Source of the DNA: Sabellastarte sp. h YS-2021
Taxonomy: Eukaryota > Annelida > Polychaeta > Sabellida > Sabellidae
Assembly (NCBI GenBank): GCA_964017235.1
Contig: OZ024938.1
Coordinates: 62,797,816-62,861,815, forward strand
DNA length: 64,000 nucleotides
Reading direction: 5' to 3'
The notes under the pieces were generated by a model. The model was not told where the DNA came from. It searched no databases and saw only the letters and a program-made list of their open reading frames with translations. The translations under genes and the position numbers were made by a program. Below, one piece after another: positions 1-64,000 of this stretch. The first letter of the stretch is position 1, and the number at the start of each line of letters is the position of its first letter.

Positions 1-91
1 GGAAAAAGACAATGTTCACACCGCCTCCAAACAAGGCATATTTCTGCCCATGCAGAACATGAAGCACAATGTCACGGAAAAAGTTGCACAG
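1..91 (+). CDS. Erg channel exon (partial): end of N-terminal linker before S1
   Basis: The exon is open from the window edge in the frame starting at base 2 and ends at CAG before the donor gtgcgt at 92. It gives residues 1-30 of the visible protein, ending HNVTEKVAQ, which runs on into [13 protein letters not shown] of the next exon as in Erg channels. No acceptor is visible upstream, so the exon starts outside the window. The ATG at 50 is internal, not a start codon. Confidence 0.88.
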
Positions 92-3000
92 GTGCGTCCT
101 AATTCTATCTTATTTAATTATTTATTTTTTCGTATAAAATTGTGCTTTAGGCACATACAAAAAGGCATATTTATATCCCCAGACGAAAGTCGGGGATATA
201 TTGGATTCATGTCCGTTGCACCTGCGTCACCGTAGAAATTTCCTTGTGTATGTGATAACTCAAAAACGGATCAGTATTTTTTTTCAAACTTGGTACACAT
301 GTTAAGGGTGTCCAAAGGAAGATCCCTATTTTAAGGTGACCTTAAACTCCCGATAATAAAGAACTTATGGCCACCTTAAGGTCAGAAATCTGACTTTTGG
401 CCACTTAGAGCCCTCTAGGTCACAAACATTGAGGCTAATCTGGCTAAAATAATACCTGCAAACACGTTAATATATTCTTAATACATGTGCCGAAAATCAA
501 GACTTTATGTTGAGGATAAAATTGTGTTTGAGGCCCATAAAGACCCCACTTAGGGATTTTTTCTTACATGTTTCACATATTTTGCCCTATAATTTGGAAG
601 TGGTAATTCTGATGAGTCTCAAACTGCACTTGATGTAACTCTTATATGTAATCCTTGTCTGTGAAAAATTTAAAGGCTGTAGGATTACCTGTTAGGCCGA
701 CTTGACATCTCAAAATTGCCCACAGAGACCCAATTTATGGACTTTTTGCCACTTCAAGCACCGTAGCTTTCAAACTATGTCTCTCATCTAAGTGAAATAT
801 CATCTGGAAATATATCAATATTTTTTCTTATGTGTGCACCAAAATTTATACCTTTTATAGACATTCAACCTGTGTATGAGGACCATAAACACCCACCCGA
901 GTTACCCTTTTAAGACATTTTTTCACATATTTTGCTCTGTAACTTGGAAATGGTAAGTCTGAGAAGTTTCAAACTATATTAGATATAAATTCTAAGTGTA
1001 ATCTTTGTATGTGACAGATTTTAAGTCTAAAGCTTCAATTTGAAGGTCAGATTGAGGTCTCTAAAAGGCCCACAGAGACACAATATTTGGACTTTTTGCC
1101 ACTTTTAAGCCCTGTGTCTGTTAAACTATGTAACTGATAGAGCTGAAATCCCATCTGGGAATATATTATTATGTTCTTTTTACATGTGCGAAAAATAAAG
1201 GCTTTCAGTAGACATTTAACCTGTGTATGAGGACCATAAACACCCAACCGATTGACCCTTTTTAGACATTTTCCACATATTTTGCCCTGTAACTTGGAAA
1301 TGGTAAGTCTGAGAAGTAAGTCTCTCATCTAAGTGAAATATCATCTGGAAATATATCAATATTTTTTCTTATATGTGCACCAAAATTTAGGCCTTTTAGA
1401 CATTTAACCTGTGTATGAGGACCATAAACACCCACCCGAGTTACCCTTTTAAGACATTTTTCACATATTTTGCCCTGTAACTTGGAAATGGTAAGTCTGA
1501 GAAGTTTCAAACTGTATTAGATATACATTCTATGTATAATCTTTGATTTTGAAAAATTTTAAGTCTGAAGCTTTAATTTGAAGGCCACATTGAGGTCTCT
1601 AAAAGGCCCACAGAGACCCAATATTTGGACTTTTTGCCAATTTTAAGCCCTGTGACTGTTAAACTATGTAACTGATAGAGCTGAAATCCCATCTGGGAAT
1701 ATATTATTATGTTCTTTTCACATGTGCCAAAAATCAAGGCTTTTAGTAGACATTTAACCTGTGTATGAGGACCATAGACACTCGCCCAAGTGACCTTTTT
1801 TGACATTTCTTTTCTGTATTTTGCCCTCAAATTTGGAAATTTTAATTTTAAGTCTCAAACTATATTATATATAATTTTTGTGTGTTATATAGTTGGACTT
1901 TAGAATTAGAATTAAATTGGGTCTCTGTGGGCATTTTAGAAATCGTTAAAGTGACCTTAGCAATTAAACTACTGAGTTGAAACTTTTTGGACATTGTGCC
2001 ACTTTAAAGCCCTGTAACTGTCGAGCTATTGTGGCTCATACAGCTGAAATCTTTGAATTGACAAGTCTTAAACTGTATTATATATAATTTTTGTTTGTTA
2101 TGTATGTTCCCCAAAAAGTTTCAGCTCTGTAGTTTAATTGCTAAGGTCTCTTTAACAATTGTAAAATGTCCACAGAAACCCAATTTATGGATATTATGCC
2201 ACTTTAAAGCCCAGTAACTGTCAAACTATGTGGGTTATAGAGCTGAAATCTTTGAATTTTTCAAAGGAAGTGCCTGTCTATTTAAATTTTTAATATGAAT
2301 GATGTTATGGCTATCTTAGGCTTTTAAGTACTTATTTTTGTGTTTTTATCACTCTGCTTGCTGAGTTTTTAACTTTTTAAAATGAAACTGGTTAAACATA
2401 TTAAAGTAGGCAAAATGGGCACTGTTATTATTAATAATGAAATTGTAGCCTTACGTAGTAAAAATAGGGGATTTTTAATCCTTAACTAGCCCAGTATTAT
2501 TCAACTTGCCTCGGTTAATTTTGACACAGCTCCTGCAGTTATGAACTTATTTCAGTTGATAATCACACATTTATAATTCTCAGTTATTATTATTAATCTG
2601 TTCTTGTGGTTTAATAATTAAGCGGTCCGTCAGGGATGCTTATTTGTTTTCATGTAAGTTCAACTGATCACTGCTACCGCCAGATTATGGTCTTTCTTGA
2701 ATAACTTCTTGGGCTTTCAAATTTTTCTTTCCTTCTTATCTTTCTTTAAAACTATAGAGGCGGGAAAAATTTTTGGGATACTTTGCGGAGACCTTAAGCT
2801 TTACTTAAGGTAACCTTAAGCATTTTTCAAAAACAACCCGTCATCATGTTTCAGAAAAAAACCACACACACCTGTGCTATAAAATTTATCAGGTACATTC
2901 TAGACCTATATCCGCAGGTCGGAAAGGATTTTGTGATCAATCGGACCATAGATGCCTGAATGGGAGGCGTTTTATTTTCGTAAATTTTTTAAAAATGGGT

Positions 3001-6000
3001 ACATGGTCTGTATCTCAAAAACGGTCAGGATTTCGGCATTTTGTTGGAATAACTTATTCAGCTACTTTTTGATAATCCTTCACATGCCGAAATTTTAGCC
3101 CTGTATCTGTAATTATCTTAAGGTCACCTTAATGTCCAAAAAAGGGGGTTTTAGTCCTCCAGTTCACTTAGTTTTTCACTTTTTTCAACCAAACTATATT
3201 TAAGTACGCATATTTATCAATATTTACCAAAGGATTATCCTGACTGTATGGTGACCCTAAACTGTTAATATAATTGGAGCTGTGCCCCCCCCCCCCCTCC
3301 CAAAGTCATAAAATTTGGAATAAAGCCGTCTGGCCCCTTTCTTTTTACATATCTAACGTATATTGATATTGAAGTAGATCAAAAGAAGACTCTTACTACC
3401 TTATGATTTAAATAATAATGATGATATGGCCATCTTAAACTTAAAATGTAGGGGTTTTCAGCCCTAAGGTCAGTTAATGTTTACATTTTTAAAATTAAAC
3501 TTGGCACATTTATAAAGGTTGGCAGAAAGGGACATTCTCATTGTATGGTCACCTTAAAGTCGCAATATGAATGAAGTTATGGTCACCTTACAGTGAAAAA
3601 AAGGAAGTTTTCAGCCTCCAGCTATCTTATTGTTCAACTGACCTCAGCTAGACTTTATGCACTTATAAAGGGTGACAAAGGAACATTCTTATTTTATGGT
3701 CACCTTAAAGTCCCAATATGAATGAAGTTATGGCCGCCTTGCAGTGAAATTATAGAGTAATTTACTCTCAAGCTATCGTATTGTTTAGCTGACCTCAGTT
3801 AAATTTTGCAAACTCATTAAAGATGAAAATAGGGACATTCTTATTTTCTTTCCACCTTGGGAGTTCCAATACAAATACAGTCATGGCTACCTTGAAGTAA
3901 ACATGAGGGTTTTCAGCTCCCAACCGACTTACTTTTCAATGACATAAACTATCATTTAACAACAATGAAATACATGTACAATAATAATTTATATCCATGG
4001 TTTAGAATGGATCTATAAGAACAGTTTTACATCTGGGAAAAATTTCACGTTACGTTGGTACATTTTTTATATATTTGTCATTTTTATGTCAGCTGACATT
4101 ATGGAATCACTCTGCGGCGTCTGCGTCTGCATCCGCGTAAACATCTTCTCCAAAACCACAAGGCCCAGAGACATGCTGTTACTTTTAAAAGATACCTTAT
4201 CTATCAAGGATGATAAATCATAAAATTCATGTAGATCTGTCTGTTCGTCTGTTCTCCAGAGCCGTTAGAAGCGAGGTACCCCCACCCAGAGTGTGAAAAT
4301 TTCAACACTTTATCACAATTTTCTCATTGACCTTTGAAGGGCTTTCTCTCTTAATTTGCATATATGTACTAGGCCACAGGTAGATTCCTTTGTGTCAGTA
4401 TAAGACCTGGATCTTTCTTAATTATTTTTTTATGAATTTTTTTAATAATTTTTAATGTATTAAAATTGATAAAATTATGCACTAAATCACTTATAACTTG
4501 AAAAGTATTGCATTTAGAGCATTTTGCTTAAATATGTTATTCAGCTACTTTTTTCATAGCTACAATATGGTGAGTAACTTGGGCATCTATCCCCATAGCT
4601 AAACGAGTAATAGCTACTTTGTGACTCTTTAATAACTTCCATAAGGAGTAAAATCACTTATAACTTGAAAACTATTGCAAATACAGAATTTTGTATAAAT
4701 ATGTTATTCAGCTACTTTTGGGTCAGCTGTAACATAGTAAAGTTGTAGACCTGTAGCTCATGGCATAGCTGAGAAATAGCTACTTTCAGGTTCTCATCAT
4801 TGAGTAAATCAGTTGTAACTTGAAAACTATTACATCTACATTATTTTGTTTGAATGTGTTTTCTACCTACTTTTTACCCCTTAATAGTTAACGTGATACT
4901 TCTGAGTATCGTTTGCAGAGCACAACTTTTGTGTCCTTTCCTTCTTTCACTTCTAGTCTGAAACTCAAAGCACACAGTCAGCTGACACAGAGCCCTTTCA
5001 CGGGCACTGATTGCTTGTTGTGACTACATAAGTCATCTTCTTTTGCCCTGATGTAAAATTGGCCAAAATTTTAATCATTTTGTCCTACTTTTAAAGTCTC
5101 CCTCCTTCCAGGGGTGAGTATAACATGCTAGGTACACATTTTGAATTCATCCACAGCATAACAAATTTTACATTTCACCATTGTGTAGCAGGAACAGGAT
5201 CATAAAAGTTAAGAGTCTGACCCACTTTTAGGTCATGATACAATCAACATCAACATGATTATTTCCTGATCAATCTCATTTGTTTACTGCCTCTGACTGT
5301 TCAACCAGCACAAAAGTCCTTTGTGTATAAGTCACTTACATTTCCTTTATATTTCATGCTTAAAGAATGAAGCAATCTCGTGACCTGATTTTTATGATAA
5401 TACACTTTTTAATCCACCAATGCAGGAGTGCTGAATTATTATGAGAAATGAAGGAAGCAATAGGAACTTTAATGGAGCATGTGGCTTCAACTTGATTTCC
5501 ATGTTGATGTCACAACAAAACTAACAAGCTTTGCCTGCTGAGGCAGCACAAACCCACCCCTGCAGATATTACTGAAAAATTACAATGACAGTACTTACGA
5601 ATTTATGATACAGGTCTGGATCACCATTTTTCAGGAAGCCGAGCCACAATTAGACCCCGTCTTGATTCTTGTGTAAAAATATGACCTAGATCCGATGTAT
5701 AGTTTTTGTGTTATGCACACAGACAGATAGACAAAGAGACCTGATAACATTATTACAACTGATCCATTCATCTGGAATATTCCCACCTCTGAGATCTAAG
5801 TTCAAATCCTGACCTGAGCTCAAATGGGAAAGCTGGTAGTTGCTTGGCATTGATTGATGGCTTAAAGTACGGAACCTTGACCAACTGTATGTAGTGGTTT
5901 CCCCCCCAGCTCTTCTAACTATCTGTCGCAGTTTGACTGATAAAAAGATACTAGGCATGACATTCATTCATTAATTCATAGTTTGAAAGTTCCATAATCG

Positions 6001-9000
6001 ACAGTCTTATTTTCTTATTATTATTTGTATAAATCAGAAAATGTTAATCTAATTTAAGTTCTTCCTGTTCAAGTCAATTTGAGTCTTAAAGGAAGTGCTA
6101 TCCACGAGAATCCTATTTAATTATTTTGATTGTAAAATGAGAAAAAGGTATAAGTCTGCCATCATATATAATTACCAAGATATATTGCTGAAATTCAAAG
6201 TTGTTGTTGGCATTATAAATTAAGTTGCATAGTACTTCCACTAGAATTAGGCTGTGATGAGACTGTCGTAGTTTTATCTGTAACATACTTGTGCATTGGA
6301 CAGGTGTATTGATGTAATGACAAGAATGGATGACTTTCTTTATCATTTCACCATCTGTGACTATTAAGAGGGAAATATGCACATTGATTGGCTTCTAAAA
6401 TCTTCATATTCATTTTTGTGAACAACTTGGCTATATTGCTGCAATAAAATTTCACGAGTGTCAAATGGGTTTGAAGTGAGGGAGCATTTTTCATTGGATT
6501 ATAATAAAATTTCGTAAAAGTATCAATGTATTTTGTGAACTGCTTAAAGAAAGTCTTAGGTTTTGAATCATTACAGATTTCTAGTTTTAATTTTCGAGAT
6601 AAATTTTAAAGTCTGAATAAATTGGACAGTTAAAAAGTAGACAGAACTCTAGAAATTTCAAAGACACTCTGTTAAAACAAAAACTAAAATAAGTCATCAG
6701 TCGTCTTTTATCAGATATTAAGTAGTTACCTTAAATGTTCTGTTGCAATCAACTCAACAAATTAGTGTGAAAACAGAATTCAAAAGAAGCACAATTCTAT
6801 TTGAAAACAAAATTTATCATTTATTTCTATTGATGTTACTAATGGGTCTCCATAGGTTACAAAGACAGAATTCTATTTATAATGGTAGTGAAGGTTAAGC
6901 ATTTAATTTAGTGTCAGACTCTTAAGATGAATTTTGAGGGACCTAATAATACTTCTACTTAATCAGGAATTCTGTGTAACTGGGTAAATCGCAATGGAAA
7001 AGCTCTACCAATCAGAATTATGCATAAAGGGTTGTATCCATATATGGATAACATAAAGTATACCACATGAAGTTATTGATGTTAAATCTGGATGGCTTTC
7101 ATCCAGACAATGACTGGATATATGAGGATAATTCTGAATGTGTGGACAATAATGGAAAGGTAAGTACTAAAGCGATGTGTAATCTAATCACAATATTATA
7201 GCACTTAATCTTTGTACCAGCAGATTCCAAAGCATAGAAAAAATAAATATTATAGCTTCAAAATCAGACAGCATTGAAACAAGCATTTAACCATAGTAAG
7301 ACTGGGCAAGCAACTGACGTGCTGGTCAATATAATCTTATCTATGTGTACTTTTATAGCGCCTAATCTCCATGAATTGACAGACTCTAAGGTACAACTGA
7401 ACTAAAACAATGTTAATAATTATTATAGTGGAGTAATAAGGTTGAATAGCTTTGTATAATAAATACCAGTGAAATAAAGGTGACATAATCTCTGTTGAGC
7501 TTTTTTATAGGAATTAATTAGCTAATATTTTTATTCTTGATCTTATTTATTGCAGGTCCTTTCTCTGGGTGCAGATGTTCTACCCGAGTACAAACTGCAG
7601 TCTCCCAGAATCCACCGCTTCACAATCTTACACTACTCCCCCTTCAAGGCCGTCTGGGACTGGCTTATTCTTATCCTAGTCATCTACACAGCCATTGTCA
7701 CCCCATACGTGGCTGCTTTCCTACTCAACGAGAACGATAACCACAGGGTCAAGGACAAAGGTCGTTACACCGACCCCCTCACTATTATAGACTTAATTGT
7801 GGACGTGATGTTTATAATTGACATCCTCATAAACTTCCGCACAACTTATGTGAATAAAAACGATGAGGTCGTGAGTCATCCGGGGAAGATCGCAGTCCAT
7901 TACTTCAAAGGCTGGTTTCTGATTGATGTGGTGGCAGCAATACCATTCGATCTGCTCCTGTTTGGGTCAGAAACAGATGAGGTAGGATATTGGTCAAAAT
8001 ACATTCAGTTAATTGAATGGTAACAGGCAAGAAAGCATGGATTGCTAATTGATGTGGTGGTGACACCATTCAATCTGCTGTTGTTTGAATCAGAAGCAGA
8101 TGAGGCAGTATGGTTGTTATATTGCATAAAATACTTGTCATCCAGCTTTTAAGATATCATTTGCTAAATTTAATTTCTGGTTGATGTTTTGCCTTAGCAT
8201 CATATTTATTTACATAAAGAACATGTCATCCAGTAATACTGGGCAACATAATGTTTGCTACTGGTCACAATAATGAGTGGTGAGACAGTCTACTTAAAGA
8301 TTGCTGCACTTTGCCAGTGCACCATGTGGCAGATACTTATAAATTTTGTGTCGTTGACCAATTGTTAGTCACCACAAGCAAACTTTGAAATTATTTAGAT
8401 TGTGCAGTGATTTAAATTACAGTTAAATTAACCATATTATGGTATCATCACTTTCATTGTATTGATGTTTGGTTCTGAACTTAACACATGTGGGAGGGTG
8501 AAACTACTAGAGTTGGATTCAAAGTTGATCAGAGTAGTATAACCCTATATTTTCCCCTCAAATTAACTGCAAACTATTTTGGTACCAACTTTTACTTTCA
8601 TGTACTAAATCTCTGTGTAGAGAATACTCTGGAATTTATCAGTGAAAATGTTGTGGGGAGGTAACATGACCCCATTTTTGTCCTGTATCACTTCGGTTTT
8701 TTTATACATTTTACGGGAAATGAGTTATCCCACTTAGTGGAACCCCTATATAAGTTTTGATATACAATGTTTCAGCCAGTCAAATCACCATTAAAATTGA
8801 TGTAATTGATTAAAAATTTATTCAACTTGCAACTGAAAACAATTGTCTCATTAAAATGGCCAAGGTCAATTCTACGTTAGCAGAGTTTTGTTTGATGCTA
8901 TTTGGTTGTACATTTGGAAGCTTTAACTAAACTAGAAATCAGTGAACTCATATCAAAATACATACCATTGTGATTACATCAATTATGTGCATAAATGTAG

Positions 9001-12000
9001 GTATAAAATTCTTGTTCATTACATTGAAGCTGATTGTTGTAATTGTCTAGTTTATGATAGTCTGTGTTACCTGCCTGTCATCAAATATATTAATAAGTTT
9101 AAATAAAAAAAAATACCAACACAACAATGTATTATGTTACAGTTAAATGTTAATCCTATTTTCATCTTTTTTTTTTTTTTTTTTCAGACCACCACATTAA
9201 TTGGACTCTTGAAAACTGCCCGATTACTCCGATTGGTCCGAGTTGCCAGGAAACTCGACAGATACTCTGAATATGGTGCCGCAGTCTTGTTGTTGCTCAT
9301 GGCAACCTTTGCCCTCATCGCTCATTGGCTGGCCTGCATTTGGTACGCTATTGGTAATGTGGAACGCCCGTCGTTAGACATTAAAATCGGCTGGCTGGAT
9401 GAATTAGCCAATAAAACACACCAGCCATATGTGAACCAAACTGGCGGGCCGACGATTAAGTCCAAGTACATCACAGCCCTGTATTTCACGTTCAGCAGTC
9501 TGACAAGTGTGGGGTTTGGAAACGTGTCACCAAACACCAACTCCGAGAAGATATTCTCAATATGCGTGATGTTAATTGGATGTAAGTAGACTACGTTATT
9601 TTTATTGTACATTTATACTCGGGGCAATATCTCCTTGTACTGCAGAATTTAAGGACTGTTTGAGCCATCCCGACTACATAGCAGCCTAAGCTCTCTAATG
9701 ACATGGTCTTTCCCCTAAATAAAAGACAGGGGCTCGAGGATGACCATTTACAAAGTCCCTAAAGTTATTTAGGCTGCCATTGAAAATAAGACCCAATGAC
9801 AAAAGACTGCCATATTAAGTGGTCCTGTGATTGAACCCATGTCCTCTGTGTTCTAAGGCAAGTGTGTCATCCACTAGGTCACAATGGCATTTATTCTCAA
9901 TTTGTTAAAGCTGGTTTCCAAATATAACTCAAGTCCAATGAATTTTGTTGTTACAGAAAATAACTCATTTGAGGTCAATTTTGAAAAGATATATATTTGG
10001 GAAAAAGTGGTATAAAAGTTTTAATTTCAGGTTTTATAGCTCATTCAACAGCCAGGGTCATGTTGAAACAGGTCTGACTATTGATTATTACCTGTGGGAG
10101 TCCAGCCCACAAACAGGTGACAGCCTGCAATTAGATGCCAAACTTGCTGACCACTAGGCCTCTGAGGACCTCGAAATGAAACGGGAAAATATTTCATAAG
10201 TTTATAAATATGTTTATATCCTGCATTTCTTTAATCTGTTCTTAATTTTTCTTCACAGCCCTACTTAATTCACATCTATCTTTGGAAATGCCATGGAGTA
10301 AGAACTGTAGAAATTTGCCGATAAGCAAACCCTTATGATATCTATTTCTTTAAATTCTATGGTATCCTTGTCAAATTTATGATTTTTATGACAACTTTAG
10401 AACATTTAAGATCTAAAGTATTAAAAAATTGTATAAAATCTGATTATTGTTGCATACTTCTGAAGGGTGCCCTCAGGGTTAACATTTCTGTCCCATAACC
10501 CTTATTACAGCACAAATAGCTTCATCAACTTAACATTCACAATCCACATCTATCTTTAGAAAGACCATATTCTAGTCATTTTACAACTAACTTATTGATT
10601 AAGTGTAACAGGTATATTTGGTTTATAATATTGTGTGTCATTAAATATTTAATTCCTACTTTGGTGTGAAACATTTCAGTAAAAATTGCACCAACTAATG
10701 TGTTTGAGACTCCATTCTTTTTCAGCAGTGAGAATCCCAAACAGAATCTCAAATAGATGACCAGTAACTTATGACCTGTCCAATCTAGTGTTTATTCCTG
10801 TCACTGCTTTTCCTGCTTTATCAGATTAATATTCTACCCCAATCTGCCTTTTAGAGGTAGGGATGTGGCTCGGGACATATCTGAGTACCTGTGATTTAGC
10901 ATTTACCAGGTGAAAGTACCAGAAAAGCAAAAATGGTAATTGATGTAATCAAATTTATTAAAATTAAAATGTCAAATATCTGTGAAAAAAACAGGTGAAA
11001 ATAATTTTGTGAAAAAATGAATATCAGGTTGATAAAAAAGACTGAAAATTAAGTTTCCGCCAATTATGTTATTCATTAGAATAGGGAACAATAGTTTATG
11101 CAAATAATGCTCGCTAATTGGTCCTTGGATTTTCAACATATTTTGAGTACCCACTTGTCTCGCTACATCCCTATTTCAAAGGAAGCATTTTACTTAATGT
11201 TTACTAATAATGAGTCTAATATCTTTCTCTTTACTCTTCCCCGCCTCCTACCCTCTCTGTACAGCTCTGATGTATGCCAGTATCTTTGGTAACGTGAGCG
11301 CCATCATCCAGCGCCTGTACTCTGGCACAGCCCGCTACCACGCACACATCGTACGCGTCAAGGAGTTCATACGCTTCCACCAAATCCCAAACCCCCTCCG
11401 ACAGAGGGTGGAGGAGTACTTCCAACATGCCTGGTCTGTAACCAATGGCATAGATATGAACATGGTAGGTTCGTCACTGTCGTGATCCGCATGTTGCTAG
11501 GGTGTTGGCATGGAGGCAGTTGTATTACCGGCTGGTTGTTGTTATGGTTGGTTGTCATGGTAATGTTCATGTTTGGTAGCTTGTTGTTGTGACGAGTCCA
11601 TATATTGCCATGGCAACAGATATGTTACTAGATTTTTTGTCATAGTAACAGGGATGTGAAGAACCTGTTGCCAAGGTGACATCCTATCTTGTTGCTATGA
11701 TAGTGACCAGTAGTAATCGTGTTCTTTGTCATGTTGCTACTTGTTGGCATGCTTTTGTTAACATTTTCTTGCATGATTTTTGTGGTTTGTTGTCATTTAT
11801 TATTGTCATAGCTATTAAAGCTGAAACAATGAATCGTACTAATTGATCATTAGGTTATCAAAACACTAGTGGACACCAGTATTGTTCAACTGGTTAATGG
11901 TTAACTGTTTTCTTATGTATATGACCCCAAAGTGGATTTTAAATCTATGACTATTTCGAGTTAAGATCGTAAAACGTTTCAAATTAAAACATGTTATGTG

Positions 12001-15000
12001 TATGTTGAATTTAAAATATAAAAATGTGACATAATTAGCTAATTACTGAACAATTTGGGTGAGCTTTCACTTTTCTATCATCTGGCAATCCGCCATATTG
12101 CATGTTTACATCTGGAACACATGTCTATATGACCCTTTTGGTATTTTCTCAAACATGCTAAACTTTACAAACAGTTAATTGGTTAGTCAACATTGAATGC
12201 AAGCGACTACCCGGCTAGCAAATTTTTACTTATCGTTTCAGCCTTAACAGCTATTGTTTCTCAGATCCCAGTAAATTCCCAATAAAGATGGTGTTGGCTG
12301 TGAACTGTAGAGAAAATTAGTACAAAATGTATATATTGGTACAAGTCATTTATTTTAATATAAATGTATCTGGTTGATATTGTTGATGTGATTTTATTAG
12401 ATTTTCCATTTTAATTGAATATTGAACCATTTTGCATCCAACACCAGCCAAGTTGTCAGGTATATGTAACTTATCGTTTATATCCATAAGCTTTCCCAGA
12501 TGATGGAGTATTAGTATAATTACCTCAAATTTATGCAATATCCACTTGGTTTCAATTAGGGATGGGTCGGTAGTTCCGGTATCTCGGTATCGAGACCATT
12601 TTACTGAAATACCGTAATGAGATTTTACAACCGCCACCTCGCTTTCTAGCACATATAATGGAAGCAAGAGTTAAAATATTAGAAACATACCCTAAATCTG
12701 AAGAAATTATAAGCTTTTATTTCATATTTTCGTCCATTTAGACTTTTATAGCGATACGTTGAGCAGAACTGCCATGTTTTGGTTACGACACTTTATAACC
12801 TCATTTTCGCTTGTCAACTAATATAAATGAAGGGAAACTTAAAATGGTGGACAGAAACCAGAAATATGAAGATATTTTATCTTTTTATTGCATATTTCGT
12901 GCATTTGGGAGCTTTTATTGCGACGTTGTTATCCTAAACGTCCATGTTTGTTTGGGGAGAACTAAAACGCGGAGTTCGAATTCGGTACGGTTTTGCATTG
13001 GCGACCTCCCGATGTACATATTTTTCATACCGACCCATCCCTAGTTTCAATTATACACTAGACTAATAAAAAAAACTGTAAAACACCAAGACTGCTGTTT
13101 TCACAGATTCTTTATTACAACTTCTGCCTGATCTGCATGACTTGAAAAGTAGTTTTTGGTTGCATTCCATATTTTGAACTAAAAACGCAGTATTTCTGAA
13201 AAATTTCTAGCTATATTAACTGTAGTGCTGTCATGGTGTATGATGATGATACCTGCTAATCTGTTAAGACTTTGAGAAGTCTTTAAAGTAATTTTTTTTC
13301 ATAATGGATCTAATTTCTTGTATATTTGGACAAGGTATATCACATTAGTTTTTACTTTACTGTTGGGTTTGATTGGCTCATTGTTTTTTTATCATTCTGC
13401 TGGTGTAAAGCAAGCTTTACAGCAAAATTCTACTCAGTTTTTATGTCTACATGTTTATCTTGCATGTGGTATTGTATTGGAACAATGTTGTTGTGTACTC
13501 AAGCCTGGACCCATATGTACTCAGACTTAGTATAAAATGCTAGCAAATGTGGACAATGGTGAGATTTGTTTACATGCATTTGATATTGAGAAAATGAGTT
13601 TGACCTTGATTTTTATTTCATTTCTAAGTTATTTATGTCCACATTATTTCTTTGTAGCTTTGATGTATGCCAGTATTTTTGGTAATGTGAGTGCAATAAT
13701 CCAGAGACTGTACTCGGGCACTGCCCGCTATCACAACCAGATGCAGAAGGTGCGGGAATTTATCCGCTTTTATCAGGTTCCCATGCCACTCAGTATGCGA
13801 CTCGAGGAGCACCTGCTGCGGGCATGGACTTACACAAATGGCACGGATATGGCTTTGGTAAAGAGTTAATACAGACGTAAAATACATATTAAATATGGAT
13901 ACATATGCTAAGGCTGATGGTACTGGTAGGGTGAAGTGTGGCCTTATCCAGATCAAACATATCATTTGGTTCTAGTAAAAAAACAACACTGGGGAAGGAA
14001 TCAATTATTGATATTAAATTTTTAACAAAATGTCTGTGTTACCACCTGATGTTGACTCTGAACATCCTACATTGGTATTAAAAAGGGGTTTGTGGGTAAA
14101 TTTCAGTTGTATCCAAAATTTTGATACATGTGTATGAAAAATATAATTTTCTTTAACAGATACAAGATTCTGTACTAATAACAGTAAACAGTTTTATCCA
14201 TGTCTAATCCAACAATAGGTCGTTTTTATAGTGATATTTTAGGAAAGTAATTTGTATTTTGAATACACTATTTTATTGTATTTTCTTGTAATGGTCTTAT
14301 GGATTACCATACTTTTGACAAAGTCATCAAATTTAAAATGTTACATTTTACATTGACTGATGAAGGTCTTGTGTTAAATTGGAGTTGACGATCGAATTTA
14401 CTGCAGATATATTAGAACAGTTAATCTGCATGCTTTTACTTGTTGTCTTTCTTTACCACATTACGCTTTTTATGTTGTGATCAATCGTGTTGTGGGCATT
14501 TAATGTTTCATGCTTATTTCATGTATTCGGAAATGTTACCTTCAGTTTATTTGTTGTCTGTGTTGGTTTTCTTGGTGTTACGTTTTTAAAGTTTCTTTTT
14601 ATTTTCACTCAAGAACATTTTTGGAGAGATTTTTGATCAGTGGGTAAATTGATTATAATTTAAAATTAATGAGTGTAAACAGAAACAAGTGGAGATGATT
14701 GAATATAAATTTAATGCTAATTGATTAATATAAAGGTTTATAGAGGATTTCTCTGGCATAAAGCTCGTATCTCAGCCACACTGTAGTATTTGTTGGTATT
14801 TTAGATAAGGCATGTAAACACATTTATAGGTATACCATGTAATTAATCCCTTACATTCAAATTAGAGTAACCGTTACTACTGTAATTATATTAATTAATA
14901 TTTATTAATCATATGACACTTTGATATATTAGTATATATTTACTCTAATATCACATTTCACCAAAAAATAGTGATTTTTAATTGATCTTTGACTTCTCGT

Positions 15001-18000
15001 TGGATATGGGGCTTTTCTTTAACTAAATATAAAGGGTTTTTCTTCATTGTTATATATTCACCATGTCTCACTGTACACATAATACATGTATCTTCATACA
15101 TCCAGGTATTAAAAGGCTTCCCAGAATGTCTACAGGCAGACATTTGCCTGCATCTCAACAGACAGTTGCTCAATAACTGTAAAGCATTTGAAGGTGAGTC
15201 TGTGTCTTTGTAGTTATTTATAAATTTGTAACTTCTGTAAGAACAATCTGTGACAACCTGTGTATTATATGTGTGGGGAAGGAAGTCAGCAGGTGCAGAC
15301 CGGCCCTTGACCACTTTGTAATTTTAAGGAAAAGCAAACTCTGGTTCAAGGTAGCCATGCTGGTGACTTGGTTCAGTGTTGACCTATGTCCTGCATTACC
15401 CATTAGGCCACAGTGACCGATAAAATCTCTTAAGTTAATTTGTACACTTTGTATAATCCGTTAAGTATTGTGAAAAAACTTTTCACTCTATTGCTGTATA
15501 AATTCCCAAGTATTTGCAAACTCTTTGCTGCTTAGTTACAATAAATGATAAATTTGTTTACCAGGCGCCAGTCCAGGCTGTCTCAGGGCGTTATCCATGA
15601 AGTTTAAGACCACCCACGTTCCCCCTGGTGACACGTTAGTTCATCGTGGAGACATCCTAGACGCACTCTACTTTATATCCAGGGGATCCATAGAAATACT
15701 CAAAGATGATGTTGTCATGGCAATATTGGGTAAGTGTTTTGTAAGTGCCAGCATTGATACATAATGCTTGTCAGTAGGGACATTCATTTCACTGTCTACC
15801 TCTGTCATTCTGTGAAATCCATCCGTATTAGATATTGTTCTACCATTTTCCACGTGTCTTTTGTCAGCACATGATGAGACTGTCATTCACTACTTCCCAA
15901 TATCCCGCCTATTTGTCTCTACGGCTATGACACGGTCCTCAGATACTTGAAAACGGACCATCTTTGCCAAAATGCTTAATGCAAACTGGTGAATCTAGAA
16001 CCTGTAAAACTCTTAGGGTATTGTTTATTTTCATAAATAACCCAATATTCAGCCAGCTTGGTCTACTTTGTATTTAGTTTTTAGTATAAATATTCAAAAT
16101 TTGTAACATTTTAGATTTCTGTTTCAACGAATTTGTATAGATCAGCCACCATATTAATTTGCTCACTGGATCTTCCATTTTACAACCAATAGGTTTATAT
16201 GAGTGCTAGTCATGAATATTTTCAGATAAATTTTGACCTATTTACTGATTATACATTCAAAAGTTTGAATATAGTGGCTGCCATGGCTTCTCACTTCATG
16301 TAAAAACTACAGACTTAAGTTAAAACAGGTGGGCCAGTCTTTATAATGGGAATATATAACATACACTTGTGGAGTTACTTATCATTTATATACGTACAGG
16401 AATTCTTGCATAAAGCACTCACACTCAGTTTATGTAACATAAAACAACTTAAATACTTCTAAATAAATATCAATTTTAATAAAACAAGAGTGAACTTGTT
16501 AAATATCTAAAGTTAACAATAACAAAAAAAAGTTAAGTTGATGTAATATCCACTTTTTATGTAACTGAGTGATAATTGGGAAAAGTTCTGCAGATTTTAC
16601 CAATGAAATATTTCCTCAATTACCCAATCAGATACACAGACACAGCCATGTCATGTCAGAATAGAAACTCTACTGTGAATGTTTCCCCATTTTCCTGGTT
16701 AAGTTACTGTTCCTGTCGTGTAAACCTTTGGTCCAGCATATTGTTCACTGTGTTTACTGACCATTTTTTGGGAATATTTTCCAGGTAAAGACGATGTCTT
16801 TGGTGAGAACATCTGTCGACATGAGACTGTGGGAAAGTCGAGCTGTAACGTACGAGCCTTGACGTATTGTGACCTGCACAAAATACACCGAGACGACTTA
16901 CTGGATATTCTGGAAATGTATCCTGAGTTTGCACATCACTTCACCATCAACCTGGAAGTCACGTTTGATCTCCGAGATGTAAGATTTCTTCATTATTTTT
17001 CTCTGTGCTACTGAAACTGGCTCATCTTGTTACAACCCTTTCAGAAATTTTATAAATAATCAATAATAACAAGTACAGTTCACCTCATATTTCATTCAGC
17101 ATGGGAGTGTGTGTGTGGGGGGGGGGGGGTAAAGTGCTAACAAACACAACCTCTAATACCCCTTTCAAACTACAGCTGATATCACCCGTGGTAGGCCCGT
17201 TTGGGGAAATATTCCCGTCTGACGTCTGTAGACGACCTTGTGAGTCAGTGGCGAACCGTCCATTACCTTGCGAGTCCTACGGAAGTTTTAAACTGTTTAA
17301 AATTTCTGCCTCTGAATTCAGTACCGTGGGCATGTGCATGCGATTTCACGCATGTGCATATGAATTTTCTACTACGGTAACGGAAGGTGTGGTCCACAGT
17401 GTACATAAGGTTGTGATGTTGTCATCTTTTGATCTAATACAGTGACATAAGGTGAGTTAAGGTATTGGATGTTTCGCCAAAGGTGAGTTAAGGTTAATGG
17501 AGATTGTCTCTCGGTGACCATTGTTTGTTGTACTGTCATCTGACTGTTATTGATGGTTAAAACTAAGGCTGTGACGAGTGGTTAAAATCCATCCCGGTAC
17601 CCGAGCTACGCAAATTCGTCTCGCACTTCGGTATTCGTGTGTTTTAGTATGCATGTTTTTCCTCTCCATAAACAAAGCGGTGGTTTCCGGAAACGATGTC
17701 TTAGCATTAAAATAGTGGTGAAAGGTAATCAAAACTTATTATATTGTTATAAAATGAGGAGTATTATATAAAATTTCCCAATATACAAAGAATTCTGCCA
17801 TTTTGCAATGTTGTCATTCTTTGTCGTCCTAAAAAACGTGATAAAGTGGGCGACAATATAATATATTACAGTAGTTAACGATGATCGGGTGGACCAGAAA
17901 GCACTCGAGATCTTCCCAAATCGACTCCACTCGCGAATGCCGACCACCCGGTCGCAGCCTTAGTTAAAACACTGTGTCCAATCAGTGGCCGTCTGCCTGT

Positions 18001-21000
18001 AATGTGCACAACTTGGACGAAATGGGGCAACCTGGGGAGGGGGGGGGGGGGGGGGACAGTTCTGCCACCGAGAAAAACTTCTGACCACTGGATGACTGTC
18101 TGTAGTGTGAAAGGGGCCAAACCATCAGAATAATGTAAACAAATCTCTGGTGACTATGATATCTTGGTCCCTTAGAATTTGTTACTACAAAATAAGCACC
18201 TTAAAAGTTTAATAATAGTATGTAAAAAATTGGTGAAAGCGACGATAAAGACAAGTGAAATTAATTCTAATTTTTCCCAATAGGAGGAGTTGCAGGTGTG
18301 CCAGCCACCAGAAATACCAGATGACAAGCCAAAGTACACATTTCTACGCAATCGTAAAAGCAAGTCCTCAATATACAGGAAGTCTATGCCTGCAGGTGTG
18401 TGCCCTAGACTGTTGAAGTAGAACCAGTGTGATTAGATGTTATGTATAAGTTTGGCCTGAATAATTTGCAGATTCAACATGTACTGTAGTCACAAACAAG
18501 GCTACTAATGGATTTAACAGTTAATAGTAACTATTGTTAATACATCATCTTTAACAACCTGGGTAGATATGTTTCCCTTTCTTGAAATGGTGTCCTGGAA
18601 TAAAATTTTTAAGGCAATTCATTATACATGTTTGGAAACATATTTCCAAACTTTTCAATACAATATAATGCATAGAATACTTAACACAAATTATAACCTT
18701 TACAAATGGAAAATTATTGATAACCCCTTGTGTAATTATTGCAATCATGTTGATACAATTGAACATCATTTATATCTGTGTGGTTGTAGTAAGCAATTTT
18801 GGGAAAAATTAGAAATATGGATGCTAAATTCTCTGCATCTTCACAGTAATCCAAACTTTACAATATGTGAAGTCCTTTTTGGAACTAAACCTAAAGGAGA
18901 AACACAATCAGTGAATAAATTGATAAATATTATAATAACAATAGCAAATTGGTACTTAAACCACTGTAGAACAAATAAACAGGAATTAAATTTTACTTAT
19001 TGTTTAAGTATTGTGAAAGAAAAATTAGATATTTACAGGTGCATTTTCATGGCAGAAGCTGAAGGAGTTAATAGAGACATTTATCGGCTTTTGGAAGAAA
19101 AATGGAATAGCTTGAATAGCAAGACTTAAAATTATAAAAGAAATGTTGTACGCTACGTAACACACAAAGTATTTGATTACTGTTCCTTATATTAATAAAA
19201 GCATACAGAATATGGAAGAGCAGCAGAATAAATGTTATTTTTGCCTGAAGTAATTGAAATTGTTCCAGTTAAATTCTGTCACTGTTTCCTGTGAATTTTG
19301 TACATCTATATACTTTCTTTGACTGTATTGTACTGGATTTTTTGTATGAGTATGTAAAGTGTGCATCGTTTGTCCTTGTTTTTTTATGTGTATACTTTCT
19401 TCTTTTTGTATGTAATGCATGTCAAAAAAAAAAATTTAAAAAAAAAATAAAAAAAAAAACTATTGTTAATACAAATAAACATTAGACTAATTCTAAAAAT
19501 TTTAAAAATTCTTAAGATGTGGCATGCATTTGAACATTAATTATCTGATTAGAGTAAGAATTTAAAATTCGCCACCTCTAAAACCTTAGTTAATTTTATG
19601 AAGAAAATGATGTTTTTGTCTAAAAATTGGTATTTTTCAGTTCCAAAAGCCTTAATTTACTATACATTCAACAAATCTCACCACAATTCATTTATTTTAT
19701 TAGTATTTTCACGTGTGGCGAATTTTAGATTCCTGGCGAATTTTAGATTTGTTACTCTACATATATACTGGAAGAGAAAGATTGTATAATACAATAAATT
19801 TTAAAATACAAAAAAAAACATGTAAAATATGAAAATTCCAATAATAAAGTATCACTTCATGCAGATTCTACAATATATATCATGTATTGTACAGATTTGA
19901 TTAAACTTTTTTCTTGCAGTTGAAAACAAGACCACCAAAGCATTTAACCCAAGCCGGGCACGACGTTTGAATCGCCGTCACCGTACTACGGCTGAGGAAA
20001 TCGCCATGGCAATGTCGAGTGATGAGGAAGGGCAGTACAGAGAGAGTGGACATGGGATTCTTGAATTTTCTCCCGAGAAAGCAGGACTCGACATCACGCC
20101 GGCAAATTTCGACTTCAGAGATGATCACAGTCGGAGAAATGTACCTGGAGCATTCTCGTCTATAGCAGGTGAGTATTTTATTATCAACAAGTATTTAATA
20201 TACAGTAGATATGGTATAACTAGAACTGCATCAGTAGAATAGTGTCACAGGTAGAAGTAGTTTCCGAGTCCTGACTTTTATTGCACTAAATACAAGGATA
20301 TCTAGAACTTTTGACTTTCAGAAAATGACCATAATTAAAACTTAATTTGAAACACAAAGTGTTACTTTTTACCGGAAATAACAAGGCATAAGTAGAATCT
20401 TAAAATTCTGCATGTACAGAAATGCAAAAATCCCTGAAAGAGGTGACGACTAGCACCATAATTGTGTTTTAGTCTGTACCAGATTTAACCATAACTTATT
20501 AAAGCACCCAAGTATGAATACCAAACAAACACATTACCCAGAAGAGTGATTACACAAGTATTAATCATTACAAAAGAGTAAAATTGAATGATATCAAAAC
20601 TGTTCTGCTAGAAATCACAATAGCATTACACCAGTCAGGTGTTTAAATGGAACCGGAGTTATTTTTAACTGTGACAATATGTCTTAATTGTAAATTTTAT
20701 AAGGTTTTCCTCCTGTATTTACAGGTGCCCTGAATTCCTTCCTCTCAGGAAACAACCAGCAAAGAGTGAGTCAAGAGCAAGCACCTCTGCTGGCATCAGC
20801 AGACCAATCAAATGCACTACCCAGTCCTGCTCAAGATAAGGTACCAATAAAATTACTGCAGCAAGAGTAGCTAAATTTAAATGATGTTGTCTTTTTATTG
20901 CGTTAATACATCTTACCCATTGGACAATTGCTTTACCGGTCGGTGCGACCGGTCCCGCCAAATGACAGAAAAAGTCATCCTGTGCTATACCGGTCGGGTA

Positions 21001-24000
21001 CTGTGCATTTGCTATGTGGCGCATCGTACTTCCTTCCTGATATGACATTGTTATGTCACGGCACCTTATTCATTTGGCGGGTGTACTGTGCAGACGTGTT
21101 TTTTAAGAATTTCGATTCATTATAAAGCACTTGAAATTACGGATTACAGTTTCATGATTGCAATCTTAACATCATGATATGGATGTACAAATCATTTTGG
21201 GTATTGTTTTCACCCATGGTGTCCGGATGGGCGGGCGGGCGGCGGGAAATAGTTTGTCCAGGCTGTATCTCAAAAACCGTAAGGTGTAGGAAGTTCATAC
21301 TTGGCAGGGACATTGGTTGGGGGATGTAGGTGTGCAACGTCATGGTGTGACCTTGATTTGACCTTTGACCTTGCCGTAGTGACCTCAACCTTTAAAATCT
21401 TGTCCGGGCTATATCTCGGAAACCGTAAGGTGTAGGAAGTTGATACTTAGTAGGGACATTGGTTAGGGGGTGTAGGTGTGCAGCGTCATGGTCTGACCTT
21501 GATTTGACCTTTGACCTTGCTGTAGTGACCTTTAAAATCTTGTTGCACCTTTGGGTCTGTCTGTTGATGCAGATTAAGCACTGTTAAAGTCATATTAGAA
21601 TTCATTAAGAATTTCCTTTTGCAAGTTCCCATTGTAACAGATGGAATTTCATCAAATGAGCCACAGGCTTTTCTCCAACACCACACATAAGCATTCATTG
21701 AATGTATTGCCACTTCTGTATGCATGGGTAATATTCAAAACATCCAAACCATAATTCGGCCATTTTTGGTTTATTGATAAATGCTGTCATTTTATTATTT
21801 AATTGTCTTGTTTTAATACCTCATCTTTACATACATTTCTTTTCCTTAGATATTATTTTCTCTACTTAAGCATTATTTGGACCTTAATATAACTGACACT
21901 GCTCTGAAAGTATCTTGAACTTTGTACTGTTTCACTACTTCTATATCTCATGGTGTTGAAAAATATTTCCCCGGGCTGTGGGGTACAGGCATCTCTGATG
22001 CTATTTTATATTTTTAGCAAATATTATACCAAGTGATCATGTAGAAATTTTGCCAAGGCTTACTGATCAATGTTTACATATCTTCAGAATTGTGGAAATG
22101 TTTTAAAATTACGACTGGTTTGTTCTCAGGTTAAAATTGAACTAAATAAATAATTTTTGGTCATAAATACTTCACAATAGTGCAATTATATCGGTTTGTT
22201 AAATGTGCTTATATTGCAACGTCACTGTAAAATTGTGGCGACATCACTAAGCCAATTTTGACTGAGGATGACTTCTATACTTCATTAGAAGGCTGGTCAA
22301 AATCACTTCACCTCAAGAAATAGCCTCACAAATTGAGTCTTAGTCTCAGGCAACCAATGGATATGAACTAATTACCTTCCAACTGCACAGGCTAAAGAAG
22401 AGGTGCCCACAGTAATATGACTTCTATAAAGAGGGCAGATCCTAAAATAATGGCTTACAAATTGAGACAAAAACCACCAATCAAATGCACTGCCCAGTCC
22501 TACTGAAGATGAACACAAATTTTTGCCACCTAGTCAGAAGGCCTCATGAAACTTCTGTGTCTTAAGTCTTCAGTAAAGACAACTAATCTTATCAGAGTGT
22601 ACTCTTGTCTCATAAATATTCATGACACTATTAGAGTTGTATTTTACTTTTTATGTCTGCTGACTTGTCAGTCAGCTGACATTATGTCATCACTCTGCGG
22701 CGTGGGCGTATGCGTACGCGTCCGCGTGAACAACTTCTTCTCCAAAACTACAAGGCCTAGAGACATGCTGTTTTTTTTAAAAGATACCTTATCTATCGAG
22801 GATGAAAAATTGTTCAAGGCATGCAAATCTGTCTGTTTGTCTGTTTGCTAGAGACATTACAAGGGGGGTACCCCCACCAAAAGTGTGAAAATTTCAACTT
22901 TTTATCACAATTTTCTCAGTGACTATTGCAGGGATTTCTCTCATATCTTGCATATATGTACTAGGCCAGAGGTAGATTCTCTTGTGTGAGTATGAGACCT
23001 GGATCTGTCTTACTTTTTTTTTAATAAATTCTTTTAATAATTTTTAATGCATTAAAATTCATGAAATCATGCACTAAATCACTTATAACTTCAAAAGTGT
23101 TGCTTTTATTACGCTACAATAGCTTACCATGTGGGACTTAATGCTGTTCTCGGGTTGCCACACCCGGGGCCAACGTCTTAGAAAAAAAGATCGTTCTTGT
23201 TAGCCACCGGATATACTGGTAGTTGTCGTCACGTGATAACTTCTGACCAATCGCCCTACTTTCTCGTTGGCCACGATGACTGGTAGCAGTTTGTAAATAT
23301 ACAGACATTTCTATTTATTTCTCAGTTCTTACTTATTGTTGGAGGCTAACATTTGCATATTTCTTTATTTCTATGCTATAGATCATTCTGTAAAATTCTG
23401 ATTTTCCCACCTTAAGTATTTCTTGACTTTCGCGTGTTTTTAGCTTTCCTCGGTTCAGGCAATTCTATTGTACGTCTTTTATTGCGTATAAAATGTCTCT
23501 CCATCAAGCAAATAAAGACAAACCGAGAGCTCAGAAATGCCGCCATTTTTGCTTTAGTTTTGATACACATAATTTCTGCCCTACCTGTAGGGAGGCTGGC
23601 AAGGGAGATGACCCCTGTGTCACCTTTGAAACCCCTTGTGAAATTTGCACGTCTTTCACAGATGAGCAATTACAGAAAATTTCAAACAGGAAGTGGTATC
23701 TGAAAAAGCAAAAAGCGACAACTAGTTCCAAAGATGAACTAGATCTTTTGGGTGAAGGCGACGGGGATTCCTTCACTGGATCCAATGCAGACCTCGAGTG
23801 TACTGCTGATAGCCTTTTTACCTCTCCCCCCCATCCACAACCTCTTGCCTTCAGTTCCCTGTCCTTGAAAACACCAGCCAAGACTATTCCACCCACCCCT
23901 GGCACGGCTTTGCAAAATAAAATCCGGAAAAATATAGAAAAATCACTGGGTGATTCCTTAAATATACATTTACAGCAGCAAATGGGTACCTTCCAGGCAT

Positions 24001-27000
24001 CCATGTTGGAAGCTTTTCAGTCACTCCGAGAGGAGTTGGCTGCAAAACAGAAAGTCGAGGTAGAGTCCTCGCTTCTTGCTTCAAAACCTGGCTTGTCCAG
24101 TAATACTGCTGCCCCTCTGGATTTGCCCCCTCGAGATCTGGTACTAACATCCCAAGCGAGGCTATGGATGTGGACTACGGTCCAGCACTACCTCCTCGTC
24201 TAGTATCTACTCAACTTTCCTCGGATCAGTACGTTGCCCCCTCTGAAGGTCATCCCGAAGAGGTCTCGTACTCTCACAAAAAGCAAAGCCATAAGCAGCC
24301 AGTTGACCCGAGCTCTGCCTCGGACCAACTAATTGAGGATTCCGATGAACCTCGGATCCCTTCTTCTAGATCCAAAAAACACTCTGACAAGAGCAAACAT
24401 AAATCAAGATCTAGATACGTGTCATTTTCCTCAGAGGAGGATCACTCCCCTGTAGCCAGACACAGGTCTTCTAAGCCCTCTAGGGCTCAGCCCTCAGGAG
24501 TAGCTTCTGATCAAGACCTCCCACAACATGATCCAGACCCCCCTTATTATAGGGAAGTAGCTTTGTCTGACATGCCCTCACAATACTCTGAAGAAGTAGA
24601 CACCTTCAGGCGTATTCTGTCTCTCCCTGACCCCAGGGAATCTATGCCCAGGTCGTCCACTTCAGTGTTGGGTCTGGATGATGAAAAAGGCCGTCAAGAG
24701 CTCAGACCTAGAGGTCCTTCCTCTATTCTACCACTTAGCTCAGTTATCAAGGACGCCTTTGATAAATTCCAACATGACTTTAAGGCTGCCAATTTATCTG
24801 AGGGAAAATATGTCAAGCCTCCTCCCTCAACTTCAAAGTGGTACAAGGTGGGACAACCAACTTTTCAGGACAAAATTCAGGAGTTGAATACGGACTTCGC
24901 TAAGATCTGTATTACTCCTAGACCCTCTGGGCCCCCAGTAGCCAGAGTTCCCCTGCCAGTTCTCAAGGAGCTGGAACTTCAGGCTAGACAAAATATCTCT
25001 ACCCTCAACTTCACCGCTGCATTTGCCAAAACCTCCTCTTCTTGCAATGCTTCATTGGAAAAATGCCAACATAGCATCAAATCTACGGTCAAGAAGATAA
25101 AATCTCAGATTCAGAAAGGTGCCAATCCTGAGAAAGCGGCAAAGCGCGGATATGAGGAAGTAGCTGACTACTTAGATTTTTGGAACAAGACAGTACTTGT
25201 CCAACACAGGGCCCTCAATTGTCTCAGCAAATCTCTAGCCCATATTTTGCAGAGGGAATTATACTCTATGGCTAATACCGGCTTGCTCAGACGCGAAGCC
25301 GAGATGACTCTATTACATCCACAATTAGGAGAAACGAGACGTCAAGAACTCAGGAACTCGTCCTTTTGGGGCCCTTCCTTGTTCGAGTCTCAATTAGTGA
25401 AGGAAGGTGAGGACTTCCTTCTCAAAAAAGGCACCTCAAAAGATTCTCAGGGTTTTGTACCCTACCAGAATAAGCCCTTTTGTGGTCCCCACAAGAAAAG
25501 AGGCTCCTACAGGAAACGCCCCTATGGGGGCAATACCTCTCAAAGCAGTAACCAGTCCTTTCCCTCGGGAAGAGGAAAATCCAACTTCAGAGGCTCCAGG
25601 GGTCGTTTTCGACCCCACAATAGAGGAAGGGGGCGTGGAAACCCCCCTCCCCAATGACTCCTCCAAAGCCTCACTCAGTCCACCAGTAGGAGGTCGCCTC
25701 TGTTCTTTCAGGAGAGACTGGCTCACAAACAAATGTTCTCAAAACATGTTAAACATTATCACCAATGGCTACGTTCTGCCATTCCGTTCAAAGCCAAACT
25801 TGATCAGATTTCCTCTGATTCTGTCAGAGTACAAGGCCCAACAAAAAGACCAAGCCTTGGCTACTTGTATCCAGTCTCTCCTGTCAAAGAACGCTATCGA
25901 AAGGGTAGACAATGTAAAATCTCTCGGGTTTTACAGTCGCCTGTTCCTAGTACCCAAGCCTCACCAAAGGTGGAGGCCAGTCATAGACTTAAGCAGGCTC
26001 AATACTTTTCTACACGTAGAAAAGTTCAAAATGGAAACTCCAGAGTCCATCAGGACCTCCCTGATTCCAGGGGAGTGGGTATCGTCGATAGACCTGTCGG
26101 ACGCTTACCTACACATCCCCATCCACCCAAACTCAAGGAAATACCTAAGGTTTTGCTACAAGGCTCAGGTGTTCCAGTTCACCTCCTTCCCGTTCGGACT
26201 AGCCACAGCCCCCCAGGTCTTTACAATGATCGTAAAGGAAGTGAAACTAATGGCCCTCTCAAGAGGACTCAGAATTCACCAATACCTGGACGACTGGCTG
26301 ATCAGGTCCCAGTCTCAGGAGGAAGCCCAAGTGAACACTCAGGCAGTAGTAGAACTGACTCAGTCCTTGGGGTGGATAATAAATCAGGAAAAATCAGAAC
26401 TGAAACCTACTCAGGTGTTTTCGTTCGTGGGCTACGAATACCACCTAGATTCAGCCCTTGTAAAACCCACTCAAGAGAGATGGCTCAAACTTCAGGATTT
26501 GATCCTACGACTCAAGTCAAAACGTATTTTGACTGCAAGATGTTTGATGTCTCTAATTGGGTTGCTAGCCTCAACGGAGAAAATGGTCCCGGAGGGACGC
26601 CTTCACATGAGGCCCTTTCAGTTTCACCTCAAGGAGCACTGGAGATATCCTCAGTCGCTGGACAACCTCCTTCCCTGGACAGAAGCCATTGCAGCCCACC
26701 TGGATTGGTGGCAAAATCCCTCCAATGTGATGAAAGGTGCAGGCCTTCATCCCAAAGACCACAGTATCCAACTCTTTACCGACGCCTCAAACGAAGGTTG
26801 GGGCGCTCACTTAGACCAAAATTCTACAAAGGGTCTGTGGTCGGATCGGGAAAAAAGGCTACACATAAATGTCCTAGAATTGAAGGCGGTCTCCCTGGCC
26901 CTTCGAGACTTCAAGGACCAGTGCCAGAATCAAACAGTGTTGGTTGCGACGGACAACTCAACAGTGGTAGCCTACATCAACAAACAAGGAGGAACACACT

Positions 27001-30000
27001 CGGCAGAGATGTGTGCTCTCCTGTGGAAGATCATGACCTGGTGCCATCACTACCACATAACATTGAAAGCCAGGCACATTCCAGGGTGCCTAAATGTGAT
27101 GGCCGACCTGCTATCCAGGTCCAACCAAGTGCAGTCAACAGAATGGTCTCTGCACCCACAGGTCTTCAAACAGATCTGCCAGAAGTGGTTCACACCTCAT
27201 GTAGACTTATTTGCCACTCACCTGAACCACAAACTCCCTCTATACGTGTCTCCTATCCCAGACCCAAAGGCCTGGGACATAGATGCTCTGAACATAAACT
27301 GGACCAACCTCACGGCCTATGCGTACCCTCCTACGGCTCTCCTTCACAAGGTGATCCAAAAGATCAGGCAATGTCATTGCCTGATCATCGTAATAGCCCC
27401 AGGCTGGCCAGGGATGCCCTGGTTTTGGGACCTAGTGCAGCTCTCAACAGAGATCCCACTGCAACTCCCAGTGTCAACAACCCTACTCAAACAGTCCCAC
27501 AAGCTGGTGTTCCACAACAACCCCCAGCACCTGAATCTCCACGCCTGGTGTCTAGGAGCGGACAACTCCAGGAACAAGGCTTCTCTGTGGAGGTGGCAGA
27601 GAGAATTGCTGCCCCTCAGCGGTCATCAACAAGGACCATCTACAAATCAAAGTGGGCCCTATTTGAAAAATGGTGCAGAGAAAATTCGGTGGATTTCTCC
27701 ACTCCATGTGTGAAACAAATCTCAGATTTCTTCATGTATCTGTACCAAGACTTAAACAGGCGCCCCTCGACCATTGATGGTTACAGGACTGCAATCGTTG
27801 ACACTTTGGGCCCAACGGCCCAATATATTGCACACAATGCAGACCTTCATAGGTTACTCTCCAGTTTTCACAGGGATCGTCCTAAAAGTTCCAGAAATTT
27901 ACCCAAGTGGAACCTTTCTGTTGTCCTTAACGAGCTCACCAAAGCACCATTTGAGCCCATGAAAGACTCAGACCTCAAACATCTTACTCTCAAAACTGCT
28001 TTCTTGCTAGCCTTGGCCTCCGGCAAGCGCCGCAGCGAAATCCATGCCTGGGTCGCTAACAAAGTAGCTAATTTAGGCCAATGGGAAAAGGTAGCCTTGT
28101 TCCCTTCTTCTGATTTCATAGCCAAAAACCAACTAGCAAGAGAAGGTTCTCAAAGTGTGTCACCAGTGACTATTCCTGCTTTGACTACCATTGTAGATAG
28201 ACAGTTTAAAGAAGACAGGACCCTGTGTCCCGTGCGGGCCCTGAGGTTTTATTTGGACCGAACTAAAGACCTGAGAGGGTCTCGTTCTCTCCTTTTCATC
28301 TCCTTTAAGAAAGGACATACCTCAGACATCAGACCCGCTACACTATCTTCATGGTTGAAACAAACCATCTTACTTTGTTACAAACAAGCAGATCAACAAG
28401 CCTTGGACTTGGTCCAAGTCAAAGCGCATGACATCCGGGCCTTCGCGGCCTCTAAGGCCTTTTACGGTGGGGTATCGGTGGACCAAATCATGCAAGCCTG
28501 TCACTGGAAAGCTCACAACATATTTACAAATTTTTACCTAAAAGACCTTACTTGGTCGGACACCGACAACAATTTGTACCTGGGACCCGTAGTGGCTGCA
28601 CAACAAGTCCTAGATCCTTCCCCTCAGACCAGTTGTCCTCGGAAAGAAAAAAGGGGGGGGGGCACATCCGCTACAACCAAGTCTTCAGGAGTCATTCCCA
28701 GGATCTAGGTATTCCTTTACCTTCAAGATGTTACGGGTAAGGTCATTTTATCCTTTAATTATCAAGTAATTTCTATTAAGGACTTATTTAGTTGTCATTA
28801 ATCTCATATTCAGGTTTTAAAAAAAAAAAAAATTTATGAGAGGCCCAACCACTGGGTTGGTCAGTCACACGTGAAGGGCCCTTTGGGACCCTTAGACCTC
28901 GAAGTGAGCACTGCTGCACTTCCGTCCTACAATCAAACATCTAGACAGTTTTAGCACTGTCTCTCATTTACTTAGGTTTTTGGCTCGTTAAAGGCCCGGC
29001 TTTCGGGATCGGGGCACTGTAAATGGGACTCAGACTGGTATTTCTGGCACTATTCTATACTTTTAATTCAAAATCTTAGAAAAAAATTACATATCTTCCA
29101 GTCTCAGCTGTAATCCCGCCACCGGGCGGTTGAATTCAGCATTAAGTCCCACATGGTAAGCTATTGTAGCGTAATAAAATTGGAAATTTTAATTACTTAA
29201 ATGTAGCTTTTATAAGCTACAAGCTTACCATGTGGGACTTAGGAGAGTCCCACCCTGCCTCCCCGCTGTTTACAGCTGAGGGGTAGGTTTAAAAAATTTC
29301 AACGAGAAAGTAGGGCGATTGGTCAGAAGTTATCACGTGACGACAACTACCAGTATAACATAGTAAAATTTCAGACCTGTAGCTCATGGCATAGCTGAGT
29401 AATAGCTACTTTTAGGTTATCACTGTTGAGTAAATCACTTATAACTTGAAAACTATTGCATTTAGAGTATTTTGTTTCAATATGTTATTCACCTATTTTG
29501 AGGTCAGCTATAACATAGTGAAGTTTCAGACCTGTGGCTCATTTCATAGCTGAGTAATAGCTACTTTGAAGTTCTCACTGTTGAGTAAATCAGTTATAAT
29601 TGGAAAACTATTGCATTTACAGAAATTTGTGCAAATATGTTATTCAGCTACTTTTGGGTCAGCTATAACATAGTGAAATTATAGACCTATAGCTCATGGC
29701 ACAACTGAGCAATAGCTATTCTCAGGTACTGACTGTTGAGTAAATCAGCTATAACTTGAAAAATATTGCATTTGGAGTATTTTGTTAAAATATATTGTTC
29801 ACCTACTTTTGGGTCAGCTATAACATAGTGACCTATAGCTCATGGCATAGCGGAGCAATAGCTATTTTCAGGTTCTCACTATTGAGTAAATCAGTTGTAG
29901 CTTGAAAACTATTGCATTTACAGTAGTTTGCTTAAATATGTTGTTCACCTACTTTTGGGTTAGCTATAACATAGTAAAATTTCAGACATGTAGCTCATTG

Positions 30001-33000
30001 CATAGCTGAGTAATAGTTCCTTAAAGTTTGAGGTTCTCACTGTTGAGTAAATCAGTTGTAACTTGAAAACTATTACATTTGAGTAATTTGTTAAATATGT
30101 TATTCACAGAATTTTTGGTCAGCTATAACATAGTGAAATTGCAGACCTCTATGTCATGGCATAGCTGAGCAATAGCTACTTTCAGGTTCTCACTGTTGAG
30201 TAAATCATTGTATCCACTGGATAGCCGCAGTGTGTAGAGAGAGATTTCACCATTACTGCTCTGATGAAAAAAAATATTATAGCTAGCTTTCTTAAGTTTG
30301 CAGTATATATTAATAACCATAAAATGTTGTCTGGGAATATTTTTGGCCTCATTTTGAGAAACAAGATGGCCGCCACAGGTGTTTTTTGTCAGTCATGAAA
30401 AGTGCTTATATCTCCCTTATTATTGATCCTAGAGGTTTGGGATGATAAACCAACCTGTAGGAAATCATGGGGTGGGAATCTTTTGGTGTGGTCAGATTTG
30501 ACCTTCAATGACCCCTCCTTCAAGGTCAAACAAGGATAGCCAAACTTAAAAGTGCTTATAACTCGCTTATTATTGGTCCCAGAGGTTTGGGATGGTAAAC
30601 AGACAGGAAATCATGGGCTGTGAATCTGTTGATATGGTCCGATTTGACCTTGGAACCCTCCTTCAAGGTCAAATGAGGATAGCGAAAATTGAAAGTGCCT
30701 ACAACTCGCTTATTATTGGTGACAGAGATTTGGGATGGTAAACCATCCCATAGGAAATCATTGGCTCGGAATCTTTTGGTATGGTCAGATTTGACCTTTG
30801 GACCCCTCCTTCAAGGTCAAATGAGGACAGCCAAGCTTAAAAGTGCTTATAACTCATTTATAATTGGTCCTAGAGGTTTGGAATGGTAAACCATAGGAAA
30901 TCATGGGCTGGGAATGTATTTGTGTGGTTAGATTTGACCTTGGACCCCTTCTTCAAGGTCGAACGAGGATATTGCATTTGTAGTATTTCTTTAAATATGT
31001 TTTAACCTATTTTTTACACTTAAACAATTACCTTGTTATTTTCCTTCATAATACCATTTACAGGGCACAACTTTTTTATCCTTTTCTTCTGTCAGCTTCG
31101 GAATTTCTTTCGAACTTGCTGTTCAGTTACCATTTACTGTATTTCTGTACAGCCCTTTTCCTGATAATTATTCTGTCCTCTAATCACCTTCACAAATCAA
31201 AAACACTCAGTCAGCTGACACAGTGCCCGTTCACGGGCACTCTCCTCTTGTTTGATACCATGATCATATATGAGTGTGAAAATATCTTATTGGCCAATGA
31301 AAATGTCGCATGTTTTTCATGGATATTCATGTTCATTTCAGAGACAGTCGGCATTGTTGAGTGTTACAATGTACTTTCAGTATCACATTTTAATATCCTT
31401 CATAAAAACAATAAATGTGCATATGAGTATTCTAATTACATTATTAATTTCAGTGAATATTCATAGGATTATTATAATGGCATTAGGCGTTATTTTCCAG
31501 AGACTGGCATCGAGTTCGAGTGTACCCAAATCTACATCCAGTATGACTCTTCCTATATCCAGCCCTTCTAGTCACTCCCAGTTTGAGGACGTGGGAAATA
31601 CGTTACGAGCGGGCATGCCCAGTGCTGCCCCCACACAGAGAATCTTGGCAACAGGTAATGGGGAATATTATTGATGCTTGAAATGGCAGTTAATTTCAAG
31701 TTTATTCTAGGGCTGGGACGGGTGCCTGAATTCGAGTAACCGTGAGATTTAGTACCTAACATTAGAAGTCTTTTGTAAACAAATACTTAGTTCCGGAAAC
31801 GAAACTTTTGAAGAAAAACTTCTTCTATTTGACCAGATGTTATATAATATGGAGTAAATTATACGTTTTCAAGCGAAAATAACAAGTTTAATTGATATTA
31901 TGTGATGGAAATGCTGAAATGTAGCATATTTTACACAAGTGTTTAATTATGTGGGCAATAATACAATACCTTGCGAGTAACCGAGTATTTAAAAATGGAC
32001 TCGAGTACTAGCAAAGATTGTTTCGTCTATCGAGGTTTGAGTATACCTGTTCGCAGCCCTAGTTTATACTGATATAGCTAAGCATGTTAAACATCATATC
32101 AGGGGGGCAGATAGTAAGGATAAGACAATTAGCCTGTTATGGTCATTGGGTAGCTGCTTACATTTGCCGATGATTAACTGGTAAACTGTTTCTGTTGTGT
32201 ATTATTTTTTGTGGACAGGAAATATAAAAAAAGTCAAATGCCCATTGGCCCCAGATGTAGACATTTAAAACAATATTGTGTATCTATAGGTGCTAGAAAA
32301 GGAGAAATTCATAAAATTGTTGGGTAAATTGCAAGTGGGTGTAATATTTTATATTTTTAACATACTATACAGATAAACTTCGTACAATTTGTCAAGTTTT
32401 AATGGTATTACTTCAAATATTAAGAACTCTAACTATTGTGATTTCCAGTAGACAGTCTGTTTGCCAGCCAACCTATCTGTGAGTTATATTTGTATCCCCG
32501 ACGCCAAGCGGGGATACTATGGATTCATCATCGTTGTCGTCCGCGCCCTCGTCCGCAGAGATTTCTTGTTAGCGACCTACAGTCCACATTTCTTTCCGGA
32601 TTTCTTTCATATTTGGCAGGTGGCTTGATATGGTAGAGGACTCGCCACCCTATCTTTTTGGTAGGCTTTATGTCTAAATTAGGCCTGTGGTAGACAAAAA
32701 TGTCTAAAATGTGGAATATTGCTTGCTAGCGACCTACAGTCCACATTTCTTTCCAGATTTCTTTCATATTTGGCAGGTGGCTTGGTATGCTAGAGGACTC
32801 GCCACCCTATCTTTTTGGTAGGCTTTATGTCTAAATTAGGCCTGTGGTAGACAAAAATGTCTAAAATGCATTAAAAGTCATGAAATCATGCACTAAATCA
32901 CTTATAACTTGAAAAGTGTTGCATTTAGAGCATTTTGTTAAAATATGTTATTCAGATACTTTTTTCATAGCTACAACATGGTGAGTAACTTGGGTGTCTG

Positions 33001-36000
33001 TCTCAATAGCTAAGTGAGTAATAGCTACTTTTGGGCTTTTCAGTAACTTCCGTCATGAGTAAAATCACTTGTAACTTGAAAACTATTGCATTTACAGAAT
33101 TTTGTATAAATATGTTATTCAGCTACTTTTATGTCAGCTATAACATAGTAAACTTTCAGACCTGTAGCTCATGGCATAGCTGAGTAATAGCTACTTTTAG
33201 GTTATCACTGTTGAGTAAATTACTTATAACTTCAAAAGTATTACATTTAGAGTATTTCGTTTCAATATGTTATTCACCTATTTCGGAGTCAGCTATAACA
33301 TAGTGAAGTTCCAGACCTGTGGCTCATTGCATAGCTGAGTAATAGCTACTTTGACGTTCACACTGTTGAGTAAATCAGTTGTAATTGGAAAAGTATTGCA
33401 TTTACGGAAATTTGTGTAAATATGTTATTCAGCTACTTTTGGGTCGGCTATAACATAGTGAAATTACAGACCTGTAGCTCATGGCACAACTGAGCAATAG
33501 CTATTTTCAGGTACTGACTGTTGAGTAAATGACCTGCAACTTGAAAAATAGTGCATTTGGAGTATTTTGTTAAAATATGTTGTTCACCTACTTTTGGGTC
33601 AGCTATAGCGTCGTGAAATTACAGACTTATAGCTCATGGCATAGCTGAGCAATAGCTATTTTCAGGTTCTCACTATTGAGTAAATCAGTTGTAACTTGAA
33701 AACTATTGCATTTACAGTATTTTGCTTAAATATGTTGTTCACATAATTTTGGGTCAGCTATAACATAGAAAAAATTCAGACATGTAGCTCATTGCATAGC
33801 TGAGTAATAGCTACTTTGACGTTATCACTGTTGAGTAAATCAGTTATAACGTGAAAACTATTACATTTACAGTATTTTGTTTAAATATGTTATTCACATA
33901 ATTTTTGGTCAGCTATAACAGAGTGAAATTGCAGACCTCTATGTCATGGCATAGCTTACCAATATCTACTTTCAGGTTCTCACTGTTGAGTAAATCATTG
34001 TATCCACTGGATAGCCGTAGTGTGTAGAGAGATTTCACCATTACCACTCTAACAAAAAAAAATATTATAACTAGCCTTCTCAAGTTTGCAAGGTATATTA
34101 CAGGGTGCACCACAGTATTCTATTGGTAGGCTTTATGTCTAAATTAGGCCTGTGGCTAAATTACTTGCCTACTAAAAATGAGTAATTCTGCATTTTCTCT
34201 AAAAGTATTGCAGATAGCCAATTTTTCTTAAATAACTCATTCACCTACTTTTGGGAGAGCTTTCACATGCTGAAGTTCCAGACCTGTAGGTAATTACTCA
34301 CCTACTCAAAATGAGTAAATGCGAATTATCTCTAAAAGTATAGGAGATAGCCAATTTTTGTCAAATAACTCCTTCACCTACTTTTGGGAGAGCTTTCACT
34401 TGGTGAAGTTTCAGACCCGTAGGTAATTACTCACCTACTCAAAATAAGTAAATGCGAATTATCTCTAAAAGTATTGCAGATAGCCAATTTTTGTCAAATA
34501 ACTCCTTCACCTACTTTTGGGAGAGCTTTCACTTGGTGAAGTTTCAGACCCGTAGGTAATTACTCACCTACTCAAAATGAGTAAATGCGAATTATCTCTA
34601 AAAGTATTGCAGATAGCCAATTTTTGTCAAATAACTCCTTCACCTACTTTTGGGAGAGCTTTCACTTGGTGAAGTTTCAGACCCGTAGGTAATTACTCAC
34701 CTACTCAAAATGAGTAAATGCAAATTATCTCTAAAAGTATTGCAGATAGCCAATTTTTGTCAAATAACTCCTTCACCTACTTTTGGGAGAGCTTTCACTT
34801 GGTGAAGTTTCAGACCCATAGGTAATTATTCACCTACCCAAAATGAGTAAATGCTAATTATCTATAAAAGTATTGCAGATATCCAATTTTTTATCAAATA
34901 ACTCATTCATCTACTTTTGGCAGAGCTTTCACATGGTGAAGTTCCAGACCCGTAGGTAATTACTCACCTACTGAAAATGAGTAAATTCGAATTATCTCTA
35001 AAAGTATTGGAGATAGCCAATTTTTCTCAAATAACTCATTCGCCTACTTTTGAGAGAGCTTTCACTTGGTGAAGTTTCAGACCCGTAGCTAATTATTCAC
35101 CTACTCAAAATGAGTAAATGAGAATTATCTCTACAAGTATTGCAGATAGCCAGTATTTCTCAAATAACTCATTAATATGAAAACAACTTATAGGAAGTCA
35201 TGGGCTGCAAATCTTTTCATGTGGTCAGATTTGACCTTGGGCCCCTCCTGCTTATTATTGGTCATAGAGGTTTGCAATGTGAAAACGACTTATAGGAAAT
35301 CATGGGCTGCGAATCTTTTGATGTGGTCAGACTTCACCTTGGGCCCCTGCTACAGGGTCAAATAAGGGTAGCCAAACTTAAAAGTGCTTTCAGCTTGCTT
35401 ATTAACGAAAAATGCTGTTTATCTTCTAAACTATGTTAGTTGGCCTTTGTCGGTGGATACATCCAGCATCTGGCCACAGATGCGTCCTTATTCTAGTTAT
35501 ATAATTACATATCCCGTTCTCACAGATCTACTTTTAGTAATTCTAGGAACTAGAAATCTGCACTTTAGCTAACTATTCTAATCTTACTATTAAAATATTA
35601 ATACAGATGGCCAGCAGGAAGTGACAAGTCCACAGGAAGTACACAGAAGGCTGGACGATCTCACAACGTAAGTCTCATTAAATATTCTTACAAGTTGTCA
35701 CTAAAAACATGTTTCTTATTGGTGGGATTTTCTGATTTGTTTTCTGTTGGTTTCAGTGTAACTTCTTTGATTGTACATTTATAATGTAATACTTACGCCT
35801 GTCTCTAGAATAACAAATTATTGCCATGATGATGCACTTACATGTTAAAATTTTAAATATCTAATCTAATCTGATCTAATAAGGAGTCTCAAAGCGCTTA
35901 ATCTGTATCATGTGATAGACTCGTACAATTATACATAGACATATTCACTAAGACTTTGTCCACTTACTCTCATTGTCTACTGTTCTAGGAATAAGTTTGT

Positions 36001-38950
36001 ATAATATTATATTAAAGTAGACATGGTGTCCTTGGCTCTACTTTACTTGTGTATAAAGCCATGCCACGACCCTACATAGAACTGGAGATTTCCTAATATT
36101 AAATTAATAATAATTTATGATTCAGATTTGTACGTTTGTGTCACATTTGATTCAGCCATTGGTAATTTTAAACTTTTTTTGATGAGGCTAAAAATGAATA
36201 GGAAAGTCAGTCTCTGAATATTTAGTTTTGGAATTTACAAAATTTTGATATTTTGAATTATATCTGTTTTGAAGTTTGTGTAACTTAGCTTGTTTCTGAG
36301 AAAAAATTACTTTCTATCACTTCCAATGTATAAATCAGAAAATTCATCATAACACATCAAATGTGGCATACGTTTTAATATCTACATGAAAAAGGGCTCA
36401 GCTTCTGTAGTACCTGCAGAATATATTTTAGCCTCAAAAGTCAAAAGATAGGGAAATTTTTTTCCATAGAAATTGTTTTGAATACCATTTGCATATTTAT
36501 ATAAAAATTTGAAGAAGTCACCTTGGATGTGTGAATTTTGCAGGTGGTTAAAATTTGCAGACTATTTTGTATGGACAAATGATATTTAAATTGCCCCGTT
36601 GGTAAACGAATAACAAATATCTGAGTTTTTCTTTGTCATCATGATTCTTTGACTGCTCAACTAGGGGCTTTAAAAGAGCAACATACTTGTCAGACTTTGT
36701 TGAGAAATTTGATAGTATTTCTACAGTTGGTTTAAAGGTACTCATTGACATATCCATGGAAAACTAAAGATTCATTACCTAATGTTTAAAACTTAAAAAA
36801 AAAAAACTAAAAAGATTCATTATTTAATGTTTAAAAATTTAAATAACTATAAAAGTTTACTAATAGTACAGAAGATGAAATAAGTGTTAAGTATTTTTAT
36901 TACTTATATGTTTCTGCAGACAACTTACACGTTTGGAGAAAAAAATGTCCAGTGACATCTCTATGATACTGCAAATCCTTCAGAAGCAGACCCGGAGTTC
37001 ACACCCATCCCAGTCACATGACCAACTCACACCCAATCAAAATACAGAAGAGCTGGACAGCAAAGATACCCACTCTTTATCTGAGGGATCCATTGACTCA
37101 GATAATGCAGAAAATAGTGATGTGAGTAGATAGATTGATTGATTGATTGACCGCCTGACTGATTGTGATTGACTGAATGACTGACTGAATGTGGTTGATT
37201 GATTGATTGACTTATTGACCGCCTGACTGATTGTGATTGATTGAATGACTGACTGAATGTGGTTGATTGATTGATTGACTTATTGACCGCCTGACTGATT
37301 GTGATTGACTGAATGACTGACTGAATGTGGTTGATGGATTGATTGATTGATGGATGGATTGATTGATTGAATGATTGATTTTGGTAGTTGAGAATTTGTA
37401 AGAATGAAATGCATAGTACCAGTTAACCAAGATTCATGAATCATATTCAAGTTGTCAAGTTTATAAACTCAAGTTTATAAACTCCATTTATTCCCATATA
37501 AATCAAAATATGAGATATTTAACCAAATATGGATTTTTTGTTATTTCCATGAAATAACAGCCATAAATAGCCAAAAATATTCATGTTTTCCAACAACCAG
37601 TATCCTCAATATAATTTTGTGTTTAATATTTTACCATTGGTGAAACTACCACATGTATATTTATTATACCTCAGTGCAAAATATGTCAGATTGCATGAGT
37701 GCAGTCTGATCGGACTATACTTTATAAATACAGATGCAGCAGGGCTATAATGTAGCAATAAAGAATGAGGTTTGAGTATTGTGTCGGCAAATAAATCACA
37801 ACTTCCAGGTGGAATAATGGACGAAAACCGGTACGATTTTAACACAAAAATGTCAATTCAGTCAGTAAATGTAGTTGTTGTAGGAACTATATCTTTGCTT
37901 TTACTTTAACGATAGCCAGTCTGTGGAACTACTTTACAATCAGATCCTTCACATTATAATGTATGCTAGCTATGATGCGCAGCGACAACTTTTCGTTCAC
38001 TGCGCACTGCCGGTCTTTATAATATTCCAGAGGGCAGTATGACTTAAGCGGCTCTCCACTCGTATGAAGATCTGCCATTACTGTTCTCACTTGAAAAGTC
38101 AGCAGTCAGTACAGTGTTGAGATGATACATGTAGAAAGGGTAGCCTTTTAAAGGCGTTTATTAGAAGAATCCTATTGACCAATAACATGTTGCACAACCC
38201 TCACCACAAAGTGTATAAACCAAAACTGTCACTTCTTCAGAAAAATGACACCAGGTATCTGTTTGGAAAGAACAGATGCGAATTAGGATGACAGCGTTAT
38301 CATGGTAACCAACTGAAAGTGTATCAGTTGAGCAAACATGTCAGATGATATAGACAAAAGATTACAGAAATAACATGTTAAATATCACAGAAATAACATG
38401 TTAAATATCTTATTGTAAAAATGTGAAAAACAAATCTTGTGGTTACTTTGCATTACTAGAATATCATGTTAGACTTTCAAAGCAATATTCAAGAGATTTC
38501 TTAAAGTAGATACTTTGGTGTAAAAAAACAGATAGATTTCATTTCTTAAAGTAGATACTTTGGTGTAAAAAAACAAGCCAGAATTTTTATGGCAGTTAAG
38601 CAACAGCCTTCAAGTCATATATAGAACTTCCTTTGTGAAGTAGATCCTAATATGACCCTGCCAGACATCTTGTATTCTCTATGATAACAGTGCTAAGTAT
38701 ACTGTATGTATTAATACCTGCAAGTGGCAATCCCTCTCAATATTGAGTCACTATTATGACATAGGATATGTATTATACATAGCAATTCATTTTGATTTTA
38801 CTGTTACAGAAACAAACTCCAAGCAGCCAAGGTTTACTGTCTCCTGGTGTTCCAGTTGTCATCCCTCCACAGACTCGTAAACTTTCAAAGGACAGACAGA
38901 GAGCTTTGGGGCTTCCTGATGGTGTGGAACTTAATCATACAGACGTCTAG
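1..38950 (+). CDS. Erg-type (KCNH2/6/7-like) voltage-gated K+ channel, spliced gene, 5' end outside window
   Basis: This is the spliced gene span. Exons are 1-91, 7556-7981, 9188-9581, one of 11265-11464 or 13658-13857, 15106-15193, 15565-15729, 16785-16978, 18284-18395, 19920-20168, 20725-20840, 31501-31654, 35607-35667, 36920-37121 and 38810-38950. All introns are GT-AG. After the first base the joined exons give 864 codons (863 residues plus stop) with no frame conflict. Family assignment rests on the S1-S6 core, an S4 with regularly spaced Arg/Lys, the SVGFG filter (GYG in most K channels, GFG in Eag/Erg), the C-linker plus cyclic-nucleotide-binding homology domain, and the SGTARYH motif after S6. 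Known Erg channels are plasma-membrane tetramers carrying a rapidly inactivating delayed rectifier current that repolarises muscle and neurons. The N-terminal PAS/eag domain is not in the window and should lie upstream. Vertebrate Erg1-3 arose within vertebrates, so no numbered symbol is given. Confidence 0.95.
172..200. repeat. Hairpin terminus of a dispersed element
   Basis: TATATCCCC-a-GAC-GAAA-GTC-GGGGATATA is a 12-bp stem with one bulged A and a GAAA loop. It is followed by a GTCC/GCGTC phrase and then TGATAACTCAAAAACGGATC. Very similar layouts occur at 32492-32517 and 45476-45496, so it is read as the left end of a mobile element that fills the first 3-4 kb of the intron. Confidence 0.65.
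540..1850. repeat. Tandem repeat, period about 350 bp, one unit internally deleted
   Basis: The phrase CACATATTTTGCCCTGTAAC followed by TTGGAAATGGTAAGTCTGAG recurs near 565, 923, 1272 and 1461, with a decayed copy near 1810. Spacing is 358, 349, 189 and 349 bp; the 189-bp step is a unit that lost about 160 bp between 1316 and 1320. Short reading frames on the minus strand here only reflect the repeat. Confidence 0.75.
1851..4086. repeat. Decayed repeat region with GGTCACCTTAA phrases
   Basis: Intron sequence made of degenerate units containing GGTCACCTTAAAGTCCCAAT and ATGAATGAAGTTATGG near 3550, 3711 and 3853 (spacing about 161 and 142 bp). There is a C14 run near 3286-3299, and a segment at about 2955-3180 is repeated at about 41405-41650. 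Three 15-17 nt palindromes of the form TTAAGGT-n-ACCTTAA occur at 331-345, 2804-2820 and 3118-3132. No coding potential. Confidence 0.6.
4087..5020. mobile_element. TCAGCTGACA-ended non-autonomous element, copy 1
   Basis: It starts with the palindrome TGTCAGCTGACA (4087-4098), then CACTCTGCGGCGTCTGCGTC. The core holds two to three degenerate units (TATAACTTGAAAA..TATTGCAT). It ends with a second TCAGCTGACA (4978-4987) and a GC-rich terminal hairpin, GCCC-tttcac-GGGC. Copy 2 at 22668-31252 has the same ends. Identical subterminal palindromes plus a 3' hairpin resemble Helentron-type non-autonomous elements, but no Rep/helicase gene is present here to prove it. Confidence 0.6.
5021..7555. other. 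Intron sequence without recognised features
   Basis: Rest of the intron between the first visible exon and the S1-S3 exon. A possible SINE-like B box (AAGTTCAAATCC) lies near 5800. GGAAAGGTAAGT at about 7154-7163 looks like a splice donor, but the flanking exons already join in frame without it. Nothing else is supported. Confidence 0.5.
7556..7981 (+). CDS. Erg channel exon: S1, S2 and S3
   Basis: The acceptor is tgcag at 7551-7555 and the donor gtagga starts at 7982. The exon has 426 nt and 142 codons in phase 0 (residues 31-172). It carries the pre-S1 stretch [20 protein letters not shown]1 ([17 protein letters not shown]), an acidic S1-S2 loop, S2 with conserved acidic residues ([19 protein letters not shown]) and S3 ([18 protein letters not shown]). 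Asp residues in S2 and S3 are the usual countercharges of the voltage sensor. The S1-S2 loop is short and lacks the cysteine-containing insert of vertebrate Erg1. A degenerate copy of the exon's last 70 bases follows in the intron at about 8044-8111. Confidence 0.96.
8044..8111 (+). pseudogene. Degenerate tandem copy of the 3' end of the S3 exon
   Basis: About 126 bp downstream of the true exon end, the sequence repeats the end of S3 with scattered substitutions and a 3-nt in-frame deletion: CTAATTGATGTGGTGG here against CTGATTGATGTGGTGG in the exon, then CAGAAGCAGATGAGG against CAGAAACAGATGAGG. The frame stays open through the copy (LIDVV...LLLF.SEADE). The donor position reads GAGGCAGTA instead of GAGGTAGGA, so the 5' splice site is lost. 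The similarity continues a short way into the flanking intron. It is probably a dead local duplication rather than a used exon. Confidence 0.7.
8112..9187. other. Intron sequence without recognised features
   Basis: AT-rich intron. A T18 tract at about 9168-9185 directly precedes the acceptor of the S4-pore exon and serves as its polypyrimidine tract. No genes or transposon ends are seen. Confidence 0.5.
9188..9581 (+). CDS. Erg channel exon: S4, S5, turret, pore helix and selectivity filter
   Basis: The acceptor is a long T tract plus cag at 9185-9187; the donor gtaagt starts at 9582. The exon has 394 nt (residues 173-303 plus one base of codon 304). S4 reads [20 protein letters not shown], with the positive charges that sense voltage. 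S5 ([25 protein letters not shown]) is followed by a long extracellular turret holding two N-glycosylation sequons, NKT (residue 247) and NQT (residue 255). The filter SVGFG lies at 9506-9520 (residues 279-283), followed by [20 protein letters not shown] entering S6. The phase-1 end requires a next exon that starts with two bases completing a serine codon, which both alternative exons supply. Confidence 0.97.
9660..9895 (-). repeat. tRNA-headed SINE, antisense
   Basis: On the minus strand, TGACCTAGTGG (A-box-like, near 9871-9881) is followed after about 40 bp by GGTTCAATCAC (B-box-like, near 9829). The body reads towards 9660. The head resembles the SINEs near 10160, 15410 and 44878. The 3' end is not clear. 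Confidence 0.45.
10027..10170 (-). repeat. tRNA-headed SINE, antisense
   Basis: On the minus strand the A-box-like AGGCCTAGTGG (near 10151-10161) and GGCTGGACTCC (near 10098-10108) are followed by AACATGACCCTGGCTGTTG. The same body phrase, ATATGACCCTGGCTGTT, follows the SINE pair at 44878-45240, so both belong to one family. Confidence 0.55.
10171..11264. other. Intron sequence without recognised features
   Basis: AT-rich intron upstream of alternative exon a, ending in a pyrimidine-rich tract (TCTTTCTCTTTACTCTTCCC) at about 11222-11242. No transposon ends or coding potential are seen. Confidence 0.5.
11265..11464 (+). CDS. Erg channel alternative exon a: S6 end and C-linker, canonical form
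   Basis: The acceptor is tgtacag at 11258-11264; the donor gtaggt starts at 11465. The exon has 200 nt: two bases complete Ser304, then 66 codons. S6 ([20 protein letters not shown]) contains the Tyr and Phe that correspond to the drug-binding Tyr652 and Phe656 of human Erg1. The C-linker reads [40 protein letters not shown], close to vertebrate Erg1, so this is the ancestral-type version. It has the same length and phase as exon b at 13658-13857. Confidence 0.95.
11465..12548. other. Intron between alternative exons, upstream part
   Basis: TTGTTG/GTTGCTATG-rich sequence from about 11490 to 11780, otherwise AT-rich and unique in this window. It lies between the two exclusive exons and may hold splicing control elements, but none can be named from sequence. 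Confidence 0.4.
12557..13043. mobile_element. Non-autonomous hAT-type element with 8-bp target duplication
   Basis: Terminal inverted repeats are TAGGGATGGGTCGGTA at the left and TACCGACCCATCCCTA at the right. The perfect 8-bp duplication GTTTCAAT flanks it at 12549-12556 and 13044-13051. An 8-bp duplication and a TAGGG-type end are typical of hAT transposons. The element is 487 bp and has no transposase. It lies between the two mutually exclusive exons. Confidence 0.88.
13052..13657. other. Intron between alternative exons, downstream part
   Basis: AT-rich intron ending in the TTATTTCTTTGTAG acceptor of alternative exon b. Short open frames here have no family resemblance. Confidence 0.45.
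13658..13857 (+). CDS. Erg channel alternative exon b: S6 end and divergent C-linker
   Basis: The acceptor is ctttgtag at 13650-13657; the donor gtaaag starts at 13858. The exon has 200 nt with the same phases as exon a. The first 25 residues after Ser304 (S6 through GTARYH) are identical to exon a. In the remaining 41 residues only 20 match: [20 protein letters not shown], then [20 protein letters not shown]. All third-position changes in the shared S6 part are silent, so the exon is under selection and not a pseudogene. Both exons together would shift the frame (400 nt) and so would neither, so they should be used one at a time. The region encodes the first C-linker helices, which couple the intracellular domain to the gate. 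Confidence 0.93.
13858..15105. other. Intron sequence without recognised features
   Basis: AT-rich intron downstream of alternative exon b. No transposon ends or coding potential are seen. Confidence 0.5.
15106..15193 (+). CDS. Erg channel exon: end of C-linker, start of CNB homology domain
   Basis: The acceptor is ccag before 15106; the donor gtgagt starts at 15194. The exon has 88 nt (residues 371-399 plus one base) and reads [20 protein letters not shown] then [10 protein letters not shown]. These are the last C-linker helices, nearly invariant in Erg channels. It follows either alternative exon in phase 0. Confidence 0.95.
15265..15420 (-). repeat. tRNA-headed SINE, antisense
   Basis: On the minus strand TGGCCTAATGG (15400-15410) is the same A-box-like phrase as in the SINE pair near 44878-45003. 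A degenerate B-box region follows (GGTCAACACTGAACC, near 15369-15383). Its body runs towards 15265. Confidence 0.5.
15565..15729 (+). CDS. Erg channel exon: cyclic-nucleotide-binding homology domain, first half
   Basis: The acceptor is ttaccag before 15565; the donor gtaagt starts at 15730. The exon has 165 nt (residues 400-454 plus one base). It contains [40 protein letters not shown] and [14 protein letters not shown], the beta-roll strands. As in other KCNH channels this fold is not expected to bind cAMP or cGMP, since the pocket is filled by the protein's own intrinsic ligand in the next exon. Confidence 0.95.
15730..16784. other. Intron sequence without recognised features
   Basis: AT-rich intron inside the CNB homology domain coding region. 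No repeats with clear ends are seen. Confidence 0.5.
16785..16978 (+). CDS. Erg channel exon: CNB homology domain, second half with intrinsic-ligand motif
   Basis: The acceptor is tattttccag before 16785; the donor gtaaga starts at 16979. The exon has 194 nt (residues 455-519). It reads [11 protein letters not shown], then [32 protein letters not shown] and ends EVTFDLRD. The last beta strand of KCNH channels folds back as an intrinsic ligand (Phe-Asn-Leu in human Erg1). Here it is Phe515-Asp516-Leu517, with Asp in place of the central Asn. Confidence 0.95.
16979..17563. other. Intron with G-run
   Basis: Contains (GT)n followed by a run of about 14 G near 17116-17129 and a short duplicated phrase AAGGTGAGTTAAGG near 17449-17493. 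No gene. Confidence 0.5.
17564..17962. mobile_element. Non-autonomous hAT-type element with perfect 8-bp target duplication
   Basis: The ends are TAAGGCTGTGACGAGTGGT and the approximate complement CCACCCGGTCGCAGCCTTA. The perfect duplication GTTAAAAC lies at 17556-17563 and 17963-17970. The element is 399 bp with no transposase. Its TAxGGCTG.GACG end relates it to the copy at 31708-32061 (TAGGGCTGGGACGGGTGCC). Confidence 0.88.
18284..18395 (+). CDS. Erg channel exon: proximal C-terminal tail
   Basis: The acceptor is tttttcccaatag before 18284; the donor gtgtgt starts at 18396. The exon has 112 nt (residues 520-556 plus one base) and reads [20 protein letters not shown] then [17 protein letters not shown]. 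The segment is basic and serine-rich, with RKSKSS and YRKS resembling basophilic kinase sites. There is little family conservation beyond position in the gene, so the exon is called from splice sites and frame continuity. Confidence 0.82.
18545..19129 (+). pseudogene. LINE ORF2 C-terminal fragment with CCHC zinc-binding motif
   Basis: The frame is open from the insertion junction through the ATG at 18569 to the stop at 19127-19129. It encodes the region after the reverse transcriptase: [20 protein letters not shown], then C-x2-C-x7-H-x4-C in [20 protein letters not shown], as found at the end of L1-like ORF2 (zf-RVT type). The reverse transcriptase and endonuclease are missing because of 5' truncation, so the copy is dead. 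The frame has no internal stop, so the insertion is fairly young. Confidence 0.82.
18545..19457 (+). mobile_element. 5'-truncated LINE with 16-bp target-site duplication
   Basis: The insertion is flanked by perfect copies of AACTATTGTTAATACA at 18529-18544 and 19458-19473, and ends in an A-rich tail (19423-19459). These are the marks of target-primed reverse transcription. It contains only the last about 0.9 kb of a LINE: the end of ORF2 and the 3' UTR. It sits in the sense orientation in a channel intron. Confidence 0.92.
19551..19758 (+). mobile_element. AGAGTAAG-ended MITE, copy 1
   Basis: The ends are AGAGTAAGAATTTAAAATTC and GAATTTTAGATTTGTTACTCT read inverted. A second internal GTGGCGAATTTTAGATTCC forms a doubled right end. 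The core phrase TTAATTTTATGAAGAAAATG is shared with copies at 39797-40029 (reverse orientation) and 43187-43395. It is about 208 bp with no coding capacity. Confidence 0.8.
19920..20168 (+). CDS. Erg channel exon: C-terminal tail with Arg-rich segment
   Basis: The acceptor is ttttttcttgcag before 19920; the donor gtgagt starts at 20169. The exon has 249 nt (residues 557-639 plus one base). It begins [20 protein letters not shown] and continues [20 protein letters not shown], then an acidic and polar stretch ending SIAG. The [10 protein letters not shown] run is a possible membrane or ER-retention type basic cluster; its function is unknown. The frame is continuous with both neighbours. Confidence 0.88.
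20169..20724. other. Intron sequence without recognised features
   Basis: AT-rich intron. The short open frame running through the donor at 20169 is exon read-through and not a separate gene. Confidence 0.5.
20725..20840 (+). CDS. Erg channel exon: polar C-terminal tail
   Basis: The acceptor is tttacag before 20725; the donor gtacca starts at 20841, a weaker 5' splice site than its neighbours. The exon has 116 nt (residues 640-678) and reads [20 protein letters not shown] then [18 protein letters not shown]. The segment is low-complexity and polar with no recognised domain. The 10.7-kb intron that follows holds the DIRS retrotransposon and its host repeat. Confidence 0.82.
20880..21130. repeat. 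GC-richer intronic block with CCGGTCG hairpin
   Basis: CCGGTCG-gtg-CGACCGG at 20936-20952 is a perfect 7-bp hairpin, with a further ATACCGGTCGGGTAC at about 20988. Its composition differs from the AT-rich surroundings, suggesting an inserted element, but the ends are not defined. Confidence 0.35.
21190..21560. repeat. Tandem-core element fragment, two units of 146 bp
   Basis: TGTCCGGATGGGCGGGCGGG is followed by CTGTATCTCAAAAACCGTAA. The second unit repeats CTATATCTCGGAAACCGTAA 146 bp later (21266 and 21412), and both are followed by GGTGTAGGAAGTT. Each unit ends TGACCTTGATTTGACCTTTG. It shares the GTCCG phrase and TATCTC-n-AAACCGT motif with other repeats in this window. Confidence 0.65.
21561..22667. 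other. Intron sequence without recognised features
   Basis: AT-rich intron. Near 22474 the phrase ACCAATCAAATGCACTGCCC resembles 20 bp of the exon at 20725-20840 and is followed by CAGTCCTACTGAAGATG, so a small decayed copy of that exon's 3' end may lie at about 22472-22511. Nothing else is seen. Confidence 0.4.
23106..23269. repeat. DIRS left terminal repeat region
   Basis: Starts TTATTACGCTACAATAGCTT at 23106 (41-nt block A) and ends with the 58-nt block B at 23212-23269, containing GTCACGTGAT. Both blocks have perfect inverted partners at the right end. Confidence 0.85.
23493..25657 (+). pseudogene. DIRS gag-like protein, frameshifted
   Basis: The first part (23493 to about 24150, frame of ATG 23493) has a Cys/His cluster (C16, C20, H26, C29, C32, C42, C49, C52) typical of the N-terminus of DIRS Gag. 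The second part continues in a different frame to TGA at 25655-25657. It includes a helical region (about 24720-25400) and an Arg/Gly-rich nucleic-acid-binding tail ([23 protein letters not shown]). The two frames overlap between about 24110 and 24203, so a single indel there is the simplest explanation; a programmed frameshift is less likely but not excluded. Its last about 250 bases overlap the RT frame. Confidence 0.78.
25407..27713 (+). CDS. DIRS reverse transcriptase/RNase H polyprotein
   Basis: The open frame has 768 codons; similarity to DIRS RTs begins near 25680. The RT has [13 protein letters not shown] (first catalytic Asp, near 26085) and YLDD (26283-26294). RNase H has TDAS (near 26778), an E in [14 protein letters not shown] and MADLLSRS, so the D-E-D-D residues are present. 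A further conserved DIRS region follows ([25 protein letters not shown]), in the position where DIRS elements carry a Dam-like methyltransferase region; whether that activity survives cannot be told. The enzyme copies element RNA into DNA. The recombinase frame overlaps it throughout from 25733. Confidence 0.92.
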   Translation: MRTSFSKKAPQKILRVLYPTRISPFVVPTRKEAPTGNAPMGAIPLKAVTSPFPREEENPTSEAPGVVFDPTIEEGGVETPLPNDSSKASLSPPVGGRLCSFRRDWLTNKCSQNMLNIITNGYVLPFRSKPNLIRFPLILSEYKAQQKDQALATCIQSLLSKNAIERVDNVKSLGFYSRLFLVPKPHQRWRPVIDLSRLNTFLHVEKFKMETPESIRTSLIPGEWVSSIDLSDAYLHIPIHPNSRKYLRFCYKAQVFQFTSFPFGLATAPQVFTMIVKEVKLMALSRGLRIHQYLDDWLIRSQSQEEAQVNTQAVVELTQSLGWIINQEKSELKPTQVFSFVGYEYHLDSALVKPTQERWLKLQDLILRLKSKRILTARCLMSLIGLLASTEKMVPEGRLHMRPFQFHLKEHWRYPQSLDNLLPWTEAIAAHLDWWQNPSNVMKGAGLHPKDHSIQLFTDASNEGWGAHLDQNSTKGLWSDREKRLHINVLELKAVSLALRDFKDQCQNQTVLVATDNSTVVAYINKQGGTHSAEMCALLWKIMTWCHHYHITLKARHIPGCLNVMADLLSRSNQVQSTEWSLHPQVFKQICQKWFTPHVDLFATHLNHKLPLYVSPIPDPKAWDIDALNINWTNLTAYAYPPTALLHKVIQKIRQCHCLIIVIAPGWPGMPWFWDLVQLSTEIPLQLPVSTTLLKQSHKLVFHNNPQHLNLHAWCLGADNSRNKASLWRWQRELLPLSGHQQGPSTNQSGPYLKNGAEKIRWISPLHV
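25658..28708 (+). CDS. DIRS tyrosine recombinase frame (YR domain about 27570-28708)
   Basis: The recombinase occupies roughly the last 370 codons. Its catalytic residues are visible: Arg in [10 protein letters not shown] (near 28028), H-x-x-R in [11 protein letters not shown] (His 28427, Arg 28436), His/Trp in ACHWKAH, and the nucleophile Tyr in FTNFYLKD (28535-28537). It would integrate the circular cDNA, replacing integrase. The same frame is open back to the gag stop at 25655-25657; that upstream 1.9 kb overlaps the RT/RNase H gene in another frame and shows no domain. The stop is at 28706-28708. The true start is uncertain. Confidence 0.88.
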   Translation, partial: LLQSLTQSTSRRSPLFFQERLAHKQMFSKHVKHYHQWLRSAIPFKAKLDQISSDSVRVQGPTKRPSLGYLYPVSPVKERYRKGRQCKISRVLQSPVPSTQASPKVEASHRLKQAQYFSTRRKVQNGNSRVHQDLPDSRGVGIVDRPVGRLPTHPHPPKLKEIPKVLLQGSGVPVHLLPVRTSHSPPGLYNDRKGSETNGPLKRTQNSPIPGRLADQVPVSGGSPSEHSGSSRTDSVLGVDNKSGKIRTETYSGVFVRGLRIPPRFSPCKTHSREMAQTSGFDPTTQVKTYFDCKMFDVSNWVASLNGENGPGGTPSHEALSVSPQGALEISSVAGQPPSLDRSHCSPPGLVAKSLQCDERCRPSSQRPQYPTLYRRLKRRLGRSLRPKFYKGSVVGSGKKATHKCPRIEGGLPGPSRLQGPVPESNSVGCDGQLNSGSLHQQTRRNTLGRDVCSPVEDHDLVPSLPHNIESQAHSRVPKCDGRPAIQVQPSAVNRMVSAPTGLQTDLPEVVHTSCRLICHSPEPQTPSIRVSYPRPKGLGHRCSEHKLDQPHGLCVPSYGSPSQGDPKDQAMSLPDHRNSPRLARDALVLGPSAALNRDPTATPSVNNPTQTVPQAGVPQQPPAPESPRLVSRSGQLQEQGFSVEVAERIAAPQRSSTRTIYKSKWALFEKWCRENSVDFSTPCVKQISDFFMYLYQDLNRRPSTIDGYRTAIVDTLGPTAQYIAHNADLHRLLSSFHRDRPKSSRNLPKWNLSVVLNELTKAPFEPMKDSDLKHLTLKTAFLLALASGKRRSEIHAWVANKVANLGQWEKVALFPSSDFIAKNQLAREGSQSVSPVTIPALTTIVDRQFKEDRTLCPVRALRFYLDRTKDLRGSRSLLFISFKKGHTSDIRPATLSSWLKQTILLCYKQADQQALDLVQVKAHDIRAFAASKAFYGGVSVDQIMQACHWKAHNIFTNFYLKDLTWSDTDNNLYLGPVVAAQQVLDPSPQTSCPRKEKRGGGTSATTKSSGVIPRI
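28709..29357. repeat. DIRS right end: internal complementary region and right repeat
   Basis: After the recombinase stop comes about 430 bp of untranslated sequence with an A14 run near 28820. Then come block A' (29137-29177, inverted copy of the left end), a direct partial copy of block A (GCTACAAGCTTACCATGTGG, from 29216) that can pair with A', and block B' (29300-29357) at the outer edge. Confidence 0.8.
29358..30220. repeat. Tandem repeat, period about 155 bp
   Basis: Units contain GTCAGCTATAACATAGTGAA, CATGGCATAGCTGAGTAATA, CTGTTGAGTAAATCA and TAACTTGAAAACTATTGCAT. CACTGTTGAG recurs at 29421, 29576, 29731, 29877 and 30039 (spacing 155, 155, 146, 162). It is part of the core of the TCAGCTGACA element, copy 2, and the same family fills about 32880-34110. 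Confidence 0.8.
30370..30990. repeat. Tandem repeat, period about 147 bp
   Basis: Units carry AAAGTGCTTATAACTCGCTT, ATTATTGGTCCTAGAGGTTT and GTGGTCAGATTTGACCTT. AGTGCTTA recurs at 30401, 30551, 30693 and 30842. Two further units lie at about 35170-35400. It forms the second half of the core of TCAGCTGACA element copy 2. Confidence 0.75.
31223..31240. repeat. Terminal GC-rich hairpin of the TCAGCTGACA element
   Basis: GTGCCCG-ttca-CGGGCAC is a perfect 7-bp stem just before the element's right end (TCTCCTCTTGTTTG). It is the hairpin expected at the 3' end of Helitron/Helentron-type elements. Confidence 0.65.
31501..31654 (+). CDS. Erg channel exon: Ser/Pro-rich C-terminal tail
   Basis: The acceptor is ttattttccag ending at 31500; the donor gtaatg starts at 31655. 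The exon has 154 nt (residues 679-729 plus one base): [40 protein letters not shown], then [11 protein letters not shown]. It is Ser/Thr-rich, with RLASS as a good match to a PKA-type site. The frame joins exactly with the exons on either side. Confidence 0.85.
31708..32061. mobile_element. Non-autonomous hAT-type element, 8-bp target duplication with one mismatch
   Basis: The ends are TAGGGCTGGGACGGGTGCC and the complementary CGCAGCCCTA. The flanks are GTTTATTC (31700-31707) and GTTTATAC (32062-32069), 7 of 8 matching. It is 354 bp, with no transposase, and is related by its ends to the element at 17564-17962. Confidence 0.82.
32070..32491. other. Intron sequence without recognised features
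   Basis: AT-rich intron between a hAT-type element and the next hairpin-started element. Confidence 0.5.
32492..32880. mobile_element. Hairpin/GTCCG element start with two 157-bp units
   Basis: GTATCCCCG-acgccaag-CGGGGATAC (32492-32517) is a perfect 9-bp stem. Then come a GTCGTCCGCGCCCTCGTCCG phrase and two near-identical units beginning AGCGACCTACAGTCCACATT at 32571 and 32728. The unit phrase GGTAGGCTTTATGTCTAAAT reappears at about 34130, so the block at 32880-34115 looks like an insertion or recombination inside this element. Confidence 0.7.
32880..34115. repeat. Tandem repeat, period about 155 bp, second array
   Basis: Same family as 29358-30220, with about eight units (TAACTTGAAAA..TATTGCATTT, CATGGCATAGCTGAG). 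It starts abruptly at AATGCATTAAAAGTCATGAA, the same phrase that follows the left end of TCAGCTGACA copy 2 near 23048, and stops near 34115 where the flanking 157-bp family resumes. Confidence 0.75.
34120..35165. repeat. Tandem repeat, period 133 bp
   Basis: GCGAATTATCTCTAAAAGTA recurs at 34321, 34454, 34587, 34720 and 34853 (exact 133-bp steps), with more divergent units at both ends. Central units are nearly identical, so expansion or homogenisation was recent. Confidence 0.88.
35166..35400. repeat. Two more units of the 147-bp family
   Basis: TAGGAAATCATGGGCTGCGA, GATGTGGTCAGA and CTTATTATTGGTCATAGAGG match units at 30370-30990, ending AGCCAAACTTAAAAGTGCTT. This mirrors the right half of the TCAGCTGACA element core. 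Confidence 0.65.
35607..35667 (+). CDS. Erg channel exon: start of C-terminal coiled coil
   Basis: The acceptor is atacag before 35607; the donor gtaagt starts at 35668. This short 61-nt exon (residues 730-749 plus two bases) reads [27 protein letters not shown] begins the heptad pattern that continues in the next exon. Confidence 0.85.
35668..36919. other. Intron sequence without recognised features
   Basis: AT-rich intron within the coiled-coil coding region, with an internal short duplication AAAAGATTCATTA...AATGTTTAAAA near 36767-36840. No gene or transposon end. Confidence 0.5.
36920..37121 (+). CDS. Erg channel exon: C-terminal tetramerising coiled coil
   Basis: The acceptor is tttctgcag ending at 36919; the donor gtgagt starts at 37122. 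The exon has 202 nt (residues 750-817). [20 protein letters not shown] then LQKQTRSS matches the tetramerising coiled coil of Erg channels in spacing and residues (L..LE..M..D......LQ). It is followed by an acidic Ser-rich stretch. A 68-bp minisatellite begins about 13 bases past the 5' splice site. Confidence 0.9.
37128..37385. repeat. GATT microsatellite and 68-bp minisatellite
   Basis: CCGCCTGACTGATTGTGATT recurs at 37151, 37219 and 37287 (68-bp steps), separated by (GATT)n, with TGGATTGATT variants at the right. It begins within about ten bases of the donor at 37122. The Ser/His/Gln-rich open frame on the minus strand is only a reading of the repeat. Confidence 0.88.
37386..38809. other. 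Last intron, small direct duplications only
   Basis: Contains a 43-bp tandem duplication (TTTCTTAAAGTAGATACTTT, near 38498 and 38541) and a shorter one (ACAGAAATAACATGTTAAAT, near 38363 and 38387). Nothing else is recognised. Confidence 0.55.
38810..38950 (+). CDS. Erg channel last coding exon with TDV C-terminus
   Basis: The acceptor is ttttactgttacag ending at 38809. The exon has 46 codons plus TAG at 38948-38950 (residues 818-863): [46 protein letters not shown]. The end -Thr-Asp-Val fits the class I PDZ-ligand pattern (S/T-x-hydrophobic), the same last three residues as Shaker-type Kv1 channels. The 3' UTR must start at 38951. Several AATAAA hexamers lie downstream (for example near 40350 and 42165), but the true poly(A) site cannot be chosen from sequence alone. 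Confidence 0.9.
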   Translation, partial: KQTPSSQGLLSPGVPVVIPPQTRKLSKDRQRALGLPDGVELNHTDV

Positions 38951-39796
38951 TTACCATGGTGATGCTTCCTATAAAGACACCTCGATTACCACATAACTAA
39001 AAATGTTAAAAAGAGACATCTGGATAAAGCAGGCAGATGGCATTTTATTATTTAAGGGTAAAATGTACATGGCATAGACAAAATCTCAAATTACACCAAT
39101 GTTTAGTTACCGTGGTAATTTCTCCTTTTAAGGATGCTACAGTTACCGCAGCACTACAGGAATAACGAAGGTATTGTTTTGATCACATGCTCATCTTACA
39201 AGATGTTATTAAAGGGAAAGGCGACATATTGCCATGCAGCAATTACAAAACGTTACCGATTTCCAGTTACCATGGCAACTCTTGTGGTAAAAACATTGGA
39301 ATTAGTACAGAACTGCAGATTTAGTATGTGAAGATGACAAGTAATCTTGTACCCTATTCTTATGAATGATTGTTACTTTGCATGTGTAAAAGCAGCAAAG
39401 TATTAAAAGGAATTTGCATACAGCATTGAGTAAATTACAAATCCGACTGATAAGTGGTCACCATGACAACCAATCAGTTTTGAGGTTAACACAGAAGTTT
39501 ATTGTGTACTGCCAAATAATGCGAAAATGATGCCGGTTCAAATGTGTGGAGAGGGGCTGTAGGGAGGAGGTATGGTAGGTGTGCTATTGGAAAGAAATTG
39601 GCTTTTGCATTTCACAGAGTCAGGAATTAAAAACTACTAGAGCAGAGAAAAGAATCTCTGAATATCTAGAAAACTTTTTATTCACATTTCTTGTTCCTTT
39701 TGTTTTTCTTTTAGCTGGTATCTGGCCATTAATGTTTGAAACTCTTTGAATGAATGGATCTGTTAGTTTTTTAAATGTGAGTTTTTCCTAAATTCT
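38951..39796 (+). other. Erg channel 3' UTR (proximal part) and beyond
   Basis: Follows the stop codon and contains ACCATGGTGATGCTTCC, ACCGTGGTAATTTCTCC and ACCATGGCAACTCTTG-type phrases that repeat loosely. There is no intron signal that must be used. The UTR end is undetermined. Confidence 0.5.
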
Positions 39797-40029
39797 AGAG
39801 TAAGAAATCTAAAATTCGCCACATATCTGAAATTCGCCACATGTTGAAATACTAATAAAATAAACTTAGTCTAATTGTGGTGAGATTTGTTGACTGTATA
39901 GTAAATTAAGGCTTTTTGAACTGGAAAATACCAATTTTTAGACAAAAACATCATTTTCTTCATAAAATTAACTAAGGTTTTAGAGGTGGTGAATTTTAGA
40001 TTCCTGGCGAATTTTAGATTTCTTACTCT
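39797..40029 (-). mobile_element. AGAGTAAG-ended MITE, copy 2
   Basis: AGAGTAAGAAATCTAAAATT at the left and AATTTTAGATTTCTTACTCT at the right form a perfect 20-bp inverted repeat. The core is the reverse complement of copy 1 (CATTTTCTTCATAAAATTAA). It is 233 bp and the best preserved of the three copies. Confidence 0.85.
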
Positions 40030-41365
40030 TTATAAAATTGGTTTAAAATGGTGGTAATCAAAGCTGGTCATTAGAATAAGAATATACATTGTATTTTCTG
40101 ATTGATTTGTATCTACTGTAGAATCTCTATAATCCAAAGAGCTATTAGGGGCAACTTTAAATCAATTGGTCAGTCAATCTATAATCCAGACAGGTTGGGA
40201 GAGTGAAATTATTTTCAGACAATAGAAGCTGCACTTAATAGAAAATGCAATTTTTAATTAGTACAAAACACTATTTTTGGGGGAGGGGCTGAAGTGCGGA
40301 CTTTTACAATTACTTCAATGGTAACGAGTACTCATTGTTAGCTAAAAATAACAATAAATTGTGTGATTTTCTTTCAAAAGTCAGAGAAAATGACCCATGT
40401 GAGGTCAAATTTACAAAATAAATTTGCAAAAATGCTGATATTAAATGGAAAAAAGCATCATTTCTTAATTTTGTACTTTGACTTCATTACTCTATTATTC
40501 AACAAGTACTTAACAAGTATTCAAGTACTGGGTACTACCACCACAATTGTACTTGCTTCATTTTAAGGGCTAGCGAATTTCTATACACTCGAGTCTGTGT
40601 CATATTTCTAGCTCTATTTATAGAGCAGTAGTACGCTGTAATATTGGGAGATTTAAACATCATTTCATTAACTGTCACAATAGGATAATATAAACTCCTT
40701 GTACTGGTTCATGAGTTATATGTGCTGAAGTTAAAACATGTGACATTGAGTAACATTTGAGTTCAATTTTTCTTTAGCAGGTAATGATGGGTGTTTTATG
40801 TATGTGAAGGTAATGTGTACATTTTTATGTGAAGAAGACTTCTAAATGTTATTGTTATAATTATATATTGACCTTTAGAGGGTATGTCACAAACTTTCAC
40901 CTTATACATAGAAACGTAGCATTTATTTTGAGAAAACCTCCTTGTTTTACTCTGTTGAATTGGTAGGGTCCATTTGTCAATTTTGTGATCATTTAAAGTC
41001 AGTCATCTTATTTAGGCATGAGATGGTAGTTCATGTATCATACTATTGAAAATACCAAAGCAAAAGACTAAAACAAGCATCTTGCTCTTTCAGCATTTAA
41101 AATGCTGGGTAGCTATTTAAATATTAAAATATTACAGACAATAAACCTGAAAAAATTCCAACATTCTGTATTTATAGCAATTTTGGCAAATATTTTTAAT
41201 TTACATTCACTCAGCTTCCTGTTTATGGGTCTATTCAGGTGGAACAACACTTTTTCAGATTTTGCATTCACAAGATTCTGACATGGAACATATGGCACCG
41301 TTCCCCCCATAATCTTATCTCACGAATAATTTAAGTGATGTAATTTCCTGTTGGTTTATGTATAG
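40030..41365. other. Downstream sequence without recognised features
   Basis: AT-rich; it may be distal 3' UTR or intergenic. AATAAA occurs near 40350. No coding potential. Confidence 0.5.
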
Positions 41366-41404
41366 GTGTGCCCTCCAGTCTCAGTTTCTAACTTGACAAA
41401 TAGA

Positions 41405-41650
41405 CTGACTGGGAGGCGTTTTATTTTATATTTGTTTGTGAAAATGGGTACTTTGCCTGTATTTCAACAATGGTCAGGATTTCAATGTTTTGTTGAAATA
41501 ACTCCCAAGTTATTCAGCTACTTTTTGATAATCTTTTACATGGCGATGTTTCAGAGTTGTATTTTAACCTTAACCTGTCATCGAAATATCAAAACAGGCC
41601 TTTTAACCCTCCAGTTCACTTAGTTTCTCACTTTTTTCAACCAAACGTGG
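41405..41650. repeat. Dispersed repeat fragment shared with 2955-3180
   Basis: TGGGAGGCGTTTTATTTT, AAAATGGGTAC, GGTCAGGATTTC, TTCAGCTACTTTTTGATAAT and CCTCCAGTTCACTTAGTTT occur in the same order in both places. The two copies come from one family of tandem-core elements; ends are not defined here. Confidence 0.7.
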
Positions 41651-41729
41651 CACATATAGTCGACCTTCATCCTTTATTTGAGGCTATTTTGTGACTGAAT
41701 CGCCAATGAAGTCCTCACTCTCGCAGCAA

Positions 41730-42080
41730 AGCATGATCATAGAAAAGTTACTTGTTCCTTTCTATACAACAGGTTTTTTGCAAATCAAAGTATAGAGCCT
41801 CAACAGAAGTGGCTGGTACTGCAGTAATCACCTTTAAGGAAGTGTTTTCTTTAAAATCCAATTGTGTCGCATATGTACAGAAATAATTAATTGTACAGTA
41901 TTTTAGCATGATCATAGAAGATCTATTTATTTCCTCCTATACAATAGTTTTTGTGTATCAGAAGGTAGAGCCTCAACAGAACTGGCTGGTCCTGTAGTGG
42001 TCACCTTTAAAGAAGTGTAACCTTTAAATCCCAATCATGTCATGTCACATGTATGGAAACAATTTATTGTACAGTATTTT
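41730..42080. repeat. Two tandem units of about 175 bp
   Basis: AGCATGATCATAGAA at 41730 and 41905 begins two diverged copies containing AGAGCCTCAACAGAA, TGGCTGGT and AATTGTACAGTATTTTA. Confidence 0.75.
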
Positions 42081-43186
42081 AATATTGTTTTTGTGTGGGG
42101 AAATACTATTGTTTAGAGCACAGTTTTGTAATATTTTTTTCTATTGGGAACACATAGCATTATAATAAACATTTTCATTGTAATGATGCATACACAAATA
42201 CAGATGTTGCAAAAAATAAGTTCTATTTTTGTGGTATATGTAAGAAATCCCTTTTAGAATATAGATGTCACTGTGAACATAGTAGGACTATAGTGTATGA
42301 AAGTTGGCACCAGGGCAATTCACTATTTAGGAAGTTGACTTGAGATAATCAATTAGTCATCAGTCACAAGATGGCTTGAAGGATCTTAAAATTGCCTGGA
42401 TTCTAGATGTTATTGTAAACTGTCCAACTTCTTAAGGATTATGGTTTTGCTGGCGATTTGTATGAGTGGCACGTTAATTAATGCTCTTTATTCACTTTAG
42501 TCAGATGTAGGATGTATAACAGTGGCCAAAAATGTGAAACCTAGCAAAGTACTCATTTTGGGTACCAGTATCTGAGTAGTGTCAGTACTCAGTGAGTACT
42601 ACAGCTGGACAGCTTATTTAGTGATAAGGCTGAATTGCTTGTAATTACTTAGTTTTACCCGTGATTTGGATGTGTGGACTTTTTGTATACATAGACTTAG
42701 AGAGTGCGAGTATATTTATTGAAATGGTCTGTATGTAGACACCTGTAAATAACCAGATATATTGTTAAGGTATCTTGTGGCGAGTGTATCATAAAGTTGA
42801 TAGCTATAATTTATGTATGTGTGTGTTTATTTTTTTTCCTCTTTTGTTTGCAGTATTATCTTAATTTTTATGTAAAAACTTTATTATTATAATTTTATGA
42901 TTATTATTATAATTATTTATTCATATATAAACTGCACAAGTGTGTTATTATTATTATTTGATGGATTATACAGGACCTGTGTAGATACTGTTTCCTCTGG
43001 ACTGAGCTTGGTATCAAAACCTCTAACATTAAAAACTTCATCATTAGCATTTAATTTCTCAATTATACATCCATTTATATAACTGGCTTGCTTGAAGGGT
43101 GAACCATTCACCTGATTTTATTTTATATTATCCAGTCATATACTTTCATACTGTTAAATTCAATCTCAAGGGAACCAGAAAACTAC
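42081..43186. other. Intergenic or distal UTR sequence
   Basis: AT-rich, with ATT-rich simple sequence near 42890-42960. No gene recognised. Confidence 0.5.
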
Positions 43187-43395
43187 AGTAAGAAATCTAA
43201 AATTTGCATTCGCCACTTCTAAAACCACAGTTAATTTTACGAAGAAAATGATGTTTCATCTTAAAACTAGACTTTAGTTCAAAAAGCCTTACTTTACTAT
43301 GCATTCAACAAATCTCACTTCAATTCATTTATTTTAATAATATTTCAGCAAGTGGCGAATTTCAGATATGTGGCGAATTTTACATGTCTTACTCT
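43187..43395 (+). mobile_element. AGAGTAAG-ended MITE, copy 3
   Basis: The left end is decayed (ACAGTAAGAAATCTAAAATT) and the right end is GGCGAATTTTACATGTCTTACTCT. The core TTAATTTTACGAAGAAAATG and the doubled GTGGCGAATTT right end match copy 1. Confidence 0.78.
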
Positions 43396-44860
43396 ATACT
43401 TCCACATCAGCAGCTATTCTTGATAACAGGTTTAAAATTTCAATGGAAAAGACTCTCGAAGTACCTTGTATTTACTTCTGTGTAAAAAGGGTGTTCTATT
43501 TAAACAGATTCTATATAACAGAGCTCTGCTGTACCATGGACGCTGGATATGTTGTTACTTCAGTAAAATAAATTAGCGTAAAATACTTTTAAGTAATTAT
43601 GATGTCTTAAGCGACTCTTTATCACTGCAATTTACCCTTTTTTTCAGAAGTGCTAGGTATGTCAAAGTATATGTTTCTTGTCCCTCTAGTTTTGCATTAA
43701 ATCATACTTTATTGTAATTTTATAACATCTTATGGGCAGCTAATGAAACCATAGTTCAACCAATCAGATTCTTTACATAGTCGACTGTTTAAACTCCACC
43801 ACTATTATAAAATCCAGATATGAGTTGGGAACACAACTACCATCAATTTATAGCCGTCCATTGTTAATCCACTAAGTAGACCGAAAGGTATAGTTCAAAG
43901 GAATTGATACAGAGGAAATAGTTCCAGAGTAAGTTGGCATGTATATCAGTGTTTTCCTTTTTCAATATGCTACAACCAATTTTTGTAATAGAAATAAAAT
44001 CATCGTCCTTATGGCTTTCTTCCATTTCTTTGTCATCAGACCATCTGTAATTTATCAACAAAGTATAATCTTTGGGCATTATTACCAGACTACCTGTAAG
44101 ATGTGGTTCTATATGTGGTTATCCCAAATGTACAGTTACCTCCAAAATAAAAAAATACATTATCTGCTGACACTGGGACCTCTAGTCTGTTACCACATAT
44201 ACCTAGCTTTAGACCGATTCCACTAATCACTTATCTGTATTTTACATGTCAATATGCATATTTCTCTAATCTTTTCTATATTGGGTATTATTACCACCCT
44301 GCCAAGACTGGAATTTTTATTCTCCCAAAGTAGGACTTTTTGCTGTACAGTTATTAATAGACGATATTGACCAGTGACCTCAAAACGATATTTGGGTTCC
44401 ATTTTCCCTTGTTTTTCAATAGACTAAGGCGTAGTAACAAGCATTACAATTGGCAGTATTGGAGATGCACTGACCACCCATCCCAGTCTGACCTGACTTG
44501 TTGAAAGGGATGTGAAACCCTTACTTTGCCCACAGCTAAAGAACCACAGAGGCCTCAGCAAGAGAGGAATCTTATGTTGATATTTCAACATTAATCAGTG
44601 TAGCTTCATGGATTTTAATATCTATATGAAAAGTGTTAATTTCAAGATCATTTCCAATACCCTGTGAAGCAGTATTTGTAAATTTTTTATAACTCTTCTG
44701 TATTCTGATCATCAATAGTCATATGTTTGAAGAATTGTTCTGAGATCTTTTAAAATTACAGGAGTCTTCAACTCATAGCCTTTTTTTAGTATTGTATGTC
44801 TTTGATGTTTGTAGAATGATCTACACGTCAGATTAGAGTTGGATTTTGCAAATGTATTCC
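43396..44860. other. Intergenic sequence without recognised features
   Basis: AT-rich DNA. Short open frames here (for example 43939-44226) have no recognisable domain, no splice context and ordinary AT-rich composition. Confidence 0.5.
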
Positions 44861-44869
44861 AGCCTGCAC

Positions 44870-45240
44870 TTGGTCAATGGCCTGATGGGTTAGCAGATTT
44901 GGCATTTATTCACCAGCTGTCCCCTTTGTGTGGGTTCGACTCCCATGAGTGACAATATTGAGGGATGGTGTCAATATGACCCTGGTCTTCAGTGGCCTAA
45001 TGGATTCACAGGTTTGGCATTTATTCATTGGTTGCCACCTCTGTGTGGGTTCAACTCCCATGAGTGACAATGCTGAGGACCTGTTCCAATATGACCCTGG
45101 CTGTTAGAACAGAAAACCCCCAACTTTGACCTCTGTCCAGTCCCCATGCAGTTGTTGATGACCAAGTGGTGATGTAGTTTGGCAAATGACCACAAGGCTC
45201 TCTCACTACTATGGTCATGAATCCAGGTCAATACAATACA
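44870..45240 (+). repeat. tRNA-headed SINE, tandem pair
   Basis: Two heads in a row: TGGCCTGATGG (44878-44888) with GGTTCGACTCC (44933-44943), and TGGCCTAATGG (44993-45003) with GGTTCAACTCC (45048-45058). These match RNA polymerase III A and B boxes at tRNA-like spacing. Both are followed by CCCATGAGTGACAAT and AATATGACCCTGG; the second continues CTGTTAGAACAGAAAACCCC. It is a SINE, not a tRNA gene, as no cloverleaf closes. Confidence 0.75.
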
Positions 45241-45475
45241 TACTGACAGCCTGCCCCCATGTGACCCAAACTGTTATGAGAGATGTTTTAATAGTAATCA
45301 TTTTATAATTAAAATGTGTATAATAAAAGTGATCTGAATTTAACTCATAGTTTTACTTAATGTGTAATACAAAGATAAATGTTACTTTTTATCAATGTGT
45401 TATGAAGTTTATGGCATTTACTGTAGCAGCCACAGGGTTATCTGAAGTGTATGTTTCATGTTAGATGGAATTATG

Positions 45476-45600
45476 TCCACCCCCCTGGGGGGTGGATATA
45501 TTATTTTTGCTTTTTTCGCCGTCCGATGTCCGATGTCCGGCGTCCGGTGTCCGGCGTCCGGCGTCCGATGTCCGGCGTCACGCATGGTTTCCGCTCATTT
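45476..45600 (+). mobile_element. Hairpin/GTCCG element start next to the satellite
   Basis: TCCACCCCCC-t-GGGGGGTGGA (45476-45496) is a perfect 10-bp stem with a one-base centre. It is followed by TATATTATTTTTGC and a run of GTCCGATGTCCGGCGTCCGG-type repeats to about 45580. Same order of parts as at 172 and 32492. Confidence 0.75.
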
Positions 45601-45920
45601 AAAGGAAAAGTATTAGAGCTATTGTCACCAAATTTGGTATGCAGGCTTATTGGGTCAGTAGCTTGCTTGGGATTGCTTTTGGCTGTTGTACCTCTTTTGC
45701 TTACTGAGTAATACTTAAGTACAGCTATTTTCAGTACCCATTGGTTTCCGTGCATTTAAGCCAAAATAATTAAAGATATTTTACTACAATTTTGAATACA
45801 AGATTGTTATGTCCATAGCTCGCTTGGTATTGCATTTGGGACTGATAGCTTTGTCAGTACATGAGTAATAGCCATTTAGGTACTTCATTGTGTATTTTCA
45901 GTACTACTTTTGAGTAATTT
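45600..45920. repeat. Degenerate core units between element start and satellite
   Basis: Two loosely related units (ATTGTCACCAAATTTGGTAT; TAGCTTGCTTGGGATTGC and TAGCTCGCTTGGTATTGC; TTTTCAGTAC twice) lead without a break into the first 169-bp monomer, which suggests the satellite grew inside this element. Confidence 0.55.
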
Positions 45921-48900
45921 GCTTCTATCTCCTTAACCGTGCAAGATAGAGCGATTTCGGCAAAATTTTCGACCCACAGGGTATCTGACGAGTGTACTCT
46001 TTGCAATTTTCAAAAAATTTTCCCCTCCCCAAAAATGGCGGCCATTTTGAATTTTCGAATTTTTGCCAAAAATGGCAAAACACTAATTTGCTTCTATCTC
46101 CTTAACCGTGCGAGATAGAGCGATTTCGGCAAAATTTTCGACCCACAGGGTATCTGAGGAGTGTACTCTTTGCAATTTTCAAAAAATTTTCCCCTCCCCA
46201 AAAATGGCGGCCATTTTGAATTTTCGAATTTTTGCCAAAAATGGCAAAACACAAATTTCCTTCTATCTCGTTAACCGTGCGAGATAGAGCGATTTCGTCG
46301 AAATTTTCAACCCACAGGGTATCTAATGAGTGTACTCTTTGCAATTTTCAAAAAATTTTCCCCTCCCCAAAAATGGCGGCCATTTTGAATTTTCGAATTT
46401 TTGCCAAAAATGGCAAAACACAAATTTGCTTCTATCTCCTTAACCGTGCGAGATAGAGCGATTTCGTCGAAATTTTCGACCCACAGGGTATCTAAGGAAT
46501 GTAATATTTGCAATTTTCCAAAAATTTTCCCCTCCCCAAAAATGGCGGCCATTTTAAATTTTCGAATTTTTGCCAAAAATGGCAAAACACAAATTTGCTT
46601 CTATCTCCTTAACCGTGCGAGATAGAGCGATTTCGTCAAAATTTTCGACCCACAGGGTATCTGAGGAGTGTACTCTTTGCAATTTTCAAAAAATTTTCCC
46701 CTCCCCAAAAATGGCGGCCATTTTGAATTTTCGAATTTTTGCCAAAAATGGCAAAACACTAATTTGCTTCTATCTCCTTAACCGTGCGAGATAGAGCGAT
46801 TTCGGCAAAATTTTCGACCCACAGGGTATCTGATGAGTGTACTCTTTGCAATTTTCAAAAAATTTTCCCCTCCCCAAAAATGGCAGCCATTTTGAATTTT
46901 CGAATTTTTGCCAAAAATGGCAAAACACAAATTTCCTTCTATCTCCTTAACTGTGTGAGATAGAGCGATTTCGTCGAAATTTTCAACCCACAGGGTATCT
47001 AAGGAGTGTACTCTTTGCAATTTTCAAAAAATTTTCCCCTCCACAAAAATGGCGGCCATTTTGAATTTTCGAATTTTTGCCAAAAATGGCAAAACACAAA
47101 TTTGCTTCTATCTCCTTAACCGTGCGAGATAGAGCGATTTCGTCGAAATTTTCGACCCACAGGGTATCTAAGGAATGTAATATTTGCAATTTTCAAAAAA
47201 TTTTCCCCTCCCTAAAAATGGCGGCCATTTTAAATTTTCGAATTTTTGCCAAAAATGGCAAAACACAAATTTGCTTCTATCTCCTTAACCGTGCGAGATA
47301 GAGCGATTTCGTCAAAATTTTCGACCCACAGGGTATCTGAGCAGTGTACTCTGCGCAATTTTCAAAAAATTTTCCCCTCCCCAAAAATGGCGGCCATTTT
47401 GAATTTTCGCCAAAATTGGCAAAACACAAATTTCCTTCTATCTCCTTAACCGTGTGAGATAGAGCGATTTCGTCGAAATTTTCAACCCACAGGGTATCTA
47501 AGGAGTGTACTCTGCAATTTTCAAAAAATTTTCCCCTCCCCAAAAATGGCGGCCATTTTGAATTTTCGAATTTTTGCCAAAAATGGCAAAACACAAATTT
47601 GCTTCTATCTCCTTAACCGTGCGAGATAGAGTGATTTCGTCGAAATTTTCGACCCACAGGGTATCTAAGGAGTGCAATATTTGCAATTTTCAAAAAATTT
47701 TCCCCTCCCCAAAAATGGCGGCCATTTTAAATTTTCGAATTTTTGCCAAAAATGGCAAAACACAAATTTGCTTCTATCTCCTTAACCGTGCCAGATAGAG
47801 CGATTTCGTCAAAATTTTCGACCCACAGGGTATCTAAGGAATGTAATATTTGCAATTTTCCAAAAATTTTCCCCTCCCCAAAAATGGCGGCCATTTTGAA
47901 TTTTCGAATTTTTGCCAAAAATGGCAAAACACAAATTTGCTTCTATCTCCTTAACCGTGCGAGATAGAGCGATTTTGTGGAAATTTTCGACCCACAGGGT
48001 ATCTAAGGAATGTAATATTTGCAATTTTCAAAAAATTTTCCCCTCCCCAAAAATGGCGGCCATTTTGAATTTTCGAATTTTTGCCAAAAATGGCAAAACA
48101 CTAATTTGCTTCTATCTCCTTAACCGTGCGAGATAGAGTGATTTCGTCGAAATTTTCGACCCACAGGGTATCTAAGGAATGCAATCTTTGCAATTTTCAA
48201 AAAATTTTCCCCTCCCCAAAATTGGCGGCCATTTTGAATTTTCGAATTTTTGCCAAAAATGGCAAAACACAAATTTGCTTCTATCTCCTTAACCGTGCCA
48301 GATAGAGCGATTTCGTCAAAATTTTCGACCCGCAGGGTATCTGAGCATTGTAGTCTTGGTAATTTTTTAAAAATTTTCCCCTCCCCAAAAATGGCGGCCA
48401 TTTTGAATTTTCGAATTATTGCCAAAAATGGCAAAACACAAATTTGCTTCTATCTCCTTAACCGTGCGAGATAGAGCGATTTCGGCAAAATTTTCGACCC
48501 ACAGGGTATCTGATGAGTGTACTCTTTGCAATTTTCAAAAAATTTTCCCCTCCCCAAAAATGGCAGCCATTTTGAATTTTCGAATTTTTGCCAAAAATGG
48601 CAAAACACAAATTTCCTTCTATCTCCTTAACCGTGTGAGATAGAGCGATTTCGTCGAAATTTTCAACCCACAGGGTATCTAAGGAGTGTACTCTTTGCAA
48701 TTTTCAAAAAATTTTCCCCTCCCCAAAAATGGCGGCCATTTTGAATTTTCGCCAAAATTGGCAAAACACAAATTTCCTTCTATCTCCTTAACCGTGTGAG
48801 ATAGAGCGATTTCATCGAAATTTTCAACCCACAGGGTATCTAAGGAGTGTACTCTTTGCAATTTTCAAAAAATTTTCCCCTCCCCAAAAATGGCGGCCAT

Positions 48901-51900
48901 TTTGAATTTTCGAATTTTTGCCAAAAATGGCAAAACACAAATTTGCTTCTATCTCCTTAACCGTGCGAGATAGAGTGATTTCGTCGAAATTTTCGACCCA
49001 CAGGGTATCTAAGGAGTGTAATATTTGCAATTTTCAAAAAATTTTCCCCTCCCCAAAAATGGCGGCCATTTTAAATTTTCGAATTTTTGCCAAAAATGGC
49101 AAAACACAAATTTGCTTCTATCTCCTTAACCGTGCCAGATAGAGCGATTTCGTCAAAATTTTCGACCCACAGGGTATCTAAGGAATGTAATATTTGCAAT
49201 TTTCCAAAAATTTTCCCCTCCCCAAAAATGGCGGCCATTTTGAATTTTCGAATTTTTGCCAAAAATGGCAAAACACAAATTTGCTTCTATCTCCTTAACC
49301 GTGCGAGATAGAGCGATTTTGTGGAAATTTTCGACCCACAGGGTATCTAAGGAATGTAATATTTGCAATTTTCAAAAAATTTTCCCCTCCCCAAAAATGG
49401 CGGCCATTTTGAATTTTCGAATTTTTGCCAAAAATGGCAAAACACTAATTTGCTTCTATCTCCTTAACCGTGCGAGATAGAGTGATTTCGTCGAAATTTT
49501 CGACCCACAGGGTATCTAAGGAATGCAATCTTTGCAATTTTCAAAAAATTTTCCCCTCCCCAAAATTGGCGGCCATTTTGAATTTTCGAATTTTTGCCAA
49601 AAATGGCAAAACACAAATTTGCTTCTATCTCCTTAACCGTGCCAGATAGAGCGATTTCGTCGAAATTTTCAACCCACAGGGTATCTAATGAGTGTACTCT
49701 TTGCAATTTTCAAAAAATTTTCCCCTCCCCAAAAATGGCGGCCATTTTGAATTTTCGAATTTTTGCCAAAAATGGCAAAACACAAATTTGCTTCTATCTC
49801 CTTAACCGTGCGAGATAGAGCGATTTCGTCGAAATTTTCGACCCACAGGGTATCTAAGGAATGTAATATTTGCAATTTTCCAAAAATTTTCCCCTCCCCA
49901 AAAATGGCGGCCATTTTAAATTTTCGAATTTTTGCCAAAAATGGCAAAACACAAATTTGCTTCTATCTCCTTAACCGTGCGAGATAGAGCGATTTCGTCA
50001 AAATTTTCGACCCACAGGGTATCTGAGGAGTGTACTCTTTGCAATTTTCAAAAAATTTTCCCCTCCCCAAAAATGGCGGCCATTTTGAATTTTCGAATTT
50101 TTGCCAAAAATGGCAAAACACTAATTTGCTTCTATCTCCTTAACCGTGCGAGATAGAGCGATTTCGGCAAAATTTTCGACCCACAGGGTATCTGATGAGT
50201 GTACTCTTTGCAATTTTCAAAAAATTTTCCCCTCCCCAAAAATGGCAGCCATTTTGAATTTTCGAATTTTTGCCAAAAATGGCAAAACACAAATTTCCTT
50301 CTATCTCCTTAACTGTGTGAGATAGAGCGATTTCGTCGAAATTTTCAACCCACAGGGTATCTAAGGAGTGTACTCTTTGCAATTTTCAAAAAATTTTCCC
50401 CTCCACAAAAATGGCGGCCATTTTGAATTTTCGAATTTTTGCCAAAAATGGCAAAACACAAATTTGCTTCTATCTCCTTAACCGTGCGAGATAGAGCGAT
50501 TTCGTCGAAATTTTCGACCCACAGGGTATCTAAGGAATGTAATATTTGCAATTTTCAAAAAATTTTCCCCTCCCTAAAAATGGCGGCCATTTTAAATTTT
50601 CGAATTTTTGCCAAAAATGGCAAAACACAAATTTGCTTCTATCTCCTTAACCGTGCGAGATAGAGCGATTTCGTCAAAATTTTCGACCCACAGGGTATCT
50701 GAGCAGTGTACTCTGCGCAATTTTCAAAAAATTTTCCCCTCCCCAAAAATGGCGGCCATTTTGAATTTTCGCCAAAATTGGCAAAACACAAATTTCCTTC
50801 TATCTCCTTAACCGTGTGAGATAGAGCGATTTCGTCGAAATTTTCAACCCACAGGGTATCTAAGGAGTGTACTCTGCAATTTTCAAAAAATTTTCCCCTC
50901 CCCAAAAATGGCGGCCATTTTGAATTTTCGAATTTTTGCCAAAAATGGCAAAACACAAATTTGCTTCTATCTCCTTAACCGTGCGAGATAGAGTGATTTC
51001 GTCGAAATTTTCGACCCACAGGGTATCTAAGGAGTGCAATATTTGCAATTTTCAAAAAATTTTCCCCTCCCCAAAAATGGCGGCCATTTTAAATTTTCGA
51101 ATTTTTGCCAAAAATGGCAAAACACAAATTTGCTTCTATCTCCTTAACCGTGCCAGATAGAGCGATTTCGTCAAAATTTTCGACCCACAGGGTATCTAAG
51201 GAATGTAATATTTGCAATTTTCCAAAAATTTTCCCCTCCCCAAAAATGGCGGCCATTTTGAATTTTCGAATTTTTGCCAAAAATGGCAAAACACAAATTT
51301 GCTTCTATCTCCTTAACCGTGCGAGATAGAGCGATTTTGTGGAAATTTTCGACCCACAGGGTATCTAAGGAATGTAATATTTGCAATTTTCAAAAAATTT
51401 TCCCCTCCCCAAAAATGGCGGCCATTTTGAATTTTCGAATTTTTGCCAAAAATGGCAAAACACTAATTTGCTTCTATCTCCTTAACCGTGCGAGATAGAG
51501 TGATTTCGTCGAAATTTTCGACCCACAGGGTATCTAAGGAATGCAATCTTTGCAATTTTCAAAAAATTTTCCCCTCCCCAAAATTGGCGGCCATTTTGAA
51601 TTTTCGAATTTTTGCCAAAAATGGCAAAACACAAATTTGCTTCTATCTCCTTAACCGTGCCAGATAGAGCGATTTCGTCAAAATTTTCGACCCGCAGGGT
51701 ATCTGAGCATTGTAGTCTTGGTAATTTTTTAAAAATTTTCCCCTCCCCAAAAATGGCGGCCATTTTGAATTTTCGAATTATTGCCAAAAATGGCAAAACA
51801 CAAATTTGCTTCTATCTCCTTAACCGTGCGAGATAGAGCGATTTCGGCAAAATTTTCGACCCACAGGGTATCTGATGAGTGTACTCTTTGCAATTTTCAA

Positions 51901-54900
51901 AAAATTTTCCCCTCCCCAAAAATGGCAGCCATTTTGAATTTTCGAATTTTTGCCAAAAATGGCAAAACACAAATTTCCTTCTATCTCCTTAACCGTGTGA
52001 GATAGAGCGATTTCGTCGAAATTTTCAACCCACAGGGTATCTAAGGAGTGTACTCTTTGCAATTTTCAAAAAATTTTCCCCTCCCCAAAAATGGCGGCCA
52101 TTTTGAATTTTCGCCAAAATTGGCAAAACACAAATTTCCTTCTATCTCCTTAACCGTGTGAGATAGAGCGATTTCATCGAAATTTTCAACCCACAGGGTA
52201 TCTAAGGAGTGTACTCTTTGCAATTTTCAAAAAATTTTCCCCTCCCCAAAAATGGCGGCCATTTTGAATTTTCGAATTTTTGCCAAAAATGGCAAAACAC
52301 AAATTTGCTTCTATCTCCTTAACCGTGCGAGATAGAGTGATTTCGTCGAAATTTTCGACCCACAGGGTATCTAAGGAGTGTAATATTTGCAATTTTCAAA
52401 AAATTTTCCCCTCCCCAAAAATGGCGGCCATTTTAAATTTTCGAATTTTTGCCAAAAATGGCAAAACACAAATTTGCTTCTATCTCCTTAACCGTGCCAG
52501 ATAGAGCGATTTCGTCAAAATTTTCGACCCACAGGGTATCTAAGGAATGTAATATTTGCAATTTTCCAAAAATTTTCCCCTCCCCAAAAATGGCGGCCAT
52601 TTTGAATTTTCGAATTTTTGCCAAAAATGGCAAAACACAAATTTGCTTCTATCTCCTTAACCGTGCGAGATAGAGCGATTTTGTGGAAATTTTCGACCCA
52701 CAGGGTATCTAAGGAATGTAATATTTGCAATTTTCAAAAAATTTTCCCCTCCCCAAAAATGGCGGCCATTTTGAATTTTCGAATTTTTGCCAAAAATGGC
52801 AAAACACTAATTTGCTTCTATCTCCTTAACCGTGCGAGATAGAGTGATTTCGGCAAAATTTTCGACCCACAGGGTATCTGATGAGTGTACTCTTTGCAAT
52901 TTTCAAAAAATTTTCCCCTCCCCAAAAATGGCAGCCATTTTGAATTTTCGAATTTTTGCCAAAAATGGCAAAACACAAATTTCCTTCTATCTCCTTAACT
53001 GTGTGAGATAGAGCGATTTCGTCGAAATTTTCAACCCACAGGGTATCTAAGGAGTGTACTCTTTGCAATTTTCAAAAAATTTTCCCCTCCACAAAAATGG
53101 CGGCCATTTTGAATTTTCGAATTTTTGCCAAAAATGGCAAAACACAAATTTGCTTCTATCTCCTTAACCGTGCGAGATAGAGCGATTTCGTCGAAATTTT
53201 CGACCCACAGGGTATCTAAGGAATGTAATATTTGCAATTTTCAAAAAATTTTCCCCTCCCTAAAAATGGCGGCCATTTTAAATTTTCGAATTTTTGCCAA
53301 AAATGGCAAAACACAAATTTGCTTCTATCTCCTTAACCGTGCGAGATAGAGCGATTTCGTCAAAATTTTCGACCCACAGGGTATCTGAGCAGTGTACTCT
53401 GCGCAATTTTCAAAAAATTTTCCCCTCCCCAAAAATGGCGGCCATTTTGAATTTTCGCCAAAATTGGCAAAACACAAATTTCCTTCTATCTCCTTAACCG
53501 TGTGAGATAGAGCGATTTCGTCGAAATTTTCAACCCACAGGGTATCTAAGGAGTGTACTCTGCAATTTTCAAAAAATTTTCCCCTCCCCAAAAATGGCGG
53601 CCATTTTGAATTTTCGAATTTTTGCCAAAAATGGCAAAACACAAATTTGCTTCTATCTCCTTAACCGTGCGAGATAGAGTGATTTCGTCGAAATTTTCGA
53701 CCCACAGGGTATCTAAGGAGTGCAATATTTGCAATTTTCAAAAAATTTTCCCCTCCCCAAAAATGGCGGCCATTTTAAATTTTCGAATTTTTGCCAAAAA
53801 TGGCAAAACACAAATTTGCTTCTATCTCCTTAACCGTGCCAGATAGAGCGATTTCGTCAAAATTTTCGACCCACAGGGTATCTAAGGAATGTAATATTTG
53901 CAATTTTCCAAAAATTTTCCCCTCCCCAAAAATGGCGGCCATTTTGAATTTTCGAATTTTTGCCAAAAATGGCAAAACACAAATTTGCTTCTATCTCCTT
54001 AACCGTGCGAGATAGAGCGATTTTGTGGAAATTTTCGACCCACAGGGTATCTAAGGAATGTAATATTTGCAATTTTCAAAAAATTTTCCCCTCCCCAAAA
54101 ATGGCGGCCATTTTGAATTTTCGAATTTTTGCCAAAAATGGCAAAACACTAATTTGCTTCTATCTCCTTAACCGTGCGAGATAGAGTGATTTCGTCGAAA
54201 TTTTCGACCCACAGGGTATCTAAGGAATGCAATCTTTGCAATTTTCAAAAAATTTTCCCCTCCCCAAAATTGGCGGCCATTTTGAATTTTCGAATTTTTG
54301 CCAAAAATGGCAAAACACAAATTTGCTTCTATCTCCTTAACCGTGCCAGATAGAGCGATTTCGTCAAAATTTTCGACCCGCAGGGTATCTGAGCATTGTA
54401 GTCTTGGTAATTTTTTAAAAATTTTCCCCTCCCCAAAAATGGCGGCCATTTTGAATTTTCGAATTATTGCCAAAAATGGCAAAACACAAATTTGCTTCTA
54501 TCTCCTTAACCGTGCGAGATAGAGCGATTTCGGCAAAATTTTCGACCCACAGGGTATCTGATGAGTGTACTCTTTGCAATTTTCAAAAAATTTTCCCCTC
54601 CCCAAAAATGGCAGCCATTTTGAATTTTCGAATTTTTGCCAAAAATGGCAAAACACAAATTTCCTTCTATCTCCTTAACCGTGTGAGATAGAGCGATTTC
54701 GTCGAAATTTTCAACCCACAGGGTATCTAAGGAGTGTACTCTTTGCAATTTTCAAAAAATTTTCCCCTCCCCAAAAATGGCGGCCATTTTGAATTTTCGC
54801 CAAAATTGGCAAAACACAAATTTCCTTCTATCTCCTTAACCGTGTGAGATAGAGCGATTTCATCGAAATTTTCAACCCACAGGGTATCTAAGGAGTGTAC

Positions 54901-57900
54901 TCTTTGCAATTTTCAAAAAATTTTCCCCTCCCCAAAAATGGCGGCCATTTTGAATTTTCGAATTTTTGCCAAAAATGGCAAAACACAAATTTGCTTCTAT
55001 CTCCTTAACCGTGCGAGATAGAGTGATTTCGTCGAAATTTTCGACCCACAGGGTATCTAAGGAGTGTAATATTTGCAATTTTCAAAAAATTTTCCCCTCC
55101 CCAAAAATGGCGGCCATTTTAAATTTTCGAATTTTTGCCAAAAATGGCAAAACACAAATTTGCTTCTATCTCCTTAACCGTGCCAGATAGAGCGATTTCG
55201 TCAAAATTTTCGACCCACAGGGTATCTAAGGAATGTAATATTTGCAATTTTCCAAAAATTTTCCCCTCCCCAAAAATGGCGGCCATTTTGAATTTTCGAA
55301 TTTTTGCCAAAAATGGCAAAACACAAATTTGCTTCTATCTCCTTAACCGTGCGAGATAGAGCGATTTTGTGGAAATTTTCGACCCACAGGGTATCTAAGG
55401 AATGTAATATTTGCAATTTTCAAAAAATTTTCCCCTCCCCAAAAATGGCGGCCATTTTGAATTTTCGAATTTTTGCCAAAAATGGCAAAACACTAATTTG
55501 CTTCTATCTCCTTAACCGTGCGAGATAGAGTGATTTCGTCGAAATTTTCGACCCACAGGGTATCTAAGGAATGCAATCTTTGCAATTTTCAAAAAATTTT
55601 CCCCTCCCCAAAATTGGCGGCCATTTTGAATTTTCGAATTTTTGCCAAAAATGGCAAAACACAAATTTGCTTCTATCTCCTTAACCGTGCCAGATAGAGC
55701 GATTTCGTCAAAATTTTCGACCCGCAGGGTATCTGAGCATTGTAGTCTTGGTAATTTTTTAAAAATTTTCCCCTCCCCAAAAATGGCGGCCATTTTGAAT
55801 TTTCGAATTTTTGCCAAAAATGGCAAAACACAAATTTGCTTCTATCTCCTTAACCGTGCGAGATAGAGCGATTTCGTCGAAATTTTCGACCCACAGGGTA
55901 TCTAAGGAATGTAATATTTGCAATTTTCAAAAAATTTTCCCCTCCCCAAAAATGGCGGCCATTTTGAATTTTCGAATTTTTGCCAAAAATGGCAAAACAC
56001 TAATTTGCTTCTATCTCCTTAACCGTGCGAGATAGAGTGATTTCGTCGAAATTTTCGACCCACAGGGTATCTAAGGAATGCAATCTTTGCAATTTTCAAA
56101 AAATTTTCCCCTCCCCAAAATTGGCGGCCATTTTGAATTTTCGAATTTTTGCCAAAAATGGCAAAACACAAATTTGCTTCTATCTCCTTAACCGTGCCAG
56201 ATAGAGCGATTTCGTCAAAATTTTCGACCCGCAGGGTATCTGAGCATTGTAGTCTTGGTAATTTTTTAAAAATTTTCCCCTCCCCAAAAATGGCGGCCAT
56301 TTTGAATTTTCGAATTTTTGCCAAAAATGGCAAAACACAAATTTCCTTCTATCTCCTTAACCGTGTGAGATAGAGCGATTTCGTCGAAATTTTCAACCCA
56401 CAGGGTATCTAAGGAGTGTACTCTTTGCAATTTTCAAAAAATTTTCCCCTCCACAAAAATGGCGGCCATTTTGAATTTTCGAATTTTTGCCAAAAATGGC
56501 AAAACACAAATTTGCTTCTATCTCCTTAACCGTGCGAGATAGAGCGATTTCGTCGAAATTTTCGACCCACAGGGTATCTAAGGAATGTAATATTTGCAAT
56601 TTTCAAAAAATTTTCCCCTCCCTAAAAATGGCGGCCATTTTAAATTTTCGAATTTTTGCCAAAAATGGCAAAACACAAATTTGCTTCTATCTCCTTAACC
56701 GTGCGAGATAGAGCGATTTCGTCAAAATTTTCGACCCACAGGGTATCTGAGCAGTGTACTCTGCGCAATTTTCAAAAAATTTTCCCCTCCCCAAAAATGG
56801 CGGCCATTTTAAATTTTCGAATTTTTGCCAAAAATGGCAAAACACAAATTTGCTTCTATCTCCTTAACCGTGCGAGATAGAGCGATTTCGTCAAAATTTT
56901 CGACCCACAGGGTATCTGAGCAGTGTACTCTGCGCAATTTTCAAAAAATTTTCCCCTCCCCAAAAATGGCGGCCATTTTGAATTTTCGCCAAAATTGGCA
57001 AAACACAAATTTCCTTCTATCTCCTTAACCGTGTGAGATAGAGCGATTTCGTCGAAATTTTCAACCCACAGGGTATCTAAGGAGTGTACTCTTTGCAATT
57101 TTCAAAAAATTTTCCCCTCCCCAAAAATGGCGGCCATTTTGAATTTTCGAATTTTTGCCAAAAATGGCAAAACACTAATTTGCTTCTATCTCCTTAACCG
57201 TGCGAGATAGAGTGATTTCGTCGAAATTTTCGACCCACAGGGTATCTAAGGAATGCAATCTTTGCAATTTTTAAAAAATTTTCCCCTCCCCAAAATTGGC
57301 GGCCATTTTGAATTTTCGAATTTTTGCCAAAAATGGCAAAACACAAATTTGCTTCTATCTCCTTAACCGTGCGAGATAGAGCGATTTCGTCGAAATTTTC
57401 GACCCACAGGGTATCTAAGGAATGTAATATTTGCAATTTTCAAAAAATTTTCCCCTCCCTAAAAATGGCGGCCATTTTAAATTTTCGAATTTTTGCCAAA
57501 AATGGCAAAACACAAATTTGCTTCTATCTCCTTAACCGTGCGAGATAGAGCGATTTCGTCAAAATTTTCGACCCACAGGGTATCTGAGCAGTGTACTCTG
57601 CGCAATTTTCAAAAAATTTTCCCCTCCCCAAAAATGGCGGCCATTTTGAATTTTCGCCAAAATTGGCAAAACACAAATTTCCTTCTATCTCCTTAACCGT
57701 GTGAGATAGAGCGATTTCGTCGAAATTTTCAACCCACAGGGTATCTAAGGAGTGTACTCTTTGCAATTTTCAAAAAATTTTCCCCTCCCCAAAAATGGCG
57801 GCCATTTTGAATTTTCGAATTTTTGCCCAAAATGGCAAAACACAAATTTGCTTCTATCTCCTTAACCGTGCGAGATAGAGTGATTTCGTCGAAATTTTCG

Positions 57901-60900
57901 ACCCACAGGGTATCTAAGGAGTGTAATATTTGCAATTTTCAAAAAATTTTCCCCTCCCCAAAAATGGCGGCCATTTTAAATTTTCGAATTTTTGCCAAAA
58001 ATGGCAAAACACAAATTTGCTTCTATCTCCTTAACCGTGCCAGATAGAGCGATTTCGTCAAAATTTTCGACCCACAGGGTATCTAAGGAATGTAATATTT
58101 GCAATTTTCCAAAAATTTTCCCCTCCCCAAAAATGGCGGCCATTTTGAATTTTCGAATTTTTGCCAAAAATGGCAAAACACAAATTTGCTTCTATCTCCT
58201 TAACCGTGCGAGATAGAGCGATTTTGTGGAAATTTTCGACCCACAGGGTATCTAAGGAATGTAATATTTGCAATTTTCAAAAAATTTTCCCCTCCCCAAA
58301 AATGGCGGCCATTTTGAATTTTCGAATTTTTGCCAAAAATGGCAAAACACTAATTTGCTTCTATCTCCTTAACCGTGCGAGATAGAGTGATTTCGTCGAA
58401 ATTTTCGACCCACAGGGTATCTAAGGAATGCAATCTTTGCAATTTTCAAAAAATTTTCCCCTCCCCAAAATTGGCGGCCATTTTGAATTTTCGAATTTTT
58501 GCCAAAAATGGCAAAACACAAATTTGCTTCTATCTCCTTAACCGTGCCAGATAGAGCGATTTCGTCAAAATTTTCGACCCGCAGGGTATCTGAGCATTGT
58601 AGTCTTGGTAATTTTTTAAAAATTTTCCCCTCCCCAAAAATGGCGGCCATTTTGAATTTTCGAATTTTTGCCAAAAATGGCAAAACACAAATTTGCTTCT
58701 ATCTCCTTAACCGTGCGAGATAGAGCGATTTCGTCGAAATTTTCGACCCACAGGGTATCTAAGGAATGTAATATTTGCAATTTTCAAAAAATTTTCCCCT
58801 CCCCAAAAATGGCGGCCATTTTGAATTTTCGAATTTTTGCCAAAAATGGCAAAACACTAATTTGCTTCTATCTCCTTAACCGTGCGAGATAGAGTGATTT
58901 CGTCGAAATTTTCGACCCACAGGGTATCTAAGGAATGCAATCTTTGCAATTTTCAAAAAATTTTCCCCTCCCCAAAATTGGCGGCCATTTTGAATTTTCG
59001 AATTTTTGCCAAAAATGGCAAAACACAAATTTGCTTCTATCTCCTTAACCGTGCCAGATAGAGCGATTTCGTCAAAATTTTCGACCCGCAGGGTATCTGA
59101 GGATTGTAGTCTTGGTAATTTTTTAAAAATTTTCCCCTCCCCAAAAATGGCGGCCATTTTGAATTTTCGAATTTTTGCCAAAAATGGCAAAACACAAATT
59201 TCCTTCTATCTCCTTAACCGTGTGAGATAGAGCGATTTCGTCGAAATTTTCAACCCACAGGGTATCTAAGGAGTGTACTCTTTGCAATTTTCAAAAAATT
59301 TTCCCCTCCACAAAAATGGCGGCCATTTTGAATTTTCGAATTTTTGCCAAAAATGGCAAAACACAAATTTGCTTCTATCTCCTTAACCGTGCGAGATAGA
59401 GCGATTTCGTCGAAATTTTCGACCCACAGGGTATCTAAGGAATGTAATATTTGCAATTTTCAAAAAATTTTCCCCTCCCTAAAAATGGCGGCCATTTTAA
59501 ATTTTCGAATTTTTGCCAAAAATGGCAAAACACAAATTTGCTTCTATCTCCTTAACCGTGCGAGATAGAGCGATTTCGTCAAAATTTTCGACCCACAGGG
59601 TATCTGAGCAGTGTACTCTGCGCAATTTTCAAAAAATTTTCCCCTCCCCAAAAATGGCGGCCATTTTGAATTTTCGCCAAAATTGGCAAAACACAAATTT
59701 CCTTCTATCTCCTTAACCGTGTGAGATAGAGCGATTTCGTCGAAATTTTCAACCCACAGGGTATCTAAGGAGTGTACTCTTTGCAATTTTCAAAAAATTT
59801 TCCCCTCCCCAAAAATGGCGGCCATTTTGAATTTTCGAATTTTTGCCAAAAATGGCAAAACACAAATTTGCTTCTATCTCCTTAACCGTGCGAGATAGAG
59901 TGATTTCGTCGAAATTTTCGACCCACAGGGTATCTAAGGAGTGTAATATTTGCAATTTTCAAAAAAATTTCCCCTCCCCAAAAATGGCGGCCATTTTAAA
60001 TTTTCGAATTTTTGCCAAAAATGGCAAAACACAAATTTGCTTCTATCTCCTTAACCGTGCCAGATAGAGCGATTTCGTCAAAATTTTCGACCCACAGGGT
60101 ATCTAAGGAATGTAATATTTGCAATTTTCCAAAAATTTTCCCCTCCCCAAAAATGGCGGCCATTTTGAATTTTCGAATTTTTGCCAAAAATGGCAAAACA
60201 CAAATTTGCTTCTATCTCCTTAACCGTGCGAGATAGAGCGATTTTGTGGAAATTTTCGACCCACAGGGTATCTAAGGAATGTAATATTTGCAATTTTCAA
60301 AAAATTTTCCCCTCCCCAAAAATGGCGGCCATTTTGAATTTTCGAATTTTTGCCAAAAATGGCAAAACACTAATTTGCTTCTATCTCCTTAACCGTGCGA
60401 GATAGAGCGATTTCGGCAAAATTTTCGACCCACAGGGTATCTGATGAGTGTACTCTTTGCAATTTTCAAAAAATTTTCCCCTCCCCAAAAATGGCAGCCA
60501 TTTTGAATTTTCGAATTTTTGCCAAAAATGGCAAAACACAAATTTCCTTCTATCTCCTTAACCGTGTGAGATAGAGCGATTTCGTCGAAATTTTCAACCC
60601 ACAGGGTATCTAAGGAGTGTACTCTTTGCAATTTTCAAAAAATTTTCCCCTCCACAAAAATGGCGGCCATTTTGAATTTTCGAATTTTTGCCAAAAATGG
60701 CAAAACACAAATTTGCTTCTATCTCCTTAACCGTGCGAGATAGAGCGATTTCGTCGAAATTTTCGACCCACAGGGTATCTAAGGAATGTAATATTTGCAA
60801 TTTCAAAAAATTTTCCCCTCCCTAAAAATGGCGGCCATTTTAAATTTTCGAATTTTTGCCAAAAATGGCAAAACACAAATTTGCTTCTATCTCCTTAACC

Positions 60901-63900
60901 GTGCGAGATAGAGCGATTTCGTCAAAATTTTCGACCCACAGGGTATCTGAGCAGTGTACTCTGCGCAATTTTCAAAAAATTTTCCCCTCCCCAAAAATGG
61001 CGGCCATTTTGAATTTTCGCCAAAATTGGCAAAACACAAATTTCCTTCTATCTCCTTAACCGTGTGAGATAGAGCGATTTCGTCGAAATTTTCAACCCAC
61101 AGGGTATCTAAGGAGTACTCTTTGCAATTTTCAAAAAATTTTCCCCTCCCCAAAAATGGCGGCCATTTTGAATTTTCGAATTTTTGCCAAAAATGGCAAA
61201 ACACAAATTTGCTTCTATCTCCTTAACCGTGCGAGATAGAGTGATTTCGTCGAAATTTTCGACCCACAGGGTATCTAAGGAGTGTAATATTTGCAATTTT
61301 CAAAAAATTTTCCCCTCCCCAAAAATGGCGGCCATTTTAAATTTTCGAATTTTTGCCAAAAATGGCACAACACAAATTTGCTTCTATCTCCTTAACCGTG
61401 CCAGATAGAGCGATTTCGTCAAAATTTTCGACCCACAGGGTATCTAAGGAATGTAATATTTGCAATTTTCCAAAAATTTTCCCCTCCCCAAAAATGGCGG
61501 CCATTTTGAATTTTCGAATTTTTGCCAAAAATGGCAAAACACAAATTTGCTTCTATCTCCTTAACCGTGCGAGATAGAGCGATTTTGTGGAAATTTTCGA
61601 CCCACAGGGTATCTAAGGAATGTAATATTTGCAATTTTCAAAAAATTTTCCCCTCCCCAAAAATGGCGGCCATTTTGAATTTTCGAATTTTTGCCAAAAA
61701 TGGCAAAACACTAATTTGCTTCTATCTCCTTAACCGTGCGAGATAGAGTGATTTCGTCGAAATTTTCGACCCACAGGGTATCTAAGGAATGCAATCTTTG
61801 CAATTTTCAAAAAATTTTCCCCTCCCCAAAATTGGCGGCCATTTTGAATTTTCGAATTTTTGCCAAAAATGGCAAAACACAAATTTGCTTCTATCTCCTT
61901 AACCGTGCCAGATAGAGCGATTTCGTCAAAATTTTCGACCCGCAGGGTATCTGAGCATTGTACTCTTGGTAATTTTTTAAAAATTTTCCCCTCCCCAAAA
62001 ATGGCGGCCATTTTGAATTTTCGAATTTTTGCCAAAAATGGCAAAACACAAATTTGCTTCTATCTCCTTAACCGTGCGAGATAGAGCGATTTCGTCGAAA
62101 TTTTCGACCCACAGGGTATCTAAGGAATGTAATATTTGCAATTTTCAAAAAATTTTCCCCTCCCCAAAAATGGCGGCCATTTTGAATTTTCGAATTTTTG
62201 CCAAAAATGGCAAAACACAAATTTGCTTCTATCTCCTTAACCGTGCGAGATAGAGCGATTTCGTCAAAATTTTCGACCCACAGGGTATCTAAGGAATGCA
62301 ATCTTTGCAATTTTCAAAAAATTTTCCCCTCCCCAAAAATGGCGGCCATTTTGAATTTTTGAAGTTTTGCCCAAAATGGCAAAACACTAATTTGCTTCTA
62401 TCTCCTTAACCATGCGAGATAGAGCGATTTCGTCAAAATTTTCGACCCACAGGTATTTGAGCATTGTATTCTTGGCAATTTAAAAAAAAATTTCCCCTCC
62501 CCAAAAATGGCGGCCATTTTGAATTTTCAAATTTTTGCCCAAAATGGCAAAACACTAATTTGCTTCTATCTCCTTAACTGTGCGAGATAGAGCGATTTCA
62601 TCAAAATTTTCGACGCACAGGGTATCTAACCAATGCAATCTTTGCAATTTTCAAAAAATTTTCCCCTCCCCAAAAATGGCGGCCATTTTGAATTTTCGAA
62701 TTTTTGCCAAAAATGGCAGAACACAAATTTGCTTCTATCTCCTTAACCGTGCGAGATAGAGCGATTTCGTCGAAATTTTCGACCCACAGGGTATCTAAGG
62801 AATGCAATCTTTGCAATTTTCAAAAAATTTTCCCCTCCCCAAAAATGGCGGCCATTTTGAATTTTCGAAGTTTTGCCAAAAATGGCAAAACACAAATTTG
62901 CTTCTATCTCCTTAACCGTGCGAGATAGAGCGATTTCGTCGAAATTTTCGACCCACAGGGTATCTAAGGAATGTAATATTTGCAATTTTCAAAAAATTTT
63001 CCCCTCCCCAAAAATGGCGGCCATTTTGAATTTTCGAATTTTTGCCAAAAATGGCAAAACACAAATTTGCTTCTATCTCCTTAACCGTGCGAGATAGAGC
63101 GATTTCGTCAAAATTTTCGACCCACAGGGTATCTAAGGAATGCAATCTTTGCAATTTTCAAAAAATTTTCCCCTCCCCAAAAATGGCGGCCATTTTGAAT
63201 TTTTGAAGTTTTGCCCAAAATGGCAAAACACTAATTTGCTTCTATCTCCTTAACCATGCGAGATAGAGCGATTTCGTCAAAATTTTCGACCCACAGGTAT
63301 TTGAGCATTGTATTCTTGGCAATTTAAAAAAAAATTTCCCCTCCCCAAAAATGGCGGCCATTTTGAATTTTCAAATTTTTGCCCAAAATGGCAAAACACT
63401 AATTTGCTTCTATCTCCTTAACTGTGCGAGATAGAGCGATTTCATCAAAATTTTCGACGCACAGGGTATCTAACCAATGCAATCTTTGCAATTTTCAAAA
63501 AATTTTCCCCTCCCCAAAAATGGCGGCCATTTTGAATTTTCAAATTTTTGCCAAAAATGGCAGAACACAAATTTGCTTCTATCTCCTTAACCGTGCGAGA
63601 TAGAGCGATTTCGTCAAAATTTTCGACCCACAGGGTATCTAAGGAATGCAATCTTTGCAATTTTCAAAAAATTTTCCCCTCCCCAAAAATGGCGGCCATT
63701 TTGAATTTTTGAAGTTTTGCCCAAAATGGCAAAACACTAATTTGCTTCTATCTCCTTAACCATGCGAGATAGAGCGATTTCGTCAAAATTTTCGACCCAC
63801 AGGTATTTGAGCATTGTATTCTTGGCAATTTAAAAAAAAATTTCCCCTCCCCAAAAATGGCGGCCATTTTGAATTTTCAAATTTTTGCCCAAAATGGCAA

Positions 63901-64000
63901 AACACTAATTTGCTTCTATCTCCTTAACTGTGCGAGATAGAGCGATTTCATCAAAATTTTCGACGCACAGGGTATCTAACCAATGCAATCTTTGCAATTT
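45921..64000 (+). repeat. 169-bp satellite array with higher-order repeats, about 107 copies
   Basis: The monomer begins GCTTCTATCTCCTTAACCGT (45921, 46090, and so on) and the array runs past the window edge. A 161-bp variant lacks 8 bp near its end (TTTTCGCCAAAATTGGC). Blocks repeat with 1344 bp (8 monomers, one short), 3362 bp (20-mer), 2686 bp (16-mer) and, near the right edge, 844 bp (5-mer). Each monomer holds three palindromes: GTCGAAA-t-TTTCGAC (in many copies), AAAATGGC-g-GCCATTTT, and TTTTGCCA-aaaa-TGGCAAAA. Open frames of 60-105 codons recur on both strands; they follow the repeat and shift frame each monomer (169 = 3n+1), so none is a gene. Confidence 0.97.

What the first reader, a model, noticed from the sequence alone, without database searches (positions are those of the whole stretch)
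11265..13857. Mutually exclusive exons give the Erg channel two C-linkers on one pore
Seen: exons 11265-11464 and 13658-13857 are both 200 nt, both GT-AG, with identical entry and exit phases. Both encode the same S6 and GTARYH, then differ at 21 of 41 residues in the first C-linker helices. Since 200 = 3n+2, using both or neither shifts the frame, so exactly one must be included. Known: the C-linker couples the cytoplasmic ring to the gate and sets deactivation and voltage dependence in KCNH channels. Inferred: the gene makes two channels with the same pore and drug-binding aromatics but different gating or subunit coupling. I do not know of this switch being described in Erg channels.
Basis: partly seen in the sequence, partly recalled or inferred. 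Interest (0 to 1): 0.88.

Follow-up and report, generated by a model that had tools for sequence, protein, structure and literature searches.

The report
Swappable gating exon in Erg channel
An invertebrate relative of the human heart potassium channel hERG carries two interchangeable versions of the exon that joins the pore to its internal gating ring, and the second version looks like an old coding exon rather than a relic, so the animal probably makes two channels with one pore but different opening and closing behaviour; no RNA was available to prove it.

Summary
Exons a (11265-11464) and b (13658-13857) are both 200 nt, AG/GT, same phases, identical over 26 residues (end of S6 to GTARYH), then 21 of 41 residues differ. 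Including both gives a stop at the second codon of b; skipping both stops within the next exon. Exon a is the ordinary Erg linker. Exon b is coding, not debris: ten of its first 26 codons differ from a's without one amino-acid change. A second, unnamed species has a b-type exon (P0124), 32/41 identical to b but 19/41 to a. Nine b residues occur in none of 198 ordinary Erg linkers; P0124 shares four. In the genome, b as protein matches b, a and single linker exons of three other KCNH genes. Best reading: an old mutually exclusive exon pair making two channels with one pore but different C-linkers, probably differing in gating. Splicing and function are inferred; no RNA or electrophysiology was reachable. 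Such pairs are common in voltage-gated channels (PMC9741552); my searches listed none in Erg. New member of a known kind, at an unusual and testable place.

The parts
7556..7981 (+). Erg exon: S1-S3 region ([13 protein letters not shown] ... GSETDE)
   Evidence: AG/GT flanks; reads as S1-S3 of an Erg channel
9188..9581 (+). Erg exon: S4, S4-S5 linker, S5, turret, pore helix, selectivity filter (SVGFGN), start of S6
   Evidence: hERG match 2.4e-126 for its join with exon a and the next exon
11265..11464 (+). Exon a: end of S6 plus first C-linker helices, ordinary version; 200 nt
   Evidence: up to 35/41 identical to ordinary Erg linkers
11465..13657 (+). Intron between exons a and b, 2193 nt: too long for one exon to exclude the other by crowding
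   Evidence: motif counts are weak (27 uncorrected tests)
13658..13857 (+). Exon b: same end of S6, divergent C-linker ([41 protein letters not shown]); 200 nt
   Evidence: b-type relative P0124
15106..15193 (+). Common downstream exon: next C-linker helices ([19 protein letters not shown]...)
15565..15729 (+). Erg exon: CNBHD
   Evidence: by eye the same as in P0008 and P0011
16785..16978 (+). Erg exon: CNBHD, ending ...EVTFDLRD at the intrinsic-ligand end
   Evidence: by eye the same as in P0008 and P0011
18284..18395 (+). Probable Erg exon: C-terminal tail
   Evidence: open frame and splice sites in phase; no relative tested for it alone
19920..20168 (+). Probable Erg exon: C-terminal tail ([17 protein letters not shown]...)
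   Evidence: by eye like VGILEFTPARAGQDVTP in the bryozoan Erg P0008
20725..20840 (+). Tentative Erg exon: C-terminal tail (later exons not traced)
   Evidence: open frame and splice sites in phase; its end resembles a stretch near 22478-22513, so it may include repeat sequence

Best explanation
This is an Erg (KCNH2/6/7-type) potassium channel gene in which the exon for the end of S6 plus the first C-linker helices was duplicated in tandem long ago. One copy (a) stayed ordinary; the other (b) diverged under selection. Splicing includes exactly one, because 200 nt = 3n+2 makes any transcript with both or neither hit an early stop (shown by translation). The result would be two full-length subunits with the same voltage sensor, pore, drug-site aromatics and CNBHD, differing only in the first C-linker helices, which sit under the S4-S5 linker and between subunits. 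Inferred: b retunes opening, closing or subunit coupling, because in hERG this part contacts the S4-S5 linker of the neighbouring subunit. Both exons keep a positive residue at 681 and E699, partners named in that work, but b replaces 694, 695 and 700-703. Since Erg channels are tetramers, a and b subunits could mix. Shown: anatomy, frame logic, coding selection, a b-type exon in another species. Inferred: both exons used in RNA, exclusivity, gating effect.
For: Exon pair with matching length, phase and splice sites. Both / neither give early stops. Codons 1-26: pS 0.55, pN 0.017; all 67 codons: pS 0.756 (saturated), dN 0.24. In simulated neutral decay with 32 substitutions, 0 of 20000 runs kept the first 26 residues and 59% gained a stop. 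P0124: 32/41 to b, 19/41 to a, at most 25/41 to ordinary linkers; joined with b at 100/98 on the linker tree; it reads on as V-N, as an intron starting GTAAAY would. Five matches to b in the own genome: b, a and three other KCNH genes (only best candidates are scored). Reported contacts of the hERG S4-S5 linker with neighbouring C-linker residues 681, 699 and 702 (PMC8873449, passages); E544-R681 bridge hypothesised to stabilise the open state (PMC5907531, passages). H687Y and R694H stand in a table of long-QT variants (PMC7212895, passage); b has Y687 and S694, though Y687 also occurs in 8 of 198 ordinary linkers.
Against: No RNA evidence. No full-length b isoform was among the 120 rows listed of 368 hits or the 120 listed of 3215, though clustering at 90% could hide it. 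The 14 rows named as bivalves have the ordinary linker. P0124 comes from a 611-base contig of unknown species that shows only the b exon; whether an a exon lies beside it cannot be checked. Exon b's donor matches the consensus at 5 of 9 positions, the lowest of the ten exons. The contact study found that its most efficient paths did not run through the neighbour's C-linker.
Confidence: 0.75

Rival explanations
1. Exon b serves mainly as a switch for unproductive splicing: including it with a, or skipping both, makes a stop and lowers the amount of channel; the b protein itself matters little.
For: Both / neither give early stops upstream of later exon junctions; the intervening intron is long and all splice sites are GT-AG, so nothing physical was found that prevents double inclusion.
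Against: The b reading frame is kept: no stops, unchanged S6 end, 32/41 residues shared with P0124. A pure poison exon need not preserve its protein.
Confidence: 0.12
2. Exon b is an unused relic of a tandem duplication.
For: No transcript seen; weakest donor of the ten exons; nine residues unseen in 198 ordinary linkers.
Against: Selection signature and neutral simulation; b-type exon in another species.
Confidence: 0.05
3. Both exons are real but b belongs to a separate short transcript starting in the a-b intron (a C-linker/CNBHD fragment), by analogy with the alternative start of hERG1b.
For: The frame is open upstream of b from 13531; hERG1b has its own N-terminus (PMC5907531, passages).
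Against: By eye the upstream reading is intron-like; b keeps a normal acceptor and the S6 end, which a cytoplasmic fragment would not need.
Confidence: 0.04
4. Assembly error: two alleles or paralogues collapsed into one locus.
For: None found.
Against: Synonymous differences are saturated and flanking introns do not match; no other copy was found in the genome (only best candidates are scored).
Confidence: 0.01

Closest known systems
[quoted passage not shown]
   Same: Tandem homologous exons, one chosen, isoforms differing in one module; often old; some change gating or selectivity (section 16 read)
   Different: Those are calcium, sodium, BK and leak channels. The four words beginning with KCN in that paper's main text are KCNMA1 twice, KCNAB2 and KCNIP4; supplements not read. 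Here the module is the C-linker of an Erg channel.
hERG1a/1b isoforms of KCNH2
   Same: Isoforms of an Erg gene with the same pore and different gating kinetics; co-assemble (PMC5907531, passages)
   Different: hERG1b differs at the N-terminus only; here an internal exon would swap the C-linker.
Slowpoke (BK) alternative exons
   Same: Isoforms of a potassium channel that differ in calcium sensitivity or conductance (PMC9741552, section 16)
   Different: Different channel family and module; the BK 'C-linker' is a 15-residue stretch (PMC7371421, abstract in listing), to my knowledge not homologous.
Bdelloid rotifer Erg gene models (P0127-P0132, P0165)
   Same: An Erg gene with a duplicated exon-sized module
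   Different: There the turret/pore segment is doubled within one predicted protein; the linker is single and ordinary

Membership tests
Erg (Kv11) subfamily of KCNH channels | Better match to hERG than to Eag-type channels over S4 to C-linker | tested here: met
   hERG 423 bits against 235 for KCNH5 and 234 for KCNH1; no full Elk channel was in that list
Erg (Kv11) subfamily of KCNH channels | SVGFGN filter and S6 aromatics at hERG 652 and 656 | tested here: met
   LTSVGFGN and SLMYASIF with either exon
Erg (Kv11) subfamily of KCNH channels | N-terminal eag/PAS domain | tested here: inconclusive
   One PAS-like exon piece about 50 kb upstream (L013:9677-9775, 54.5% over 33 residues); link to this gene not shown
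Mutually exclusive tandem exon pair | Neighbouring homologous exons of equal length and phase | tested here: met
   200/200 nt, same phase, 135/200 nt identical
Mutually exclusive tandem exon pair | Double inclusion or skipping breaks the frame | tested here: met
Mutually exclusive tandem exon pair | Second exon under coding selection / conserved in relatives | tested here: met
   (one relative only, species unknown)
Mutually exclusive tandem exon pair | Transcripts with one or the other and not both | not testable with these tools
   No RNA reads or cDNA of this species were reachable
Mutually exclusive tandem exon pair | Optional mechanism: crowding by a very short intron | tested here: not met
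   Intervening intron 2193 nt; one possible mechanism, not required for membership
Mutually exclusive tandem exon pair | Optional mechanism: clashing splice-site types or a long AG-free zone (distant branch point) | tested here: not met
   All GT-AG; AG-free zone 48 nt before a and 27 nt before b; not required for membership
Mutually exclusive tandem exon pair | Optional mechanism: competing intron base-pairing | tested here: inconclusive
   22 inverted-repeat pairs of 14-23 nt; the best (19 nt, 95%) looks like the ends of a small element inside the a-b intron; no chance expectation and no related introns to test conservation

The most novel reading that the evidence does not exclude
A splice switch in the cytoplasmic gating ring: in some invertebrate lineages one Erg gene makes two subunits that assemble into mixed tetramers, so that cells set the deactivation and voltage range of their Erg current by the a:b ratio, without touching the pore. 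b may act mainly as a modulatory subunit.
Probability: 0.4. Interest if true: 0.72.

Novelty: new member of a known kind. Interest (0 to 1): 0.55.

Why it matters
The C-linker start of Erg channels varies little: the 198 linkers retrieved here collapse to 41 distinct sequences. Exon b is a natural variant with nine residues found in none of them, on an unchanged pore. If used, it is an evolution-tested chimera for asking how the gating ring controls the gate of hERG-type channels. It would also add a KCNH channel to the list of voltage-gated channels diversified by exon pairs.

Tried and rejected
Further linker copies: tblastn of each exon against the window and 15 loci held gave no other hit to a or b below E 1 except the three paralogues (the loci cover 80 kb upstream of the window and about 1.5 kb each side of the paralogue exons). 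Duplicates of other Erg exons in the window: none, save that the last 12 residues of exon 20725-20840 resemble 22478-22513 (75%, E 0.016; similar at DNA level too). b in bacterial/archaeal genome contigs and viral contigs: 38 and 10 pattern matches, none a relative. Doubled-linker reading of the top-scoring proteins: by eye P0125 and P0126 are broken gene models, and the rotifer rows have a doubled pore segment with a single linker. Whether a, b and P0124 form one clade was neither supported nor rejected (p-AU 0.243), so the age of the duplication relative to the animal phyla is open. Splice-regulator motifs: TGCATG, GCATG, TGTTG and TTGTTG are somewhat frequent in the a-b intron (reached by 0.023, 0.007, 0.003 and 0.007 of 300 simulations), but 27 uncorrected tests were made; not used as evidence.

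Literature: ten searches answered; judged by the titles and abstract starts listed, none describes an alternative C-linker exon in a KCNH channel. Lists were capped (20 of 26, 15 of 242, 15 of 21), the library holds only open-licence papers, and no supplements were read.

Rows dropped: of 206 library proteins (P0003-P0208), 198 gave a linker; P0123, P0124 and P0125 were set aside and five did not match the extraction motif (P0034, P0040, P0068, P0081, P0114). These 206 are the listed part of 368, 2 and 3215 hits, ranked by similarity to queries holding exon b, so they are not a random sample. The tree used 26 of them plus the window's; that used 26 linkers plus a, b, P0124 and three paralogues.
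Full report
What is there. The window holds part of an Erg-type potassium channel gene on the + strand. Exons at 7556-7981, 9188-9581, 15106-15193, 15565-15729, 16785-16978, 18284-18395, 19920-20168 and 20725-20840 join in frame with either exon a or exon b. The last three are tail exons with weaker support. The S4-to-linker join with a matches hERG at 2.4e-126; exon b with the next exon matches hERG at 1.4e-46. Splice sites are AG/GT throughout.

The exon pair. Exon a (11265-11464) and exon b (13658-13857) are each 200 nt, enter and leave in the same phase, and share 135 of 200 bases. Both encode [26 protein letters not shown]; after that 21 of 41 residues differ. Joining both gives a stop at the second codon after the a-b junction; joining neither gives a stop within the exon at 15106. 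So only single inclusion yields a full channel. This is arithmetic, not evidence that the cell does it.

Which exon is unusual. From 206 library proteins I extracted 198 ordinary Erg linkers, 41 of them distinct. In the 41 variable residues exon a matches them at up to 35, exon b at up to 27; the least similar ordinary pair shares 29. Of the 21 differing positions, b has a residue unseen in all 198 at nine (hERG 691, 694, 695, 700-703, 711, 714), a at three (677, 697, 707), and nine lie within the variation seen. So a is the ordinary exon, with a few changes of its own, and b is the divergent one.

Exon b is coding and old. In the first 26 codons, 10 codons (11 bases) differ between a and b and no residue changes: pS 0.55, pN 0.017. 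Over all 67 codons synonymous differences are saturated (pS 0.756) while dN is 0.24. Random substitution of exon a with 32 changes left the first 26 residues intact in 0 of 20000 runs (uniform substitution, a simple null). One-kb flanks of a and b share only an 11-base chance match. A short-query search returned two proteins: the window's own reading and P0124, an 80-residue protein from a 611-base contig of unknown species. P0124 is a b-type exon: 32/41 to b, 19/41 to a, at most 25/41 to ordinary linkers, grouped with b at 100/98 (the bootstrap had not fully settled). It shares S694, H700, L701 and T711 with b and reads on into V-N, consistent with an intron donor at the same place. The b exon is therefore older than the split of these two species. 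It is one relative, and only its b exon is visible.

Genome context. The genome held is 1.79 Gb. Exon b as protein finds five places: b, a, and single linker exons on C3, C2 and C20 at 52, 46 and 41% identity (only best candidates are scored). By eye the C2 and C20 genes look like Eag and Elk, and the C3 gene like a second, divergent Erg (its next exon is 83% identical to this gene's). No further copy of the linker exon was found in the window or the loci held.

Taxon. On a tree of 27 Ergs without the linker, the window's protein lies outside a clade of the ten bivalve rows (97/89). It is nearest by path to a nemertean, an annelid and a flatworm, without a supported partner. I call it a probable lophotrochozoan and leave 'mollusc' open. 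No protein named as gastropod or cephalopod was among the rows listed.

How it would work. [quoted passage not shown] Simulation work reports contacts of the S4-S5 linker with residues 681, 699 and 702 of the neighbouring C-linker, though its most efficient paths did not use them (PMC8873449, passages). A bridge E544-R681 is hypothesised to hold the open state (PMC5907531, passages). Exon b keeps R681 and E699 (exon a has K681) and changes 694, 695 and 700-703; P0124 keeps Q at 702. I infer retuned gating or subunit packing, not loss of function. H687Y and R694H are in a table of long-QT variants (PMC7212895, passage), and b has Y687 and S694; Y687 also occurs in 8 of 198 ordinary linkers, so this is only suggestive.

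How exclusion might be enforced. The 2193-nt intervening intron rules out crowding; splice sites are all GT-AG; AG-free zones are 48 and 27 nt, so a distant branch point is not indicated. The inverted repeats found give no clear pairing candidate. That leaves regulators, undetected RNA pairing, or removal of wrong products through the early stop. The data do not decide.

Novelty. Tandem exon pairs are a known and enriched device in voltage-gated channels, one of them dated to more than 610 million years (PMC9741552, section 16). The KCN words in that paper's main text are KCNMA1, KCNAB2 and KCNIP4. My ten literature searches listed no alternative C-linker exon in a KCNH channel, judged by titles and abstract starts, within an open-licence library and capped lists. 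I rate it a new member of a known kind, raised in interest by where it sits: a slowly evolving gating element of a medically central channel family.

Noticed in passing
P0127-P0132, P0165 (bdelloid rotifer Erg proteins): All seven rows named as Rotaria or Adineta carry two tandem turret/pore segments before a single linker: possibly a second kind of alternative Erg exon (pore-swapping), joined in the gene models.
   Followed up: partly
L005 (G000:C3:128959866-128963057): A second, divergent Erg-like gene: linker 59% identical to exon a, next exon 83% identical to this gene's.
   Followed up: partly
window 22478-22513: Twelve codons ([12 protein letters not shown]) resemble the end of the tentative Erg exon 20725-20840 (75%, E 0.016), also at DNA level: a partial copy or a shared repeat.
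   Followed up: partly
window 23427-28705: Long ORFs that by eye resemble a DIRS-type retroelement (reverse transcriptase, RNase H and tyrosine recombinase stretches), downstream of the last Erg exon traced.
   Followed up: no
window 18518-19126: 203-residue ORF between two C-terminal Erg exons that by eye resembles the end of a retroelement protein.
   Followed up: no
window 12554-13046: About 490-bp segment in the a-b intron bounded by a 19-nt inverted repeat, 95% complementary: probably a small transposable element.
   Followed up: no
window 11465-11864: Start of the a-b intron is rich by eye in TTGTTG and CATGGTAAC-like words; TGTTG occurs 16 times against 7 expected over the whole intron.
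   Followed up: partly
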